64,000 bases of DNA. Source: Mariniblastus sp. (GTDB taxonomy: Bacteria; Planctomycetota; Planctomycetia; Pirellulales; Pirellulaceae). Each line of letters starts with the position of its first letter. The stretch's first letter is position 1. The position numbers and the translations under genes are program-made. The notes beneath the pieces are model-generated. The model had not been told where the DNA came from and made no database searches. It saw nothing but the letters and a program-made list of their open reading frames with translations. Shown piece after piece: positions 1-64,000 of this stretch. The stretch spans positions 186,001-250,000 of the forward strand of contig JAKVBF010000011.1 of assembly GCA_022447555.1 (NCBI GenBank), in the 5' to 3' direction.

Positions 1-139
1 AACCGACAAACCACTAGCTGTCAAAACGAGAGTCGTTGTAAATTTGGCTCGAGCGCCCATAAGGTCTTACTGTCCGTTTTGCGGCATATTCTAAATGCAA
101 CGCTTACAATACAGCTTACAGGACATTTCGCCTAGAACA

Positions 140-1528
140 TCAAGCCAACAACGACTCAGCCAACAACGACTCATTCAACAAATCCAAACGCTCTCGCACC
201 AACTCCCCTGCACGAGCTCTATCCACCTGATCGAGTGAATCCAGTCCAAGCAACAGTTCGTCGAGTATCTCCTGCTGCACGACCCCACGCCGCTTCGCCT
301 CAGCATAGGGAACCCGGTGAAACATAACCATTGAATATCGGGGGATGAATCTTCTAGGAAATTCTAATTCTAGTTCAAAACCGAGTTTCTTTTTTAAGGC
401 GAATGTCGGATCAAGAACACTATCCCGCATGGTGATGTAGTTTTCGAGGGCCATATCGGCAATCGCATCCGCGTCCCTAGGCCGCGTCCTCCCAAACGCT
501 TGCATCGCTTTGGGCCAATCGTCTCCAAATTGCTCTAATAAGCAAATAAATAACTCACAATCTTCGAAGCCTGAGTTCATTCCTTGACCATGAAACGGAA
601 CAATCGCATGTGAAGCATCACCAATCAACATCACATTCTCGTTATCAATCCAAGGATCGCACCGAACGGTACCCAGCACTCCCTGAGGATTTTCAAAAAA
701 TTCATCGGCCAACCCCGGAATAAGCTCCATCGCATCGGCAAACTGAGTTTTGAAAAAAGCATTGACAGCTTGATGAGAATCGAGCTGAGCGAAACTGGGG
801 TCACCCTCTTTTTTCAAAAACAGGGTTACGGTGAAGCTGCCGTCTAAATTTGGCAATGCAATCAGCATGTAACCACCACGCGGCCATATGTGTAACGATT
901 CTCGGTCGATCTGGTGCTGGCCATTGGACGCCGGCGGGATCGTTAACTCCTTGTAATCGTGATCGAGCAACTCCGATCGATCCAGCCCTTTAACGAAAGG
1001 TAAAAGAGAACGTCGCACCCGCGACCCCGCACCGTCGGCCCCAATTAGCATCTGAGTCGGGACGACCACCGACTCTCGGTTGACCGCATCGGTAAAGTGA
1101 ATGGTTTGGTTTTCGAAATCAATTGAATCCAATTCGTGCTCGAAGCGAATCTCTACCTGCTTTGAATCTTCTGCGGCCGTCAACATGAGCTCGTTGAGTC
1201 CACCGCGAGACACCGAGTAGATAACTTCATGCGGTCGCTGACCGTAGGATTGAAACTCTAAGTTTCCCGAACGATCGTGTAACATTCGGCCACGCATCGG
1301 AATCAGCAACGGTTTCACGGCGTCCATCAAACCGGCTTTTTTAAGCGCATGAATCCCTCGCTCGGCCAAGGCAAGGTTGATTGACCGACCGGCAGCGACC
1401 TCTTGACCTCGCATGTCAGCACGACGCTCAAAAATCTGAACACGATAGCCACGTTTCCCCAGCATTACCCCCAATAAGGAGCCAACCAAACCGGCGCCCG
1501 CAATGGTGATCAACTCCGGTCGTTTCAT
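140..1528 (-). CDS. kmo: Kynurenine 3-monooxygenase (FAD-dependent)
   Basis: Hydroxylates L-kynurenine to 3-hydroxykynurenine with NADPH and O2, in the kynurenine route of tryptophan breakdown. The N-terminal Rossmann motif GAGLVGSLLG binds FAD, the RSINLALAERG segment is typical of Kmo, and a second FAD motif, LIGDASHAIVPFHGQGMNSG, lies about two thirds along. At about 462 residues the length is normal. I start at the ATG at 1528, which has AGGAG seven bases upstream; an upstream in-frame start seven codons earlier is less likely. It is the last gene of the leftward unit, 50 bp after kynureninase. The last codons contain a perfect 15-bp tandem duplication (143-172), giving a repeated ESLLA at the C-terminus. 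Identity is secure from motifs and neighbours. Confidence 0.93.
   Translation of the reverse strand: MKRPELITIAGAGLVGSLLGVMLGKRGYRVQIFERRADMRGQEVAAGRSINLALAERGIHALKKAGLMDAVKPLLIPMRGRMLHDRSGNLEFQSYGQRPHEVIYSVSRGGLNELMLTAAEDSKQVEIRFEHELDSIDFENQTIHFTDAVNRESVVVPTQMLIGADGAGSRVRRSLLPFVKGLDRSELLDHDYKELTIPPASNGQHQIDRESLHIWPRGGYMLIALPNLDGSFTVTLFLKKEGDPSFAQLDSHQAVNAFFKTQFADAMELIPGLADEFFENPQGVLGTVRCDPWIDNENVMLIGDASHAIVPFHGQGMNSGFEDCELFICLLEQFGDDWPKAMQAFGRTRPRDADAIADMALENYITMRDSVLDPTFALKKKLGFELELEFPRRFIPRYSMVMFHRVPYAEAKRRGVVQQEILDELLLGLDSLDQVDRARAGELVRERLDLLNESLLAESLLA
143..172. repeat. 15-bp perfect tandem duplication in the kmo 3' end
   Basis: AGCCAACAACGACTC occurs twice back to back at 143-157 and 158-172. 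Being a multiple of three it keeps frame and duplicates the C-terminal pentapeptide ESLLA of the monooxygenase. It probably arose by slippage and is likely neutral. Confidence 0.9.
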
Positions 1529-1578
1529 TCGAGGACTCCTAAGCAACATCTGATTACATGAGCTGTCGGCATTTCAGG

Positions 1579-2880
1579 CTACCTTTCACCCAACAATTGA
1601 GCCAGTGCATCCACGAAGCGATAGACATCCTGATAGGAATTATAAAGCGGCACGGGGGCCGCACGAATCACATTCGGCTCACGCCAATCAGTCCGAATCC
1701 CAGCTAACTCAAGTTGTTCGTAAACTGACTTACCCGATCCTTCCCGCAAATGGATCGATAGAGACAACTGACAACCTCGTGATGAAGGATCTTGAGGGGT
1801 CAGCGTTTCGACCTGTTCGGCCAATAAAGCGTCCAAGCAATGGCTAAAAAAACCAGTCAGTTTCAACGATTTTTCTCGTAGTTTGGGCATCCCCCCAACT
1901 CGCTGAAACACATCAAGTGACGCCCGAATCGCCGCGAGTGACAAAATCGGCGGATTGCTCAACTGCCAACCTTCAGCCGTCCGAATGGGAACGAACCGGT
2001 TTTCCATTCTGAATCGAGATTCTTTGTCGTGCCCCCACCAACCGGCCAGTCGACGGCAAGCTGGATCCTGACTGTGTTTTGCATTGACAAAACAACCACC
2101 AACCGCTCCCGGCCCAGAGTTTAAATATTTGTACGTACACCAACAGGCAAAATCGACTCCCCACTGACTCAGACTCAACGGGACGTTACCCACAGCGTGT
2201 GCGAGATCAAAACCAGCCAAGATACCAAATTCATGGGCTGTCTCCGTTATGACTCTTATGTCGAACACTTGCCCGGTGTAATACTGCACACCGGGTAATA
2301 AAATCATCGCCAACTCGTCATGATGCTCGCGGATATATTCACAAATCCTTTCCGTCAAAATGGTTTCTCGGCCGCCATCCGGTTCCAGCAATACCATGCA
2401 TTCCGCCGGATCGAGACCGTGCCATTGGATTTGAGATTCGACTGCGTAATGGTCCGACGGAAATGCGTGACTCTCAAGGAGAATTCGATTGCGTTTCCCC
2501 TCGGGTCGATAAAATGAAGCCATCATTAAGTGAAGGTTTACCGTGAGTGTATTCATCACGACAACTTCATCGGCTTGAGCGCCAACAAGTTGCGCCATGC
2601 CCTCCGCCAAAAACTCGTGATACGGCATCCAGGGATAGTCGCCCTGAAAATGGCCTCGAACCCCTAAGGATTGCCATGCATCAAGCTCTTGCATTACATA
2701 TTCACGAGTCCGCTTGGGCTGCAAACCGAGCGAGTTACCAACCAAGTACAGCTCATCCTCACCCGCAGGCGTTTGGGGAAAATGAAATTCTTCGCGGAAC
2801 ACCGAAATCGGGTCAGCCGCGTCTAATTGACGAGCTTGATCGAATAGTTCGGAAGCCAACGGGAACTGAGATTCGTTCAT
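1579..2880 (-). CDS. kynU: Kynureninase (PLP-dependent)
   Basis: Cleaves kynurenine or 3-hydroxykynurenine to (3-hydroxy)anthranilate and alanine. The fold-type-I aminotransferase signature is present: the segment GFDLAHAVGNVPL carries the PLP-ring aspartate, and CTYKYLNSGPG carries the Schiff-base lysine. The N-terminus LDAADPISVFREEFH and the segment GNSLGLQPKRT are typical of KynU. About 433 residues is the family length. I use the ATG at 2880; a TTG at 2913 overlapping the upstream stop as TTGA is a possible alternative that would couple translation to the cyclase gene. It lies between the formamidase-like gene and kmo, all leftward. Confidence 0.93.
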   Translation of the reverse strand: MNESQFPLASELFDQARQLDAADPISVFREEFHFPQTPAGEDELYLVGNSLGLQPKRTREYVMQELDAWQSLGVRGHFQGDYPWMPYHEFLAEGMAQLVGAQADEVVVMNTLTVNLHLMMASFYRPEGKRNRILLESHAFPSDHYAVESQIQWHGLDPAECMVLLEPDGGRETILTERICEYIREHHDELAMILLPGVQYYTGQVFDIRVITETAHEFGILAGFDLAHAVGNVPLSLSQWGVDFACWCTYKYLNSGPGAVGGCFVNAKHSQDPACRRLAGWWGHDKESRFRMENRFVPIRTAEGWQLSNPPILSLAAIRASLDVFQRVGGMPKLREKSLKLTGFFSHCLDALLAEQVETLTPQDPSSRGCQLSLSIHLREGSGKSVYEQLELAGIRTDWREPNVIRAAPVPLYNSYQDVYRFVDALAQLLGER

Positions 2881-2909
2881 GATAGAGCCATCAAATAAGC
2901 AACGGAGGA

Positions 2910-3734
2910 TCAAACAGGTTGGATAGGAAACAAGATTGGTCGAGAGGGAGCGGCATCGGAAAACAACGCAGGTAACTGGAGGTTCAACAGGTGAATCCCA
3001 TCCGGTACCGCTTCTGGCACAAGGATCATCTCAGAAATCGTCTTATCCTTCCAACTGTCTTCCGTCACACGATGAGTCCCTTCAGGAACATTCCAGTAGA
3101 TATGATGACACGTCAGGAGACCGTCATCATACATTCGGTCAACTGAGGGCAAGTCGACCAATAGATGCATGATTCCCATCTCATTGATTTGTTGCATCGC
3201 CTCGATGCTGAAAAAGGGAGGTTCCTGATCCTCACTATAAACCCGATTCACTTTTGATAGATCGTTTGGTAACGTCCGAATGATCAACGCCGAGGGTTTC
3301 ATTTCGGCATGGCTGGCGAACGCCTCAGCAAGCATGGTCGCGGTGATCACGCAATCTTTGGGCTCCAATTTGGGCCGATACGTTTCGGTCGTTTCGCCGG
3401 CGCCGATTGGCTGCAATGTCAAAACGACCGCTGGATACCAAGCCTGCTTAGCCAGAGTACCGATAAAGATATCGTCGTCAACAATGTGGCCTGCGGACTC
3501 CGTGTGAGTCCCATTGCAATGAGGCACCATTTCCAACACATCGACATTACAACTCCCACCTCGCTGAGTGTCGCCCAAAAAAGAGCCCAATCGTAACGAT
3601 TCCCGGGACGCCCGCTCCGCACCAAAATGACTGGGTTGCGGACCATCGAAGTCGAGATCAATCGCAAGCGATGTTGGGTGACTGAGGTCGCAGCTGTATT
3701 TTTTACCTAGATGTTGGAATTCAAATTTCATCAT
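2910..3734 (-). CDS. Cyclase-family hydrolase, probable kynurenine formamidase
   Basis: A member of the cyclase family (PF04199), which includes the bacterial N-formylkynurenine formamidase KynB. The metal-binding signature appears as HCNGTHTESAGHI, the HxGTHxxxxxH pattern of the family. At about 275 residues it is longer than typical KynB (about 210), so it belongs to a longer subgroup. It is the first gene of the leftward kynurenine unit, which supports hydrolysis of N-formylkynurenine to kynurenine and formate. The ATG at 3734 is preceded by AGGGA at good spacing; a second ATG follows at once. Family is certain, substrate is inferred from context. Confidence 0.8.
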   Translation of the reverse strand: MMKFEFQHLGKKYSCDLSHPTSLAIDLDFDGPQPSHFGAERASRESLRLGSFLGDTQRGGSCNVDVLEMVPHCNGTHTESAGHIVDDDIFIGTLAKQAWYPAVVLTLQPIGAGETTETYRPKLEPKDCVITATMLAEAFASHAEMKPSALIIRTLPNDLSKVNRVYSEDQEPPFFSIEAMQQINEMGIMHLLVDLPSVDRMYDDGLLTCHHIYWNVPEGTHRVTEDSWKDKTISEMILVPEAVPDGIHLLNLQLPALFSDAAPSRPILFPIQPV

Positions 3735-3840
3735 CAAGATTCCCTGAAATTAACGGGCCTAACCATTAGAGCGATTCCAAGGTTGACAATAAAGTGACAG
3801 TGTTGAAGGCCCCACTGCAATCCGCTCCCAGAGCCGTTAA

Positions 3841-3896
3841 ATTATTAGTTAACAAAATTATTAGTTAACTATTATTAGTTAACTATATAGGTAACC
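3841..3896. promoter_or_regulatory. Operator-like repeat cluster between divergent kynurenine units
   Basis: ATTATTAGTTAAC occurs three times exactly (3841-3853, 3857-3869, 3871-3883), and a fourth degenerate copy (ATATAGGTAACC) ends at 3896. Spacing is 14-16 bp. The second and third copies complete the perfect 10-bp palindrome TAGTTAACTA at 3862-3871 and 3876-3885. The cluster sits in the 185-bp gap between the divergent cyclase and SDR genes. This is what a multi-site operator for a small dimeric repressor (for example MarR-like) would look like. The regulator class is inference; no regulator gene lies in the window next to it. Confidence 0.6.
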
Positions 3897-3919
3897 ATTC
3901 AATATTGTGAGTCCTCAAT

Positions 3920-4708
3920 ATGGAAACGAATCTCTCTAACCTTCGAGCAGTGGTTTGCGGCAGTAGTCAAGGTATCGGGCGAGCCGTAGCCATCGAGCTC
4001 GCCTCGTTGGGGGCCAACATCACGTTGCTTGCCCGAAATCCAAAACGACTCGCAGCGGTTTCCGCCGAGTTAGATGTGAGTAGCGGGCAACAGCACAATA
4101 CGATCGTGGCTGATTTTTCCGATACCGCCCAAGTCCAACAAGCGATCAGCCAATTCGTAAAAGATGGAAATGTGGCGGAAATTTTGATCAATAATACGGG
4201 AGGGCCCCCGGGAGGCTCCGCCTTGGACGCAAGCATCGGTGAATTCCTCGCGGCCTTCGAAAGCCACTTAATCTGCAATCAACATCTGGTCCAAGCTTTG
4301 GCACCCGGCATGAAAAGCCGAAACTACGGCAGGATCATCAACGTGATTTCAACTTCGGTTAAGCAACCGATCGTCGGTCTCGGTGTATCCAACACGATTC
4401 GCGGCGCGGTGGCTAACTGGTCTAAAACCTTGGCCAATGAACTGGGCCCCTTCGGCATCACTGTGAATAATCTCCTGCCCGGGATGACGCAGACAGCGCG
4501 GCTCGATTCAATCATCCGAAATCGCGCCGAGAAGACCGGACTGCCCCCAATCCAAGTTGCTGAAAATATGCAAAACGAAATACCCGCCAAACGATTCGCT
4601 GAGCCAGCCGAAATCGCGGCGGCGATTGCTTTCCTCGCATCGCCAGCAGCAGGTTATATTAACGGGATCAATCTGCCGGTCGACGGAGGACGCACCCAAT
4701 GCCTGTAA
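3920..4708 (+). CDS. Divergent short-chain dehydrogenase/reductase family protein
   Basis: A 262-residue SDR-fold protein with the N-terminal dinucleotide-binding motif GSSQGIGRA and a NNTGG segment in place of the usual NNAG. Where classical SDRs carry YxxxK it reads VSNTIRGAV, so the catalytic tyrosine and lysine appear as serine (or asparagine) and arginine. Divergent SDRs with an SNxxR pattern form a recognisable subgroup of unclear activity. It opens the rightward unit and overlaps the aldehyde dehydrogenase start by 10 bp, so it is co-translated with aminomuconate-pathway genes. A role in handling a semialdehyde or imine intermediate is inference. Confidence 0.8.
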   Translation: METNLSNLRAVVCGSSQGIGRAVAIELASLGANITLLARNPKRLAAVSAELDVSSGQQHNTIVADFSDTAQVQQAISQFVKDGNVAEILINNTGGPPGGSALDASIGEFLAAFESHLICNQHLVQALAPGMKSRNYGRIINVISTSVKQPIVGLGVSNTIRGAVANWSKTLANELGPFGITVNNLLPGMTQTARLDSIIRNRAEKTGLPPIQVAENMQNEIPAKRFAEPAEIAAAIAFLASPAAGYINGINLPVDGGRTQCL

Positions 4709-6144
4709 AGCAAATCCAGAATTACATTGGAGGCCAATTGGTCGATCCCCAGTCGGGCAATTGGCTACCGAATTTCGAACCCGCAACTGGCGAAATCTAC
4801 TCAGAGGTTCCCGACTCCAACGCCCAAGATATCACTCATGCTGTCGACGCAGCCCAGTCGGCTATGGCAGCATGGAGTCAATGCGGTATCGACCAGCGAG
4901 CCGAAATCCTGCACCGAGTCGCCGACTTGATTGATCAAAACCGCGAAGAGCTAGTCGCCATCGAATCCCGCGATAACGGCAAGACGGAAACACTGGCCCG
5001 GATGATCGACATCCCTCGATGCTCGAAAAACATTCGGTTTTTCGCTAATCTTGCGATGGGGCTCGCCTCCGAATCTCACAGCATGCCCGATGCGATCAAC
5101 TACACGCTGCGACGCCCTTTGGGCATCGTTACCTGTATATCACCTTGGAATCTACCACTGTACTTATTTACTTGGAAAATTGCCCCCGCTTTAGCCGCGG
5201 GAAATTGCGTGATCGGCAAACCCTCTGAAGTCACGCCCATGTCAGCGCATCGTCTTTCGGAACTTTGTATTGAGGCCGGCCTTCCGGAGGGCGTCTTAAA
5301 TATTGTTCACGGCAGTGGTGCCGTGACGGGTGACGCATTGCTGAACGAACCGCGGATATCAGCTGTTTCATTCACCGGCAGTACTCAAACCGGTAAGCAC
5401 ATCGCAAGTGTGGTAAGCCCACAGTTTAAAAAACTGTCTCTTGAACTTGGTGGCAAGAACCCAAACCTTATTTTTGCGGACTGCAATTATGAAGCCATGA
5501 TGGAAACGACCCTACGCTCCAGTTTCGCCAATCAAGGGCAAATCTGTTTATGCGGGTCACGTATCCTAATCGAACGCTCCCTCTACCCGAAGTTCCGAGA
5601 TGAATTCGTACAACGAGCTCAACAAGTCAAGGTCGGAGACCCCCAAGATACGGATTCCATCCTGGGAGCAGTCGTCAGTCAACCTCACTATGACAAGATT
5701 CTAAAGTGCATCGAGCTCGCCAAAAACGAAGGTGGTAAAATTCTCTGTGGTGGCGGCCCAGCTAGAGTCGACGGGCGATGCGCAAATGGTTGGTTCATTC
5801 AACCAACCGTCATCGAAGGGCTGCCCAACGATTGCCAGACTAATCAGCAGGAAATTTTCGGACCGGTTGTTACATTACAACCCTTTGATACAGACGACGA
5901 GGCGCTCCAGCTAGCCAACGACACGGCCTACGGATTGTCCGCCACCATTTGGACCCAAGACGTCAGTCGAGCGAACACGATGGCAGATCGATTAAATTGT
6001 GGCGTCGTGTGGGTCAACTGCTGGTTGATTCGAGATCTTCGGACACCTTTTGGCGGTTACAAACAATCTGGAGTGGGGCGCGAGGGAGGCCTCGAGGCGA
6101 TGCGATTTTTCACCGAGACTAAAAATGTCTGCATCAAATATTGA
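4699..6144 (+). CDS. 2-aminomuconate-6-semialdehyde dehydrogenase (ALDH8/AmnC type)
   Basis: NAD-dependent aldehyde dehydrogenase of 481 residues. The general-base glutamate is in LELGGKNP and the catalytic cysteine in ANQGQICLCGSR (about residue 283). The C-terminal segment VWVNCWLIRDLRTPFGGYKQ matches the pattern of ALDH8A1, NbaE and AmnC, which oxidise 2-aminomuconate semialdehyde downstream of 3-hydroxyanthranilate. It overlaps the SDR upstream and is followed, after about 190 bp, by a RidA-type deaminase. That combination supports the 2-aminomuconate branch of kynurenine catabolism. Hydroxymuconic semialdehyde is an alternative substrate within the same subfamily. Confidence 0.88.
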   Translation: MPVKQIQNYIGGQLVDPQSGNWLPNFEPATGEIYSEVPDSNAQDITHAVDAAQSAMAAWSQCGIDQRAEILHRVADLIDQNREELVAIESRDNGKTETLARMIDIPRCSKNIRFFANLAMGLASESHSMPDAINYTLRRPLGIVTCISPWNLPLYLFTWKIAPALAAGNCVIGKPSEVTPMSAHRLSELCIEAGLPEGVLNIVHGSGAVTGDALLNEPRISAVSFTGSTQTGKHIASVVSPQFKKLSLELGGKNPNLIFADCNYEAMMETTLRSSFANQGQICLCGSRILIERSLYPKFRDEFVQRAQQVKVGDPQDTDSILGAVVSQPHYDKILKCIELAKNEGGKILCGGGPARVDGRCANGWFIQPTVIEGLPNDCQTNQQEIFGPVVTLQPFDTDDEALQLANDTAYGLSATIWTQDVSRANTMADRLNCGVVWVNCWLIRDLRTPFGGYKQSGVGREGGLEAMRFFTETKNVCIKY

Positions 6145-6334
6145 TAGATCCGAGCAAACGCCTACCACGACTGATTCACACTTTTTTTTTATCCCAGAGT
6201 CGATCACGACTAACGATGGGCCACTCTTTCAAGTAACGCGACGGTGGACTGGCAAAAGGCTGCAACGGCCTGTAAGATTCAAAAAGTTAAACACAAAAAC
6301 AACCGATTCCTCTCTATCTCCAAGTGTGTTCGTC

Positions 6335-6775
6335 ATGCCAGATTCTAAAATCGTTTCCCAGACGGCACCCGAACCCGTTGGTTTATACCCCCATGCACGT
6401 CGGGTCGGAAATCTGCTGTTCCTATCAGGGATCGGCCCCCGGAAAAAAGGGACCTCGGAAATCCCTGGGGTGGAACTCGACCCAGAAGGGAACGTGATCC
6501 GCCATGATATCGAGTCCCAATGCCGAAGCGTTTTTGATAATGTGAAAACGGTGGTTGAGGGTGCGGGTTCCAGCTGGGGGCAAATTGTTGACGTTACCGT
6601 ATTCCTGACTCACATGAAGCAAGACTTTGCCATCTACAACCGCATTTATGCCGAGTATTTTGCAGACAACCAACCCTGCCGCACAACCGTCGAAATCAAA
6701 TCTTTGCCGACGCCGATCGCGATCGAACTCAAGTGCATCGCCACGATAGGGCAAGAACCGGTCGAACATGCCTGA
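6335..6775 (+). CDS. RidA-family protein, probable 2-aminomuconate deaminase
   Basis: A YjgF/RidA-fold protein of 146 residues with the typical features GIGPRKKG, an internal QCRSVFDNVKTVVEGAG stretch, VTVFLTHM and the C-terminal PCRTTVEIKSLP with the conserved arginine. Directly after an AmnC-type dehydrogenase, this matches NbaF/AmnD, which deaminates 2-aminomuconate to 4-oxalocrotonate. I start at the ATG at 6335 where homology begins; the reading frame is open further upstream (to an ATG at 6125) but that sequence does not resemble the family. The ATG of the next gene overlaps its stop region by 8 bp. Confidence 0.82.
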   Translation: MPDSKIVSQTAPEPVGLYPHARRVGNLLFLSGIGPRKKGTSEIPGVELDPEGNVIRHDIESQCRSVFDNVKTVVEGAGSSWGQIVDVTVFLTHMKQDFAIYNRIYAEYFADNQPCRTTVEIKSLPTPIAIELKCIATIGQEPVEHA

Positions 6776-7979
6776 GTTCCAAGTTCCATTACTAGCCGAC
6801 CATCACTCTCACCCGTTGCTTTATGCGGCTTTGCAGAAAGCCGTCGACCTCTCGGAAGTCTTCGATCTGGAGGAGGCCTGCGACTTGATCAGTGAGTCGG
6901 CTGGCAAAAACATTCAACTGACCGTGGCACATGGCTGGAAAGATCAGCGATTTGAATTTCCCTCCCTACGCTTGGAACAGTTACCACCTTTGGCCGTCTT
7001 TAATGTCAGCCTGCATCAACTACTAATCAACTCACAAGGCCAGAGCCTTTTAGCGAAAACATACGGGGATTCAATTCACCAAGTTAGTAATCGTCGGTGG
7101 TATGAGAGTCATTTACCAACCGTCCTCAATTGGTTCGCCCATCTCACCGGCTCGGCCGAATCGCTTCACCAGTTTTACGGTCATCTTGAAGCCTTGGGGG
7201 TCTGGTCTGCAGAGGAGATGCTCTTGGTTGGCGAACAAGAGATTGAGTGGTTTCAGGCCACCGAATTAATTGAACGTACGAAATTCTGGTCGGCGCCCGA
7301 AACCTTTGACATGCTTTCTCATGGGGCCCGCCACGCTGTCACGGGGCTAAAGTTTTTTACCGACGGAGCGCTCGGTGCGAGATCGGCTGCGCTCCAAAGC
7401 CCTTACTCTGATGTCTCAGCTCCGAAATCGAATCATGGCATGTTGATACATTCGGACAGCCAGCTTTTAAAGCAATTGGGATCGGCGAGCCACACTCAAA
7501 AATCGATCGCAATCCATGCCATTGGCGACCGGGCGATTGAACAGACATTGACAACCCTCGAACGACTCGGTCCGTCCCGAAACCAATTCCCAAAAATTCG
7601 ATTAGAACATGCCCAACTCATCAACCTGCAACAGGCCCAACGAGCCAAGAGAATGGGCCTTATCCTATCCATGCAACCCAATTTCAATTCGGATTCAGTC
7701 GACTATAAAGACCGCCTGCCGGTTGATTATCCAGCCCGAAACAATCCTTTTCGCATGCTGATTGACCAAGTCGAGTTCCAACCAGGAGTCGACCTATTAT
7801 TCGGTAGTGACGGGATGCCGCACGGAGCAGCGTTCGCCCTTCAGCAAGCCCTATTTCCTCAACATGAACAGCAGCGACTATCACTCGATGAGTTCGTGGC
7901 CGGTTATGGCTCGCAATCGGCACAGACGTTTCGCGTCTCCATCGATCCGCCGAATGAGTTACCGGACAGTGACGTTTAA
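6768..7979 (+). CDS. YtcJ-like amidohydrolase (Amidohydro_3 family)
   Basis: Predicted metal-dependent hydrolase of 403 residues. The family pattern is visible in order: DHHSHP near the N-terminus (metal-binding HxH), KFFTDGALGARSAAL, IAIHAIGDRAIEQ, IRLEHAQL and LLFGSDGMPHGA with the terminal metal aspartate. It is shorter than typical YtcJ proteins (about 530-570), mainly because the N-terminal flanking segment is missing. It is translationally coupled to the RidA gene, which ties it to aromatic or 2-aminomuconate metabolism. It is not an ACMSD, which belongs to a different amidohydrolase family; its substrate is unknown. Its stop overlaps the stop of the convergent PH-domain gene by two bases. 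Confidence 0.75.
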   Translation: MPEFQVPLLADHHSHPLLYAALQKAVDLSEVFDLEEACDLISESAGKNIQLTVAHGWKDQRFEFPSLRLEQLPPLAVFNVSLHQLLINSQGQSLLAKTYGDSIHQVSNRRWYESHLPTVLNWFAHLTGSAESLHQFYGHLEALGVWSAEEMLLVGEQEIEWFQATELIERTKFWSAPETFDMLSHGARHAVTGLKFFTDGALGARSAALQSPYSDVSAPKSNHGMLIHSDSQLLKQLGSASHTQKSIAIHAIGDRAIEQTLTTLERLGPSRNQFPKIRLEHAQLINLQQAQRAKRMGLILSMQPNFNSDSVDYKDRLPVDYPARNNPFRMLIDQVEFQPGVDLLFGSDGMPHGAAFALQQALFPQHEQQRLSLDEFVAGYGSQSAQTFRVSIDPPNELPDSDV

Positions 7980-9667
7980 CTATAACGTGGTTCGTGTGTC
8001 GCTGATTTTTGATTCAGTGCATCGAACTCCTGTTGCGCGAAGTGGGCATCCATATAGGGAATTTCGATCAGATGATCCGCGGGTCCAGCAGCCGCCGTAT
8101 CGATCGCAAGCGTTGCCATTTTCCATCGCCGATCAAAGGGCGATTGCGACACGCTCAGAGACTGAATCTTTTCGAAAAACGTCACACTCGTTTTTCTGGT
8201 CCAAATGCCACTTTGATAAACGATCCCTGCTCCGGTACGAGCATAACGCTTGGAACGGCTTTTCTTGATCGCGTGGACGATCAAAAGAGGAGTAATCAGG
8301 AAGGGCAGACCCAAGGAGAGGGACCAAAACTGCATCTTAGCATGCATGAAATATGCCTGACAAACCGCTAAACAGCCACCGATTAGAATGAACAAAATCG
8401 ACTGAATGATCGCCCGCCGCAACAGACGCACGCGAGCTTTTGGTGCCAGCACCTGCCAATCTAACTGACTCAAATCCCAATCTAAATCAGTTCGGAGCTG
8501 ACTCAAAATATTTGGCACTTGTGAGATTGGGACGACCGGAACGAACCAACGTCGCGCCACCGTGGTTGCTGGATTCTCACCCTCACTACCTGCCCCACCG
8601 GCCGTTTCAATCCTTACCGAGGCAAGATTCATATAACGCATCAGAAGGTTTTGCTGTACGCTGATAAACTGAATCCTTCGAATCGGGACCGTTGCACTGA
8701 CTTTGGTAAGTAGCCCACAACGAATCCTTAAGTCCTCGCCAGATCGGCTCATCCGGTAACCGTGAAATCTCAGTACAAACCAAGCGACCGAAACCAAACG
8801 CAGAACAAACAGAAATACCAGGGCAGCCCCCAACGCCACCAACACTTGGCCCACCAAACCTAGTTGCACCGGTAGATCTTGCGCAAGGCGCCCTAGTTTC
8901 AGCCCCTCTAACATTTTCATTTCCTGATCGAACTGAACGTAAAGTCCGAACAAAATTCCGACCAATACCATACCCCGATTACTGGTCAGTCCAATCTTCA
9001 CTAACCAACCAGTCGGAATCGTTAACACCTGATGGCTCGCTTGGTCTACCGTCCCCGTAAACGCTTCCAATTCGTCGGCCGCTTCCGTCGTATTGGCATT
9101 TTTTTGACTTGCAAAAATGGCGGCTCTTAACACATCTATTTCGGTCATCGAAAGGACTCGAAGAATGGCCTCGGGCTCGTTACCGCTGGCCGTTTCGACC
9201 CTAACTTCGGCGACATTGAACATGCGATGGAGTACATTTTGAAGCAGGTCTACATTTTGAATGCGAGAAACCGGGACAATTCTCACTTGGCGAGAGAGCA
9301 ATCCCTGCGTCACGATCAACTCGTTATTTTTTATGACGAAACGCAATGTGAAATATCGGATGATCGAATAGAGAATGGATGGAACCAAAAATATCGCAGC
9401 AAAATAGAGACCTTCTGTTCGACCACTAGCGGCACTGAACAAGCCGATTCCCGCGGGAACAATATAGGATTTAAAATGCGCCATGACATCGAATACGATC
9501 GAGGCCGCATGCAAACGCTTCATTGGCATGCCGGCGCGACTCTTTGAACCCGCGGCCGTTTCCGGTAGCACCTCCTGAACGTCGACTGACTCAGGCGAAG
9601 CCTCAGGAATGACTTCCTCGAGCTTCTCCTCCCAATCGTGGTTTGATTCGGATGGCTCAGACGACAT
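7976..9667 (-). CDS. Bacterial PH-domain membrane protein, YdbT-like
   Basis: A 563-residue membrane protein with three bPH2-type repeats, each introduced by a hydrophobic segment. The first begins around RYFTLRFVIKNNELIVTQG with VPVSRIQNVDLLQN; the second has IRCGLLTKVSATVPIRRIQF; the third has GIVYQSGIWTRKTSVTFFEK. This three-domain layout is that of Bacillus YdbT. An acidic N-terminal extension of about 60 residues precedes the first membrane segment. The start overlaps the end of the partner YdbS-like gene by 11 bp, so the two are made together. Function in Bacillus is linked to resistance to certain antimicrobials; the role here is unknown. Confidence 0.82.
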   Translation of the reverse strand: MSSEPSESNHDWEEKLEEVIPEASPESVDVQEVLPETAAGSKSRAGMPMKRLHAASIVFDVMAHFKSYIVPAGIGLFSAASGRTEGLYFAAIFLVPSILYSIIRYFTLRFVIKNNELIVTQGLLSRQVRIVPVSRIQNVDLLQNVLHRMFNVAEVRVETASGNEPEAILRVLSMTEIDVLRAAIFASQKNANTTEAADELEAFTGTVDQASHQVLTIPTGWLVKIGLTSNRGMVLVGILFGLYVQFDQEMKMLEGLKLGRLAQDLPVQLGLVGQVLVALGAALVFLFVLRLVSVAWFVLRFHGYRMSRSGEDLRIRCGLLTKVSATVPIRRIQFISVQQNLLMRYMNLASVRIETAGGAGSEGENPATTVARRWFVPVVPISQVPNILSQLRTDLDWDLSQLDWQVLAPKARVRLLRRAIIQSILFILIGGCLAVCQAYFMHAKMQFWSLSLGLPFLITPLLIVHAIKKSRSKRYARTGAGIVYQSGIWTRKTSVTFFEKIQSLSVSQSPFDRRWKMATLAIDTAAAGPADHLIEIPYMDAHFAQQEFDALNQKSATHEPRYS

Positions 9668-10181
9668 GAATCTCTTTTCCCTGGCGTATCAGTTCATCAC
9701 GCAGGTCGACGGCAGAGGCATGAGTTAATCCAACCAACCCAACGGACGAGTTTTGGGTGCCTGCTGTGTGCACGATTAATGTCGCAATCCCGTAGTGCCT
9801 CTGCAGAGGACCTTGGACAACATCCGCGTGTTGCACCCTCGCGCGGGGGACTGAGAGTTGGTGCCGCCAAATAACACCGCGCCATATCTCCAATCCATCT
9901 TCACCGAGTCGCCAGAAGGTTGCATTGTATTTAAGACGGGGCCAAACAAAGTTCAAAATAAAAATAGCAAGGACCAAAAATAAGGAGCTCCCCCAGGCGA
10001 CGAGCGTCACCCAAAAAAATCGGTCGAACGCCATTTCCGAACCAAGATGAACCGTGAGGGTCGCGATTGCCATCGTGGTAAGAATGATGCCACCGAACAC
10101 CGTCGACATGATGGCACCGGTGATTCGATCCAAGATCACCCGCTTCGGATCAACCCGTTGAAATCCTGTTTGTTTATACAT
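9657..10181 (-). CDS. Bacterial PH-domain membrane protein, YdbS-like
   Basis: About 174 residues: two transmembrane helices near the N-terminus (around TVFGGIILTTMAIATLTV and FFWVTLVAWGSSLFLVLAIF) followed by one bPH2 domain with LEIWRGVIWRHQLSVPRARV and TLIVHTAGTQNSS. This is the YdbS pattern and it precedes the YdbT-like gene as in Firmicutes. I start at the ATG at 10181; a TTG two codons earlier is also open. The upstream 260 bp to cysS hold no convincing gene. Confidence 0.8.
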   Translation of the reverse strand: MYKQTGFQRVDPKRVILDRITGAIMSTVFGGIILTTMAIATLTVHLGSEMAFDRFFWVTLVAWGSSLFLVLAIFILNFVWPRLKYNATFWRLGEDGLEIWRGVIWRHQLSVPRARVQHADVVQGPLQRHYGIATLIVHTAGTQNSSVGLVGLTHASAVDLRDELIRQGKEIHVV

Positions 10182-10449
10182 TTCCAAGATAACTATGTGT
10201 CCTTATTTGTTTGCCACTTACTCTTCAGCGCCAACGAGAGCCTATTGTTAAAAAAATGAAATCGGCCCGATTTGTCAAAACGTTTTAAAGATCGCCATCG
10301 GAGTCATTTCTGCGCGAATAACTTAATCATTTCACGGCTTTCAACGGACTCAACAGGGAAAGGAATCGGGTGGTCCACAAAGCGACTCCTCGCCGGCGAA
10401 ACCGCGCTTCACTTGGCCTACGCATCGGCATCGCCACAGCGGCTTGGAC

Positions 10450-11940
10450 CTAGGCTAGGGATTTCGTGATCACCACGCCGCCATCTTTAACCATCTGCAC
10501 CTCATAGCCGGCATCAATGATTTTTTGCCGCGCAGCGTCGGATGCATCCCAATCTTTTCGCGAACGAGCCTCTTTCATCTCTTCACCCCACTGCTGCACC
10601 TGATCGAAAATTGGATCTCCACCAGCAGATTCTTCGGTTATATCCGTAATGCCCAGTACCGAATTAACGGCTCGCCAGACCGCCAGCGATTCGCGCGGGT
10701 CACGATGTTCCTGTCGCAGCCACGGAATCACAACCGCCAACGCCTCTGAAATATTAAGGTCACTCGACAACGCCGCGGCAAATTTACTGAGTACCGGATG
10801 TGACAAATCTACCTCAGCTGCTTGACCACCTGTTTCCTGTTCCAGTCGAGCCTCAAAATCCAACATGCGTTTGACGACACCACTGGAATCTTCCAAACCT
10901 TTCTTCGTGAAGTTCATATTAGCGCGGTAGTGTGATTTGATTAACTCATATCGCAACACGGCGGGATGAACCTCAGAACCCGTCGCGTCTCCGTTAAACA
11001 CATCACGGGCTGTAAAAAAGTTTCCTTTCGACTTAGACATTTTCTCACCCTCCACCATCAGGAAGCGAGCATGAATCCAATAGCGGGCGAAACTCTCTGC
11101 ACCACTAGCCCCACAGGATTGGGCAATTTCACATTCATGATGGGGAAAAATCAGATCTTCGCCACCCGTGTGAATATCGATAACGTCCCGTCCTAATAAT
11201 TCACTGGCCATGACACTGCACTCAATGTGCCAGCCAGGGTAGCCGACTCCCCAAGGTGAATCCCACTTCATCACATGATGCTGATCCGGCTTCCAAAGCA
11301 TGAAATCAGCCGGGTGTCGCTTGCGAGATTGATTTTCATCGGAAACGCGGCCCCCAGCGCCGCTTTGAAGTTTTTCCAATGTATTGCCGCTTAACTCGCC
11401 ATACTTAGGAAAGCTCTCTACGCTAAAGTAAACAACCCCATCTTCGGCCACGTAGGCATGATCTCGTTCAATCAAACGCTTGATCATGCCTTGCATTCCC
11501 TCAATATGATCCGTTGCCTTGGGGACATTTTCAGGATATTCCGAGGCAATCTTGTAACCAAGCTTCCGCGCGTCTTCTAAAAATGCATTGGTATAATAGT
11601 CAGCAATTTGATAAGGGTCATTGGGGTCCTCGACAGCACCTTCGGGGACCCGCCCCGACTTTTTATTTACCTTCATCCGATTGGCTGCTTCGGACATCTT
11701 ATCCGTTTCACCTTCGACCATATGCCCCACATCGGTAATGTTCATCACATGATGAACCTGATAGTCAAACAGCTCCAAAGTTCGGCGCAATAAATCGCCA
11801 AACAAGAACGAGCGAAAATTACCAATGTGGGCAAAGTCATAGACAGTCGGCCCACAGCTGTACATCCGTACCACCCCGGGTTCCAACGATTCGAATGTTT
11901 CCATTTGGTTGGTGAGCGAGTTGTATAGCTGCAGACTCAT
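10450..11940 (-). CDS. cysS: Cysteinyl-tRNA synthetase
   Basis: Class I aminoacyl-tRNA synthetase that charges tRNA-Cys. [18 protein letters not shown] carries the first zinc cysteine and the HIGH-equivalent HIGN; other zinc ligands are in [13 protein letters not shown] and [11 protein letters not shown]; the KMSKS loop is MSKSKGNFF. About 496 residues is the normal length. The start is the ATG at 11940 (MSLQLYNS); an upstream in-frame extension of 17 codons shows no family similarity. It stands alone between the PH-domain pair and the glycosylation unit, all leftward. Confidence 0.96.
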
Positions 11941-12120
11941 TCGGTGCGATCCCGGTAAATAAATCAGAAAGGGGGCAAAAGACCCTTTCAAATTTACCCG
12001 TTTTGCCGGTTCAATGACAAGACGGATTGAACATCGAAAATTGTTTTCCGCCCAACCGCCTCAGCAATTGGGTGAGGGTCGATCGCGAGCACGGCGAATC
12101 GTTAAGATTCCCAACGTTTT

Positions 12121-12172
12121 TAGAGTGGGAGGCTAGAGTGGGAGGCTAGAGTGTTAGCCTAGAGTGGAAGCC
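12121..12172. repeat. Four tandem 13-bp units at the 3' end of the membrane protein gene
   Basis: TAGAGTGGGAGGC at 12121-12133 and again at 12134-12146, then variants TAGAGTGTTAGCC (12147-12159) and TAGAGTGGAAGCC (12160-12172). The array runs into the last codons and stop of the leftward gene; the TAG stop of that gene is made by one repeat junction. Confidence 0.85.
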
Positions 12173-13796
12173 CCGTACCCTCCCATATTTCATACAACCA
12201 AGGTAGCGTCCATGGATTGCCGGCCGACACTCCCGCCGACACAACACTCAAGGCCAGTAAGATATAGCAGATCCACCGGCCCCATGGTTTCCTGCCCAGC
12301 CAATCCACCACCGGCAACATGCATACCAGCCACATCGGTGCCAGCCAGAACAACCACCTCAGGGCAGAGCAATAACCACCGTAATTGCGATCCATTTCGG
12401 GGCGCATTATATAAAAACCGATCACGACTACCGAAATGATGATTGAAAGGCTGGCAAACCAACGTAATTTCATTGCGTCAGTGAATAGCAGGGCAATCAT
12501 TCCCGCCAAGGCCAAGAGCCAGATGGGGGTCAGCGAGAAAATCCCATGGTGTCCGAACATGAAATGAAATGCATAAACAGCTCGAGAGGGCTGTCCTTGA
12601 TCAATGGTTGATTTTTGATCGTTCGTTGCCAACCAGTAACTTCCCGGGTAGTCATACCAATTATCCCACTGACAAAGTTCGAATACCCGACTCCCGGGCT
12701 GAGCGACGATCGTCCAGCGATCCCCGTATAGCGCCTTGACGACCCAACGATCCATCGGCGCTGAATGCCCGACTGGCCAAGCCGCTCGCCGAACATCGAG
12801 GCTTCCCGCGGTCGCATTCGCAAACGGCGTTAGTCTCTTCAATTGCTCAGGAATTTCACCGGCGTCCAGTGTGTCAGCAAAATCTCCCTCAACCGTCGTG
12901 ATCACCGGTCCATCGCTGCGGTGGGCGTAAGGCGGGCGCCAATCACCATGGGCAAAATAGTTCGTCCCAAAAAATGCGGCCGCCACCAGCATCACTGCCG
13001 GCAAAAAGCCGAGCAGGCTCCCCCGCAGCTGTTTACTGATACAGATGACGCAGGCTGCCACAACAAATGCCAATGCCGGCATTTCATTAGCCGCGGCAAA
13101 TCCAGCTGACAGGCCGGTCGCAGCAAAAATCCACCACGGCTTGGACTCATCCCGAACAATGCGATGAAGGAAATAGAGTGAAGCCATCACACAAACAGCC
13201 GCTGGCAAGTGATTATTAAGGGTGACTGCAAACGTAGAAAGATAGGTCCCAAAACCAGCTGCCGCCAGGATAAAATATCGAGACCAATCACGAACTAATA
13301 AACGATCGACCAACGCCGCAAGGAACCATAAAAAAAGGCCCCAAGGAATCACATTGCTTAAGATCAACATGCTGCGAACCAGCGGTATGGTATCGGTTTC
13401 AAACTTCCAACCGGTGAGCGATCGGACGACTTGGTATTCCATCGACAACAAGCTCGGTAAAAGGGTTGGCTTGCTCGAAAAGTAATGCCACTGCCCATCA
13501 GAATTGGCATGCATGACCTTATCAATCGTGTTCCAGGCAGCACCATCGGGGGCCTGAAGCACAGCATCGATCTCGTAACTTCCCTGATCGCCTAATGACC
13601 GAATCGTGCACCAACGACTTCGATCATTGGCACTTTGAAATGGCAACTCTCCGGTTTCCATGTCACCCACGTTGACAACCCGCCCAGCCACAGCCGCAAC
13701 GGAGCAGATGATCAGGAGCCAGTAGATGGCCCAATGGCGTTGCGCGCAGAAATTTGAAATCTCTGCGGGACAGGTAGTTTTGGAGGTCTCAGTCAT
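12159..13796 (-). CDS. Multi-pass membrane protein, GT-C glycosyltransferase-like
   Basis: About 545 residues with a cytoplasmic N-terminus, one early helix (WAIYWLLIICSVAAVAGRVV), a long extracytoplasmic loop with RSRWCTIRSLGDQGSYEID, and then roughly ten hydrophobic helices. The topology, with an acidic and aromatic first loop, resembles GT-C enzymes that use polyprenyl-phosphate sugars, and planctomycetes commonly encode proteins with the same loop. Upstream, in the same direction, lie a GT2 polyprenyl-phosphate glycosyltransferase and an AglD-like membrane protein, which supports envelope glycosylation. The catalytic acidic residue cannot be assigned with certainty. Its last codons fall inside a 13-bp tandem repeat. 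Confidence 0.6.
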   Translation of the reverse strand: MTETSKTTCPAEISNFCAQRHWAIYWLLIICSVAAVAGRVVNVGDMETGELPFQSANDRSRWCTIRSLGDQGSYEIDAVLQAPDGAAWNTIDKVMHANSDGQWHYFSSKPTLLPSLLSMEYQVVRSLTGWKFETDTIPLVRSMLILSNVIPWGLFLWFLAALVDRLLVRDWSRYFILAAAGFGTYLSTFAVTLNNHLPAAVCVMASLYFLHRIVRDESKPWWIFAATGLSAGFAAANEMPALAFVVAACVICISKQLRGSLLGFLPAVMLVAAAFFGTNYFAHGDWRPPYAHRSDGPVITTVEGDFADTLDAGEIPEQLKRLTPFANATAGSLDVRRAAWPVGHSAPMDRWVVKALYGDRWTIVAQPGSRVFELCQWDNWYDYPGSYWLATNDQKSTIDQGQPSRAVYAFHFMFGHHGIFSLTPIWLLALAGMIALLFTDAMKLRWFASLSIIISVVVIGFYIMRPEMDRNYGGYCSALRWLFWLAPMWLVCMLPVVDWLGRKPWGRWICYILLALSVVSAGVSAGNPWTLPWLYEIWEGTGLPL

Positions 13797-13897
13797 AGGC
13801 CCCAAGTTCCTAATTCTATCGAAGAGGAATCACTCCGATGGTTTCGTTGGCAGATCGCTTCATTTGACCGACCCGTACTCTTTCAGATCTGATCGAC

Positions 13898-14905
13898 TCA
13901 GTCGACTTGCCTGGATTCGGCGATGTCCGGCTTACTCTTTTCCGGAAAACCAAGTTCGTCCTTTACCGAGTAAGGTCGCTCTCCCGTCTTTTGGAGTGAA
14001 TTGGCAATCATCAGTTCCGCTAGAAATCCCATGCACAACAACTGGGCCCCCAACAACAAAGCTCCGAGAGAATAGAGAACGATCGGACGTTGATGGAGCG
14101 GCGTCCAATCGGGAAACCAGACCATCCGCAAGATCCAGTAAATGGCCATCAAAACCATTCCTAATGCGCCGAACAAAAAGGAGGTTAAACCGATACTTCC
14201 GATCAAGTGCTGGGGACGATTTTTAAAACCCGTCAAGAAGCTAATCGTCATCAAATCCAACAAGCCCTTGGGCAACCTTCGCCAGTTGTATTTGGAATGC
14301 CCATGTTGACGCGGACGATGATTGACAATCATTTCCCCAACCGCAAATCCTCGCGATGCGGCCAACACGGGAATGAAACGATGCCGTTCACCATACAACT
14401 GAACCTCCTTAAACACTTCCCGTCGATAGCACTTCAATCCGCAATTGTGATCGTGTAAGTGGACACCGGATAACCAACTGACAACTCCATTGAAGATCTT
14501 GGACGGAAAACGTTTATTCCAAGGATCCTTCCGCTCTTTCTTCCATCCACTGACCACATCCAAATCATTCGATTCCAGCGCCTGTAAAAGCCGCGGGATT
14601 TCCGACGGATCATCCTGCAAATCGCCATCCATGGTGATTACGATTTGAGAATCCGCGGCCTCAAAACCAGCCGACAACGCGGCTGCCTTACCAAAATTGC
14701 GACGAAACCGTATGCACTTTAAACCCTGATGTTGTTCCGATAAATCGCGCAGCACAGCCCATGTTTGATCCGTTGATCCATCGTCAACAAAAATGACTTC
14801 GATATTCATATCACCATGAACCGCAACCTCGGCAATCTCTTGGAACAAAGAAGCCAAGGAATCTTGTTCGTTATAAACGGGAATGACAACGGAAATACGG
14901 GTCAC
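13898..14905 (-). CDS. Family 2 glycosyltransferase, polyprenyl-phosphate sugar type
   Basis: About 335 residues in the ArnC/GtrB/DPM1 style. The GT-A domain has SVVIPVYNEQDSL, the DxD-like FVDDGSTDQTW, MDGDLQDDPSEIP and HDHNCGLKCYRREVF. Two C-terminal transmembrane helices follow (around IGSIGLTSFLFGALGMVLMA and YSLGALLLGAQLLCMGFLA). Such enzymes load a sugar from a nucleotide onto undecaprenyl phosphate at the inner face of the membrane. It starts with GTG and the start overlaps the stop of the upstream LPTM-like gene (GTGA), showing coupled translation. The donor sugar cannot be told from sequence. Confidence 0.88.
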   Translation of the reverse strand: MTRISVVIPVYNEQDSLASLFQEIAEVAVHGDMNIEVIFVDDGSTDQTWAVLRDLSEQHQGLKCIRFRRNFGKAAALSAGFEAADSQIVITMDGDLQDDPSEIPRLLQALESNDLDVVSGWKKERKDPWNKRFPSKIFNGVVSWLSGVHLHDHNCGLKCYRREVFKEVQLYGERHRFIPVLAASRGFAVGEMIVNHRPRQHGHSKYNWRRLPKGLLDLMTISFLTGFKNRPQHLIGSIGLTSFLFGALGMVLMAIYWILRMVWFPDWTPLHQRPIVLYSLGALLLGAQLLCMGFLAELMIANSLQKTGERPYSVKDELGFPEKSKPDIAESRQVD

Positions 14906-15867
14906 GATGGATCCAGATCTTCAGGTCGAGTGATTAGTTTCGTGTACCCATAAATTATACCAGAGGTGATCAGTTCTGACGCCAACCATACGAACCGAAT
15001 TAAAATTGCCGCTACGACCGCATTAACCCGGCCAATACCACTGCCCAAGATGGGAATCATCACTAATTCCCGCACTCCCAAGCCGCCTGGTAGCAAAGAA
15101 ACAAATCCGGCGACCGTTGCCAAAGATACGCAAGCAAGGCAAAGCTGATAATCAGAAAGTTGGAAACCCGCCTCCATCACACCGGCTCCCGTCAAGCTGG
15201 CGGTAACGAACCATAAACTCAGGCCATTTAGCAGCCAGCCAACTGTCATTAATGCCCATCCTGATAACATGACCGACAACGTCAAACCGGCCATTGGATC
15301 TTGTGTTCTAGAATTTGCCAAAAAACGGCTTGCAACACGCCGAAAAAGAGGTGGCCACGTCATCACACCTGCCGTTAACATCATGACTCCGGCCCCGATC
15401 TGCAATAGTGGAAAATTCTGAAAGTGACTGGCCAACAGGAGGCTGGCAATGGCCGATCCCACAAAAATCCAAGTCAGGGTCTCAACAAAAACCGTAGCCG
15501 CAGCCGTTGAGATTTGGACGCCAGAGCCTCGCACTAAGTCCGTGCGGATCACCACGACCATCGCCTTGCCCGGTATGTATTTCCCAAATTGACTCGCAAA
15601 AAAAGCCAACATCGTTCTTCTTAATGTCAGACGATTCCCGGTCGCTAGCAGGACCCGATACCAAAATAATCCTGAGAGCGTCATCGCGGTAATGTAGCAC
15701 AAGAGCGCCAACAACAAGGGCTCAAATCGGAGTTGGCTAAGCTTGAATTCCGCCACAGCCAACTGACCGAAAGCGGACTTTAGTGTGTAAATCAGACAAA
15801 TCAGAACCGTTAGTGCGACTGCCAATCGAAATAGTAACAACACGCGTTTTTTTGTGAGCCGACGCAA
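14902..15867 (-). CDS. LPTM/UPF0104 (AglD/MprF-N-like) integral membrane protein
   Basis: About 321 residues, almost all hydrophobic helices, with the family traits near the N-terminus (LLFRLAVALTVLICLIYTL), ASQFGKYIPGKAMVVVIRTD in the middle and the C-terminal FVSLLPGGLGVRELVM. This is the lysylphosphatidylglycerol synthase TM-region family, often encoded beside GT2 enzymes and thought to move or present lipid-linked substrates. The only start at the homologous position is a TTG at 15867. It begins a three-gene leftward unit with the GT2 and the GT-C-like protein. Confidence 0.82.
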   Translation of the reverse strand: MRRLTKKRVLLLFRLAVALTVLICLIYTLKSAFGQLAVAEFKLSQLRFEPLLLALLCYITAMTLSGLFWYRVLLATGNRLTLRRTMLAFFASQFGKYIPGKAMVVVIRTDLVRGSGVQISTAAATVFVETLTWIFVGSAIASLLLASHFQNFPLLQIGAGVMMLTAGVMTWPPLFRRVASRFLANSRTQDPMAGLTLSVMLSGWALMTVGWLLNGLSLWFVTASLTGAGVMEAGFQLSDYQLCLACVSLATVAGFVSLLPGGLGVRELVMIPILGSGIGRVNAVVAAILIRFVWLASELITSGIIYGYTKLITRPEDLDPS

Positions 15868-16200
15868 ACGAATTCAGTTCCGAAACAATAACCTGTGTTA
15901 CAAAATACCGATACAAAACCCGCTGGCACTCTGCACAGCCGCTCCACCTTGATTTTTGATTTTTCGACTTATTTTACCGCGGGGGCCCAACCAACTCATT
16001 TTAGGCGAGCAAGACCCTGTCGACCGAAACCGTTAGATTATCAAAACTGTTTAAATAGGGGGAGAGCGAACCCGACGCTGCAGATGGGGAAACGTGCGAG
16101 AACATGTGTCGGAAATTTCGGTATTTACCCGGAAACGGCAAAGGGGATACGATAACAGGCTATCCAGAAAACTAACACTCAAATTTTTGGAGCGAGTCCC
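15868..16200. other. Intergenic region between divergent genes
   Basis: This 333-bp gap separates the leftward LPTM-like gene from the rightward secreted-protein gene and must hold both promoters. The stretch around 15950-15975 is AT-rich. No hairpin terminator, tRNA or convincing small gene is seen. Confidence 0.5.
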
Positions 16201-17439
16201 ATGAAAGGATTGATGGCGCCTGCACTCGTATTAACCCTGACCAGTATGGTCATGGGCCAGTCGACCACATTTCCTACCGAACCCATCGCCTACTCACTGC
16301 CTGTCTCTGACTCAATTATTAAATCGCTTAAGGTTGAAGGTTGGCGTCAGGCAGATATTGAAGTCGGCGTAGCGGAATGGATTTGGCAAGTCGTCCTTCG
16401 AAATCCCGAACTCGGAGAGCAACCAGCACCTGTTGAATTAGCCAATCACGCGGGAATCCGGGCTGGTAAAATTCATTTCCTAGTTAACGACGAATCCCTT
16501 GAGTTGATTCACAAACAGGGATTGATCTACCCGCTCAAACCTGAGGAACGCGGGCAATTCACCAAAATCATACTCGTTTACGAAAGTGAATTTGCGACGG
16601 TACCGATGAGCTCTGAGTTAGCCACGCTGCACTTGCCGCCTCCTCCCGTGCCCCTCAACCTAGCACCGCCACCGACTTCACAGCAGGGCAGACCTCCAGT
16701 CGATCTCCCATCAACAATCACTAATGCCACCGCTCTCGAAAATATTGCCCGAACCAATCGGCCTTCATCCAACCGTCCACCTGGGCCAAACAATCTTGAA
16801 AACACCGCGGAAATGGCAAACCAAACGACTACGTTTATCGAACAGTGGTCGGCCAATGGGCAACCGTCTTTAAATACCAACAGCTTTCGGGCACAAGTTC
16901 GAGACGAAACACAATCGGTAGCCATCCAATCTCAATCACCCGCTTCGGCACCGCACGAGTCGCCAATCAATCAGGCTGAAGCGGCAACCTTGGCACAAAA
17001 GCGAGCCGAACTAAATCAAGAACGCTTTGCATTGAGAAACAAACAAGCAGACGAAAACCGGACCGCGATCACCTATCCAAACGATCAGGATCCCAATCGT
17101 TACGCCAACAACGAGAGCGGCTACCCTTTGGACTCACGCGCCGACCGTTATCACGATACTAATGAGGCCTTCAATCCAAATCTTTCACCTTCCCTTCGAG
17201 AAAATGGCCTCGCTCCTATGCCCGTAGAGAGCGTTTCCGCTACCACGAACGAAGTGGCAGCGTTAGTTGAAGAAAACAATACTCCAGAAGAAACAGGGAG
17301 TCATTCGATCTTATTGTGGTTAATGTTGTCGGCCGCAATCGGATTGAACGTCTACTTGGGCTTGATCGCTAGAGGCCTCTATGTCCGATATGATGATTTA
17401 TCCCATGAACTGACGGAAACGTTTACCTCCTCTATTTGA
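16201..17439 (+). CDS. Secreted, C-terminally membrane-anchored protein of unknown function
   Basis: About 412 residues, not recognised. A signal peptide (MKGLMAPALVLTLTSMVMG, probable cut after GQ) is followed by a folded N-terminal part of about 130 residues with KVEGWRQADIEVGVAEWIW, and then a long Pro/Asn/Gln/Ser-rich low-complexity stretch (about residues 140-360). One hydrophobic helix (LLWLMLSAAIGLNVYLGLIA) and a short charged tail close the protein. This gives an extracytoplasmic domain on a flexible stalk anchored to the membrane, with about 25 residues inside. A GGAG-like ribosome site lies 8-11 bases before the ATG. It is followed by the ompH-lpx unit after 170 bp; a shared function is not shown. 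Confidence 0.7.
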   Translation: MKGLMAPALVLTLTSMVMGQSTTFPTEPIAYSLPVSDSIIKSLKVEGWRQADIEVGVAEWIWQVVLRNPELGEQPAPVELANHAGIRAGKIHFLVNDESLELIHKQGLIYPLKPEERGQFTKIILVYESEFATVPMSSELATLHLPPPPVPLNLAPPPTSQQGRPPVDLPSTITNATALENIARTNRPSSNRPPGPNNLENTAEMANQTTTFIEQWSANGQPSLNTNSFRAQVRDETQSVAIQSQSPASAPHESPINQAEAATLAQKRAELNQERFALRNKQADENRTAITYPNDQDPNRYANNESGYPLDSRADRYHDTNEAFNPNLSPSLRENGLAPMPVESVSATTNEVAALVEENNTPEETGSHSILLWLMLSAAIGLNVYLGLIARGLYVRYDDLSHELTETFTSSI

Positions 17440-17607
17440 CGGCATGCTATCACTTTAAAAGGAACGATGCATGCAATTTCGATCTTTACAAAAATCACAC
17501 AGAACGACAGAATAATGAACCTCCAGATTTAAAACTCTGGTTTTGCTACCAACGGACTGGTAGACCTAAAACAATCACAATTCGCATGTCAGCAAGGAGT
17601 GCTGTAA

Positions 17608-18210
17608 GTGAACTTCAAACGATGGACTTCCGCTCTCGTTTTATGCCAACTCGGTTTGGCTCTGGGCTTGATATCAACGGCGAATGCCCAAACCAACGTG
17701 GCCTTGGTCGACATTGGCAAGGTCTTCAAGAATCACCAGCAATTCACCCAGCAACTGGACCAACTGAAAACGCAAGCCGATGAATTCAAGGCTGCATCCC
17801 AAATGCTTCAGCAGCAATTCATGATGAAGGCTGAGGGACTCAACCAATATCTCAAAGACTCTCAGGAATACCGTGATACCGAAGCCAAGTTGGCCAAGGA
17901 GTCTGCGGAAATGGAAGTTCAGCAGCGGGCAAAAATGAGGGACCTTCTAACAGCCGAGGCGAGACTACACTTCGACACCTATAATGAAGTCCAAAAGTAT
18001 ATTTCAGATTACTGCCAAGAACGGGGGATCCAATTGGTCATTCGGTACGACAGCGAACCCATGAAAATGAGCGACCCGGCCAGTATCATGCAGCGCGTCA
18101 ATAGTGGCGTCGTCTATAATCGCGCAGGCAAAGATATCACAATGAATATCATCGAGCGAATCACTCAGGTTCGCAGTGCGGCAAACCCCAGTGGAAGATT
18201 AAATCAATAA
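17608..18210 (+). CDS. OmpH/Skp-family periplasmic chaperone
   Basis: About 200 residues with a signal peptide (LCQLGLALGLISTANA) and then the Skp/OmpH pattern NVALVDIGKVFKNHQQF followed by a long heptad-like helical region rich in Gln, Lys and Glu, and an RGIQLVIRY strand near the end. Skp-like proteins carry unfolded outer-membrane proteins across the periplasm. It starts with GTG, with AAGGAG at 17594-17599 as ribosome site. It precedes lpxC by 53 bp in the same direction, the same association of OMP and lipid A genes seen in proteobacteria. Confidence 0.85.
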   Translation: MNFKRWTSALVLCQLGLALGLISTANAQTNVALVDIGKVFKNHQQFTQQLDQLKTQADEFKAASQMLQQQFMMKAEGLNQYLKDSQEYRDTEAKLAKESAEMEVQQRAKMRDLLTAEARLHFDTYNEVQKYISDYCQERGIQLVIRYDSEPMKMSDPASIMQRVNSGVVYNRAGKDITMNIIERITQVRSAANPSGRLNQ

Positions 18211-18263
18211 CGTTTCACCGACTATAACCTTTTAACCTGTCGTGATTTTCTGAAAGCCGAATT

Positions 18264-19166
18264 TTGGATTCCTTCGTTCGCCCACAGTCAACGATCAAAC
18301 GCCCCACCCAAGTATCGGGCAAGGGCTATTGGAGCGGCACCTGTGTCGACGTCGAATTCCGGCCGGCCTCTGAAAATCAAGGGATCACGTTTGTTCGCAG
18401 TGACCTACCGTCACAACCGCGAATCAAGGCGGCAGTGCTGAACCGGGTCAAGGGACCAAGACGTACAACGCTAGTGGAAAACGGGCGTTCGGTTGAAATG
18501 GTCGAACACATCCTTGCCGCTCTTAAAGGTTTGCAAATCGACAACTGTGAAATCTGGGTCAATCAACCGGAAATGCCGGGTTGTGACGGCTCCAGCGTCG
18601 TTTTTGCCGACGCTCTTCTTCAGGCAGACCGCGTCGAACAGCGGGCCCTGAATCCATACATGATCATCGACTCTGTCATACGCGTCGGTGATGAAGACTG
18701 CTGGATACAATGTGAACCAACCAACGGCAGCGGTCTGGATTTGACCTACCAACTCGAATACTGGCAACCTTCAATCGGCGAGCAAACCTACTCGCTCAAA
18801 ATCACCCCGTCGAACTTCCTGGATGAATTAGCATCCGCCAGAACATTCGTCTTAGAGTCCGAAGCTAATTTGATGCGAGAACAGGGCCTGGGACAACATG
18901 TTGGCTACGACGAGATTCTCGTCTTTGGTGCAGAAGGTCCGATACAAAACAAACTGCGTTTCAGCGACGAATGTGCGCGGCACAAGATGCTGGACGTGGT
19001 CGGCGACCTCGCCCTGACAGGCGTCGATATCCACGGTAAATTCACCGCCTTTAAAAGCGGTCATCGACTGAACGCCATGATGGCGAGAGCGTTGATTGAA
19101 AGATTAGAAATAACAACCCATTCCTATAGCGATTATGAAAATCGCTGGTTCAACAAATCGGCTTGA
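18264..19166 (+). CDS. lpxC: UDP-3-O-acyl-N-acetylglucosamine deacetylase
   Basis: Zinc amidase that performs the committed step of lipid A synthesis. Family motifs: VEHILAALKGLQIDNCEIW (first zinc histidine, about residue 82), MPGCDGSSVVF, SARTFVLESE, ARHKMLDVVGDLAL and the catalytic-histidine region KSGHRLNAMMARAL near residue 267. At about 300 residues it is a stand-alone LpxC, not fused to FabZ. The start is TTG at 18264 (MDSFVRPQ). Its stop overlaps the TTG of lpxA (TTGA), so the two are coupled. Its presence shows this organism makes an LPS outer membrane. Confidence 0.95.
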   Translation: MDSFVRPQSTIKRPTQVSGKGYWSGTCVDVEFRPASENQGITFVRSDLPSQPRIKAAVLNRVKGPRRTTLVENGRSVEMVEHILAALKGLQIDNCEIWVNQPEMPGCDGSSVVFADALLQADRVEQRALNPYMIIDSVIRVGDEDCWIQCEPTNGSGLDLTYQLEYWQPSIGEQTYSLKITPSNFLDELASARTFVLESEANLMREQGLGQHVGYDEILVFGAEGPIQNKLRFSDECARHKMLDVVGDLALTGVDIHGKFTAFKSGHRLNAMMARALIERLEITTHSYSDYENRWFNKSA

Positions 19167-20038
19167 ATACGAGTAATTCCGTGAGCATTCTACCTATTGA
19201 AAATGAACAGGATTGGCGGCCGGACCCCCAGCCTCCAAAAATATCCAATTTAGCCGACGTCGACCCTCGTGCTGAAATCGCCAACGATGTCGAAATTGGG
19301 CCGTTTTGCGTTATCGGACCGAACGTCAAAATCGGACCACGAACGGTACTCATCAACTCCGTTTCCGTATTGGGACACGTCGAAATTGGGGAAGATAATC
19401 GAATTTCACCAGGCACCGTAATCGGCGGAGAACCACAAGACGTCAGCTACAAAGGGACCGTGACCAAGGTTCAGGTGGGGGATCGCAATGTGATTCGTGA
19501 AAACGTCACCATCAATCGTGCAACGGAAAAAGAGGACGGTTACACCCGTCTGGGCAGCGACTGCTACCTGATGGCCTGTTCTCATGTCGCCCACGATTGC
19601 AATGTCGCGGACCGCGTCATCCTCGGACAAGGCTCTATGTTGGGGGGCCACGTTCACGTACAACGGTGCGCTACCATTTCAGGCTGTGTCGCCGTCACCC
19701 ACTACGCCTCCATTGGCGGCTATACCTTCGTGGGCGGATCGAGCCGTGTGCTTCAGGATATCACGCCCTTCATGTTGGCAGACGGAAATCCCGCTCGTCC
19801 ACGTTGTGTCAATATCGTAGCTCTGAAGCGAAACAACTTCTCGCAAGATGTCGTTAAGGCTCTAAACGAAACGTACAAATTGTTGTACCGAGCTCGAGTA
19901 GGTCTCGACAACACCTATCAAATCTTGGAAAACAAAAACCTGTTACTGCCCGACGTCAAAGACTGCCTCGACTTCTTGGCTATCAGTCAAAAAGGCCGCC
20001 ATGGTCGAGGTCGCGAAAAAAGGAGACATGCCGCGTGA
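19163..20038 (+). CDS. lpxA: UDP-N-acetylglucosamine acyltransferase
   Basis: Transfers the first 3-hydroxyacyl chain onto UDP-GlcNAc. The left-handed beta-helix hexapeptide repeats run from about residue 25 (VDPRAEIANDVEIGPFCVIG), with NRISPGTVIGGEPQDVSYKG and the catalytic-histidine region CSHVAHDCNV. The C-terminal helical part follows, to about 291 residues, longer than E. coli LpxA (262) because of N- and C-terminal extensions. The TTG at 19163 overlaps the lpxC stop; a GTG at 19181 is an alternative start. The next gene overlaps its end by four bases. Confidence 0.93.
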   Translation: MNTSNSVSILPIENEQDWRPDPQPPKISNLADVDPRAEIANDVEIGPFCVIGPNVKIGPRTVLINSVSVLGHVEIGEDNRISPGTVIGGEPQDVSYKGTVTKVQVGDRNVIRENVTINRATEKEDGYTRLGSDCYLMACSHVAHDCNVADRVILGQGSMLGGHVHVQRCATISGCVAVTHYASIGGYTFVGGSSRVLQDITPFMLADGNPARPRCVNIVALKRNNFSQDVVKALNETYKLLYRARVGLDNTYQILENKNLLLPDVKDCLDFLAISQKGRHGRGREKRRHAA

Positions 20039-21132
20039 GCTCATTGAGAGTTGCCGTCATCGGGGCAGGGCATCTGGGCCAAATCCATGCCCGCCTCTTG
20101 CCGCAGATATCGAACGTTGAATTGATTGCCGTGGCTGACCCCAGCCCTATGGCTCAAAAGAAAACATTGGAAACCCATGACGTCCCTGTCATAAGTGATT
20201 TCCGTAAGCTGATCGGTGAAATCGACGCAGCCGTCGTGGCGACACCCACTCAATTCCACCATCCGATCGCCATGGAGCTGCTTGGAAATTCGATTCATAC
20301 ATTGATTGAAAAACCAGTGACCGACGATGCAGCAGACGCCTTTGAACTGGTACAAACGGCCGACAAAAACAATTGCGTGCTGTCGGTCGGACATGTCGAA
20401 CAGTTCAATCCAGCGATTCGATCCGCGACCGAAAAAGTTGGCACACCCAAATTCATTCAAGCGAGTCGCATGAGCGGCTACACGTATCGATCAATCGATA
20501 TTGGCGTTGTCTACGATTTGATGATTCATGACATCGATCTAGTCAACACCCTTTTCCCTGGTGAAATGGTCGATTGCAAAGCGGCTGGATTTTCCATGTT
20601 CGGCGGCAACGAGGATATGGCTCAGGCAAGGCTTCAATTCAGTTGCGGTGGCGTTGCTAATCTGACCGCTTCCCGGGCGAGCTTTAATCCCGCACGTGAA
20701 TTTCAAATATTTGGTACCGACGGCTTCGCGGGTGTTGATTTGGTGACTGGCACGGTCCAAGCCATCGAAGTTCCAAACTGGGTCCGACAACGCCAGTTTG
20801 ATTTCCTAAGTGCGAACGCCGAACAACAGACGTTCGTTCGAGAAAATCTGTTTTCTAAAGTGCTACCGAAGAGTGAGGAGCAGGTTGCATCATCCAACGC
20901 GATTTTAGCTGAGCAAAAAAATTGGATCGATGCGATTTGCAACGGTGCCAAACTGCGTAACACAGGAGCCAATGGAGCCGTCGCTGTGGAGATCGCCGGA
21001 AAGGTTTTGGAACAAATCGACCAGCATCAATGGCTTCCGGGCGACCTACCTGGACCCTTAGTGACTCCCGAAGGAGGATTGCAAGACAACCTCCCAGTGC
21101 CACTCCAGGACACCAGCCAAAACGCGGCTTAG
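20035..21132 (+). CDS. Gfo/Idh/MocA-family oxidoreductase in the lipid A operon
   Basis: NAD(P)-dependent sugar oxidoreductase of about 365 residues: Rossmann motif VIGAGHLGQIHARL, the EKP signature (LIEKPVTDDA) and VGHVEQFNPAIR, followed by the C-terminal beta-sheet domain. It starts with GTG overlapping the lpxA stop (GTGA). Family members next to lpxA include GnnA, which oxidises UDP-GlcNAc at C3 before amination by GnnB to give diamino-sugar lipid A. The position and the GHVExFNPA motif fit that idea, but no GnnB-type aminotransferase is in the window, so the role is inference. It ends the ompH-lpxC-lpxA unit. Confidence 0.8.
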   Translation: MSSLRVAVIGAGHLGQIHARLLPQISNVELIAVADPSPMAQKKTLETHDVPVISDFRKLIGEIDAAVVATPTQFHHPIAMELLGNSIHTLIEKPVTDDAADAFELVQTADKNNCVLSVGHVEQFNPAIRSATEKVGTPKFIQASRMSGYTYRSIDIGVVYDLMIHDIDLVNTLFPGEMVDCKAAGFSMFGGNEDMAQARLQFSCGGVANLTASRASFNPAREFQIFGTDGFAGVDLVTGTVQAIEVPNWVRQRQFDFLSANAEQQTFVRENLFSKVLPKSEEQVASSNAILAEQKNWIDAICNGAKLRNTGANGAVAVEIAGKVLEQIDQHQWLPGDLPGPLVTPEGGLQDNLPVPLQDTSQNAA

Positions 21133-21245
21133 CGACGAGGATTTCCAAGGGAACTCCAAAGATTCGTCGAACGGGGACCACGGCCACTCATCAGCTGACA
21201 AATCACTGATGGCTCAAAACGACTCTCGCGTTGAACCTAGGCCCA

Positions 21246-23066
21246 TTAGGCCAAGTCACGGTCTTCAAATAGAACCAGTGCTAACAGCATCGTCATGGCT
21301 CCATAAAGAGCACAATAGATAACAGACCAGCCAAGATAAACCAAAGGGACCCCGCGGTTCGTATTGATCGCAGCCTGTACGTCGAAATGGTTAAGTACAG
21401 GAAACACAATGGCAATCAGTTGACCAAAAAATCCGACTGTTTCAAAAGCTTGAGCCGCTTCAGCAGACTGCACGATCAACGGAGTGAGGTGACCCAAGAC
21501 ATAAATCGAGAAACATATCAGGAAGTTCGCGAGGATCCCAAAACGCGTTGAAATAGCAACACTGATTGCCACAAAAATCACCACTTCTAGGAAGCCGAGG
21601 AACAGAGCTGGGATCACGCTAATGGCTTCATTAAAACACTCGACCCACTCAATCGTACCCTTGGATGACTCGACCGCATCGTAAACGGGTTTGTAGCTCG
21701 TCCAAATGACAAACCAACCACCAATCACAATGAACAGCAATGCGACGGCAAGACTGATACCAAACAATTTACCAAGGATGAACTGTCGACGGCCCACCGG
21801 CTTTGACAGTACCGTCAGGGCTGTTCGCCCTTCAATCTCCTCAGCTACTGACTTACTGGCAGCCCAAATCGCTAGAAAAATTGCCAACACTCGAATTAAG
21901 GTAAGGCCCGAGTCTTTGTACATTTTGATATCTTCACCAAACGTGTTGTAAGGCACGTAAACCGAGCCAACAATGAACACGCCACCAACGATTAAGACAA
22001 TCAAAAACAGTGGCTGACTAATCTCTGTTTTGAAAGTCGAATAGGCGATTGCAAAGATCTTTGGAAAGACCGTCGCGCTAATTAGGTAGGTCAAGTAAAC
22101 CATTAACACAAACGCAGCCGCCCAGAGAATGACCACCACTTGGGGATACACGGGTCCCGTTCGATAAGTCACCTCAACCTCGGCTGTGGATGAGCCCAGA
22201 TTCGCGATATAAAAGTTGTCAATCTTCTCTTGCGGGATCGGGCTATCGATACTGGAATCGGGGAAATAGACCTGCGGTTCAGCCTGCGACGTCGCCAAGA
22301 TATTGAAAACTCTCGATGGCGGAGTGGACGCTGTCAACTCCATGGTCGCAATATCAACTCGCTGATTGGATTTAAATTCGATCCATTTGACTTCCTGTCC
22401 CCAAAAGGAAACTTCCTCCCGTTGACCGGCACTGCCAGAATCCGCTGGTTCAACCTGAACCTTAAAGTTCCCAGTGCCGCCATAAGGTAGTCGGCCAAAT
22501 GAACGAAGAATCCCCGTAGGATCTTCCACAAATCGACCCGAGTTAAACCTCAACAGGTCCAAACCATATCCCAAGGAAGCAAACAAAACGGCGCCTATAC
22601 AGAGGGCATTCAACCAGTAAAGAAAGCCTTCGCGAAATAGCGAAAGTGTTTCAGGAGCGCGTTTTTTGGAAATCAAATACCAAACGCCGAATCCCAGGAA
22701 TACGCAAAAAGGGACCACGATGATCAAGAACAGGCTAAACCCTTCCACCAACACGGTGTAACTCGAACTCGTAGGATCGTCGCCAAATTTTTCTAAGATG
22801 TTGGCCGCGTCGGAGAGATAATAAAAGCCGACAACGGCGAATCCTACATAGACCAAGCTAAGCAAAATGCCAAATACCCACCGGAGACCCGTTCGATCGG
22901 CAATGGTATTTAGAAAAGGGACCTTGGAAAGAAGGAAAACCTTTAGCAGTAAAAAAAGAACCAAAACAAAACCGGCCGCAATCCCAATCGATAGAATCCA
23001 GATTGGTGATAGCCAGCTCGTTAATTTCGTGGTCTGAGCGAGAAATACGTCAATCGAGCTGATCAT
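21246..23066 (-). CDS. ABC-2 type transporter permease
   Basis: About 606 residues with some ten hydrophobic segments. The N-terminal third has four helices, then an extracytoplasmic domain of about 150 residues; the C-terminal half carries the ABC-2 permease signature: a membrane helix ahead of AASKSVAEEIEGRTALTVL, and SKPVGRRQFILGKLFG. Such permeases work with a separate ATPase, which is not encoded next to it. The start is the ATG at 23066; an in-frame TTG three codons earlier is weaker. Substrate unknown. Confidence 0.78.
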   Translation of the reverse strand: MISSIDVFLAQTTKLTSWLSPIWILSIGIAAGFVLVLFLLLKVFLLSKVPFLNTIADRTGLRWVFGILLSLVYVGFAVVGFYYLSDAANILEKFGDDPTSSSYTVLVEGFSLFLIIVVPFCVFLGFGVWYLISKKRAPETLSLFREGFLYWLNALCIGAVLFASLGYGLDLLRFNSGRFVEDPTGILRSFGRLPYGGTGNFKVQVEPADSGSAGQREEVSFWGQEVKWIEFKSNQRVDIATMELTASTPPSRVFNILATSQAEPQVYFPDSSIDSPIPQEKIDNFYIANLGSSTAEVEVTYRTGPVYPQVVVILWAAAFVLMVYLTYLISATVFPKIFAIAYSTFKTEISQPLFLIVLIVGGVFIVGSVYVPYNTFGEDIKMYKDSGLTLIRVLAIFLAIWAASKSVAEEIEGRTALTVLSKPVGRRQFILGKLFGISLAVALLFIVIGGWFVIWTSYKPVYDAVESSKGTIEWVECFNEAISVIPALFLGFLEVVIFVAISVAISTRFGILANFLICFSIYVLGHLTPLIVQSAEAAQAFETVGFFGQLIAIVFPVLNHFDVQAAINTNRGVPLVYLGWSVIYCALYGAMTMLLALVLFEDRDLA

Positions 23067-23679
23067 TTCGGGCAAACATGAATGGATGTCGTTTCGTGAT
23101 TTCTTTTACTACGTTTATTATGATATCTAGGTTCGATTTCTACAAAGGGCCTAATGACTTACATCGACCGATCTTTTCAATTGCTTGACTCGGCAGGTCT
23201 CCAATCCGATCAATCCCTCAATTCCGGCCATTTCTTTGACGTAAAGTTCACAAATTACAAAAGCTAGGCCAGCAGCTACCTGATGGCCCATACCCCGACC
23301 AACCAAAAGAGGACTGAAAAACGGGTAAATTTCTACAGATTCCACGGAGATTCCACTGAGAAATCGATCCTTCTTTAAAAAAGGAAACCTTCATGATCGA
23401 CCCATTGCGCCGAGATACCTGCGTCTCCCCCGGCGAGCGGCAAAACCTCAACCGAAACCGATTTTTTGGAGGCCACCAACGAGTTCCGCCGCAACACGCA
23501 CCCCTTGCTTCCAGCCGGCCCATTCAAACCGTCTCAGAGGAAATTGGCCGTCGCTCAACGCGAACACCGAATAAAACGGGGAATTCGACTATGATAGGAA
23601 ACCGCCTCGTCGCAGCTTGTCGTCTGAAAATCACAACACGCGCTGGTCTGCCAGAATCTACACCGTTTTGCAAGGCATT

Positions 23680-23710
23680 AAAAAAACCCACCGCTTGCAA
23701 AGCCAAGCGG
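23680..23710 (-). terminator. Intrinsic terminator, leftward, without an obvious gene
   Basis: Minus strand: CCGCTTG, a six-base loop, CAAGCGG, then TGGG and seven T residues. The stem is perfect over seven pairs (23691-23697 with 23704-23710). On the plus strand there is no U-tract after the stem, so the direction is clear. Confidence 0.7.
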
Positions 23711-23890
23711 CGGAGCCGAAATAAAACAAAGGCCATTTTGCAGGAATACCATCCATGCTTCTGCACAGCTCGAGCTTAACCCCACTCGATTCCCACTCGA
23801 TCAGTTGTCCAGATCTTTCGTTAAAACTGCAAGGCCCCCAATCCGGTTCAGAACCAAAGCACTTCATCGCGAGCGACCCCAGGGCCTATA
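23683..23890 (-). ncRNA. Candidate structured small RNA
   Basis: The intrinsic terminator at 23680-23710 works only for leftward transcripts, yet no leftward gene lies between it and the divergent start at 23930, so an RNA of roughly 200 nt is implied. On the minus strand GGCCTTGCAG (23837-23828) can pair with CTGCAAAATGGCC (23743-23731), and inside it TTAAC can pair with GTTAA. Further local hairpins are GGTTCTGAACC and GCTCGAGC. An AT-rich stretch near 23885-23905 could hold the promoter. I do not recognise it as 6S, SRP, tmRNA or RNase P RNA. Ends are approximate. Confidence 0.35.
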
Positions 23891-23929
23891 AAAATCAAAA
23901 TCACACATAATCGAAATAAAGCCAACCCG

Positions 23930-24742
23930 ATGAATTCAAATCGTGAAGAAATTGATTATTCAGCATTTGTTGAGACCGCTCAAAAGGCCGCAAGGGCGGC
24001 AGGTGAAGTGCTCACCCAATGGCTGGGCCGGGCTTCCGTGACGGAAAAAGGCCCCGGTGATTATGTGACTCAAGCCGACTTAGACTCTCAGCGAGTCATT
24101 CATTCAATCATTCACGCCATCCATCCATCGCACGGCTTTTTAGGTGAAGAGGACGCCCCCAAAGATCTGAAGCTGGCCATGAATGAAATGGAGTATTGCT
24201 GGATCGTTGACCCTCTTGATGGAACTACCAACTACATCCATCAATTAAATTCATTCAGTGTGTCCATTGCTCTGTTGCACCGCGGCAGAATTGTCATGGG
24301 CACAGTTTTTGATCCCATTCTCAATGAAATGTACTCCGCCTCTCTCGGTATGGGTGCCACGCTGAATAATCAGCCCATTCACGTCAGTCCATGCACCAAT
24401 CTCGACCACTCCCTCTTAGTCTGCAGTTTTTCACGCCAGGTGGAACGAAATAGCCTAGAGCTAAAACGATTCCTTAATGTGTTATGTCATACCCAAAGTA
24501 GCCTGCGCAGATTGGGTTCGGCAGCGCTCAACTTGGCCTACGTCGCCGCTGGCAGATTGGACGGATACTGGGCGACGTCGCTGAAAGTCTGGGACATGGC
24601 GGCAGGAGCAATTATTTTGACCGAGGCCGGTGGGGTGATACAACACATCGATTTAAAACCACTCGATCTATGCGACCCTCAATTTCTGGCGACCAACAAT
24701 CAGCGGATGCAAGAACAGATCGGTTCGTGGTTGCAGGTCTGA
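23930..24742 (+). CDS. Inositol-monophosphatase family phosphatase
   Basis: Mg-dependent, Li-sensitive type sugar phosphatase of 270 residues. Metal-site motifs in order: HGFLGEEDAP (GEE), WIVDPLDGTTNYIH (DPLDGT) and KVWDMAAGAIILTEAGG (WDxAAG). The SuhB/IMPase group is the best fit; CysQ- or histidinol-phosphatase-like activity cannot be excluded. It stands between the candidate small RNA and the convergent lptF-like gene, with the ATG at 23930 preceded by an AT-rich leader. Confidence 0.88.
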   Translation: MNSNREEIDYSAFVETAQKAARAAGEVLTQWLGRASVTEKGPGDYVTQADLDSQRVIHSIIHAIHPSHGFLGEEDAPKDLKLAMNEMEYCWIVDPLDGTTNYIHQLNSFSVSIALLHRGRIVMGTVFDPILNEMYSASLGMGATLNNQPIHVSPCTNLDHSLLVCSFSRQVERNSLELKRFLNVLCHTQSSLRRLGSAALNLAYVAAGRLDGYWATSLKVWDMAAGAIILTEAGGVIQHIDLKPLDLCDPQFLATNNQRMQEQIGSWLQV

Positions 24743-24815
24743 ACCTCGCGATGCCCCATGTCACGCGTCACCTGAGTCTACGATGCGATGGATCATGCTT
24801 GGGAAACGCGCGCGA

Positions 24816-25952
24816 TTACTTAAGCTTACCCAATGCGAGCGGCACTAGCGGAACAAACAAGAATACGGGGAGCCATGCTGACAGGACGGCCGGTTGTATC
24901 ATGCTGTAAGCTCCTAGTGTATGAGACACCATTGTGGCCAGCTCAACGGCCACCACAATAAGCATGCACGAAGCTGCGGCGTAGAAAATATTCTGATTCG
25001 GTTTAGAAATCGCCAGCGGCAAGCCTAATAGCAGCAAGGTCAAGTCAAGCACCGGCTGCAAAATTCGACCATGGATCGCGACTTGATCGCCAAAACCGAA
25101 ACGACGATTTGGCTGATTGAGCGTGCCAATCATTTCACCGATCGATGAATAACGCGCCATCTGCCGTCCATAGGCGATCTCTTCCAGATCCAGTTTGCAA
25201 GCGATAAACATCTGATTTCGTTTTAGCCACGAATAATCGCGTGAGGCAAAGACCACGGTCTCCCCGACTTGAGGGACGCTGCGGGCCTGACCAAACTTTT
25301 TCGGTTTCTGCACTCCATCAACTAGCATACCTGCGGGGTGCTGATCATTTGCGGGGCAATACGTTGCCAATCGTCCTTGTACTTGTTTGTAGTCTTGGGT
25401 GAGTCTTAAGGGTAATTCAAACGTCACTTCGGATAGCGTTTGGTCGGAGAGATTTAACTGATTCCCCCGAATCATCATCCCCGATGCCATGTCACGATGA
25501 GACGAAAACGGAACCGTCCCCTGAGCCGTCCAGTCCTGAATCGACCGACCTAACTGGTGTTTGAATTGTGGAATCGCCAATTCTCGATTGGCAAACGAAG
25601 CAATCAGTATGATCACGGCAGCAACGATGATCGGCCGCACCACTCGAGCTTTGGTTATGCCACTCGCCTCAATCGCCGTCAACTCGCGCTTTCGCTGAAT
25701 CCACGTCACCGCGAAAATAGCTGACGTCAAAACGAGAACGCCCGACATATTGTCAAATAGTTCTAAGGTAGCCGGGCCATAAAAAGAGACCATTAGTTTC
25801 ATCATTCCCTGATCGGTTGTTGTGGCAATCGCAGATAACTCATCTAGATTCGTGAACATATGAATCACGAAGTAAAGACCCGTGAAACTGATAAAACAGA
25901 TCATGAAGATCTTGGAGAATAATATCAGTAGATAGCGGTCAAAGAGGGTCAT
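24816..25952 (-). CDS. LptF/LptG-family permease (YjgP/YjgQ)
   Basis: About 378 residues with the family layout: an N-terminal pair of helices (around LLILFSKIFMICFISFTGLY) after MTLFDRY, the characteristic VTWIQRKRELTAIEASGIT, a beta-jellyroll periplasmic domain in the middle, and three C-terminal helices (RILQPVLDLTLLLLGLPLA and following). LptF and LptG form the membrane part of the LPS extractor that works with LptB and LptC. Finding it alongside lpxC and lpxA supports export of lipid A to the outer membrane. Only one such gene is in the window, so F or G cannot be decided. Confidence 0.85.
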   Translation of the reverse strand: MTLFDRYLLILFSKIFMICFISFTGLYFVIHMFTNLDELSAIATTTDQGMMKLMVSFYGPATLELFDNMSGVLVLTSAIFAVTWIQRKRELTAIEASGITKARVVRPIIVAAVIILIASFANRELAIPQFKHQLGRSIQDWTAQGTVPFSSHRDMASGMMIRGNQLNLSDQTLSEVTFELPLRLTQDYKQVQGRLATYCPANDQHPAGMLVDGVQKPKKFGQARSVPQVGETVVFASRDYSWLKRNQMFIACKLDLEEIAYGRQMARYSSIGEMIGTLNQPNRRFGFGDQVAIHGRILQPVLDLTLLLLGLPLAISKPNQNIFYAAASCMLIVVAVELATMVSHTLGAYSMIQPAVLSAWLPVFLFVPLVPLALGKLK

Positions 25953-26135
25953 CGTGAAAGTCGAATCTCAAACAACGGATCGGTTGATTAAACACTTGAA
26001 AGGAAAGCTCCAATTGTAAATGATTACATGGATTTCCCCGACATCAATTCTGTCGACCTCTGAAAACGCTGGCATCGGTGAAATCCCTCATCGTGGAATT
26101 TACGTCCAATAAGTGGTTTTTGATTCCAGTCAGTC

Positions 26136-26882
26136 ATGTCTCGCAATCGGCTAACAAAACGCTTCATTTCCGTCGTCTTCCCAGCCAGTTGTTGCATTTG
26201 CCAACAGCTTCTAGCAAATGGGGATTCAGTCGCCGGCGATCCCGTGGCGGATTTCTGCAGCTCCTGCAGGGGGCAGTTGTCGGATCCTCAGGCCGACCGC
26301 TGCCCTAAATGTGGTGCTGAAGGGCCGCTGTTGCCAAGCGGCACTCAATGCGCGCTATGCCAACAACCGGAACTAAGCTTCGCTGAGGCCATTGCGATAG
26401 GAAATTATCGAGGACTTCTAAAACAAGAGATCTTGCGAATGAAGCGGGAACGCAACGAAACACTCGCATTGCAATTTGGCCGATTATTGGGGAACGCATT
26501 GAAAAATACGAATTTCATCAATGCGAGCCTCGTGACTCCGATCCCCTCCCATTGGTGGCGGCGACTAAAAAACGGGTTTCAGGCGGCCGATCTCATTAGT
26601 GACGGAATCCACCAAGTGACCGGTATCCCCAAAAATAACCGAATATTGAAATGCACCCGGCCGACGGCGAAACAGGGGCAATTGAGCCGTCCTCAGCGGT
26701 TTGCTAATCGGAAAGGGGCCCTGCGAATTAGAGGCGGAAATATCGAGGGTAGCTCCATTTTGCTTGTGGATGATGTAATGACTTCGGGGGCCACAGCCGA
26801 ACAAGCCACACAAGTTTTACTTGAAGCTGGCGCGGAACGCGTATACATGGCTGTCGTGGCTCGCGGTGTGGGGGTAAGCTAA
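26136..26882 (+). CDS. ComF-family phosphoribosyltransferase-like protein
   Basis: About 248 residues. The N-terminus has the ComF zinc-finger pattern with paired cysteines (CCICQQLL, CSSCRGQL, CPKCGAEG, CALCQQ), the middle has the PSHWWRRLKNGFQAADLI segment, and the C-terminus the PRPP-binding loop ILLVDDVMTSGATAEQA. ComF proteins aid DNA uptake during transformation and possibly recombination. Length is normal. It starts at the ATG at 26136 and is followed 73 bp later by the DUF502 gene. Confidence 0.9.
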   Translation: MSRNRLTKRFISVVFPASCCICQQLLANGDSVAGDPVADFCSSCRGQLSDPQADRCPKCGAEGPLLPSGTQCALCQQPELSFAEAIAIGNYRGLLKQEILRMKRERNETLALQFGRLLGNALKNTNFINASLVTPIPSHWWRRLKNGFQAADLISDGIHQVTGIPKNNRILKCTRPTAKQGQLSRPQRFANRKGALRIRGGNIEGSSILLVDDVMTSGATAEQATQVLLEAGAERVYMAVVARGVGVS

Positions 26883-26955
26883 ATGAAATCAAATGACGAA
26901 CCGATGCCGAAATGGCACCGTCTGAATCACACAAAGGGTATCAACGGCACTCTAC

Positions 26956-28014
26956 ATGGAACCAAATCCTAAGGAAAAACGGAAAGCAACCAATGCTGGC
27001 ATCGGTAGTTGGCTCGGTCGATCGTTCTCCCCTTTTCGGACGGCCACGCTGCGCGGCCTTGGTTTTGTTCTACCCCCGTTACTCACGATCGTATTTTTTA
27101 TCTGGGTTTGGGGAATCATCAACTCCTACATCGTAACCCCAGTCGACTCGGTTTTGTGTTCCGCGACCGTTTGGCTGGTTGAAGACGTCCGCAGTAACGA
27201 AGAAATCCAAACACAGTTGGCCGGCGGCGACCGATCAACCATGCTCACGCAACAAGGGGACCATTCGGTCTTCCATTCAAGCGACGGTGTTACACTCACG
27301 AAAATTGGTAAACAATGGCTCCCCTTCTCGGTAGTCGAGACGGTCGACAAGTCGCCGGGCAGCCCAACCTTCGAGACGGCCCAAGAATATTACCAGTTTT
27401 ATGTCCGCCTTCGATTCCTGAAACCTCATCTCGTCGTGCCTGCGACCATAGCAATTTTCATTGCAATACTGTACTTGCTGGGGAAATTTCTAACGGTGGG
27501 TATCGGTCGGTTTCTGTGGCACCAATCCGAAAATTTGATCACGCAAATACCGATCATTCGAAATGTCTACTCATCTGTAAAGCAGATAACCGATTTCGCA
27601 TTCAACGAGACCGAATTTCAATACACGCGAGTGGTCGCGGTCGAATACCCGCGTCGCGGAATTTGGTCGATGGGATTTGTTACAGGAGAGGGTTTCCGAG
27701 ACGTTACCACCGCTGCTGGTCAGCCCGTTCTAACCATTCTAATGCCCACGAGCCCCATGCCGGCAACCGGGTTCACCATCTCAGTTCCCAAGAGCGAAAC
27801 CATCGATTTGAATATCACGATCGATCAAGCAATTCAATTTTGCGTGAGCTGCGGCGTGGTTGTTCCAGCCCACCAACAACCGGGTTCCACTCTCGACGGA
27901 GAAGTCCGCCGCCGGTTGGCGGAAGCTCAACAGTCTGCCAACGCGAGCGAGGCCACAAACTCAACCGCGACGCAGCTCGATGGCTCAACCGACGGCTCAA
28001 CCACTTCCGAATAA
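26956..28014 (+). CDS. DUF502-family membrane protein
   Basis: About 352 residues. Two transmembrane helices are present (LGFVLPPLLTIVFFIWVWG near the N-terminus, and VVPATIAIFIAILYLLGKFL), the second followed by the DUF502 core: QIPIIRNVYSSVKQITDF, FNETEFQYTRVVAVEYPRRG and VLTILMPTSPMPATGF. A 100-residue loop between the helices is longer than in most members, and the C-terminal tail is Ser/Thr-rich. Function is unknown in all bacteria. It lies between comF and hemC, only 18 bp ahead of the latter. Confidence 0.85.
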   Translation: MEPNPKEKRKATNAGIGSWLGRSFSPFRTATLRGLGFVLPPLLTIVFFIWVWGIINSYIVTPVDSVLCSATVWLVEDVRSNEEIQTQLAGGDRSTMLTQQGDHSVFHSSDGVTLTKIGKQWLPFSVVETVDKSPGSPTFETAQEYYQFYVRLRFLKPHLVVPATIAIFIAILYLLGKFLTVGIGRFLWHQSENLITQIPIIRNVYSSVKQITDFAFNETEFQYTRVVAVEYPRRGIWSMGFVTGEGFRDVTTAAGQPVLTILMPTSPMPATGFTISVPKSETIDLNITIDQAIQFCVSCGVVVPAHQQPGSTLDGEVRRRLAEAQQSANASEATNSTATQLDGSTDGSTTSE

Positions 28015-28032
28015 CCCGTTGAGAATAGTTTA

Positions 28033-28947
28033 ATGGCAACTCACATGATTCGGCTTGGTACCCGCGGCAGCCAATTGGCTATGTGGCAGTCTAAATGGGT
28101 CGCAGGCGAACTTGAAAAACAGGGATGCCGCGTCGAACTGATCAAAATCCAAACGACCGGCGATGTTCAGACCGGACCGTTAGCTCAAATCGGAGGTCAG
28201 GGCCTGTTTACCAAGCGTCTTCAGCAAGCGCTGCTGGATGATGAAATTGACTTGGCGGTGCACAGCCTGAAAGACTTACCGACGCAGACCGACCCCCGTT
28301 TAACCATCGCTGCCGTACCCCCGAGAGAATCCCCCTTTGATGCTCTGGTCTCAAATCACGCTCGTTCCCTGAGCGATCTTCCCTCGGGCGCAGTGGTCGG
28401 CACGGGCAGTGTTCGCCGCATCGCTCAGCTTCGACATATTCGATCGGATCTAGAGATTCGTGACATCCGCGGCAACATCGATACACGACTTGCAAAACTG
28501 GATGCCGGTGAATTTGACGCGATCGTATTAGCTAGTGCCGGGCTCCTGAGACTATCGCTGGCCGACCGGATCGCCTATCAGTTCGCCCTCCCGGAAATGG
28601 CGCCGGCGGTCGGGCAAGGCGCCTTGGGTCTTGAAATCCGTGCCCGTGATGAAACCACGCGACAATGGCTAGAACCGTTGAATGATCCGTATACATTATC
28701 CCGAATCACTGCTGAGCGCTCGTTGCTTCAAACGCTCGAGGCCGGTTGCCTAGCACCGGTAGCAGCATGGACATCCATTGAAAACGAGGATCTTAGCTTG
28801 ACCGGCTACGTTCTAAGTGTCGACGGAAAAGAAAAAATCGAATCCCAGCATTCCGTCCCCATACGCCAATCAAAGGAGCTTGGCCGACGAGTCGGGGAGC
28901 AATTACGCCAACTGGGCGCCGATCGGTTTCTTAAAAGAAATGGTTAA
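28033..28947 (+). CDS. hemC: Hydroxymethylbilane synthase (porphobilinogen deaminase)
   Basis: Joins four porphobilinogens into hydroxymethylbilane in tetrapyrrole synthesis. Motifs: IRLGTRGSQLAMWQ at the N-terminus, DLAVHSLKDLPT with the catalytic aspartate, VGTGSVRRIAQL and DIRGNIDTRLAKLD. The dipyrromethane-cofactor cysteine sits in EAGCLAPVAAW at about residue 239. About 304 residues is the usual length. No other heme gene is adjacent. Confidence 0.96.
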   Translation: MATHMIRLGTRGSQLAMWQSKWVAGELEKQGCRVELIKIQTTGDVQTGPLAQIGGQGLFTKRLQQALLDDEIDLAVHSLKDLPTQTDPRLTIAAVPPRESPFDALVSNHARSLSDLPSGAVVGTGSVRRIAQLRHIRSDLEIRDIRGNIDTRLAKLDAGEFDAIVLASAGLLRLSLADRIAYQFALPEMAPAVGQGALGLEIRARDETTRQWLEPLNDPYTLSRITAERSLLQTLEAGCLAPVAAWTSIENEDLSLTGYVLSVDGKEKIESQHSVPIRQSKELGRRVGEQLRQLGADRFLKRNG

Positions 28948-29065
28948 TTCCTACCGCCTCTGCATAGGGTGACTGAACCCGATTTTCGCAGCTCGCCATT
29001 ATTTGGTAGAATCGGCGGTCGAAATAAAAAGAAAAAATCAGCGTCACCCAAACACGGAAAACAAA

Positions 29066-30376
29066 ATGTCGACTCTCGACAGAAACCTAGCCGAGATTGC
29101 CGCCCGTCACGGTGTTGATTTGGCTTGCGTGACCCCGCCTAGCCGTGCTTCCCGATTGGAATCGTTGCGAAAAATCATTGCCAGAACGGACGTCCCCTAT
29201 CCAATAACCCCTCAACGTCAGGAAAGGTATTTAAACGACTTTCAATCGGGCAAACTATTTGGAATCGGTACACTGAGTGAAGACATGGTGGAACTAGAAA
29301 ATTATGCAGAGTTCCAAGACTACGAGAAATACACTTACGAGGAACATTTAAGCTGGGCCTGCCTCGTAGCGGATCAACAACGCACCAAGCATCAGTTTGC
29401 CTGCCAAGAGTACTTGAAAGGAGAATCCATTTTTGAGATCGGCGGGACGGTCATCCCAGACTATTACCTTCTGAATGCCAGAATCTATCAGCAAACTCAA
29501 TGGCAACTGGCGACGGTCAATATGATCATTCCGGCGGAGCTATTTTTCACCTGCCATAGTCATCGACTGTTTCCTGTCACCACCTTCATGCGTGGCCTCG
29601 AAGTCGATTATCTGGAAGAACCCGATATTGGTCATGACGTAGCGGGGCACGTTGCGACCTTTACCATCCCGGCCGTGGCAGATGTCATGAAGAATCATGG
29701 TGACGCTCGCGATTTAATCTACGCAGAGCGGGACCAAAAACTAAAAGCGGCCGGGGACGAAGAGTCCGCTCGTCGCATCCGTGATGATGCTGAAGAATTA
29801 TTGCTTTACGCGGGGAGGATCTATTGGTTCACTGTTGAATTCGGCCTAGTCATGCAGGGTGGCCAAGTCCGTGATTTCGGTGCCGGTATCCTTTCATCCC
29901 CGGGTGAAACGACCTACAGCATTGAAAGTCGTGAATCGAATCGCATCTTGATTGATCCCTCTGACGATCATGACCTATTACGACTGGCGACCACTGACTA
30001 CCTGATCAGCGAATTTCAAAAGACCTATTTTGTGATGTCTAGTTTTGACCAACTCAAATCCCTCACTGCAGATCGAATCTTAATGGCAAGCAAACGTGCG
30101 ATGGAGCTGCCACATTACACATGGCGTGAAATCGTTCCGGGCGACAAGGTGATCGATGTGGGGGAACTGGCCACGTCAACCAATGAAAAGTACCTTCGAC
30201 TGATGCTCGACATGCCGTTAGACGACTGCCTTACCCGAGCCGCACTCCGCAATCTTCAGCTCTATTCAAAAGGGCTTTCCTCCCAGCAACTCAGCGCGTT
30301 CAAAATCCCACCCGCTGAACTCCCACAGGAAGCCTTGGAGTGGTTCAGAAATCAAGATCAAACCCCGACGACATAA
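29066..30376 (+). CDS. Biopterin-dependent aromatic amino acid hydroxylase
   Basis: Most like phenylalanine 4-monooxygenase (Phe to Tyr, non-heme iron, tetrahydropterin). Iron ligands are readable: EEPDIGHDVAGHVA gives the two histidines (residues 190 and 195), and RIYWFTVEFGLV the glutamate (258). RDFGAGILSSPGET is the family substrate loop. At about 436 residues it is far longer than the usual bacterial PheH (260-300), with an extra N-terminal part and a C-terminal tail, and the second histidine and the glutamate are 63 residues apart, about 23 more than in mammalian enzymes. I use the ATG at 29066; a TTG 21 codons upstream is open but poor. Tryptophan hydroxylase activity cannot be excluded. 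Confidence 0.82.
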   Translation: MSTLDRNLAEIAARHGVDLACVTPPSRASRLESLRKIIARTDVPYPITPQRQERYLNDFQSGKLFGIGTLSEDMVELENYAEFQDYEKYTYEEHLSWACLVADQQRTKHQFACQEYLKGESIFEIGGTVIPDYYLLNARIYQQTQWQLATVNMIIPAELFFTCHSHRLFPVTTFMRGLEVDYLEEPDIGHDVAGHVATFTIPAVADVMKNHGDARDLIYAERDQKLKAAGDEESARRIRDDAEELLLYAGRIYWFTVEFGLVMQGGQVRDFGAGILSSPGETTYSIESRESNRILIDPSDDHDLLRLATTDYLISEFQKTYFVMSSFDQLKSLTADRILMASKRAMELPHYTWREIVPGDKVIDVGELATSTNEKYLRLMLDMPLDDCLTRAALRNLQLYSKGLSSQQLSAFKIPPAELPQEALEWFRNQDQTPTT

Positions 30377-30487
30377 AAAGGCGTGGCCAATCCGCCGATT
30401 ACATTTTACGGAATCATACGGAACAACACTTCGCTCTCAGCGGCTCCCAATATGATTCACTTTACAGACTTAGCTCAAAGGTTAAAC

Positions 30488-32389
30488 ATGTCCAAAACGC
30501 TCGCGTTCCTTATTTGCTTTCCACTGGTAATTTCACTGTTCTATTGCCCGGCTAACGGGCAGCAGGATTTCCAGCAATACACTATCGAACAGTTTCTAAA
30601 GACAACCAGCTATCGCGGGGCTTCATTTTCACCAGACAACACCAAGCTTTTGGTGAGCGACGACTCGACGGGGGTTTTCAATGCTTACGCCATTGACGTG
30701 ACGACCGACAAACCCACCCAATTAACCGACTCCACAACCGATTCAATCTACGCCGTTAGCTACTTTCCAAATGACGAGCGGTTTTTATACACCTCCGACC
30801 AAGGGGGAAATGAACTCAACCACCTTTTCGTACAGGACGTGAATGGGAAGACCCAGGATTTAACACCTGGCCAGAAACTGAAAGCCCAATTCATGGGCTG
30901 GTCCGCCGACGATCAGTTCTTTTACGTTGGCACCAATGAACGGGACTCTCGATATTTTGATGTCTACGAATACAAAACGGACTCTCTGAATCGCGAAATG
31001 ATCTTCAAGAACGAAGAGGGATTTAACTTCGTTGACATCTCACCCGATCGGCAGACCCTCGCGTTCTCAAAAACTACTAACCGAGACGACAGCAACATTT
31101 ATTTATTGGATCGCGAATCGGGTAGCATCAAATTAATTACAGCTCACGAGGGCGAAATCAACTTTGCTCCGGCAACTTTCACTCCCGATGGTAAGCAACT
31201 GGTCTACATCACCGACCGGGATAGTGATTTCAAGTACTTAGAGAAATACGACCTAGTGACATCGAAAACATCGCCGGTACTTAAATCTGATTGGGATGTT
31301 TCCAATGCCTCATTTTCCAAAGGAGGGAAGTACTTCGTCGTCAGCACCAACGAAGACGCGAAGACAAATATTCAGGTTTATGACTTTGCAACGATGAAAC
31401 CCTTTTCGTTTCCAGCAATTAACGGGGCCAGCATTACCTCTTTCACCATCTCGCCCAATGAGCAAAATGTCGCCATCTATGCCTCAGACTCACGGATGCC
31501 GAACGATTTGTTCTACGCCAAACTGCCAACCGGCGAACCAAAAAAACTGACGCGATCTTTGAATCCTGAAATCAACCCCAACGATTTAGTCGACGGCGAG
31601 GTCGTCCGATTTAAATCATTTGACGGTACTACCATTCCCGGGATACTCTTCAAACCGCATCAAGCTGAACCTGACGCCAAGGTCCCCGCTCTGGTATGGG
31701 TGCATGGTGGGCCTGGGGGTCAATCTCGAGTGGGCTATCGTGGTTTGATCCAGTATTTGGTCAATCACGGATATGCGGTCTACGCCATCAACAATCGTGG
31801 AAGCTCTGGATATGGCAAAAAGTTCGAACAGCTGGACAACCGAAACCACGGCAAAAACGATCTGATGGACTGCGTGACAAGCAAAAAAATGCTGATCAAG
31901 ACAGGCTACGTGAATGCCAATCGCATTGGAATCATCGGTGGTAGCTATGGTGGCTACATGACCTTGGCTGCCTTAACGTTCCAACCCGACGCATTCGAAT
32001 GTGGCGTCGACATCTTTGGAATATCCAACTGGTATCGCACCGTGCAGAGCATCCCGCCGTGGTGGGAATCCCAAAGGAAATCACTTGAAAAAGAACTGGG
32101 CGATTTTTCTGACGAAGAATACTTCAGAAGTATTTCGCCATTGTTTCATTCCAATCAAATCAAGAAACCCTTGATGGTTTTGCAAGGGGCAAACGATCCC
32201 CGCGTGATCCAAGTGGAATCCGACGAGATAGTGGAAGCCGTTCGAAAAAATGGGGTGCCGGTCGAGTATCTAGTTTTCGATGACGAGGGACATGGCTTTC
32301 GAAAAAAAGAAAACCAACTGGAAGCCTACAAATCAATTCTCCAATTTGTTGACACCTACCTAAAAAAATCTCAGGCAGACGAGCGTTAA
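30488..32389 (+). CDS. Secreted S9-family prolyl oligopeptidase / dipeptidyl aminopeptidase
   Basis: About 633 residues with a signal peptide (MSKTLAFLICFPLVISLFYC, cut near ANGQ). The N-terminal beta-propeller of WD40-like/TolB-like repeats (for example GASFSPDNTKLLVSDD and VDISPDRQTLAFSK) is followed by the alpha/beta-hydrolase domain: WVHGGPGGQ oxyanion region, GIIGGSYGGYMT (Ser near residue 486), GANDPRV (Asp) and DDEGHGF (His). All three catalytic residues are present. The frame extends 35 codons upstream, but the ATG at 30488 fits the signal peptide. It likely degrades peptides in the periplasm. Confidence 0.9.
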   Translation: MSKTLAFLICFPLVISLFYCPANGQQDFQQYTIEQFLKTTSYRGASFSPDNTKLLVSDDSTGVFNAYAIDVTTDKPTQLTDSTTDSIYAVSYFPNDERFLYTSDQGGNELNHLFVQDVNGKTQDLTPGQKLKAQFMGWSADDQFFYVGTNERDSRYFDVYEYKTDSLNREMIFKNEEGFNFVDISPDRQTLAFSKTTNRDDSNIYLLDRESGSIKLITAHEGEINFAPATFTPDGKQLVYITDRDSDFKYLEKYDLVTSKTSPVLKSDWDVSNASFSKGGKYFVVSTNEDAKTNIQVYDFATMKPFSFPAINGASITSFTISPNEQNVAIYASDSRMPNDLFYAKLPTGEPKKLTRSLNPEINPNDLVDGEVVRFKSFDGTTIPGILFKPHQAEPDAKVPALVWVHGGPGGQSRVGYRGLIQYLVNHGYAVYAINNRGSSGYGKKFEQLDNRNHGKNDLMDCVTSKKMLIKTGYVNANRIGIIGGSYGGYMTLAALTFQPDAFECGVDIFGISNWYRTVQSIPPWWESQRKSLEKELGDFSDEEYFRSISPLFHSNQIKKPLMVLQGANDPRVIQVESDEIVEAVRKNGVPVEYLVFDDEGHGFRKKENQLEAYKSILQFVDTYLKKSQADER

Positions 32390-32489
32390 ACCGAGGAGTA
32401 GAAAAGGCCCGGCTTGGACGACATCACAGAAGCATACCGTTTGCGTCCGGCTGGGAGGATCCTTTTAAATATCGATCCGCTCGAAACAA

Positions 32490-32804
32490 TCAAACCTCAA
32501 CGGGACCCCGGTGTTGGCAAAACTCCGCGCGCACCACGACCACTTCATTCAATTTTGGCCGAGTCAAAGTCAGCTCCATAAAATCTTGATGGATACTGGA
32601 CTCGGCAAAATAGAAACGGCCCTGGGATTCTAAAATGGCGCCACTTGGGGTCACTTTTCGAACTTGGAACACCATACCAAGCGGTTCTAAACAAAACCGA
32701 TCATCCTGGATTACGAGGCGAATAAAGCCCTCGTAACTCATGACTGTTTCGGAATTCACGTCCACGGTCACCACCGCCCATTCGTCTATTTTTGGTAGGC
32801 TCAT
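32490..32804 (-). CDS. Small conserved-looking hypothetical protein
   Basis: About 104 residues, not recognised, no signal peptide or membrane helix. Predicted mainly beta-strand (VVTVDVNSETVMSYEGFIRL, VFQVRKVTPSGAILESQ), so a small beta-barrel or lipocalin-like fold is possible. The ATG has a good GGAG ribosome site eight bases upstream, which makes it a credible gene. It is convergent with the S9 peptidase gene. Confidence 0.6.
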   Translation of the reverse strand: MSLPKIDEWAVVTVDVNSETVMSYEGFIRLVIQDDRFCLEPLGMVFQVRKVTPSGAILESQGRFYFAESSIHQDFMELTLTRPKLNEVVVVRAEFCQHRGPVEV

Positions 32805-33414
32805 AAGAAATGCTCCATAAAGAAAAGAAGGTGGGAACAGGGAAGCAAAAGCCGGACCAAAACGATTTCATTTGAAAAAAGACCCCGTTTCGTTTCAGTC
32901 TCTCTCAAAGTGAGAACACCGGATCATGTTAAAACAAAATCATCATCCGTCTATTTAACTTCGAAAAAACTGGAGCACGTCAAAATCCCTTGTTGCCCCC
33001 TCACATGATTCTGGTTCTCGCTCGCCCGGTAGATTGTTGGCTCAGGGGGCAGGGGGCAGGGGTTCGTGTCGCGGACGATGTTAATGGCTTTGAGGATTTA
33101 GCGATGTGCGACGATATCAACTCGATCGAACACATGCACCACATCGATCGCTGTTTTCCCGCGAGTTGGAATTTTAAGCGGGCGTAAACCTTGTTTCAGA
33201 TGTTCCACAAAAATCTTTTAAAGATTGATTTACAGGAGCTACCGCCACAGGTCTTGTTTGCCCCAAATGTCTCTGATTCGTTTTTCATTCCTCTTTTTCC
33301 CAACGACCAAAAAAGTCAACATGATTCGGGCGCGCTCTCAAGGAGCTGGATCATCGCATCTGAATCGAAATGCAACGCGATCCATAGAGTTTCGAATTGT
33401 CGCCGGTCCCCATG
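32805..33414. other. Intergenic region, no gene seen
   Basis: 610 bp between two leftward genes. Short rightward frames here lack ribosome sites and family resemblance. A G-rich repeat (AGGGGGC repeated, 33045-33062) is the only notable element; it has three G-runs, one short of a canonical G-quadruplex. Confidence 0.5.
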
Positions 33415-34113
33415 TTAGTTCTGGCTGAATTGGGGCGGGAAGTCCCCACTCGATTCGCGATCCTGATTTAAACAAGAATGCAACAATTCAAGCACTTTCC
33501 GTCCTCGTGCTTCAAGATTCGTGGTTTCCAAAACTTTTTGCAATTGATGGCAACCAGCACCGGTTGAAAACCCCACCAAATCCACTAGCAAACCAAAAGG
33601 AACTTCATTCTCCAACAACTGCTGGATGGACTCGTTTTCCAAGAAATTGCGGGCCCGAGCAAAATCTCGAAATGTCTTAATTAACTCAGTCCGTAAGGTT
33701 ATTAAATGATGTAAATTGTCCATTTCTGGATCAGAAACCAATTCAACCTGAGCCAAACGATACGGTTTGCCCGAGTGGACTTCTCGTATGATCTTAGCCC
33801 GCCGGGCGCCAATCAGTAACAGATCAAAACGGCCGTCATCTGTCTCTGTATGCGTTACGATTTTGCCAACGCAAACCGTTTCATAAACGGGAGGCTGCTC
33901 CTCATCGTAGAGTTCCCATTTTGGTTTCAATAAAGACATCGTGATCAATTGATCCGCTGCTAGCGCGTCTTTCATCAACTCGCGATACCGAGGTTCAAAA
34001 ATGTGCAAACCTTGCATCACACCAGGGAACAAAACCAGATTGGGCAGCGGGAACAATCTCGCTAACCCCGAAAAATTTGGCGGGAGCTCCAGATTTACAT
34101 TGGAAAATGACAT
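33415..34113 (-). CDS. Lon N-terminal (LON substrate-binding) domain protein
   Basis: About 232 residues made only of the Lon N-domain: RLFPLPNLVLFPGVMQGLHI and FEPRYRELMKDAL, ETVCVGKIVTHTETDDGRFD and DLLLIGARRAKII, then a helical C-terminal part. No AAA+ or protease domain follows, so it is a stand-alone member (COG2802 type), possibly a substrate-recognition or regulatory protein. It begins 28 bp after the BI-1 family gene in the same direction. Confidence 0.85.
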   Translation of the reverse strand: MSFSNVNLELPPNFSGLARLFPLPNLVLFPGVMQGLHIFEPRYRELMKDALAADQLITMSLLKPKWELYDEEQPPVYETVCVGKIVTHTETDDGRFDLLLIGARRAKIIREVHSGKPYRLAQVELVSDPEMDNLHHLITLRTELIKTFRDFARARNFLENESIQQLLENEVPFGLLVDLVGFSTGAGCHQLQKVLETTNLEARGRKVLELLHSCLNQDRESSGDFPPQFSQN

Positions 34114-34141
34114 TGCAGGCCTATTGCAACGGGTCCCGGTC

Positions 34142-34855
34142 TTAATCCCGTCCCATAAAAAGACGTAGGATGTAGAAAAACATCAGTGCAACCGAGGCAA
34201 ACAAACTCAACGCCGCGGCCACTGATTGATCGGTTCGATAGCGGTGCATGACATTGGATGTATCGTAAAGAATGTAACCGGCCGCAAATATGACCATTGC
34301 CACTGAGAACCAGTTGCCCAACTCGATTCCAAAAAAGAATGAAGCAACGATAAATCCCAGGGCCGCAAAACCGACGACTCTTAAAAACATACCCAAAAAA
34401 GCAAAATCCGCTTTTGTCGCAAAGACCGTAAGGGTTAACCCACCAAAAACAACCAACGTCACAATTCCAGCCGAGCTGATCGCCCCCGGAGCGCTCGCGT
34501 TCGCGATGTAGAGGATCGGCACAAAGAATATCGCCTGCGCCAAAACGTAAACACCCAAAGCCATATACTGAACTGGCTTGGACACGCCCGAACGAGCCCA
34601 AGATTCAGCCGTCACTGTGACGACCATGAAGCCACCAAAAAAGAGCAACATCGTCCAGCCGCTAAACAATGCGTTGACCAAGCCCTCCAGCCGGTCTCCC
34701 AACACTGCAAAGACCGCCGCATCAATCGCAACCAAAAGCAAAATAGCGCCGAAGAGATGTAAATAGGTGCTCCGGATGAATTTGGCTCGCTCGGATGCCT
34801 CCGCATTTCCGGCCATTGGCAGATAATTGACATTTGCAGCTTGGTAGGGAGCCAT
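34142..34855 (-). CDS. Bax inhibitor-1/YccA-family membrane protein
   Basis: About 237 residues with seven hydrophobic helices. Family marks include FIRSTYLHLFGAILLLVAID, the pore-region pattern in SAGIVTLVVFGGLTLTVF, and the C-terminal ILYDTSNVMHRYRTD followed by AALSLFASVALMFFYILRL. Relatives conduct Ca2+/H+ or modulate FtsH. The ATG at 34855 suits the family N-terminus; the frame is open 15 codons further. It forms a unit with the Lon-N-domain gene. Confidence 0.88.
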   Translation of the reverse strand: MAPYQAANVNYLPMAGNAEASERAKFIRSTYLHLFGAILLLVAIDAAVFAVLGDRLEGLVNALFSGWTMLLFFGGFMVVTVTAESWARSGVSKPVQYMALGVYVLAQAIFFVPILYIANASAPGAISSAGIVTLVVFGGLTLTVFATKADFAFLGMFLRVVGFAALGFIVASFFFGIELGNWFSVAMVIFAAGYILYDTSNVMHRYRTDQSVAAALSLFASVALMFFYILRLFMGRD

Positions 34856-35182
34856 TTGGGTTAATTTCCGTGTAACGAGTCGATTGGATGTTAAGGGCAA
34901 CGGTTGGACGGGGCCCGATGGTTAAAACTTACCCGTCAGAAGGATAAAAATCAATCATAACAGGATATATCGCCCCAACCTTGGGGCCATCATTCGCCCC
35001 CTTGAGACTGGCTGAGCCAATTTGGCGGAAAAATTTAAGGGCTAAACGTCTCGGGGGACATGCCGGAGGCAGCTAATTTAACCGCAACCCGGTGCCCGGC
35101 TTCACGGCTCAATCTCCCACGAACGCCAAGGTTAAAAAAAACTGCAGCGAAACAACCTAGCATAGATTTGCATTTTCTTTAC

Positions 35183-35211
35183 TTGACAGTTCGTGAAGAG
35201 ATAAACACAAT
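35183..35211 (+). promoter_or_regulatory. Sigma-70-type promoter for dcd
   Basis: TTGACA at 35183-35188, a 17-bp spacer and CACAAT at 35206-35211 (4 of 6 match to TATAAT). It lies about 75 bp ahead of the dcd start, inside the 430-bp divergent gap 34856-35285, which holds no gene. Confidence 0.5.
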
Positions 35212-35285
35212 CCGATGATGGCGTTTAAGTCGATGCTCCAACGCTTTGTTTAACAGCTCTCACATCTCGAATTTTGGGAAAACGA

Positions 35286-35852
35286 ATGATTCTTTCTGGC
35301 GATGAAATCAAGCAGAATCTGGGCACCAACATCGAGATCGATCCCTTTGAACCGGATCACCTCAACCCCAACAGCTACAACCTCACGTTGCATCCTGATG
35401 TACTGACGTACGAGGAAGTTGTATTGGACATGCGAAAGAGTAATCGAACGCGGCGAATGGTCATTCCTGAGTCTGGCCTTGTGCTAGAGCCGAATCGACT
35501 TTACCTGGGTCGTACCGTTGAACGCACAGAGACGCACAATTTCGTGCCGATGATCGAAGGCCGTTCGTCCATTGGACGACTTGGCCTATTTGTACACGTT
35601 ACGGCCGGCTTCGGCGATGTTGGATTCAAAGGCTTCTGGACTCTGGAGATGTTTGCGATTCAACCAGTGCGGATCTATCCAGGCGTCCAAATATGCCAGA
35701 TTTTCTATCACCAAATTACGGGTAATATTCAGGAATACGCCAGCAATAAGTACCAAGACAATCAGGACATTCAGCCCAGCCTGATGTACAAGGAATTGAA
35801 CCCTGAAGGCCAAGTCGATGATGGCCAGCTTACTCTCGGGTTCCGTGTTTAA
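35286..35852 (+). CDS. dcd: dCTP deaminase
   Basis: Deaminates dCTP to dUTP for thymidylate synthesis. About 188 residues. MILSGDEIKQNL at the N-terminus, HLNPNSYNLTLHPDV, and the active-site region MIEGRSSIGRLGLFVHVTAG, in which the glutamate and the RSS arginine-serine pair are conserved; FKGFWTLEMFAIQPVRIYPG and QICQIFYHQI follow. Whether it also hydrolyses dUTP (bifunctional type) cannot be told. I use the ATG at 35286; a TTG four codons upstream is unlikely. Confidence 0.93.
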   Translation: MILSGDEIKQNLGTNIEIDPFEPDHLNPNSYNLTLHPDVLTYEEVVLDMRKSNRTRRMVIPESGLVLEPNRLYLGRTVERTETHNFVPMIEGRSSIGRLGLFVHVTAGFGDVGFKGFWTLEMFAIQPVRIYPGVQICQIFYHQITGNIQEYASNKYQDNQDIQPSLMYKELNPEGQVDDGQLTLGFRV

Positions 35853-36251
35853 TGGAAGTATCTGCTCACCTCAGTCCATTCAAGGCGGTTACCACTCGCT
35901 TTTTTTATGCGCCGCATGCGTCGACCGCGAAGCTGTCGACCTAAGGAAAATGATACTGGAAACACCGTTTCCCAAGAGACATACTTTTCAAAATCCTGTT
36001 CTAACACAGTCAAGGAAAACATCGATTCTAAAACTCTTGGTAAGCCTTGCGCTTTATTCTAGTACTACCATGTTAAATAGTACTGGTTGGATGAATGGTG
36101 ATTGGGTCGGAGCGAACCGAAAACATTTTTTTTGATCAATGACTTAAGTTGTCGCTTGTCGTTTCTCTACCTCCGGATAAATTTGCTCAACGTCGTCCGC
36201 CAGCAAATGTTGAGCGGGAACCAACCATCAACTATCCGACCCGAGTAGAAA
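35853..36251. other. Intergenic region, no gene seen
   Basis: 399 bp between dcd and the next hypothetical gene. A short GC-rich element with GTCGAC repeated as an inverted pair lies near 35919-35940. A T-run follows a weak stem at about 35895-35905 and may end dcd transcription. No credible coding frame. Confidence 0.4.
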
Positions 36252-36794
36252 ATGTCTGAAGTCGAGTTGTTAATGCGAAACGCCCGCTTGCGGGACGAGA
36301 TGGAACCCTACCTAGACGAGTCCGTCTACATTGTCGATCTTGATCGCATGTCGACTGTGAGCGAAAATGAGTACCTAACCTCGATGTTAGCATGGGAGCG
36401 AGCTCCCGTATTACCCATCTGCCAGTGGTTTGAACCCGAACTAAAAATGCCTGAGCATGACACGTTCGACGATGCTGAACTGAACCAACAATTGCACCAA
36501 CTGATTGGCCGGCTCTACGAGAAAAACATCCTTTTAAATTTCACCGACCACCTCTCCGACCGACAACTCTATTGTTTGATCGTCCGCGATATTTTACCGG
36601 CTCAGGAGAAGCAGATCATTCTCAACGACTCGATGATTCGTTGGCAGTGCATTGACCCCAATATCGACGAAGAAACCTGGCTACGTTTTTACGCGTCGGA
36701 GGATGATCGCGTCGTCTGGTTCGAAGAAACCGGATTAAAACTACCGCCTCGCGAAAAAATACCATTCCCACGCAAGCTACCACAGCACCATTAA
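36252..36794 (+). CDS. Conserved-looking hypothetical protein, cytoplasmic
   Basis: About 180 residues, not recognised. Soluble and acidic, without signal peptide or membrane helix. Notable segments: ESVYIVDLDRMSTVSENEYL, LPICQWFEPELKMPEH and FTDHLSDRQLYCLIVRDILP, with several Trp and His residues. Composition and an intact frame closed by a strong terminator 36 bp downstream support a real gene. A planctomycete-restricted family is a guess. Confidence 0.65.
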   Translation: MSEVELLMRNARLRDEMEPYLDESVYIVDLDRMSTVSENEYLTSMLAWERAPVLPICQWFEPELKMPEHDTFDDAELNQQLHQLIGRLYEKNILLNFTDHLSDRQLYCLIVRDILPAQEKQIILNDSMIRWQCIDPNIDEETWLRFYASEDDRVVWFEETGLKLPPREKIPFPRKLPQHH

Positions 36795-36829
36795 TGAAAC
36801 GCCACTCAAAGTAATCTTTGGTGCGATCG

Positions 36830-36854
36830 CCCGGCCTCTCGGCCGGGTTTTTTT
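36830..36854 (+). terminator. Intrinsic terminator after the hypothetical gene
   Basis: CCCGGCC, a TCTC loop, GGCCGGG, then seven T residues (36848-36854). The T-run overlaps the stop codon (36853-36855) of the convergent membrane-protein gene. Confidence 0.9.
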
Positions 36855-38463
36855 ACGGACGTTTTAATTTAGCCCAAGCTTGCTGACGGCGAGAACTTTC
36901 CATAGCCACCTGTTTTTCGGATAATATTTCCGCTGCGTTGGCAGGTTCACCGGGAACAAACCGACTGACCACGGAGCTGAATCCTGTCAATAAAGCAGCC
37001 AGCGTCAACAAAATGGGATTCAGGCTCGCCACCACGCTTGCTTGCCATGAGTCCGCCGGAATCACCGCGATAAACGCGCGCTCTTGTAACAGGGCAGGGG
37101 TCAAGAAATTAAAAACGACCACCATTAAAACAATCACCAAAAGAGAACGAACAAGCACATTCAAACCAGTGACCAGAACCGGGAAACCAAACAAAAGGCC
37201 AACCAGCGGCAGCCATATCAACAAACCATCACTAACACCATGAGGCAGTGCGAGCAGGGTCAGGAAAACGATCAACAAACCACTCCGACTCACCAGCCCC
37301 TGTCGCTGGCTGCGGCATTTTTCCAACAACAAACACATCGCGCCATAGGCGAAGCAAGCCAGGGCTATCAGCCAACCGAGATCCCGTTCACCAACATAAG
37401 TGAATCGCTTAAAACCAATAGCCAAGGTAGCCGTTGGATTACTACCGGCGGCCCGCGACATTCCAAATGCACCTTGAAATGGCAAGGAGACGACTTCTTC
37501 CCCCCCCAGGCTTTCAGCGTTCTTTAGAAATTCCCTCTGCAGAATTTTGATAATCGTCGGTTTCAAATCAATTCGCTCCCAACACTCCCGGTTCCTATCT
37601 TCAGCATCTTGCGTTTCGGACGGTAACAGACCGGAAGCGAAAGACCGACCCAAATCTTGCCGTATCGTCCGTTTAAAATCGGCCGCTTCGCCCCTCGCCA
37701 AGGCGATGGCTATGGAGGCCCAAACGACTACCGTCAGCAGCAGTCCGCTACCAAGGGCCAACGAGTCCCGACGAAATGCCATCAAAATGGCAAGCGGTGC
37801 CGCAAAGGTAATACTGCAGGTCGTAATCAAGAAACCAAGGCTGCTGATCCACACGTTTCGTTTCGAATACTCCAAAGCCAACGCAAAACCAAACACCACC
37901 GGAAACATAAAACCGACGTTTAGCAATTCATCCAAGCCCGGGCGAGAAAGCGTCATTAGCCCGACGACGAACAAAACCAGACCCCACGGCGCTCGCCCCT
38001 GGCCGATTCGAAACATCAGTCGCACCGTTCCAATGGCCAGCAACCAACAGACCGCCAGATAAATCCATTGCGATTCTCTCACCGACAAGAAACCAAACGG
38101 AGTAGCCAACGCCAAAGCAGTGGGTGAAGTTACGACCCAGGTGCGTCCGGCAGGGTGGAAATCTTGATACTCCGGTGCATACGGATTGACACCGGTGATC
38201 ATTGCCCTCGCAGGGAAATAGAGTTCATCTTGGAAGGTTTTGAACGCCGAGGTTGGCTCATCTGAGGGAAGCCATCGGTTCAAGAAGGCCCATGAGAGCG
38301 TTCCCCTTTCCGCATCAAAGTTACCGGGAATTTGCTGCGATTGATAAGCTCTCAAGCTAACCCAGCCGCAAGCCAGCAAAAAAAAGAGAATTCCAAAAAA
38401 ACTCGCCAGAAGGAAAACGCCAGATGATCCTCTATTTTTAGATACGTTTGATTTATAAGACAA
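36853..38463 (-). CDS. Multi-pass membrane protein, GT87 / DUF2029-like
   Basis: About 536 residues with an N-terminal helix (SGVFLLASFFGILFFLLACG), an extracytoplasmic loop containing the acidic pattern YFPARAMITGVNPYAPEYQ, and about ten further helices. The ITGxNPY pattern is typical of GT87-type (DUF2029) membrane mannosyltransferases, which use polyprenyl-phosphate-mannose. Planctomycetes have many divergent copies. Acceptor and sugar are unknown. It is monocistronic and convergent with the preceding gene. Confidence 0.62.
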   Translation of the reverse strand: MSYKSNVSKNRGSSGVFLLASFFGILFFLLACGWVSLRAYQSQQIPGNFDAERGTLSWAFLNRWLPSDEPTSAFKTFQDELYFPARAMITGVNPYAPEYQDFHPAGRTWVVTSPTALALATPFGFLSVRESQWIYLAVCWLLAIGTVRLMFRIGQGRAPWGLVLFVVGLMTLSRPGLDELLNVGFMFPVVFGFALALEYSKRNVWISSLGFLITTCSITFAAPLAILMAFRRDSLALGSGLLLTVVVWASIAIALARGEAADFKRTIRQDLGRSFASGLLPSETQDAEDRNRECWERIDLKPTIIKILQREFLKNAESLGGEEVVSLPFQGAFGMSRAAGSNPTATLAIGFKRFTYVGERDLGWLIALACFAYGAMCLLLEKCRSQRQGLVSRSGLLIVFLTLLALPHGVSDGLLIWLPLVGLLFGFPVLVTGLNVLVRSLLVIVLMVVVFNFLTPALLQERAFIAVIPADSWQASVVASLNPILLTLAALLTGFSSVVSRFVPGEPANAAEILSEKQVAMESSRRQQAWAKLKRP

Positions 38464-38657
38464 AGCGATTTCTCCGCAACAGGCCGATTCATCTGCTCCG
38501 GATTATAGATGATTTTTAAAAGGCTTAAATCCTCCGGCTAGGCGATTTAACGTCTACTTCGAGCCGTTTTTCGAAACCGGAATCCAATGGTCGTTTACTG
38601 GGCCCAACCGCTCAAACCACAAAAGGGACCAGGACCAATCATTTATGGGAGGTTCAT

Positions 38658-39332
38658 TTAGCTGCGCAGGGCTTCTAAGACGATCTCGATATCAGTCAGA
38701 TTCGGCAGGCAGATGTCGGGACTTTCCAATTTTAGTTCCTCCGCCGTACAACCACCCGTTTCGACCACCATTGCTTTAGCACTAATCGCTCGCGCGCAGG
38801 TGATGTCGTTGACCGTATCGCCAATGACCCACACATGACTTGGGTCATACCGCTCCGGCCATCGATTCCTCACAGCCCGTACGGCATCGCGGGCAACATC
38901 ATCACGATTCGCTGAGTTGTCTCCATAGCCACCTAGACCGCAAAAGTATGGCGTTAATTCGAAATGCTCTATTTTTAATTGAGCAGCTTTACGACAGTTT
39001 CCTGTCACAAGGCCTAAAGCCATATTTTCATCACCTGCCAACCGTTCCAATAAAGCAACCACGCCAGGTAAAACGTGTCCCGGGAATTCAGGCAAACGGC
39101 CACGTAGATGACGACAGTACGACTCGAGGAAAGCGTCACGATGTTCCTCGAAGCTCAATCCAAAAGGTTTGAAGAAATCTTGTAGGATGCCGCAGTCGGT
39201 TCGACCATGAACCGAAACTTGCGGTAAGTCGGAGACGCCAAACATCTCCTGCATCGTCTGTTGGATCGCGGCCAAGCCTGCACCTCGCGCTCTCAGCAAC
39301 GTCCCATCGATATCGAATAAAACCGTGATCAT
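38658..39332 (-). CDS. HAD-superfamily hydrolase, phosphoglycolate-phosphatase-like
   Basis: About 224 residues. HAD motif I is VLFDIDGTLL (nucleophile Asp7, acid Asp9), motif II LGLVTGNCRK, motif III a lysine in AAQLKIEH, and motif IV VWVIGDTVNDITCA. The helical cap sits between motifs I and II (subclass IA). Substrate could be phosphoglycolate or another small phosphoester. It is monocistronic, in the same direction as the GT87-like gene. Confidence 0.87.
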   Translation of the reverse strand: MITVLFDIDGTLLRARGAGLAAIQQTMQEMFGVSDLPQVSVHGRTDCGILQDFFKPFGLSFEEHRDAFLESYCRHLRGRLPEFPGHVLPGVVALLERLAGDENMALGLVTGNCRKAAQLKIEHFELTPYFCGLGGYGDNSANRDDVARDAVRAVRNRWPERYDPSHVWVIGDTVNDITCARAISAKAMVVETGGCTAEELKLESPDICLPNLTDIEIVLEALRS

Positions 39333-39783
39333 TTAGCGCTTTCCAGTGAACTCAATCTATTCATCAAAATAAACAATGTACCGGACCTGCAACGTCCCCG
39401 TTAAGTTAACCACCTAAAAGAGCTAGACTGGCTAAGATCAGGGGCCAACCAAGGTAAATAATTTGTCATTCCTTTGTCACATCAGCGTCATTGAAGAGAT
39501 ATCAAAGCAAACTCGCCAACCCCGTCCAATCCTTTAAAGTATTTTTAAAACCCCCTAACAAACTTCAATGATAATATAAACCCCTTTGTTTGTTTTCGTC
39601 TCATTTTTGCAGCCGGCGAGAAACGCTTGCGATATTTAAATGCCTCTAGAATCTCGCGTTTTAAATATGCAAACCCCCGATTATAACCGGGGCTTCTCAA
39701 CTACGTGCTTTCACAGGTCGTTAGGCTTTTGCAACAAACATGATTGCAACGAAAACAGGACCAAACGGAACCAAGGAAGAAAT
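39333..39783. other. Intergenic region with a long structured leader for the desaturase
   Basis: 451 bp. AT-rich sequence around 39565-39582 may hold the promoter. Downstream, GCGAGA near 39616 can pair with TCTCGC near 39651, and CCCCG (39675-39679) with CGGGG (39688-39692). The start codon at 39784 follows an AAGGAAGA ribosome site. The frame is open from 39640 but that extension does not resemble the enzyme. Confidence 0.4.
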
Positions 39784-40791
39784 ATGACCCCCGACCCACT
39801 CCTCGCTGAGCCAATCACTTCCGCCGAGGCTCCTATTCCGGCTCCCAAGATGCTTGCAGAACAAAAGTCGGCTAGCAAAGATCACGAAGTGGAAACGGAA
39901 CCACTAGCCTCGACGCAACAAAAGGTTGCAATGCTCTTGGCGGTTACCGTTCCCTTTGCTGGTTTTGTCGCGGCCATTGCCATGATGTGGACCTATGGCT
40001 GGATGGGGTGGGAGTACCTAGCCATGATGCTGGTGGGTTGGTGTGTTTCATGTCTTGGAATCACGATTGGGTTTCACCGTCTGATGTCGCACAAGTCATT
40101 TGAAACGTACCGATGGGTGCGGGGTTTTTGGACGATGGTTGGAACCATGAGTGTAGAAGGCGCGCCACTGACATGGTGTGCCGTGCACCGTCGTCATCAC
40201 AGCTTCAGTGACCGTCACGGTGATCCCCATTCACCCCATCTGCATGGGGAAGGTTTCTGGGAAATGCTAAGAGGGTTTTGGCATTCCCAAGTTGGCTGGC
40301 TGTTCACGGGTTTTTGGTCCGAACCGAACTTGGAAAAATACATCCCTGATCTTTTGAAAGACCCGCTTTTGCTGCGAATCAACAAGCATTACGGTCTTCT
40401 GGTTTTGTTCAGCTTTTCGATCCCGACAGCCCTCGGTTTCATGATTGACGGCTGGTTTGGTGCATTACTTGGATTCTTATGGGGTGGTATGGCGAGAGTT
40501 TTCTTAACGCACCATGTGACCTGGTCAATCAATTCAATCTGTCATATTTTTGGCTCACGCGACTACAAATCAAACGACCACTCTACGAATAATGCTTTGT
40601 GCGGCGTTCTCGCTATGGGGGAAGGTTGGCATAACAACCATCATGCTTTCCCTGCCTCCGCTCGACACGGACTCAAATGGTGGCAATTTGATTTGAGCTG
40701 GTTAATCATTCGTGCCATGAAGGCGGTGGGACTTGCTTGGAACATTCGCTTGCCGAGTGAACACGCGATCAAAGCCAAACGGATTACCTAA
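39784..40791 (+). CDS. Acyl-CoA (delta-9 type) fatty acid desaturase
   Basis: About 335 residues, integral membrane di-iron desaturase. The three histidine boxes are complete: HRLMSH (about 98-103), HRRHH (135-139) and HNNHH (283-287). Four membrane helices surround them, including VPFAGFVAAIAMMWTYGWMG. The enzyme adds a cis double bond to saturated acyl chains and adjusts membrane fluidity. The N-terminal 40 residues are a polar Pro/Glu-rich extension. The ATG at 39784 has a good ribosome site. A long leader precedes it. Confidence 0.92.
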   Translation: MTPDPLLAEPITSAEAPIPAPKMLAEQKSASKDHEVETEPLASTQQKVAMLLAVTVPFAGFVAAIAMMWTYGWMGWEYLAMMLVGWCVSCLGITIGFHRLMSHKSFETYRWVRGFWTMVGTMSVEGAPLTWCAVHRRHHSFSDRHGDPHSPHLHGEGFWEMLRGFWHSQVGWLFTGFWSEPNLEKYIPDLLKDPLLLRINKHYGLLVLFSFSIPTALGFMIDGWFGALLGFLWGGMARVFLTHHVTWSINSICHIFGSRDYKSNDHSTNNALCGVLAMGEGWHNNHHAFPASARHGLKWWQFDLSWLIIRAMKAVGLAWNIRLPSEHAIKAKRIT

Positions 40792-41465
40792 TTTGATTGA
40801 GTCTTCAAGATCAACTGGCTGGCACGCCAGAATCGTCTTGTGCTAGAACACACCACCGGCGGAGAATCGAGGGTGCTCCGAACCGGCAAAGGCGGTTAGC
40901 CTTGGTATCTATTTATTCCGCATGGAATCCACTCGAATTTTAGGGCAAACAGTGGGAAATCCGCGGGAATCCAAAAAACCTTTCTGGACTCGCTTGTTCC
41001 AATGCTGGTAAGCTATGGATCTACCGACAGGGATCACGATAGCGTTACACTAACGTTCACTCCCCAACCGGTACCCAAACCGGCCGGCAACCACCGGTGG
41101 TTTCAGTCCGTTTCTTGCCCACTCTGATTCCGAATCGTTGCTACTTGAAAACAAACTCACTCGGTCTTCAGCAACCTCAGAGTCGGACTTTGGAAATGAA
41201 TTGAGATACAGCGTTTGATCAAATAGTCCATAGGTCTGGGTCTACATGGTGGAAGCGGGATTAAGCCCATTCAACCCCCAAGCCTGTTTTAAGTCGCGTT
41301 CCAGAAGACGACACAAAGATCGTTCAAATGGCGGGAAAGGCAAACGACCTGAAACCATGTTGGCACTAATCGTTTCAAGGAAATACAAAATCTAAGTGCA
41401 GGTAAGGCAGAACCACTTCCCCGTTCGTGTCGAACACAAGCCAGCTGTTCGTGAAAGAGATTTTG
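40792..41465. other. Intergenic region, no gene seen
   Basis: About 670 bp. A perfect 14-bp palindrome AACCACCGGTGGTT lies at 41089-41102 in a stretch rich in CCGG motifs. No coding frame with a ribosome site, no tRNA and no clear terminator are visible. Confidence 0.45.
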
Positions 41466-42218
41466 ATGCTTGCTACCACACCCAACACCAACGGCAACAA
41501 AAAACTGATGACGGCCAATTATTCAGAATTGGTGACCGTCAATTTCCAGATCGATCCAAAAATATTAGAACCGCGAGTTCCCCGGGGTCTCGAGCTCGAT
41601 TTTTTCAATGACGAAACCTACGTCAGCTTGGTCGCAATGATGCTAAGAGACGTTCGTGTTTGGGGCATTCCCATCCACGTTGCGACAGGATTTGAACAGG
41701 TAAATTTACGATTCTATGTTCGCCGTCGGATCGGAAATGAATTTCGCCGAGGCACTTGTTTTATAAAGGATTACGTTTCCAGTAGCGCCGCTGCCTGGAT
41801 TCTTGGCTCCCTCTTCAAGGCCGATTTCCATCGCCTCAAAATGAAGCACGACAACTCAGGATTTGACGGACTTCCGGAATCGGTCCCCCTTGTTGATTAC
41901 GGCTGGAAAGCAGGAGATGGCTGGAACCGATTGAGAGTTAAAGCTCTGAGCCCAATGCGAGAGACGGAGCGTGAAACCAAACATGGATTTGTGTTGGACC
42001 ATGACTACCAATACAGCCAGCGAAAAGGGAAAACTTTAGAGTACCCCTCGGATCGACCAGACTGGACCATTTGGAGCGCTTCCCAAGCTTCCTTCCAGTG
42101 CGATGTGAAACGCTTATTTGGGGTGGAGTTCGCTAAACCCCTAGGTCGTAGACCATCCTCCATTTTTGTAGCCAAAGGAAGCGACGTGACGATTTTCCGG
42201 CCAACAACCATCAATTAG
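41466..42218 (+). CDS. DUF2071-family protein
   Basis: About 250 residues. Resembles the YqjF/COG2361-like DUF2071 group: FQIDPKILEPRVPRGLELD near the N-terminus, YVSLVAMMLRDVRVWGIPIH, then FEQVNLRFYVRRRIG and RGTCFIKDYVSSSAA. Function is unknown. The ATG at 41466 has AAAGAG in front; the frame is open upstream to a GTG at 41427 and a later ATG at 41508 is possible. It stands alone. Confidence 0.75.
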   Translation: MLATTPNTNGNKKLMTANYSELVTVNFQIDPKILEPRVPRGLELDFFNDETYVSLVAMMLRDVRVWGIPIHVATGFEQVNLRFYVRRRIGNEFRRGTCFIKDYVSSSAAAWILGSLFKADFHRLKMKHDNSGFDGLPESVPLVDYGWKAGDGWNRLRVKALSPMRETERETKHGFVLDHDYQYSQRKGKTLEYPSDRPDWTIWSASQASFQCDVKRLFGVEFAKPLGRRPSSIFVAKGSDVTIFRPTTIN

Positions 42219-42298
42219 TCGCTGCCTGCAGATTGTCGAATAAGAGATTGGTTTCTATACTCTGTTAGAAATCTAATTCAATCTGCTCGGAAAAAACG

Positions 42299-43270
42299 AT
42301 GAATCATACGCTCCCCCTGTTTCTGGTGACAATGCTGTTGCTGCCCCCTTTTTCTCAGGTGGCAACTGGCCAGCAGGCACCGGACAAGCCCGCCTCAACG
42401 ACCGAAACGCCAAAACAGGAATCGGCCCAATCAGATCGAGCCAAGGCCCGCGCAGAACGACGGCGGAAAAAAAAGGCGGTCGCGGATGAGATGTCGCATT
42501 TCTTGCGCATCCGACGTGACGCAAAAATGAAACCGGTTTCGATGGAAACCTCGGTGACAAGATACGAAGGAACCAATGAACAGGGAGAACCCATTTCCGT
42601 GGACCTGATTGGTGTCGTTCACATCGGTGAAAAATCCTACTACGAAGAGCTCAACAAAGCGTTCGAAGGCTATGACGCAATGTTGTATGAATTGGTCGCC
42701 CCTGAAGGAACGGTGATCCCTAAAGGTGGCCGTGGTGATAGCGGTCCGGGAATGAATCCCATCGCGGGATTGCAAATGGGCATGAAATCGATGCTCGAGC
42801 TAGACTTCCAACTGGATCACATTGATTACACAAAGGACAACTTTGTCCATGCCGACATGTCCCCCACCGAGTTTGCCGAGAGCATGAAGCGAAACGATGA
42901 GAGCTTTTTCAAAATGGCAATGAAGAGCATCGGCCAGAGCATGGGTCAGCAATCGTCTGGTCTGGAAGCGAAATTACTGGCCGCCATTCTTAGTGGTAAC
43001 GCATTCAAACGTCGAGCCGTTATGGCCGAGCAAATGCAGAACATGGAAAGCGGAATGATCATTTTTGAGGGTCGCGAAGGATCGACGATTATCGATTTTC
43101 GAAACGCTAAGGCGATGGATATCCTGAAACGTGAAATCGCCGCCGGCAACAAAAAACTGGCGCTATTTTACGGCGCTGGGCACTTACCCGATATGCAGCG
43201 CCGGCTGCAAAGTGAATTCCAGATGAAACGGGCTGGACAGTACTGGCTGGAAGCTTGGAAACTGAAGTAA
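42299..43270 (+). CDS. Secreted TraB/TIKI-family protein
   Basis: About 323 residues with a signal peptide (PLFLVTMLLLPPFSQVATG) and a Lys/Arg-rich linker (RAERRRKKK). The TraB/GumN/TIKI core follows: VDLIGVVHIGEKSYYEEL (the GxxH element), YDAMLYELVAPEGT with the conserved ExxA-like acid, and KLALFYGAGHLPDMQRRL. TIKI relatives are metalloproteases of a divergent erythromycin-esterase-like fold; activity here is unproven. It is convergent with the porin gene, 39 bp apart. Confidence 0.82.
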   Translation: MNHTLPLFLVTMLLLPPFSQVATGQQAPDKPASTTETPKQESAQSDRAKARAERRRKKKAVADEMSHFLRIRRDAKMKPVSMETSVTRYEGTNEQGEPISVDLIGVVHIGEKSYYEELNKAFEGYDAMLYELVAPEGTVIPKGGRGDSGPGMNPIAGLQMGMKSMLELDFQLDHIDYTKDNFVHADMSPTEFAESMKRNDESFFKMAMKSIGQSMGQQSSGLEAKLLAAILSGNAFKRRAVMAEQMQNMESGMIIFEGREGSTIIDFRNAKAMDILKREIAAGNKKLALFYGAGHLPDMQRRLQSEFQMKRAGQYWLEAWKLK

Positions 43271-43309
43271 ATCCAATTTTAGGAAAACCAAGAATAACTG
43301 GATACGAAA

Positions 43310-44527
43310 CTACCGTCGTAATTCACCCAACAAGCCAAATCCCTCGTAACCCAAGAAGCCAAGCGTCGGGGCTCCACCCTCGGACCATAATTGACCTTCA
43401 TAGGTTCCTCGAAGATTGAGCTGGCAACCATTGCTCAAGGCCGTTGACCATTCCAGTCCTAGAGACATCTCTCCCACTCCAACCACTTCGTCAGCCTCAC
43501 TAAAATTCAAGGTGGCGGGGACTTGGGCGGCAGAAGGCGTCACGTCCTCATAAACGCCACGACTGATTTCTTTTTTGCCGAAGAGTAACGCCCCGCCTCC
43601 GCTTGCGAGTGCCGAAAATCGCGAACAAGCCAATCGTTTTTTTCCTTCAAATTTTAGGCTTGGACCAGCACCCTTGAACCGACGAAACCATTCTAAAGAC
43701 GCAACGGCAGGGCCCGTCGTCGTTGGATCGGCGTACACGTCAGCTCGAATGTCTTGCTCGAAGTTGGCAAACCTCAGGCCCGCACCGGTCGACACCTCAA
43801 TCCCGTTAAAAACAGTATCGTAGGTACCGTACAGATTTAACATGTTGGTCTTGACGCTATCCTGCGTTACCAATGTTTGCCCAGGCAATGTGGTTGCGAT
43901 ATTAGCCGGAAAGATAATATTGACCGCATGAGCGCCATACAAGGTAGTCGCCCCTGTCGTGAAATCAATTAATGCCGTGTTCGAGCTCGATGCTCCATTT
44001 GCATCAAACCCCCAGTAATCCATTCGAAGTCCTACTTGATTCGCATTCTTAAAACCCAGCCAGTATCGACCCGTCGCCTGATAGTCGTATTGAAAAGGAA
44101 CTAAATCCTGCGTCCTCTGCGAATTGGGGGACGGAACCTGCGGGTTGTTTTGATTCAGTGGAATCGTGGTTTTGGAATATTGAAAAGCTTCTTTGAAATG
44201 CGGCTTGAACCACACAACACCGGCGCCACCGTACCACCCCGCCCGGTTACGAGAGCCAGCGCTGGCACCAGACTCACAGTGACACGGACTCACTCCCACT
44301 TTGAGTGATTTGAGCTCCGTTTCCAACTGACTGATCCGTGATTCCAGATAGCTGGTCGGATTGATTTCGGGTGTGATCGGCTCGGACGTTTTAAACGCAG
44401 CTGCAACCTGTTCGAAATTAGATGGGGTGTCACTTGTCTGGGCATTGATGAGTCTGGCTGAGGCAACACTAAACAGCACGCCTAACAGCAATGCGAATCG
44501 GAGCAGATTGCGGTGGGGCAAGGACAT
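43310..44527 (-). CDS. Lpg1974-type pore-forming outer-membrane protein
   Basis: About 405 residues with a signal peptide (LLRFALLLGVLFSVASA), a short coiled-coil (SYLESRISQLETELKSL), and then a beta-barrel with alternating hydrophobic strands ending in a C-terminal aromatic-rich strand. Segments such as GAGLRFANFEQDIRADVY and FKGAGPSLKFEGKK fit the Legionella Lpg1974-like porin family that planctomycetes carry in many copies. It likely sits in the outer membrane as a channel. Start at the ATG at 44527; no good ribosome site is seen. Confidence 0.75.
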   Translation of the reverse strand: MSLPHRNLLRFALLLGVLFSVASARLINAQTSDTPSNFEQVAAAFKTSEPITPEINPTSYLESRISQLETELKSLKVGVSPCHCESGASAGSRNRAGWYGGAGVVWFKPHFKEAFQYSKTTIPLNQNNPQVPSPNSQRTQDLVPFQYDYQATGRYWLGFKNANQVGLRMDYWGFDANGASSSNTALIDFTTGATTLYGAHAVNIIFPANIATTLPGQTLVTQDSVKTNMLNLYGTYDTVFNGIEVSTGAGLRFANFEQDIRADVYADPTTTGPAVASLEWFRRFKGAGPSLKFEGKKRLACSRFSALASGGGALLFGKKEISRGVYEDVTPSAAQVPATLNFSEADEVVGVGEMSLGLEWSTALSNGCQLNLRGTYEGQLWSEGGAPTLGFLGYEGFGLLGELRR

Positions 44528-44544
44528 GGTTTACCTCGGTTGGT

Positions 44545-44576
44545 TTTAGAAGTGATACCGTTTAGAAGTGATACCG
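44545..44576. repeat. 16-bp perfect tandem duplication
   Basis: TTTAGAAGTGATACCG occurs twice, at 44545-44560 and 44561-44576, just upstream of the porin gene start, in its probable promoter or leader. Confidence 0.9.
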
Positions 44577-44945
44577 TTTTCGGAAGTCGCCTAACGGAGC
44601 GGCACACTGCGCAGATCAGAAGATGTATCGGCTGGCTAAACTCTCCGAATCAAGTCAACTTTGTGATTTGCATTAAAGTTAACGCATTTTCGGGCTTCTG
44701 ATCGGGCAATTGATGGAACTAAACCCCGAGGTAACAACCGCCACCACGACGGTCGCAGCAGGGGAATCGGGGCAAGCAAACAGGCAGCTCTACCCCCCAG
44801 TCATGCTGACACATTGGCAGGCCAGCGCTTTTCGGATTTCCTACACGGGAAACAACAATCAGACCGCAAAACTTCCATTTGCTAAAAACCCATAAAAAAC
44901 GCGGTTTCCCGTCGGCGCCCAACCAAATTTGCCTAAGCGTGTAGA

Positions 44946-44962
44946 TTGGCACAATGATTGCT
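44946..44962 (+). promoter_or_regulatory. Sigma-54 (RpoN) -24/-12 promoter for groEL1
   Basis: TTGGCAC, five bases, TTGCT. The invariant GG and GC dinucleotides are separated by exactly 10 bp and all consensus positions match except one G to A. Predicted start near 44973 leaves a leader of about 110 nt before groEL1. A rightward sigma-54 promoter would need an enhancer-binding activator, which is not identified here. Confidence 0.65.
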
Positions 44963-45081
44963 TTGACAACCATTTTCCTGCTGCGCGCCTGACGCGCCAA
45001 ATTGGCAGGGACCCAATTTAAAACTTCCGCGGTTTTATGCCGCTCAATACAACAGATTTTATATAAGACGGAGGAATCCCA

Positions 45082-46815
45082 GTGGCAAAACAAATGGTAT
45101 TTGACGAAGCCGCTCAAAAGCCGCTACTTAGCGGCGTTTCCAAACTAGCCCGAGCCGTTCGCAGCACACTGGGCCCACGGGGCCGAAACGCGATTCTCGA
45201 TAAAGGTTGGGGCAGTCCCAAGATCACGAAAGACGGGGTGACCGTTGCCGAGGACATCGAACTCGATGACCCGTTCGAGAATTTGGGGGTTCAACTGGTA
45301 AAGGAAGCTGCCAGTAAAACAAACGATGTAGCGGGCGACGGAACCACCACCGCAACCGTTTTGGCCGAAGCAATTTTCCGTGAAGGCTTGAAAATGCTCG
45401 CTGCTGGTTATGACGCGATGGCACTGTCTCGCGGAATTGGAAAAGCGACGGCTGCTATCTGTAAAGAAATTGACAAACTGGCCAAGCCAATTGACGGCAA
45501 AAGTAAAAAAGAAATCCAACAAATCGCCACGATCGCCGGAAACAACGATCCCTCGATTGGGAGCGTCTTAGCCGAAGCGTTTATAAAGGTTGGCAAAGAC
45601 GGTGTCATTACCGTTGAAGAAGGCCGTGGAAGTGAAACCAGCGTTGAAGTTGTTGAAGGCATGCAATTTGACCGGGGGTTTCTTTCTCCCCACTTTGTCA
45701 CCAATCAAGACGACGTGTCGGTTGAGTTCTCAAACTGCTACGTTCTGATTTTTGAAGAAAAAATTTCGTCAAACAAAGCGTTGATTCCACTTCTCGAAGC
45801 AGTTAGTAAGTCCAAGAAACCACTGCTAATCATCGCCGAAGATATCGAGGGCGAAGCCTTGGCAACATTGGTCGTCAATAAGATGCGAGGGATCTTACAA
45901 GTCTGTGCAGTCAAAGCACCGGGCTACGGCGATCGTCGAAAAGCGATCATGGGCGATCTCGGTGTCCTGACGGGTGGCCAAGTCATTTTCAAGGACCTTG
46001 GAATTGACCTAGAAAGCGTGCAACTTTCCGACTTGGGTGTTTGCAAAAAAGTTCGCATCACTTCCGAAGAGACCATCATGATCGGTGGTAAGGGAAAGAA
46101 AGAAGACATCGAAGGACGCGCTGATCAAATCCGCCGCGAGATCGAAGGCACCACCAGTGACTACGATCGGGAAAAACTTCAGGAGCGGTTGGCTAAAATT
46201 GCTGGTGGCGTCGCTCAAATCAACGTTGGTGCAGTCACCGAAACGGAGATGAAAGAACGTAAAGACTTACTAGAAGATGCAAAAAGCGCCACTGCAGCGG
46301 CCCTCGACGAAGGGATCGTACCTGGTGGTGGAATCGCATTGCTGAGAGCTGGCAAGGCATTGGATAAGATCAAAGATTTACTGCACGACGAGCAGGGTGG
46401 CGTGAACATTATCCGAAAAGTCCTTGAATACCCACTTCGCAGCATTGCAGAGAATGCGGGGCATCAAGGCGCGGTTGTCGTCAATCGGGTGCGGAACCTC
46501 AAGGGTAAAACCGAAGGGTTCAACGCTGACTCTGGCAAGTACGAAGACCTAGTCGCCGCTGGTGTGATTGATCCGGCTAAGGTTGTCAAAACGGCTCTAC
46601 AGAACGCCGCCAGCGTTGCCTGTTTATTACTAACCACCGAGTCGCTGATTACCGAAATCCCATCCGAAGAAGAAGAGGCGGGTGGTGATCACCACCACGA
46701 CCATGGCATGGGTGGTGACATGGGCATGGGTGGCATGGGTGGCATGGGTGGCATGCCCGGCATGGGCGGCATGGGCGGCATGCCTGGCATGGGTGGCATG
46801 CCTGGCATGATGTAG
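45082..46815 (+). CDS. groEL: Chaperonin GroEL, copy 1 (long Gly-Met tail)
   Basis: Hsp60 of 577 residues that folds proteins in its cavity with GroES. ATP-site motifs are [19 protein letters not shown] and [15 protein letters not shown]. The C-terminal tail is unusual: HHHDHG followed by about 35 residues of Gly-Gly-Met and Pro-Gly-Met repeats, longer than the GGM tail of E. coli. It starts with GTG after GGAGG. It is the first gene behind the sigma-54-type promoter and precedes groES by 76 bp. Paralogue of the GroEL at 47227; the leader sequences of both are alike (ATATAAGACG then AGGAAT). Confidence 0.95.
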
Positions 46816-46891
46816 TCCCTAAGTGGATCCCTCGCTCATCTAAAAATTAAAACAATCAAACCGAACAAATAAACATAAAAGGAAATAGATC

Positions 46892-47188
46892 ATGGCAAAG
46901 TTGAACATTCGACCACTGGACGATCGCGTTGTTGTGGAACCCTTAGCAGCTGAAGAGACCACCGCTGGTGGGATTGTATTACCGGAAAACGCCAAAGAGA
47001 AACCTCAACGTGGAACCGTCGTTGCGGTAGGACCTGGTCGCCTTTTGGACAGTGGAGACCGAGGTGATTTATCGGTCAGCGTGGGTGACGAAGTTATTTT
47101 TGGAAAATACGGCGGAACCGAAATTGAAGTCGACGGTCTCGAAGTCAAAATTCTTCGCGAAAGCGATATTTTGGCCAAAGTTCTCTAA
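46892..47188 (+). CDS. groES: Co-chaperonin GroES
   Basis: 98 residues, the lid of the chaperonin. [15 protein letters not shown], the mobile loop [28 protein letters not shown] and [18 protein letters not shown] are all canonical. It lies between the two groEL genes, 76 bp after the first and 38 bp before the second, with AGGAAAT ahead of the ATG. It must serve either or both GroELs. Confidence 0.97.
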
Positions 47189-47226
47189 TTGCGATTCTCA
47201 AAAAAATATAAGACGAGGAATATAAC

Positions 47227-48846
47227 GTGGCAAAACAACTACTATTCGATGACCACGCTCGCGCACGAATGCTGCGTGGAATCGACAAACTGGCAGATGC
47301 CGTTGCAGTGACCATGGGCCCAACTGGTCGAAACGTCATGATTGACAAGTCCTTTGGAGGACCGACAGTGACAAAAGATGGCGTGACTGTCGCCAAGGAA
47401 ATCGATTTGGATGACCGTTTCGAGAACATGGGTGCTAAGCTCGTGGTCGAGGTTGCTCAGAAAACCTCTGACCTAGCGGGTGACGGGACGACCACCGCAA
47501 CCGTTCTGGCTCGGGCCATCTTCAAAGAGGGATTGCGAAACATTATCGCTGGTAGCAACCCAACCGCTGTCCGCCGTGGCATTGAAAAAGCGGTTACCGC
47601 GGCCGAGAAAAAATTGGCCGAGATGGCCAAGAAAGTCTCCAAAAAACAAGAGGTTGCCAACGTCGGTGCCATTAGTGCCAACAATGACATGGTCATTGGT
47701 GATTTACTGGCTGAGGCCCTTGAGCGAGTCGGTCAGGATGGCGTGATCACCGTTGAAGAAGGCAAAACGGCCGAAACCTCGGTTGAGTACGTCGACGGCA
47801 TGCAGTTCGACAAGGGATACATTTCCCCATACTTCGTCAACAATCCCAACGACATGAATTGCGAAGTCGAGAATGCATTGCTTTTGATTTTTGAGAAGAA
47901 AATCAGCAACGTCCGTGACATCGTTCCCATTTTGGAAAAAGTCGGTCAAACCGGCCAACCTCTTCTGATCATCGCGGAAGATGTGGACGCCGAGGCCTTA
48001 ACTTTATTGGTTGTAAATAAGCTTCGGGGCACCTTAAACGTATGTGCCGTCAAAGCACCGGGATTTGGCGATCGTCGAAAATCCATGCTGGGTGACATTG
48101 CAACCTTAACCGGCGGGACATTAATCAGTGAAGAACTGGGAATGAACCTAGAGAATCTCGAAATGGAGCATCTAGGCAAAGCCAAAAAGGTAACCGTCGA
48201 TAAGAATTCAACCACCATCGTCGAAGGTGCGGGAACGCGCAAAGACGTCCAGACCCGGATCGATCAGCTAAAGCGGCAGATCGAACAGTCGGACAGTGAC
48301 TATGACAGAGAGAAACTGCAGGAACGTCTAGCTAAGTTGACTGGGGGTGTCGCCGTTGTCAGCGTCGGCGCCGAAACTGAGACCGAGATGAAACAGAAAA
48401 AAGCGAGGGTTGAGGATGCCCTGCATGCAACTCGTGCTGCGATTGAAGAGGGCATTCTGCCTGGCGGCGGCGTTGCATTGCTGCGTTGCACCGAGGCGAT
48501 CGAAGCTGCTCGTTCATCGGCCAAAGGCGAAGAGAAGATCGGCGTGGACATCGTTCTCCAAGCCATTTCAGCTCCGATCCGTCAGATTGCCGACAATGGC
48601 GGAATCGATGGCTCAGTCGTCGCAGATATCGTTTCTCAAAAATCGAACAATACCGGCTACAACGCTCATTCAGGCGAATACGTCGACATGTTCAAAGCAG
48701 GCGTCATTGACCCTGCCAAAGTTGTCCGAACCGCGTTAGCCAATGCAGCCAGCATCGCTGGCCTACTTCTAACCACCGATGCCATGGTGTCGAACTACGA
48801 CGACGAAGACAAAAAGAAGCGGCCCATTGAGGGCGCAATTGCGTAG
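47227..48846 (+). CDS. groEL: Chaperonin GroEL, copy 2 (no Gly-Met tail)
   Basis: Hsp60 of 539 residues with all core motifs ([41 protein letters not shown]). It ends in a charged tail ([14 protein letters not shown]) in place of GGM repeats. GTG start after an AGACGAGGAA leader that resembles that of copy 1. The tail difference between the two copies suggests specialised cavity properties or clients. A terminator follows 45 bp after the stop. Confidence 0.95.
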
Positions 48847-48890
48847 GAACGCGAGCCGTAATTTGATATCATGGTGACACAAGTTCCCTG

Positions 48891-48918
48891 CAGGCCACCC
48901 GTCCCGGTGGCCTGTTTT
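48891..48918 (+). terminator. Hairpin terminator after groEL2
   Basis: CAGGCCACC (48891-48899), a six-base loop, GGTGGCCTG (48906-48914), then TTTT. The stem is strong and the U-tract is short, so termination may be partial. It separates the groEL unit from dnaJ. Confidence 0.75.
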
Positions 48919-48962
48919 GGGAATCACACATCACTGATTGTAGAAACCATTCGAATCTGCTG

Positions 48963-50093
48963 ATGACCAAACAATGCTATTACGAAGTCCTTCGTGTCAC
49001 GAGAGATGCCTCGGGCAAGGAGATTTCTCGCTCCTATCGCAAACTGGCTGTCCAATTTCATCCTGACAGCAACCCCGGCGATGAGGATGCCAACCAGCAA
49101 TTCAAGCTGGCGGCGGAAGCCTATGAAGTTCTCAGCGATCCAGAAAAACGAGCTCGGTACGATCGCTACGGTCACGCCGGAGTCGATGGTGCTGGCAGCC
49201 ATTTTGGATCGGCCGAGGACATCTTCGCAGCCTTTGGAGAAATTTTTGGCGGCGGAAGCAGCATGTTCGGAGATTTTTTCGGTGGACAAGGAGGCAGAGG
49301 AGGTCGGCGAGGTGCGGACATCCGTGTCGATGTCAAACTGACATTGGAAGAAGCGGCACACGGCGTTACCAAAACAGTGACGTTCCAACGAAACTCTATC
49401 TGTGAGACATGCGATGGTAAAGGGAGCCAACCCGGCACCCAGCCGGAGATGTGTCAGCAATGTGACGGTCGTGGCCAAGTCATTCAATCTGCTGGAATTC
49501 TTCGAGTCCAAACGACTTGTCCAGTTTGCCGCGGATCCGGCCAGATCATCGTTCATCCGTGCGAGGATTGCGGCGGATCTGGGTCAATATCTAGAACGGT
49601 CGATCTGGAAGTTTCGATACCCGCTGGCGTAGACGATGGAATGCGAGTCCGATTGACCAACGAGGGGGAACCGGGAAACGCGGGTGGGCGCCCCGGAGAT
49701 TGTTATTGCTTCATTCATGTTCGCGCTCACAAATTGTTCCATCGCGATGGCCAAAATCTGATTCTGCAAATGCCGATCACTTACACACAAGCGGCATTGG
49801 GATGTGAAATAGAAGTGCCAACCCTAAGCGGTGCTGAAAACATAACCGTCCCGCGCGGAACTCAGTCGGGGGCTGTATTCAAAATTGCCGGCAAGGGCAT
49901 GCCCCACCCCCAAGGTGGCAGACCCGGTAGCTTAATGGTGCAGACGTTTATTGAAACTCCCAAGAAAATCTCGACCGAACAGGAACAAGTGCTGAGACAA
50001 TTGGCGGATTTGGAACAAATTGAAGTACTCCCGGAACGAAAAAACTTCCTCGACCGAATTAAAGAATACTTTGCCGTTTCAGAAGAGTCTTAA
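48963..50093 (+). CDS. dnaJ: Chaperone protein DnaJ
   Basis: Type I J-protein of 376 residues that hands clients to DnaK. The J-domain has YEVLRVTRDASGKEISRSYR and HPD at 33-35; the Gly/Phe-rich region follows (SMFGDFFGGQGGRGG). The zinc domain has four CxxCxGxG modules starting CETCDGKG, CQQCDGRG, CPVCRGSG and CEDCGGSG, and the C-terminal substrate domain ends the protein. No dnaK is adjacent. It is followed by grpE 40 bp downstream. Confidence 0.95.
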   Translation: MTKQCYYEVLRVTRDASGKEISRSYRKLAVQFHPDSNPGDEDANQQFKLAAEAYEVLSDPEKRARYDRYGHAGVDGAGSHFGSAEDIFAAFGEIFGGGSSMFGDFFGGQGGRGGRRGADIRVDVKLTLEEAAHGVTKTVTFQRNSICETCDGKGSQPGTQPEMCQQCDGRGQVIQSAGILRVQTTCPVCRGSGQIIVHPCEDCGGSGSISRTVDLEVSIPAGVDDGMRVRLTNEGEPGNAGGRPGDCYCFIHVRAHKLFHRDGQNLILQMPITYTQAALGCEIEVPTLSGAENITVPRGTQSGAVFKIAGKGMPHPQGGRPGSLMVQTFIETPKKISTEQEQVLRQLADLEQIEVLPERKNFLDRIKEYFAVSEES

Positions 50094-50133
50094 AACTGCA
50101 GATGGCTGAAGTATTGCAAACGAAACAACAATC

Positions 50134-50697
50134 ATGACAAACGAAAAAAGACAGCCCGAATCGACCGAAAATATATCGCAAGAAGCGTTTGCCGAACAAC
50201 TTGAGCAAGCTGCCTCCGAATTGAGCGGGGACAACCCGAGCGGTTCGCTGGAAGAGCAGTTGCTCGACACTAGAAAACAACACTTGCTGGCAGTTGCCGA
50301 ATTAGAGAACTTCCGCAAGCGGTCCCGTCAAATGACACAGGAACAAATCAAGTATGCCAGTCTGCCACTCATGTCAGAAACATTAGAGGCAGTCGACAAT
50401 TTACAACGGGCTGTCGATGCGGCCGCAGACGATGCCTCAAGCTCGGGATTGCTCGAGGGAGTGAACATGGTTGCCAGCCAATTGCTAACCATCTTAGCAA
50501 GTCATGGTTGCAAAAAAATTGAGTCGCTTGGAAAACCTTTCGATCCCAACCTACACCAAGCCGTCCAGATGCAACCAAGTCACGAGTTCCCAGCCAACAC
50601 GGTCATGATGGAGTTACGTGCCGGCTATCAACTGCACGACCGCGTGATCCGTCCGAGTCAGGTATTTGTATCGACAGGCCCCGAAGCCGGAGAGTAG
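50134..50697 (+). CDS. grpE: Nucleotide exchange factor GrpE
   Basis: 187 residues. A long N-terminal coiled coil (EQLLDTRKQHLLAVAELENF, RKRSRQMTQEQIKY) leads to the beta-wing domain with FDPNLHQAVQMQPSHEFPAN and GYQLHDRVIRPSQVFVS, the GrpE signature. It releases ADP from DnaK. It follows dnaJ and ends 3 bp before the fmdB-type gene, so all three are probably one transcript. Confidence 0.93.
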   Translation: MTNEKRQPESTENISQEAFAEQLEQAASELSGDNPSGSLEEQLLDTRKQHLLAVAELENFRKRSRQMTQEQIKYASLPLMSETLEAVDNLQRAVDAAADDASSSGLLEGVNMVASQLLTILASHGCKKIESLGKPFDPNLHQAVQMQPSHEFPANTVMMELRAGYQLHDRVIRPSQVFVSTGPEAGE

Positions 50698-50700
50698 ACC

Positions 50701-51030
50701 ATGCCAACCTACGACTACGAGTGCGACGCCTGCGGTCACACCTGGGAGTTATTTCAAAAGATTACGGACGACCCAGTCAAGAAATGCCCCCAGTGCAACA
50801 AGAAAAAAGCGCGTCGATTGTTTGGGACTGGAGCCGCAGTCGTCTTTAAGGGATCGGGGTTTTACCAAACCGATTATCGAAGTGAATCCTACAAAAAAGG
50901 GGCAAAAGCCGACAAAAAATCAAATTCCGACTCGAAGTCGGGCTCCGATGATAAATCTTCTGGAAAGGCCAAAAAGGGGGCTTCGGACGGAAGTGGGACA
51001 TCCGGGAAATCCAAAAAATCAGACAAGTAG
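50701..51030 (+). CDS. FmdB-family zinc-ribbon protein
   Basis: 109 residues. The N-terminal zinc ribbon is YDYECDACGHTWELFQKI with CPQCNKKKARRLFG, two CxxC pairs typical of the FmdB regulatory family. The C-terminal half is a Lys/Ser/Asp/Gly-rich disordered tail. It starts 3 bp after the grpE stop. Function of this family is poorly defined. Confidence 0.83.
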   Translation: MPTYDYECDACGHTWELFQKITDDPVKKCPQCNKKKARRLFGTGAAVVFKGSGFYQTDYRSESYKKGAKADKKSNSDSKSGSDDKSSGKAKKGASDGSGTSGKSKKSDK

Positions 51031-51153
51031 GAAAATGCGGGATGTCGCATCCGATACTCTTGGCAAACTCTTCCGTAAATCGGGGCAATGTTTTCATTCG
51101 CACCCTTGAGCATTTTCGGTGCCAAATGATATAAATGTAGGATGTGGAATCCC

Positions 51154-51227
51154 GCCGGCGTAGCTTCAATTGGCAGAGCACCGCATTCGTAATGCGGGGG
51201 TTGCGGGTTCGACTCCCGCCGCTGGCT
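51154..51227 (+). tRNA. tRNA-Thr (anticodon CGT)
   Basis: Acceptor GCCGGCG pairs with CGCTGGC (one G-U), the D arm follows, and anticodon stem CCGCA/TGCGG encloses TTCGTAA, with anticodon CGT reading ACG. The T arm is GCGGG TTCGACT CCCGC. Discriminator base is T; CCA is not encoded. It lies in the 310-bp gap between fmdB and the TPR gene. Confidence 0.93.
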
Positions 51228-51342
51228 TTGGCAGAACGGTCGGAAACAGTCCGTCACTCCAAAGATCATCCAATCAAAATATTTGATGTAACACATATTT
51301 GCTACCAACACATTGTGCCTGCAGGACACGTGGAGATAATTA

Positions 51343-52668
51343 ATGAGCCAAGGCTTGGAAATCGAACTTAAAGATGTTTTATTGTCCAACAGTTCGTTTG
51401 GACCCAATGAGATCTCGTTCATCTCAGACCGAATCAGCAACGATTACACACAGTTCCCGGTTTTGAGAGAAGTGACGCAACAACTTGAGTCGCAGCAAGA
51501 TCGCTCGCCGGCGACCAATGTACGTTTGGGTATCTGTAAATATCTGCAAGGCGACTACGCCGCGGCTATCGCGACACTCGAGAATGCGGATGGTGGCGCA
51601 TTGGCGTACTTCTACCAAGGTCGCTCGCACTTTGCTCAAAACAACTTTGCCAAATCGATGGAGTGCTTCAATTCGGCCAAAACCGCTGGTTACGACGGCG
51701 ACACCTGCCAACTGGCTGTAGCCGAGTGCCAGCGCCATCACGGACACTACGACGGCGCAATGTCTATCTTGGATAACATGTTCGGCCCAATCGAACAGAC
51801 GGCCGAATACCTTTACCAGCGGGGTGCCACCATTGCAGCGATGGGCAACAATCCCAATGAAGTCATTGCACTCTATGAGCGAGCCGTTGAATTAGACGAC
51901 AAGCATCCAGGTGCATTATTTGGTCTTGCGCTCGAAAACGACCGGCGCGGCAATGACGAACGGGCGATGGAATTGTATCAACGTGCGGCCGCTGTTTTTC
52001 CAACCAACGTTGGCGCCTTGCTGAACCTCGGCCTACTCTACGAAGACCATGACCAAAACGAACGCGCAGCTCGCTGTTACGACCGGGTTTTAGAGTCATT
52101 CCCAAATCATGATCGAGCGAAACTTTATCGGGTGGACGCGATTGCCTCATTGGACGGCCCTTATGACGCCAACAAGATCCGCGAAGAACAGCAAATGGCG
52201 AGCGTGATGAGCATTTCAATCTCGCAATTCGAACTGTCTGTCCGCAGTCGGAATTGCCTGCAAAAAATGGGCATTCAATCTCTTGGCGACCTCACCAAAG
52301 TCACGGAATCGGAACTCTTGGGCAGTAAGAACTTTGGCGAAACGTCGCTGGTAGAAATCCGTGAGATGATGGCCAATAAAGGTCTGATGGTAGGGCAGTT
52401 CTCTCACGAAAAAGCTGAGGAACTGGAGCCTATTGATATCAGTACCCTTAGCCCTGACGAGCAAGCCTTTCTCGATCGCCCCATGAGTGACCTTAATCTG
52501 TCGGTAAGAGCCCGCAAATGCATGACACGTTTGGGTCTGACTACGATTGGTGAGCTAATCCGGAAGTCGGGCGATGATCTTCTAGAGTGTAAAAACTTCG
52601 GTGTAACAAGCCTTACTGAAATTCGCGAAAAGCTGGATCAGGTTGGGCTTAAGCTGCGTGGTGACTAA
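51343..52668 (+). CDS. TPR protein with two RNA polymerase alpha-CTD-like domains
   Basis: 441 residues. The N-terminal part (about 55-265) is a TPR superhelix with repeats such as YLYQRGATIAAMGNNPNEVI, ALFGLALENDRRGNDERAME and ALLNLGLLYEDHDQNERAAR. Two alpha-CTD-like domains follow at 291-352 and 379-441. In both, residues aligned to E. coli alpha R265, G296, S299 and E302 are kept (R301/G332/S335/E338 and R389/G420/S423/E426); N268 is kept in the first (N304) and is Lys392 in the second. Alpha-CTDs bind AT-rich UP elements and activators, so a DNA- or polymerase-associated role is inferred. Good ribosome site (GGAG). Function is not known to me. Confidence 0.85.
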   Translation: MSQGLEIELKDVLLSNSSFGPNEISFISDRISNDYTQFPVLREVTQQLESQQDRSPATNVRLGICKYLQGDYAAAIATLENADGGALAYFYQGRSHFAQNNFAKSMECFNSAKTAGYDGDTCQLAVAECQRHHGHYDGAMSILDNMFGPIEQTAEYLYQRGATIAAMGNNPNEVIALYERAVELDDKHPGALFGLALENDRRGNDERAMELYQRAAAVFPTNVGALLNLGLLYEDHDQNERAARCYDRVLESFPNHDRAKLYRVDAIASLDGPYDANKIREEQQMASVMSISISQFELSVRSRNCLQKMGIQSLGDLTKVTESELLGSKNFGETSLVEIREMMANKGLMVGQFSHEKAEELEPIDISTLSPDEQAFLDRPMSDLNLSVRARKCMTRLGLTTIGELIRKSGDDLLECKNFGVTSLTEIREKLDQVGLKLRGD

Positions 52669-52781
52669 GGTCGGTGATCAGACCCGAATGAAGGGTAGGG
52701 TCGCTCTCTGCCAACTCGGTCGACTGATCGTCTTGCGTGCGTTCAGCGGCAACCGCAGCGGCTCGAATTCGGTTTTACGAG

Positions 52782-53927
52782 ATGAATCAACCTGGTTTTA
52801 AATTCGAGCTATTACACGTCGACCGGCATTCAGGCGCGAGACGCAGTCGGCTGACGACTCCCAGGGGTGTGATTGAACTGCCAACCTTCATGCCGGTCGG
52901 AACGCTTGGAACCGTTAAGGGTTTGACCACTGCCCAAGTTTCTCAAACCGGTGCGCAGATCTTGTTGGGCAATACCTACCATCTCGCGTTACGACCCGGA
53001 GCCGACATCGTTGAGCAAATGGGTGGCCTTCACCCGTTCATGGACTGGCCGAATCCGATCCTAACCGACAGTGGCGGGTTTCAATTATTCAGTCTAGCCA
53101 AGCTAACTAAAATCACTGAAACCGGTGCCACCTTTCGCTCGCACATTGATGGAAGTGCCATGGAGCTTTCCCCGGAGCGAAGCGTACAGATTCAGCAGCA
53201 ACTGGGCTCCGACATTGCAATGGTGCTAGATCATCTGATTGAATTGCCTGCCAGTCTGGGCGATGTCGAAGATGCCAACGCCCGCACCATTCGTTGGGCC
53301 AAACGCTGTCGAGACTGTCACACTTTGGACTCTCAAATCCAATTCGGAATCATCCAGGGAGGCCTCAACCCTGCAATGCGTCGACAATGCGCCGAGGAGC
53401 TCGGAGCACTTGATTTCCCGGGATACGCAATCGGCGGACTCAGCGTGGGAGAAGCTGCCGTCGACATGTATGCGACGATCGCGTCAACCACTCCACACAT
53501 GCCAACCGAAAAACCACGGTACTTGATGGGTGTTGGAAAGCCGGAAGATCTTCTCGAGGCCATCAAGCGAGGTGTCGACATGTTTGACTGCGTGATGCCA
53601 ACTCGCAACGGAAGAAATGGCATGGCATTCACCGATCATGGACCTTTGAAGTTAAGAAACAGCGTCCATCGCTCAGACCCAAATCCCATTCAACAAGATT
53701 TCGAGTCGGACTACGCTCATTTGAGCCGAGCCTATCTAAGGCATCTTTTCATCGCTGGTGAAATGCTAGGCCCCATCTTATTGACCATTCACAACCTGAC
53801 CTACTACCAGAGGCTGATGAAACAGGCTCGTCAGGCAATTGAAAACGATAGTTTTTTGGAATTCTTTGCAGAACGATTTCGCGGCTGGGGCCTCCCATCA
53901 TCCCCTACCGCCCCCGAATTGAGTTAA
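52782..53927 (+). CDS. tgt: tRNA-guanine transglycosylase lacking zinc cysteines
   Basis: 381 residues. Inserts preQ1 or queuine at G34 of GUN tRNAs. Active-site motifs are intact: [12 protein letters not shown] (Asp96), AIGGLSVGE and the nucleophile region [12 protein letters not shown] (Asp269). The CxCxxC zinc site before SRAYLRHL is replaced: the three cysteine positions read Asp306, Glu308 and Tyr311, while the fourth ligand (His337 in TIHNL) is kept. The position of Cys158 (Zymomonas numbering) is Leu152, within LDHL where most bacteria have FDEC, so base choice may differ. It precedes yajC and secDF, the usual bacterial order. Start at 52782; a GTG 15 codons earlier is open. Confidence 0.9.
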
Positions 53928-54373
53928 TGCAGGTAACTTCGCCGCCTATCGGGTTGGCCTTGGAAAACGCTGCTGATCGGGCAGCGGAACCCAACAAAAT
54001 CAAATTCAAACGCTTTTCCCCGATAAATTGGCACTTCTGAGACTTGTCTGTCGACTTTTCATCTGCGACTGCCCCCTCTCTCGCTTCCTCCCACTCAGCC
54101 GAGGAAGGGATTCCACCGACCCGATCAGCCAAAATCGACGAATGCTTTCGAGCGTTAGGGCCCGGCAACTTGGCCTTGTGAATTTCAAGGGAAGATTTAA
54201 GATTACGTCTTGAATTTTTCGCGTCTTTTTGGGGCTCAAAACGGAAAGTTGACCCCCGTATAATCACGCGACGAACAATTTGTTTTAGAAATTCTGTATC
54301 AAGGTTTTGTTGACTGTTTTCGGTGGCGAACCACCAAGCTTTCAAAGCTTTTATCGTAACCCATGAGTTCTCG
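53928..54373. other. Intergenic region between tgt and yajC
   Basis: 446 bp. TATAAT at 54259-54264 is a good -10 element, so yajC-secDF may have its own promoter; no clear -35 is seen. A leftward open frame across much of the gap (53905-54345) has no family resemblance and overlaps the tgt end. No terminator hairpin is obvious. Confidence 0.4.
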
Positions 54374-54781
54374 ATGGCTTCCCTTTACCAAGCATGCTGG
54401 CTGATCGCTGTTCAAATACCCGCGGGGGGCAGCGGTGCTGCTCCAACACCGGCAAAGGCTGCCGAAGAAGGTGCTGGTGGACTGTTTGGATTGGGCTTTT
54501 TTCTTCCAGCGATGCTGGTTGTGATGGTGCTGTATATCATGCTGATGCTTCGACCTCAGCAAAAAGAGCAAGCTAAAACCAAAGAAAAGTTGGCGGCGTT
54601 AAAGAAGAACGATCGTGTGGTTACCGCCGGGGGAATCGTAGGTACGGTGGTGAATACCCAGTCCGACGCCGAGTATTTGACGATTCGGATTGACGAAAAC
54701 AACAACACCAAAATGCAGATTTTAAAGCAATCCATTGTTCGCGTGATGAAAGACGACGACCAAAAGAAAAAAGACGATTGA
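54374..54781 (+). CDS. yajC: Preprotein translocase subunit YajC
   Basis: About 135 residues. One N-terminal transmembrane helix (FFLPAMLVVMVLYIMLMLRP) followed by the YajC core QQKEQAKTKEKLAALKKNDR and VVTAGGIVGTVVN, with a Lys/Asp-rich end. It associates with SecDF in the inner membrane. A short Ala/Gly-rich segment precedes the helix. The ATG at 54374 is chosen; the frame is open 17 codons more. secDF begins 79 bp downstream. Confidence 0.92.
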   Translation: MASLYQACWLIAVQIPAGGSGAAPTPAKAAEEGAGGLFGLGFFLPAMLVVMVLYIMLMLRPQQKEQAKTKEKLAALKKNDRVVTAGGIVGTVVNTQSDAEYLTIRIDENNNTKMQILKQSIVRVMKDDDQKKKDD

Positions 54782-54860
54782 GTTCCGACCACGGTCAATA
54801 ATCGCGGAAGTATAAACCTCCGCGAAACGCGAATATCTTTATTAAACCAGGATTGTTGAG

Positions 54861-57800
54861 ATGTTTGAGATGATTTCAAACAAGTGTCACTTTTTAAGCC
54901 AAAGCTTTTGGGTACTCGCTCAAACCGACGCAGCACCGGCGGCAGGCGTTCAGTGGTACCAAACAGGATTTGCCATGTTTGGGGCACTGATTTTGTTGCT
55001 ATTTCTTTCTGCTTTTTTGGGACGCGTTTTAGCGGGTTCCTTAAGAATGCCTGAATACTCTGGAAAATTGTCCGTCATTTTTGGCTGTATCCTGATTAGC
55101 GTCTTGCTGATTTCTTCCAAATGGCCACCCAAGTTTGGCATCGATCTGCGAGGTGGTATGAACCTGATTGGCGAACTCAACCTAGAAGATCTAGATGGTG
55201 GAAAATCCGATTACGGTGTGGCGACGACCACCACGGCCAAAGATATCATTCCCAACCTCGTTCGACGAGTTGATCCGTCGGGTACTCGTGAAATCATGAT
55301 CCGCCCTCTGGGAACGGACAAAATTGAAGTCACCATCCCGACTGATAGCGAGCAAGTTGCTGACGAGATCTGGGAGCGGCTGGCTAAGACTGGTTTGTTG
55401 CAATTTAGAATTCTCGTGGACTCCGCTCACTCGAATGATCCAGATCAAAGCGAGGTAGTCAAACGGGCCACCGCCATGTCCGCTCAGGGTGACAACATTT
55501 CGGTAATCCGCAATGACGATGGGAATGTGATAGGACGCTGGATTCGACTGGCCCGCGCTGATTCAGACGGCGAGGTCGCCGAAGGCGAAGTTCTAGCCGT
55601 CAAATTTGTTCCTCAAGGGACTCAATTCATTCGAGATAGCGCGTCGGGCAAACTCGTAGAAATGCAGTCCATTCCTGTAGGCAATGACGAAACGGTGGCC
55701 GGCATGAGGTTCGCCCAATGGTGGCGAGAAAATCAGCCTGGCTCCCCTCAGATCCTGATCATGGTCCCTCCCGAGGATATGAACGTCGAGGGCAAGCACT
55801 TATCGGGTATCACCACAGGAATCGACGAACGCGGCCGGCCCAGCGTCAACTTCGATCTGACAGATGACGGAAGTCTAAGAATGGGTGAATTCACCCTGAC
55901 CCATGAACCCAATACAGAAGGTCGCTATTTCATGGGAATTGTCTTGGATGGACAACTTCACTCAGCGCCGACGATTGAAGAAGCCATTTACGGTCGTGGC
56001 CGAATCACCGGAAGTTTTTCTGAACGTGAAGTCAATGATCTTGTCATCAACTTGCGGTCCGGAAAACTAGATGTCGCTCTCAACGAAAACCCCATCTCCA
56101 AACAGTTCATTGAGTCATCACTGGGACAGGAGTTGAAAGACAAAGGGATTTATGCGGTTGGGCTTTCGTTTGTTATCGTTCTGGTCTTTATGCTGTTCTA
56201 TTATCGATTCTCTGGAGTGGTTGCAACATTCGCTCTGTTGATGAACTTGTTATTGATCCTCGCTTGTATCATGGCGATCCAACAACCGCTGACACTAACC
56301 GGCTTGGCCGGATTAGTACTCACGGTGGGCATGTCGGTGGACGCCAATGTACTTATTTTTGAGCGGATCCGAGAAGAACTTGATCGAGGTGCCGCATTAC
56401 GGATGGCCATCCGAAATGGTTTCGACAAGGCGACCGTGACCATTGTTGACGCCAACGTAACCACCCTGATCACGGCAATTGTCCTCTATGTGATTGGCAC
56501 CGAGCAAATCAAAGGCTTTGCCGTCACGTTGATACTTGGAATCCTGATGAGTATGTTCACGGCAATTTATTGCTCACGAGCTATTTTCGCGATTGCCGAA
56601 CGGAAGCGTTTACTCAAAAAATTGACCATGATGCGAATCTTGGGCAAAACTGAAATCAACATCCTTGGCGCTCGGCTGATCGCTGCGGCCGTCTCGGTCA
56701 TCCTGATCGGTATCGGCGTGGCCGCTATGTTCACTTTGGGTCCCAAGATCCTGAACCATGACCTAAGGGGCGGGCAAACCGTCCGCATGGTCATGAATGA
56801 ATCTTGGAAAGGGACCACAGAAGACATTCGAAGCAAACTCGCAACAGACGATACGAAGGTCAAAGGTGAAGATGTCGATTTCACCGTATCAAAGCTCGTT
56901 TACGAGGATGAATTCAAGGATCGTGTCTTCAAAGTTGACGCAAATATCCAATCATACGATGGCAAAGGAAAAGCGGATTACGAGCAATTGGATGAAATCC
57001 TGAGCCGCGTCTTCGCGGGTGAACTCTCACTCCATCATGTAGAGGTGATCTCCGTTAACGAGGAAGGCGATCAAACCACTACTGATGACACAGAAAACCA
57101 GAGCGGTTCCACAAAGCCCGAAGACAATCCAAAATTAAGTTATGAACATCCACCATGGTGGAATCACGCTCAAATTAACGCAACCATCTTTCAAAATCTT
57201 CAGTCAATCGCTACCGCGACACTACTGAACGCCGGCTTGTTACAGGACCCTATTCCACCGGCTCAAGCACCCCCCACCACGACACCTGCGGCAGCAGGGG
57301 ACCTACCAGCGGCCGGTGCAACACAGGAACCCGCGGAGGGCCCCTCCATCGTGACAACCGTATCCGACCTGCAATTCTCACATTCCATTGCCGGTAAGGC
57401 ACTCAAGACACTCCTGAGCCAGGCGGCCGAAGACGAAGGATACGAAATCACCGAGGATCAAATTGCCGTCAAGGCAAAAGACTCTAATCCAGCAGACAAC
57501 CAGAACAAGGTGATGTCAAAAGATTGGGAAATCACCATCAAATCTAACAATCGAAAACAGATCGATACCATGTTCCAGAACTGGTCCGGTCAATTCAACA
57601 CGGCCCCCTACTTCCCAACCATCAGCGCTGTGGGTGGCCAAATTGCCAGAGACACTCAATTGCAAGCTCTGGCTGCGATCATCGCGAGCCTTATTGGAAT
57701 CATTGCCTACGTTTGGATTCGCTTCCAAAACGTAGCGTTCGGTCTCGCAGCCGTTGTGGCACTATTGCACGACGTATTGATCGTACTCGGATTCATCGCC

Positions 57801-58223
57801 ATCAGCCACTATGTCTCGGGAGGCCTAGGAATACTTGGCGTTGAAAATTTCAAGATTAGCCTACCGGTCGTTGCCGCCTTACTAACCATCATTGGCTACT
57901 CACTGAATGATACAATTGTCGTGTTTGACAGAATTCGCGAGGTCCGAGGGAAACGCCAAGAAATCACATCAGACATTGTCAACACAAGTATCTGTCAGAC
58001 ACTAAGCAGGACCATCCTCACATCGCTGACAACATTTATCGTTGTTTTCATCCTGTATTGTTTTGGGGGAGATGCCATTCATGGTTTCGCCTTTGCACTG
58101 TTGATTGGAGTCGTCGCGGGAACCTATAGCTCCGTGTTTGTTGCCTCTCCTGTTCTGCTGTGGCTAATGAATCGTGTTGGCCTGAACCCAGGTTTGCCCG
58201 AGACAGAAACCACAGCGAACTAA
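54861..58223 (+). CDS. secDF: SecD-SecF fused protein translocase
   Basis: 1120 residues. Uses the proton gradient to pull secreted proteins through SecYEG. The SecD half has an extra N-terminal helix, then FGIDLRGGMNLIG and LVLTVGMSVDANVLIFERI. The SecF half has NHDLRGGQTVRM and LTIIGYSLNDTIVVFDRIR. Twelve or more helices are visible. The first periplasmic loop of SecF (about residues 630-930) is near 300 residues, against about 100 in E. coli, and contains a Pro/Thr/Ala-rich linker (near 797-830). It closes the tgt-yajC-secDF unit and is followed by a strong terminator. Confidence 0.95.
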   Translation: MFEMISNKCHFLSQSFWVLAQTDAAPAAGVQWYQTGFAMFGALILLLFLSAFLGRVLAGSLRMPEYSGKLSVIFGCILISVLLISSKWPPKFGIDLRGGMNLIGELNLEDLDGGKSDYGVATTTTAKDIIPNLVRRVDPSGTREIMIRPLGTDKIEVTIPTDSEQVADEIWERLAKTGLLQFRILVDSAHSNDPDQSEVVKRATAMSAQGDNISVIRNDDGNVIGRWIRLARADSDGEVAEGEVLAVKFVPQGTQFIRDSASGKLVEMQSIPVGNDETVAGMRFAQWWRENQPGSPQILIMVPPEDMNVEGKHLSGITTGIDERGRPSVNFDLTDDGSLRMGEFTLTHEPNTEGRYFMGIVLDGQLHSAPTIEEAIYGRGRITGSFSEREVNDLVINLRSGKLDVALNENPISKQFIESSLGQELKDKGIYAVGLSFVIVLVFMLFYYRFSGVVATFALLMNLLLILACIMAIQQPLTLTGLAGLVLTVGMSVDANVLIFERIREELDRGAALRMAIRNGFDKATVTIVDANVTTLITAIVLYVIGTEQIKGFAVTLILGILMSMFTAIYCSRAIFAIAERKRLLKKLTMMRILGKTEINILGARLIAAAVSVILIGIGVAAMFTLGPKILNHDLRGGQTVRMVMNESWKGTTEDIRSKLATDDTKVKGEDVDFTVSKLVYEDEFKDRVFKVDANIQSYDGKGKADYEQLDEILSRVFAGELSLHHVEVISVNEEGDQTTTDDTENQSGSTKPEDNPKLSYEHPPWWNHAQINATIFQNLQSIATATLLNAGLLQDPIPPAQAPPTTTPAAAGDLPAAGATQEPAEGPSIVTTVSDLQFSHSIAGKALKTLLSQAAEDEGYEITEDQIAVKAKDSNPADNQNKVMSKDWEITIKSNNRKQIDTMFQNWSGQFNTAPYFPTISAVGGQIARDTQLQALAAIIASLIGIIAYVWIRFQNVAFGLAAVVALLHDVLIVLGFIAISHYVSGGLGILGVENFKISLPVVAALLTIIGYSLNDTIVVFDRIREVRGKRQEITSDIVNTSICQTLSRTILTSLTTFIVVFILYCFGGDAIHGFAFALLIGVVAGTYSSVFVASPVLLWLMNRVGLNPGLPETETTAN

Positions 58224-58243
58224 GCTTATAAAAAAAAGATCGA

Positions 58244-58269
58244 GCCGTTGCTTTTGCAACGGCTTTTTT
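58244..58269 (+). terminator. Intrinsic terminator after secDF
   Basis: GCCGTTGC, TTTT loop, GCAACGGC and six T residues. Perfect eight-pair stem 21 bp after the secDF stop. The convergent selenoprotein-like gene ends 50 bp further on. Confidence 0.92.
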
Positions 58270-58318
58270 ACAAGTGTCCAAGCGGCCTCCTGCTGAATCC
58301 AATCCCTTTAGGATTGAG

Positions 58319-58900
58319 TTACCTTTTTTCAGGGCCCCACTTTTTAATATTCTCTTCAGCCTCCACGCCAAGCGAATCTGCAATCCTAGAGATGTAGTTA
58401 AAGTAGCCGATGACTTGAACCGCGTCATGCAAGGCCCGATCCGAAAACCCAAAGGACCGGAGAGAATCAAGATCCTCTGGGACCATTTTGTATTGCTGCG
58501 TCGTCAGTTTTGCAGCAAAGGCGCAAAGCTGATGATCCGCAGGTTGCAAACCAGCCGTTCGCCAATCACTGACCACCTGATGGACCAAAGCGTCGGCCTG
58601 CTCAGCTTCCATGTCGTCAACCTCAGCACGGAGGTCGTGGGCATGCGCCTGAGTTCAGTAAGGGCAGGCCAGTTCCGCAGACACCACCGTCGCGAGCAAT
58701 TCCCGTTGGAATCTCGACAAGGGCGATTCACCGTGCATGATCGCCTTGTAGAGGACCATACTGGCCTCAAGTTGAGCGGGGTTCAGGCTCATGATGTGAA
58801 CAATGTTCCAGACCCGTCCTGAACGTTTTATCGCCTCATCGAATTCGGCCTTTAAGACACCCGTCGCCTTATCTAACGGGACCTGTTCAATCCACGCCAT
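58319..58900 (-). CDS. AhpD-like peroxidase-related protein, probable selenoprotein (CxxU)
   Basis: Read through one in-frame TGA (58657-58655) this gives a 193-residue protein of the carboxymuconolactone-decarboxylase/AhpD fold (COG2128, peroxidase-related). The first part has MAWIEQVPLDKATG, RVWNIVHIMSLNPAQL and HGESPLSRFQRELLATVVSA. The redox site is ACPY-U-TQAHAHDLRAE: Cys79, Pro80, Tyr81, UGA at codon 82, and the proton-relay histidine four residues later. Relatives have cysteine at codon 82, so UGA replaces the catalytic Cys, and AhpD-like selenoproteins are known from marine metagenomes. The downstream frame is intact to a TAA stop. The ATG at 58900 has an AGGGG ribosome site. A nonsense mutation is the alternative. 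No sel genes are in the window. Confidence 0.8.
58622..58654 (-). promoter_or_regulatory. Candidate SECIS stem-loop
   Basis: Immediately after the UGA on the minus strand: CTCA, a GGC bulge, GCATG, an 11-base loop (CCCACGACCTC), CGTGC, TGAG. Nine pairs in total (one G-U). The position, starting one base after the codon, is right for a bacterial SECIS. The apical loop does not clearly show the E. coli GU pattern, so this is tentative. Confidence 0.45.
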
Positions 58901-59117
58901 AACTACCCCTTTTACCAACCGTTCGTTATTAGGACCTTAAATTGATATCACTTTTATCGCTAATCTGGAGAATGTGCGCTAGATCTCAACGGCCCATAAG
59001 AAACCTCTAAAGACCGGCACCTTGTTATTCCGAGCACTAACTACGATACCACCATTAGAAATAATCTTATCAGCTAGCGTTCCATAGGTCGCCGGAAAAC
59101 CCAAACGGGAATTTGTT

Positions 59118-60077
59118 ATGACAGGCTGGATTGCCAAATTACTCGTCGGATCGATTCTAATTTCCGGCGGCTTTCTAATCAGTCGCCTATTCCGACTAAG
59201 ACGTCGTCGGCCCAAAACAACGCCTGCTGCACATCCAGACGTCCAATCCATCGATACCGCTTCGCGGATTGAACAAAGCGCACCCCATGAATGGCAAGTT
59301 GAAAAAAGTAAACTGCTCGGCAAACTGCATATATTTCAGGCACTCTCGGATGATCTGATGGCCCATCGCGACCAACAGAACGAGAGGCAACGGGAACTGG
59401 AAAACGAACTAAATCGAAGTCGTAAAAACCTCGCACAACTGTGTGATGAACGAGATAAATTAGCAAATGCATTGAAACAACTTGCATCCGAAACGGATCA
59501 TTACCAGAAGGAAATTGAGCGACATATCGACGAGCGAGATGACGCATTTGCCCAAGGTTATGAGCTTGTGGAACGCATTCAGGCCGAAATACAACCGCGG
59601 CTACAATCTTTAATGAATCAGCGAGATACAGCAAACGAACAACTCAATCGCGCGCGTCTCGAACTCGAACACGTAAAGACCGAGCAAGTCCAGCGTGATG
59701 AAGTGAACCGAGAACCCCAAGCAAATTCAGATTCCTACCCGCGAATCATGAAGTCGGAACGTCGAACGTTGGGGCAGGGGAAACCAACATCGACTTCCGA
59801 ATCGCTTACCTCCGACGATCCATTGCTGGGCGTGGTGTTCAACCGACCACCCGAATTCACTGACGATCTAAAAAAGATCTCCGGAATTGCTGGTGTACTG
59901 GAATCGCGACTGAATGAGATCGGCATCTACACGTACAAACAGATTATTGGTTGGAACGAAATCGCTATCGCGGAAATATCGAAGCGCCTCGCTTTCAAAG
60001 ATCGGATTGAACGTGACCAGTGGCAACCTCAGGCCAGCTCGCTTTACTTAGACAAATATGGCAGCCGGGCCGCCTAG
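59118..60077 (+). CDS. Membrane-anchored coiled-coil protein with C-terminal H3TH domain
   Basis: About 319 residues. An N-terminal transmembrane helix (WIAKLLVGSILISGGFLI) and an Arg-rich stop are followed by a long coiled coil (about 70-215, for example RELENELNRSRKNLAQLCDE). The C-terminal helix-hairpin-helix/H3TH domain is DDLKKISGIAGVLESRLNEI with IYTYKQIIGWNEIAIAEISK and RLAFKDRIERDQW. This domain is found in many proteins annotated as flap-endonuclease-like or in NADH dehydrogenase subunit E extensions; it probably binds DNA or proteins and has no clear nuclease residues. Unknown function. Confidence 0.75.
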   Translation: MTGWIAKLLVGSILISGGFLISRLFRLRRRRPKTTPAAHPDVQSIDTASRIEQSAPHEWQVEKSKLLGKLHIFQALSDDLMAHRDQQNERQRELENELNRSRKNLAQLCDERDKLANALKQLASETDHYQKEIERHIDERDDAFAQGYELVERIQAEIQPRLQSLMNQRDTANEQLNRARLELEHVKTEQVQRDEVNREPQANSDSYPRIMKSERRTLGQGKPTSTSESLTSDDPLLGVVFNRPPEFTDDLKKISGIAGVLESRLNEIGIYTYKQIIGWNEIAIAEISKRLAFKDRIERDQWQPQASSLYLDKYGSRAA

Positions 60078-60404
60078 CTAGAAGGCGTGGATGAGCCGCA
60101 ACATAGCCGCTCAAATCGAGCGCAACCGCTTTAAATCGCGCAGCCCAAACAACGCTCAAACTCACTGTAGCTTATCCGTGAATCTCTCTCTCGGAATCCA
60201 CGATTTCAGACACATGCCAGACCGCGGCCTCAAACTTTCACTAATCGTTGCCGCCACGACACCCAACCGCTTTCTGTTGGCGAAATTCCATCTGTTTCCA
60301 TAGTTCAGTCACTGCTTCGGGTAATAATTTTTGGACCAATTCGTGATTTCCGAATCGAGGCTCATAGCAGCGACAAGGTTTTCTCGTGTGGACTGGAGAA
60401 TTTT
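60078..60404. other. Intergenic region, no gene seen
   Basis: 327 bp between two rightward genes. AT-rich sequence at 60328-60350 could hold the promoter of the LysM gene, whose ribosome site GGAG lies at 60394-60397. No terminator or small gene is evident. Confidence 0.4.
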
Positions 60405-61334
60405 ATGGGCAGTTACAAACAGATCATCATCGGAGTCTTGCTGATCGGCACGACCGCAATTTTTGCGTGGTTCCTGCATGAAGGAGGGCTGAATCAAAGC
60501 ACCTTCAAAGCAGAGTTAGTACAGAACGAAGTGCCTCAGCTAAACCCGACCACCGACTTGCAACCAGAAGTAAATCCTCTAACACCTTCGTTGAAAGACA
60601 GGATTCTCGGTCGCCGACCTGCAAGCAATCAAGAGACTGACCTCCTTGAACTAAGTATTATCGACGAGCCCACAAAGCCCAAACAACAAAGGTTGAAGGT
60701 CACTTTGCCCCCGCCGCCTCAAGTTGACGCAGCAACGGCGGCGTCAAGCACCCCGGCACAGCCCCTGGGCATCACAATCGAACCGATTGACGCAATCGAA
60801 GTGCCCGATTTCTCCCATCTTGTAACGAGCAACACGGAATCCGATTCTGTGCCGTTCATCGCTCAAAAAGACCCACCCCAATTATTAAGAATCCTAGATC
60901 CAGCGACCACGGAGCGGTCGTTGAACGAGCCGCCCGTGGAATCCCGACTTTTTCCTAGCTCGCTCGCGAACGAAATTCCTCTACCTCCCAGTCACGATAT
61001 CACCCCCATTCGTATTTCCCCGCCGGACAGATCTTTTCCTCCTCAAGGTAAACGCGTGGTCAGAAGGACAGCGGGTATCCCTTTCGGCTTAACCCAGCAA
61101 GCACGCAGTGAACTGGTGGCGGTTCATAAACGAAGTGATCAAGTGAAACCAGCCACAACCCATTTCCTTGATCATATTGCCAAAGAAGGTGATACGTTGC
61201 AGTCGCTATCAGATCAGTATTACGGCCGACCTGATTTCTATTTGGACATCTACTTGGCCAACCAAGATACGTTACGAAATCCTTCTGCCTTGCCGATCGG
61301 AGTCACAATCAAAATTCCGGTTTTCCAAAACTGA
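60405..61334 (+). CDS. Membrane-anchored LysM-domain protein
   Basis: About 309 residues. An N-terminal helix (IIIGVLLIGTTAIFAWFL) is followed by a Pro/Thr-rich disordered stalk (about 40-245) and one C-terminal LysM module: HIAKEGDTLQSLSDQYYGRP, then FYLDIYLANQDTLRNPSALP and the IPVF end. LysM binds peptidoglycan, so the protein likely links the inner membrane to the cell wall. A GGAG site precedes the ATG. Convergent with the hydrolase gene. Confidence 0.8.
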   Translation: MGSYKQIIIGVLLIGTTAIFAWFLHEGGLNQSTFKAELVQNEVPQLNPTTDLQPEVNPLTPSLKDRILGRRPASNQETDLLELSIIDEPTKPKQQRLKVTLPPPPQVDAATAASSTPAQPLGITIEPIDAIEVPDFSHLVTSNTESDSVPFIAQKDPPQLLRILDPATTERSLNEPPVESRLFPSSLANEIPLPPSHDITPIRISPPDRSFPPQGKRVVRRTAGIPFGLTQQARSELVAVHKRSDQVKPATTHFLDHIAKEGDTLQSLSDQYYGRPDFYLDIYLANQDTLRNPSALPIGVTIKIPVFQN

Positions 61335-61372
61335 TCAACCGGTTGATATCGGCGGCATGAACTGAACTGCTA

Positions 61373-62332
61373 CTAATTCCGTTTTCTAGCCTGCCACCGA
61401 AATTCATCCTTGCGATCAGCAACTTTCTTTTCAATAAAAATCCCGATGTTGCCGAACATCTTATCGCCTTTTTCTTCCATCAAGGCTTTTCCGGAACCGT
61501 CGGAGTTGTAGCGTATCCGAAACAATGTCTGTTTCTGCCATTGCTCTTCGTCAGTTTTGGCATCTTTCACCGTCGGTCGACTACGTTCCAATGTAGAAAA
61601 TATTTCTTGGCCCTCTCGAGCGCTGGGGGAGTTCTTGGTGCCCCAAGTCAAAAAGATGGGAAACGGGTCGCCGCCCTTACCACTAATCAAAGGAACTCGA
61701 AATGCAGGAGTCATGGAAGAACTTTTGAATTTCTTCTCTGGCGAGATCATCACGATCGCTTTCACATCTTGCCCTTGCTTGACTCCGGCCAAAGGTTGCC
61801 ATGTCCAGTCGCGCAAGCTGTACTCAACAGCAAACGGAGCCAATTTACCCACCGCTCCAATGGTTAACAAATCAATATTGAGTTCACCTTCGTCATTTTT
61901 GGAAATCAAAAAGCGTTTGCACGATTCGATGTCTTCCAAGAGACCCACAAAGTCGTTCTTACGAAACCTATCTCGATTGATGAGTTCCTGACGATTTTTG
62001 ACACTCAAACTATCGCCATGCCCTCTCAAGTCTGGGACTAAAACGGCGAACCCTTTCTGACGATGTAGGTAATTTGCCAGCGGAAGAAGATCTTCTCGGC
62101 TTCCATCCCAGTCGTGCAATAAAATGATCGGCACAGTCGACTTTTCAGCTTTGCCAGGGAACCACTCAGCGCGCAATTCAACCTGATCCTTAGTAACCAG
62201 AACGACCGTTTCCGGATCTTTTATTTCAACTTTCTTTCTCGAGTTTTGAGCTTCCGAGTAACCGCCCCACAAACAGACAAAGATCAAAACCAGAGGCGAG
62301 GGAAACCGGTGAAATTTGGGTTGCATTTTCAT
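61373..62332 (-). CDS. Secreted alpha/beta-hydrolase-fold protein lacking the nucleophile
   Basis: About 319 residues with a signal peptide (FPSPLVLIFVCLWGGYSEA). The fold is recognisable: VPIILLHDWDGSREDLL with the oxyanion-hole HD, FAVLVPDLRGHGDS, then the nucleophile elbow, which reads LTIGAVGKLAP where GxSxG is expected. The serine appears to be valine (about residue 161). A typical HxG region near the C-terminus is not seen either. It is therefore likely a non-catalytic member, perhaps a binding protein. No partner is obvious. Confidence 0.7.
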   Translation of the reverse strand: MKMQPKFHRFPSPLVLIFVCLWGGYSEAQNSRKKVEIKDPETVVLVTKDQVELRAEWFPGKAEKSTVPIILLHDWDGSREDLLPLANYLHRQKGFAVLVPDLRGHGDSLSVKNRQELINRDRFRKNDFVGLLEDIESCKRFLISKNDEGELNIDLLTIGAVGKLAPFAVEYSLRDWTWQPLAGVKQGQDVKAIVMISPEKKFKSSSMTPAFRVPLISGKGGDPFPIFLTWGTKNSPSAREGQEIFSTLERSRPTVKDAKTDEEQWQKQTLFRIRYNSDGSGKALMEEKGDKMFGNIGIFIEKKVADRKDEFRWQARKRN

Positions 62333-62678
62333 TACATCTTTTCATTGAGACAAATGACGTTTGTTAAATCGTAGAACAGGGTAAAAAAACCGTCAAATTC
62401 AGTTTTGAATAAGGAGTGCATCAAATCGACTGGGAATACGTCGGCGATTCGATAGAAATCCCACAAAAAAGAAGGGATTGAATGGGAAAAATGTGAAAAA
62501 AGAGATTTAGAAAACTAGAACGTGATGATTTGGGTTGCCCTTTGGCATTTTTCGACCGAAAATACAAATACTGCCTTAAAATTTGGTGAGCGGACAGTCT
62601 TCCAATCCGCAAAACTGAGTCGACGACATTTTCGATACAAAGCTTGGCTCCAAGCTCGGGAAACAGGAACCCACGAAT
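62333..62678. other. Divergent intergenic region, no gene seen
   Basis: 346 bp between the secreted hydrolase-like gene (leftward) and the vWA gene (rightward). It is AT-rich throughout and must carry both promoters. No hairpin, tRNA or coding frame with a ribosome site is seen. Confidence 0.4.
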
Positions 62679-64000
62679 ATGATTAAACGTTTGCGAAGGT
62701 GGTTACAGGTTAAAACAGGCCGCGTCGAGACACCGATCGATGGAGACGCGCCGTTTTGGGTCGTGAGCGTTGGATTTCATCTGATCCTGCTTGTCCTGCT
62801 GGCCCGTATCATCATGCCCGCTGAAAAGCCGAGCGATCTCAAATTGGTGGTCAATGCGAGTGAACAAATCGATCTTGTCGAGCTCCCTCCCGAAGTTGCC
62901 TTTGACGAAGAACCAACCGAACCGTTGGGATCCAACGATGCCGAGTCATTTGAACTAGCCAACCAAGAGGCGCCCGAATTAGCAATCGAGAACGAAGTCA
63001 TCGAAGAATTCGACATGCCTGTAATGGAGGAGCTTGGTGAAATCGCTTCTGAAAACGAAAATCTGTTTTCAGAAACCGCCGAAGTCATGACGACTGTTGC
63101 GAAGACCGGGGCGGCGGGTTTCAGCGTCAAGGGTGCCGCTGGAGCTGTGGACCGAATGACCGAAGAAATTCTACTCTCTCTGCAGACACGCAAGACGACC
63201 GTTGTCTGGATGTTTGATCAATCAGCGAGCTTGCTTCGACAGCGCGCGGAAATTACGGAGCGGTTTGAAAAGATTTACACCGAACTCGGCATGCTTCAGG
63301 CGGCTGGCGACAACGCATTTTCTAAACACGATGATCGACCTCTACTGACGCAAGTTTGGGCCTTTGGTCAATCGATCAACCCGATGCTGGAAGAGGAGAC
63401 GGACGACTTGGAAGTGATCAAAGAATCAATCACTCGAATCCCTCGAGACAACACCGGTATAGAGAATGTTTTTTCCACGGTCTTGGAAGGTGTCGATCGC
63501 TTTAAAAAAGATCGGCGGATCAACCGGGCGACCGGACAGCGCAATCGCAACATCATGTTTATCGTTGTTTCGGATGAATCGGGTGACGACTCGATGCGAC
63601 TAGATGATGCCGTTGAAGCCTGTAACAAGTATGAAATCCCCGTTTACGTGATTGGTGTCCCCGCTCCGTTTGGTCGTGACACGACGTTTGTGAAATGGGT
63701 GGACCCAGACCCTAAATACGATCAAGAACCACAATTTGCTGAAGTTTCACAAGGTCCAGAGTCCTTGTTTTCTGAACGACTGAAACTGGAATTCACTGGT
63801 GGTGACTTTGACGATCTGGAAATGATCGATTCCGGGTTTGGCCCCTTCAGTTTGACTCGCCTCTGTTTCGAAACGGGTGGCATCTACTTTGCGGTGCACC
63901 CCAACCGTCGGGTTGGCAGAGTTCGCCGAACCGATACGAAAGCCTATTCGGCCGATTTAAGGTATTTCTTCAAGCCGGATAACATGCGGAAGTATCGGCC
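62679..64000 (+). CDS. Membrane-anchored vWA-domain protein (truncated by window end)
   Basis: An open frame from the ATG at 62679 to the last base, at least 440 residues, with no stop in the window. A short basic start is followed by one transmembrane helix (FWVVSVGFHLILLVLLARII), an acidic Glu/Asn-rich segment (about 55-140), and a von Willebrand A-like domain beginning TTVVWMFDQSASLLRQR, where the DxSxS-type metal site reads DQSAS. NIMFIVVSDESGDDS and VYVIGVPAPFG are later strands of that domain. The protein probably monitors or assembles an envelope complex. The partner genes must lie downstream. Confidence 0.8.
   Translation, partial: MIKRLRRWLQVKTGRVETPIDGDAPFWVVSVGFHLILLVLLARIIMPAEKPSDLKLVVNASEQIDLVELPPEVAFDEEPTEPLGSNDAESFELANQEAPELAIENEVIEEFDMPVMEELGEIASENENLFSETAEVMTTVAKTGAAGFSVKGAAGAVDRMTEEILLSLQTRKTTVVWMFDQSASLLRQRAEITERFEKIYTELGMLQAAGDNAFSKHDDRPLLTQVWAFGQSINPMLEEETDDLEVIKESITRIPRDNTGIENVFSTVLEGVDRFKKDRRINRATGQRNRNIMFIVVSDESGDDSMRLDDAVEACNKYEIPVYVIGVPAPFGRDTTFVKWVDPDPKYDQEPQFAEVSQGPESLFSERLKLEFTGGDFDDLEMIDSGFGPFSLTRLCFETGGIYFAVHPNRRVGRVRRTDTKAYSADLRYFFKPDNMRKYR

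Follow-up and report, generated by a model that had tools for sequence, protein, structure and literature searches.

Two leftward half-frames in the 64,000-nucleotide stretch of Mariniblastus sp. DNA analysed here (the window) are best explained as a single gene for an AhpD-like (TIGR01926) selenoprotein of 193 residues (58319..58900, minus strand), in which an in-frame TGA at codon 82 would be read as selenocysteine (Sec). We put the probability of this explanation in full, the proposed chemistry included, at about 0.9 on the basis of the sequence comparisons described below, and the insertion of Sec at codon 82, taken by itself, appears nearly certain. The original prediction that UGA is read as Sec at this position is strongly supported by the Sec machinery of the genome, the conserved TGA, the selection acting on the frame and the putative SECIS element.

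One reading frame and its product

The frame runs from an ATG (codon 1, at 58900, minus strand) to a TAA stop ending at 58319 and contains exactly one internal TGA (58655..58657, minus strand) and no frameshifts, in agreement with the initial description of one leftward frame divided by a single TGA. ORF calling with Table 11 returns two ORFs, 58655-58918 (from a TTG start, with the ATG internal) and 58319-58612, just as a standard annotation had been expected to report two fragments. A Shine-Dalgarno-like AGGGG was seen by eye 5 nt upstream of the ATG (58906..58910, minus strand), and an intrinsic terminator-like hairpin with a T run, matching the consensus, lies 3' of the gene (58243..58264, minus strand); three terminator-like sites were found in the 1 kb scanned, compared to 0.8 expected. 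A secD/secF fusion (54861-58223) faces the gene in convergent orientation, and on the other side lies a divergently oriented ORF (59118-60077) for which no Pfam match was found, an arrangement that, together with the terminator-like hairpin, suggests a single-gene unit. No conserved gene neighbour was found among 81 loci, the largest ORF cluster, with clusters judged by eye, being present in 11 of them.

Read through the TGA, the product is homologous to a single domain along almost all of its length. Residues 2-181 match TIGR01926 ('peroxidase-related enzyme') with 122.8 bits (cut-off 81.8) and PF02627 is matched with 30.6 bits (cut-off 23), consistent with the view that the two halves make up a complete AhpD-like peroxidase-related protein. 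All 14 members of an alignment of this family (A1) match TIGR01926 at E <= 1e-5. The TGA aligns with the second Cys of the CxxC motif, in the same column in relatives, and the sequence around it reads C79-P-Y-U82-TQA-H86 (C79 to U82, 58655..58666; H86, 58643..58645; both minus strand), so that C79, U82 and the histidine at +4 are placed as had been claimed. The relay histidine position, H86, has the spacing of Cys51/His55 in PA0269, and the relay glutamate position, E67 (58700..58702, minus strand), 12 residues before C79, has that of Glu36/Cys48. E67, C79, Y81, U82 and H86 are invariant in all 14 aligned rows, each of which therefore carries the CxxC/CxxU pair together with the Glu and the His.

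Fold, active site and proposed chemistry

An AlphaFold2 model built from the 14-row alignment (pLDDT 81.5) has its top PDB match in 6K40 of D. radiodurans (TM 0.75), with other peroxidase-related proteins also matching. The peroxidase-related structures 6K40, 2PFX, 3C1L, 2OYO and 2PRR are homologous to the gene product over most of the chain, of which 6K40 and 2PFX have Cys where the gene has Sec (two alignments). The relay described for PA0269 comprises Glu36, Cys48, Tyr50, Cys51 and His55, and that of M. tuberculosis AhpD comprises Glu118, Cys130, His132, Cys133 and His137 (PMC3141380). Both proteins (M. tuberculosis AhpD as 1GU9) share the Glu-x11-Cys-x2-Cys/Sec-x3-His spacing with the gene product but carry Cys instead of Sec, at 14-15% (AhpD) and 23-24% (PA0269) identity in the fold alignments. 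The relay spacing and the fold match thus put Sec82 at the position of the second Cys of CxxC. In AhpD-type enzymes it is this second Cys that attacks the peroxide.

The gene product falls outside several neighbouring families. It scores 15.1 bits against TIGR00777 (AhpD), far below the cut-off of 191.95 bits, and sestrins (PF04636; 28.5 bits, under the cut-off of 29.4) and the debrominase Bmp8 are weak matches of the AhpD-type fold. NF041238 (AhpD_rel_CFYUT), which corresponds to 'hypothetical protein 1' of the Sargasso survey (PMC13188914), likewise describes an AhpD-type CxxU selenoprotein; the gene matches its positions 151-340 of 357 with 75.6 bits, below the 175-bit equivalog cut-off, and is without the first ~150 positions of the model.

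We propose that SelB, acting on the SECIS hairpin just past the UGA, would bring Sec-tRNA(Sec) to codon 82, so that translation would run on to the TAA at 58319. Sec82 would serve as the attacking selenolate of the C79-x-x-U82 pair, activated by the E67/Y81/H86 relay, and may reduce peroxide or another oxidised substrate, after which C79 would form a selenenylsulfide in resolving the product, and the enzyme would be reset by a reductant of the thioredoxin, glutathione or lipoamide type. With regard to the substrate, we lean towards peroxide.

The selenoprotein might instead work mainly as a disulfide reductase or as an adaptor of AhpC rather than as a direct peroxidase, given that M. tuberculosis AhpD is an adaptor for AhpC and that PA0269 reduces H2O2 only weakly (PMC3141380). 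However, Sec at the second CxxC position and a complete E/C/Y/U/H relay would suit attack on a peroxide, and such a role is considered possible but rather unlikely. A reductive dehalogenase-like selenoenzyme, in which Sec82 removes a halogen within an AhpD fold as a deiodinase does, is very unlikely. Bmp8 has been likened to deiodinase, it turns up in the fold comparison (6OHI/6OHJ, TM 0.63-0.64), and the title of 6OHJ names a C82A variant with bound bromopyrrole. Nevertheless, Bmp8 ranks under the peroxidase-related proteins, with 16-18% identity compared to 28-34% for 6K40, 2OYO, 3C1L and 2PFX, and the neighbours of the gene in the window are one SecD/SecF protein and one without a Pfam match; no paper linking Bmp8, debrominase and deiodinase was found in the literature search.

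Conservation, selenocysteine machinery and lineage

A search of 241 genomes of the same family, the window's own included, gave a match in 150, and TGA occupies the same alignment column in all 30 of the family loci first taken from it, one of which is the window's own. Among 20 lower-scoring and more distant family loci chosen by hand, 17 have TGA and three have TGC. At the phylum level, 137 of 392 genomes were matched with A1 at E <= 1e-25; TGA is present in 30 of 30 phylum loci (one being the window gene again), and a hand count of the 150 phylum matches listed gave 142 with TGA and eight with none, the best 82 all carrying it. Searching the contigs of named genomes with A1 yielded at least 590 relatives, and in the best 80 of 590, which were kept, TGA stands at that codon in 80 of 80, as C-x-Y-U with His at +4. 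The submitters' labels of these best 80 of 590 include Chloroflexota (39), Gemmatimonadota (30), Planctomycetota (4) and Latescibacterota (2), with one each for Actinomycetota, Deltaproteobacteria and Acidobacteriota. A single-protein search of the same contigs returned 21 pattern stretches and no confirmed relatives. The sharing of the TGA column is far beyond chance.

When all rows are pooled, 160 of 170 carry Sec, nine Cys and one Leu, a count in which the Cys and Leu rows are enriched because one locus set was fetched mostly for lacking TGA, and in which two rows are repeats (L154 of the window gene and L105 of L024). As A1 was built from Sec forms, searches with it favour the Sec clade. 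In three loci (L134, L136 and L124) a second in-frame TGA lies 105-111 codons past the Sec codon, inside the aligned domain. Another locus (L188, G361:C155:92878-94033) holds tandem copies, one carrying TGA and the adjacent one TTG (Leu) in its place, the latter possibly an inactive or regulatory duplicate.

Selection was compared on the two sides of the codon. Over 21 pairs the finite dN/dS values are at most 0.16 before and at most 0.30 after the TGA, synonymous sites being saturated on one or both sides in six of the 21, where the ratio is printed as 0.00; in several pairs the value for the second half somewhat exceeds that for the first (e.g. 0.27 vs 0.10). When the window gene is compared with three copies from Gemmatimonadota, both halves of the frame give a pN of 0.22-0.25 and a pS of 0.71-0.89. 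These values indicate that purifying selection acts on both sides of the TGA, and the relatives show no decay after codon 82; the retention of UGA by all 30 family loci and by the best 80 of 590 named relatives is what the original prediction had implied.

The Sec machinery that this prediction presupposes was found in full in the window genome (62 contigs, 97.5% complete). One tRNA-Sec (68.6 bits), the sole one of 13 matches above the Rfam cut-off, is named tRNA-SeC with anticodon tca by ARAGORN, and SelA (569 bits), SelB (357.9 bits) and SelD (273.2 bits) are present, SelD on the window's own contig. The SelD match (L020, G000:C3:79091-79999, outside the window) makes up the C-terminal portion of a frame of 733 residues and has the active site MKCLGCG, which is a CxxC form and not a Sec form. 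Judged by eye, the N-terminal part of this frame resembles an NADH dehydrogenase, and the whole looks like an NADH-dehydrogenase/SelD fusion; Ndh-SelD fusions with the CxxC form have been reported (PMC2398784).

Among the matches listed, the weakest being unlisted, 61 family genomes have a TGA copy, and SelB occurs in 56 of these compared to 58 of the 180 others (Fisher p 5e-17). Of the named genomes, those behind 50 of the 80 kept loci were searched, and SelB exceeds the cut-off in 48 of the 50, two being without it at that score. SelB is below the threshold in five of the 61 family genomes (G044, G141, G227, G228 and G229). G227 (99% complete) has tRNA-Sec, and its contig C42 (L192) is collinear with G226 and G234 up to the first ~50 bases of C42; SelB and then SelA begin in G226 and G234 at the point where C42 ends, so that the apparent absence of both from G227 is due to an assembly break at the contig edge. 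SelA and tRNA-Sec are present in G044, a SelA fragment lies at a contig end in G141 (71% complete), and G228 is 69% complete. G229 (91% complete) keeps the TGA copy with SelB, SelA and tRNA-Sec over the cut-off all absent, an exception that is unexplained.

In a quick tree of 168 different rows, the window gene falls inside an 84-row clade (SH-aLRT 99) with Sec in 84 of 84 rows of the sample, and within it groups with 17 Gemmatimonadota rows (86), while a separate clade of 28 rows (100) takes in 25 of the 30 family loci taken first. This placement is likely to reflect horizontal transfer, with moderate support. Eight of the nine Cys rows fall in more distant subfamilies, and the remaining one (L183, TGT), on a long branch, is placed inside a Sec group and may represent a Sec-to-Cys change. 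The Sec labels on the tree need at least six changes, or three if only the starred branches are trusted, and some placements are unsure because of long branches. One sequence from a contig labelled Singulisphaera (L102) groups tightly with Roseiflexaceae (Chloroflexota) sequences, the contig being possibly mislabelled or misbinned. A bolder and improbable interpretation is that of an old Sec-locked lineage, spread by horizontal transfer over Planctomycetota, Gemmatimonadota, Chloroflexota and others, in which Cys would be barred since the chemistry needs selenium, be it reductive halogen removal or some other reaction outside ordinary peroxide reduction.

AhpD-like CxxU selenoproteins are already in the literature. 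The Sargasso Sea survey of 2005 contained 27 AhpD-like (COG2128) CxxU sequences (PMC1088965), the GOS survey of 2008 listed 299 as 'AhpD-like 1' (PMC2398784), two appear under AhpD-like (COG2128) in a table of PMC1794560, and a 2026 review gives TIGR01926 with CxxU as a selenoprotein model (PMC13188914). The initial statement that such proteins are known from marine metagenomes is borne out by PMC1088965 and PMC2398784, and the statement that some planctomycetes decode Sec by PMC4807772, which reports Sec use in planctomycetes and in whose main text 'AhpD' is absent. The COG2128/TIGR01926 CxxU family shares with the gene the NCBIfam model, the CxxU motif and a bSECIS after the UGA (PMC1088965, PMC2398784, PMC13188914), so the gene adds to a known family and is not a new kind; of the label 'probable new selenoprotein', the selenoprotein stands and the novelty is weakened by the family having been published (PMC13188914). 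Unlike the marine reports, the gene here sits in a planctomycete genome with its own machinery and in a clade that is all-Sec in the sample. Searches of the open-licence PMC literature found neither an account of AhpD-like proteins forming an all-Sec clade that spans Gemmatimonadota, Chloroflexota and Planctomycetota nor a paper on an AhpD selenoprotein in a Gemmatimonad. Since standard calling splits such genes, counts of selenoenzymes in planctomycetes, Gemmatimonadota and Chloroflexota are probably too low. Most selenoproteins of the Sargasso survey were described as sporadic compared to widespread Cys homologues, and against that pattern a clade that is all-Sec over several phyla in the sample lends itself to testing at what point Sec can no longer be replaced.

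The hairpin after the UGA and the reading of codon 82

A putative bacterial SECIS hairpin (58618..58637, minus strand) follows the TGA, with a stem of seven pairs (CGACCUC/GAGGUUG), a 6-nt loop (CGUGCU) with G at position 2, and a loop start 24 nt after the UGA. Its energy is -8.1 kcal/mol isolated and -12.8 for 45 nt. The hairpin satisfies the bSECIS constraints of PMC13188914, which ask for a loop of 3-9 nt with G at its first or second position, a stem of 4-16 bp, a distance of 16-37 nt from the UGA and MFE <= -7.5. Taken alone it is unexceptional in stability, with a z of -0.62 (56 nt) and an equal or greater stability in 6% of synonymous recodings.

The relatives are more telling. A hairpin in the register of the window, with a loop of 5-6 nt, is found in 124 of 160 Sec forms compared to none of nine Cys forms and not in the single Leu form; by a general rule, any hairpin is found in 152 of 160 Sec, three of nine Cys (all out of register) and 0 of 1 Leu forms. 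Of 127 Sec loci, 111 fit the anchor bases of the register and gave 104 distinct sequences for a covariation test, in which the wobble base of the Asp codon and the first base of the Val/Ile codon paired with it covary (68/1/2/7, p 1e-7, uncorrected for ancestry). The table leaves out 26 rows whose partner base is T, mainly from the group with the 5-nt-loop register. The 15 other wobble positions tested gave p >= 0.007. Codon choice inside the hairpin of the 127 genes is strongly skewed: CTC makes up 86 of 100 Leu codons compared to 25% elsewhere in the same genes, CGC one of 92 Arg codons (41% elsewhere), GAG 111 of 115 Glu codons (52%) and GGT 25 of 25 Gly codons (17%). These codon p-values are uncorrected for ancestry, and four control positions outside the stem-loop gave p from 0.0002 to 1 and are not perfectly neutral. 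Taken together, the comparison indicates a bacterial SECIS hairpin that is conserved across relatives, with covariation and strong codon choice.

Reading of the UGA as Trp or Cys, by reassignment or near-cognate suppression in the absence of a Sec system, would accommodate G229, which retains its TGA copy with no SelB, SelA or tRNA-Sec above the cut-off, but has a negligible probability, as the machinery of the window genome is complete and tracks the TGA copies, the ten non-TGA homologues have Cys in nine cases, Leu in one and Trp in none, and the hairpin fits the bSECIS model. Equally negligible is a nonsense mutation (pseudogene) or an assembly base error, which would agree with the two fragments given by standard ORF calling, whereas the same TGA is shared by every one of the 30 family loci and by all 80 named relatives kept (best 80 of 590), the downstream half is under purifying selection and a conserved hairpin follows; the presence of TGA at codon 82 in other genomes excludes a base error. 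Pseudogene, base error and code reassignment were thus rejected on the shared TGA, the selection, the hairpin and the Sec machinery, in favour of Sec at codon 82.

A rough scan of the window for other frames split by a single TGA, which is no survey since it missed the AhpD-like gene because of an overlapping spurious ORF, gave four, at 23251-23775 (minus strand), 28817-30373 (plus strand), 54182-54778 (plus strand) and 62579-63217 (minus strand), all of which are probably due to chance.
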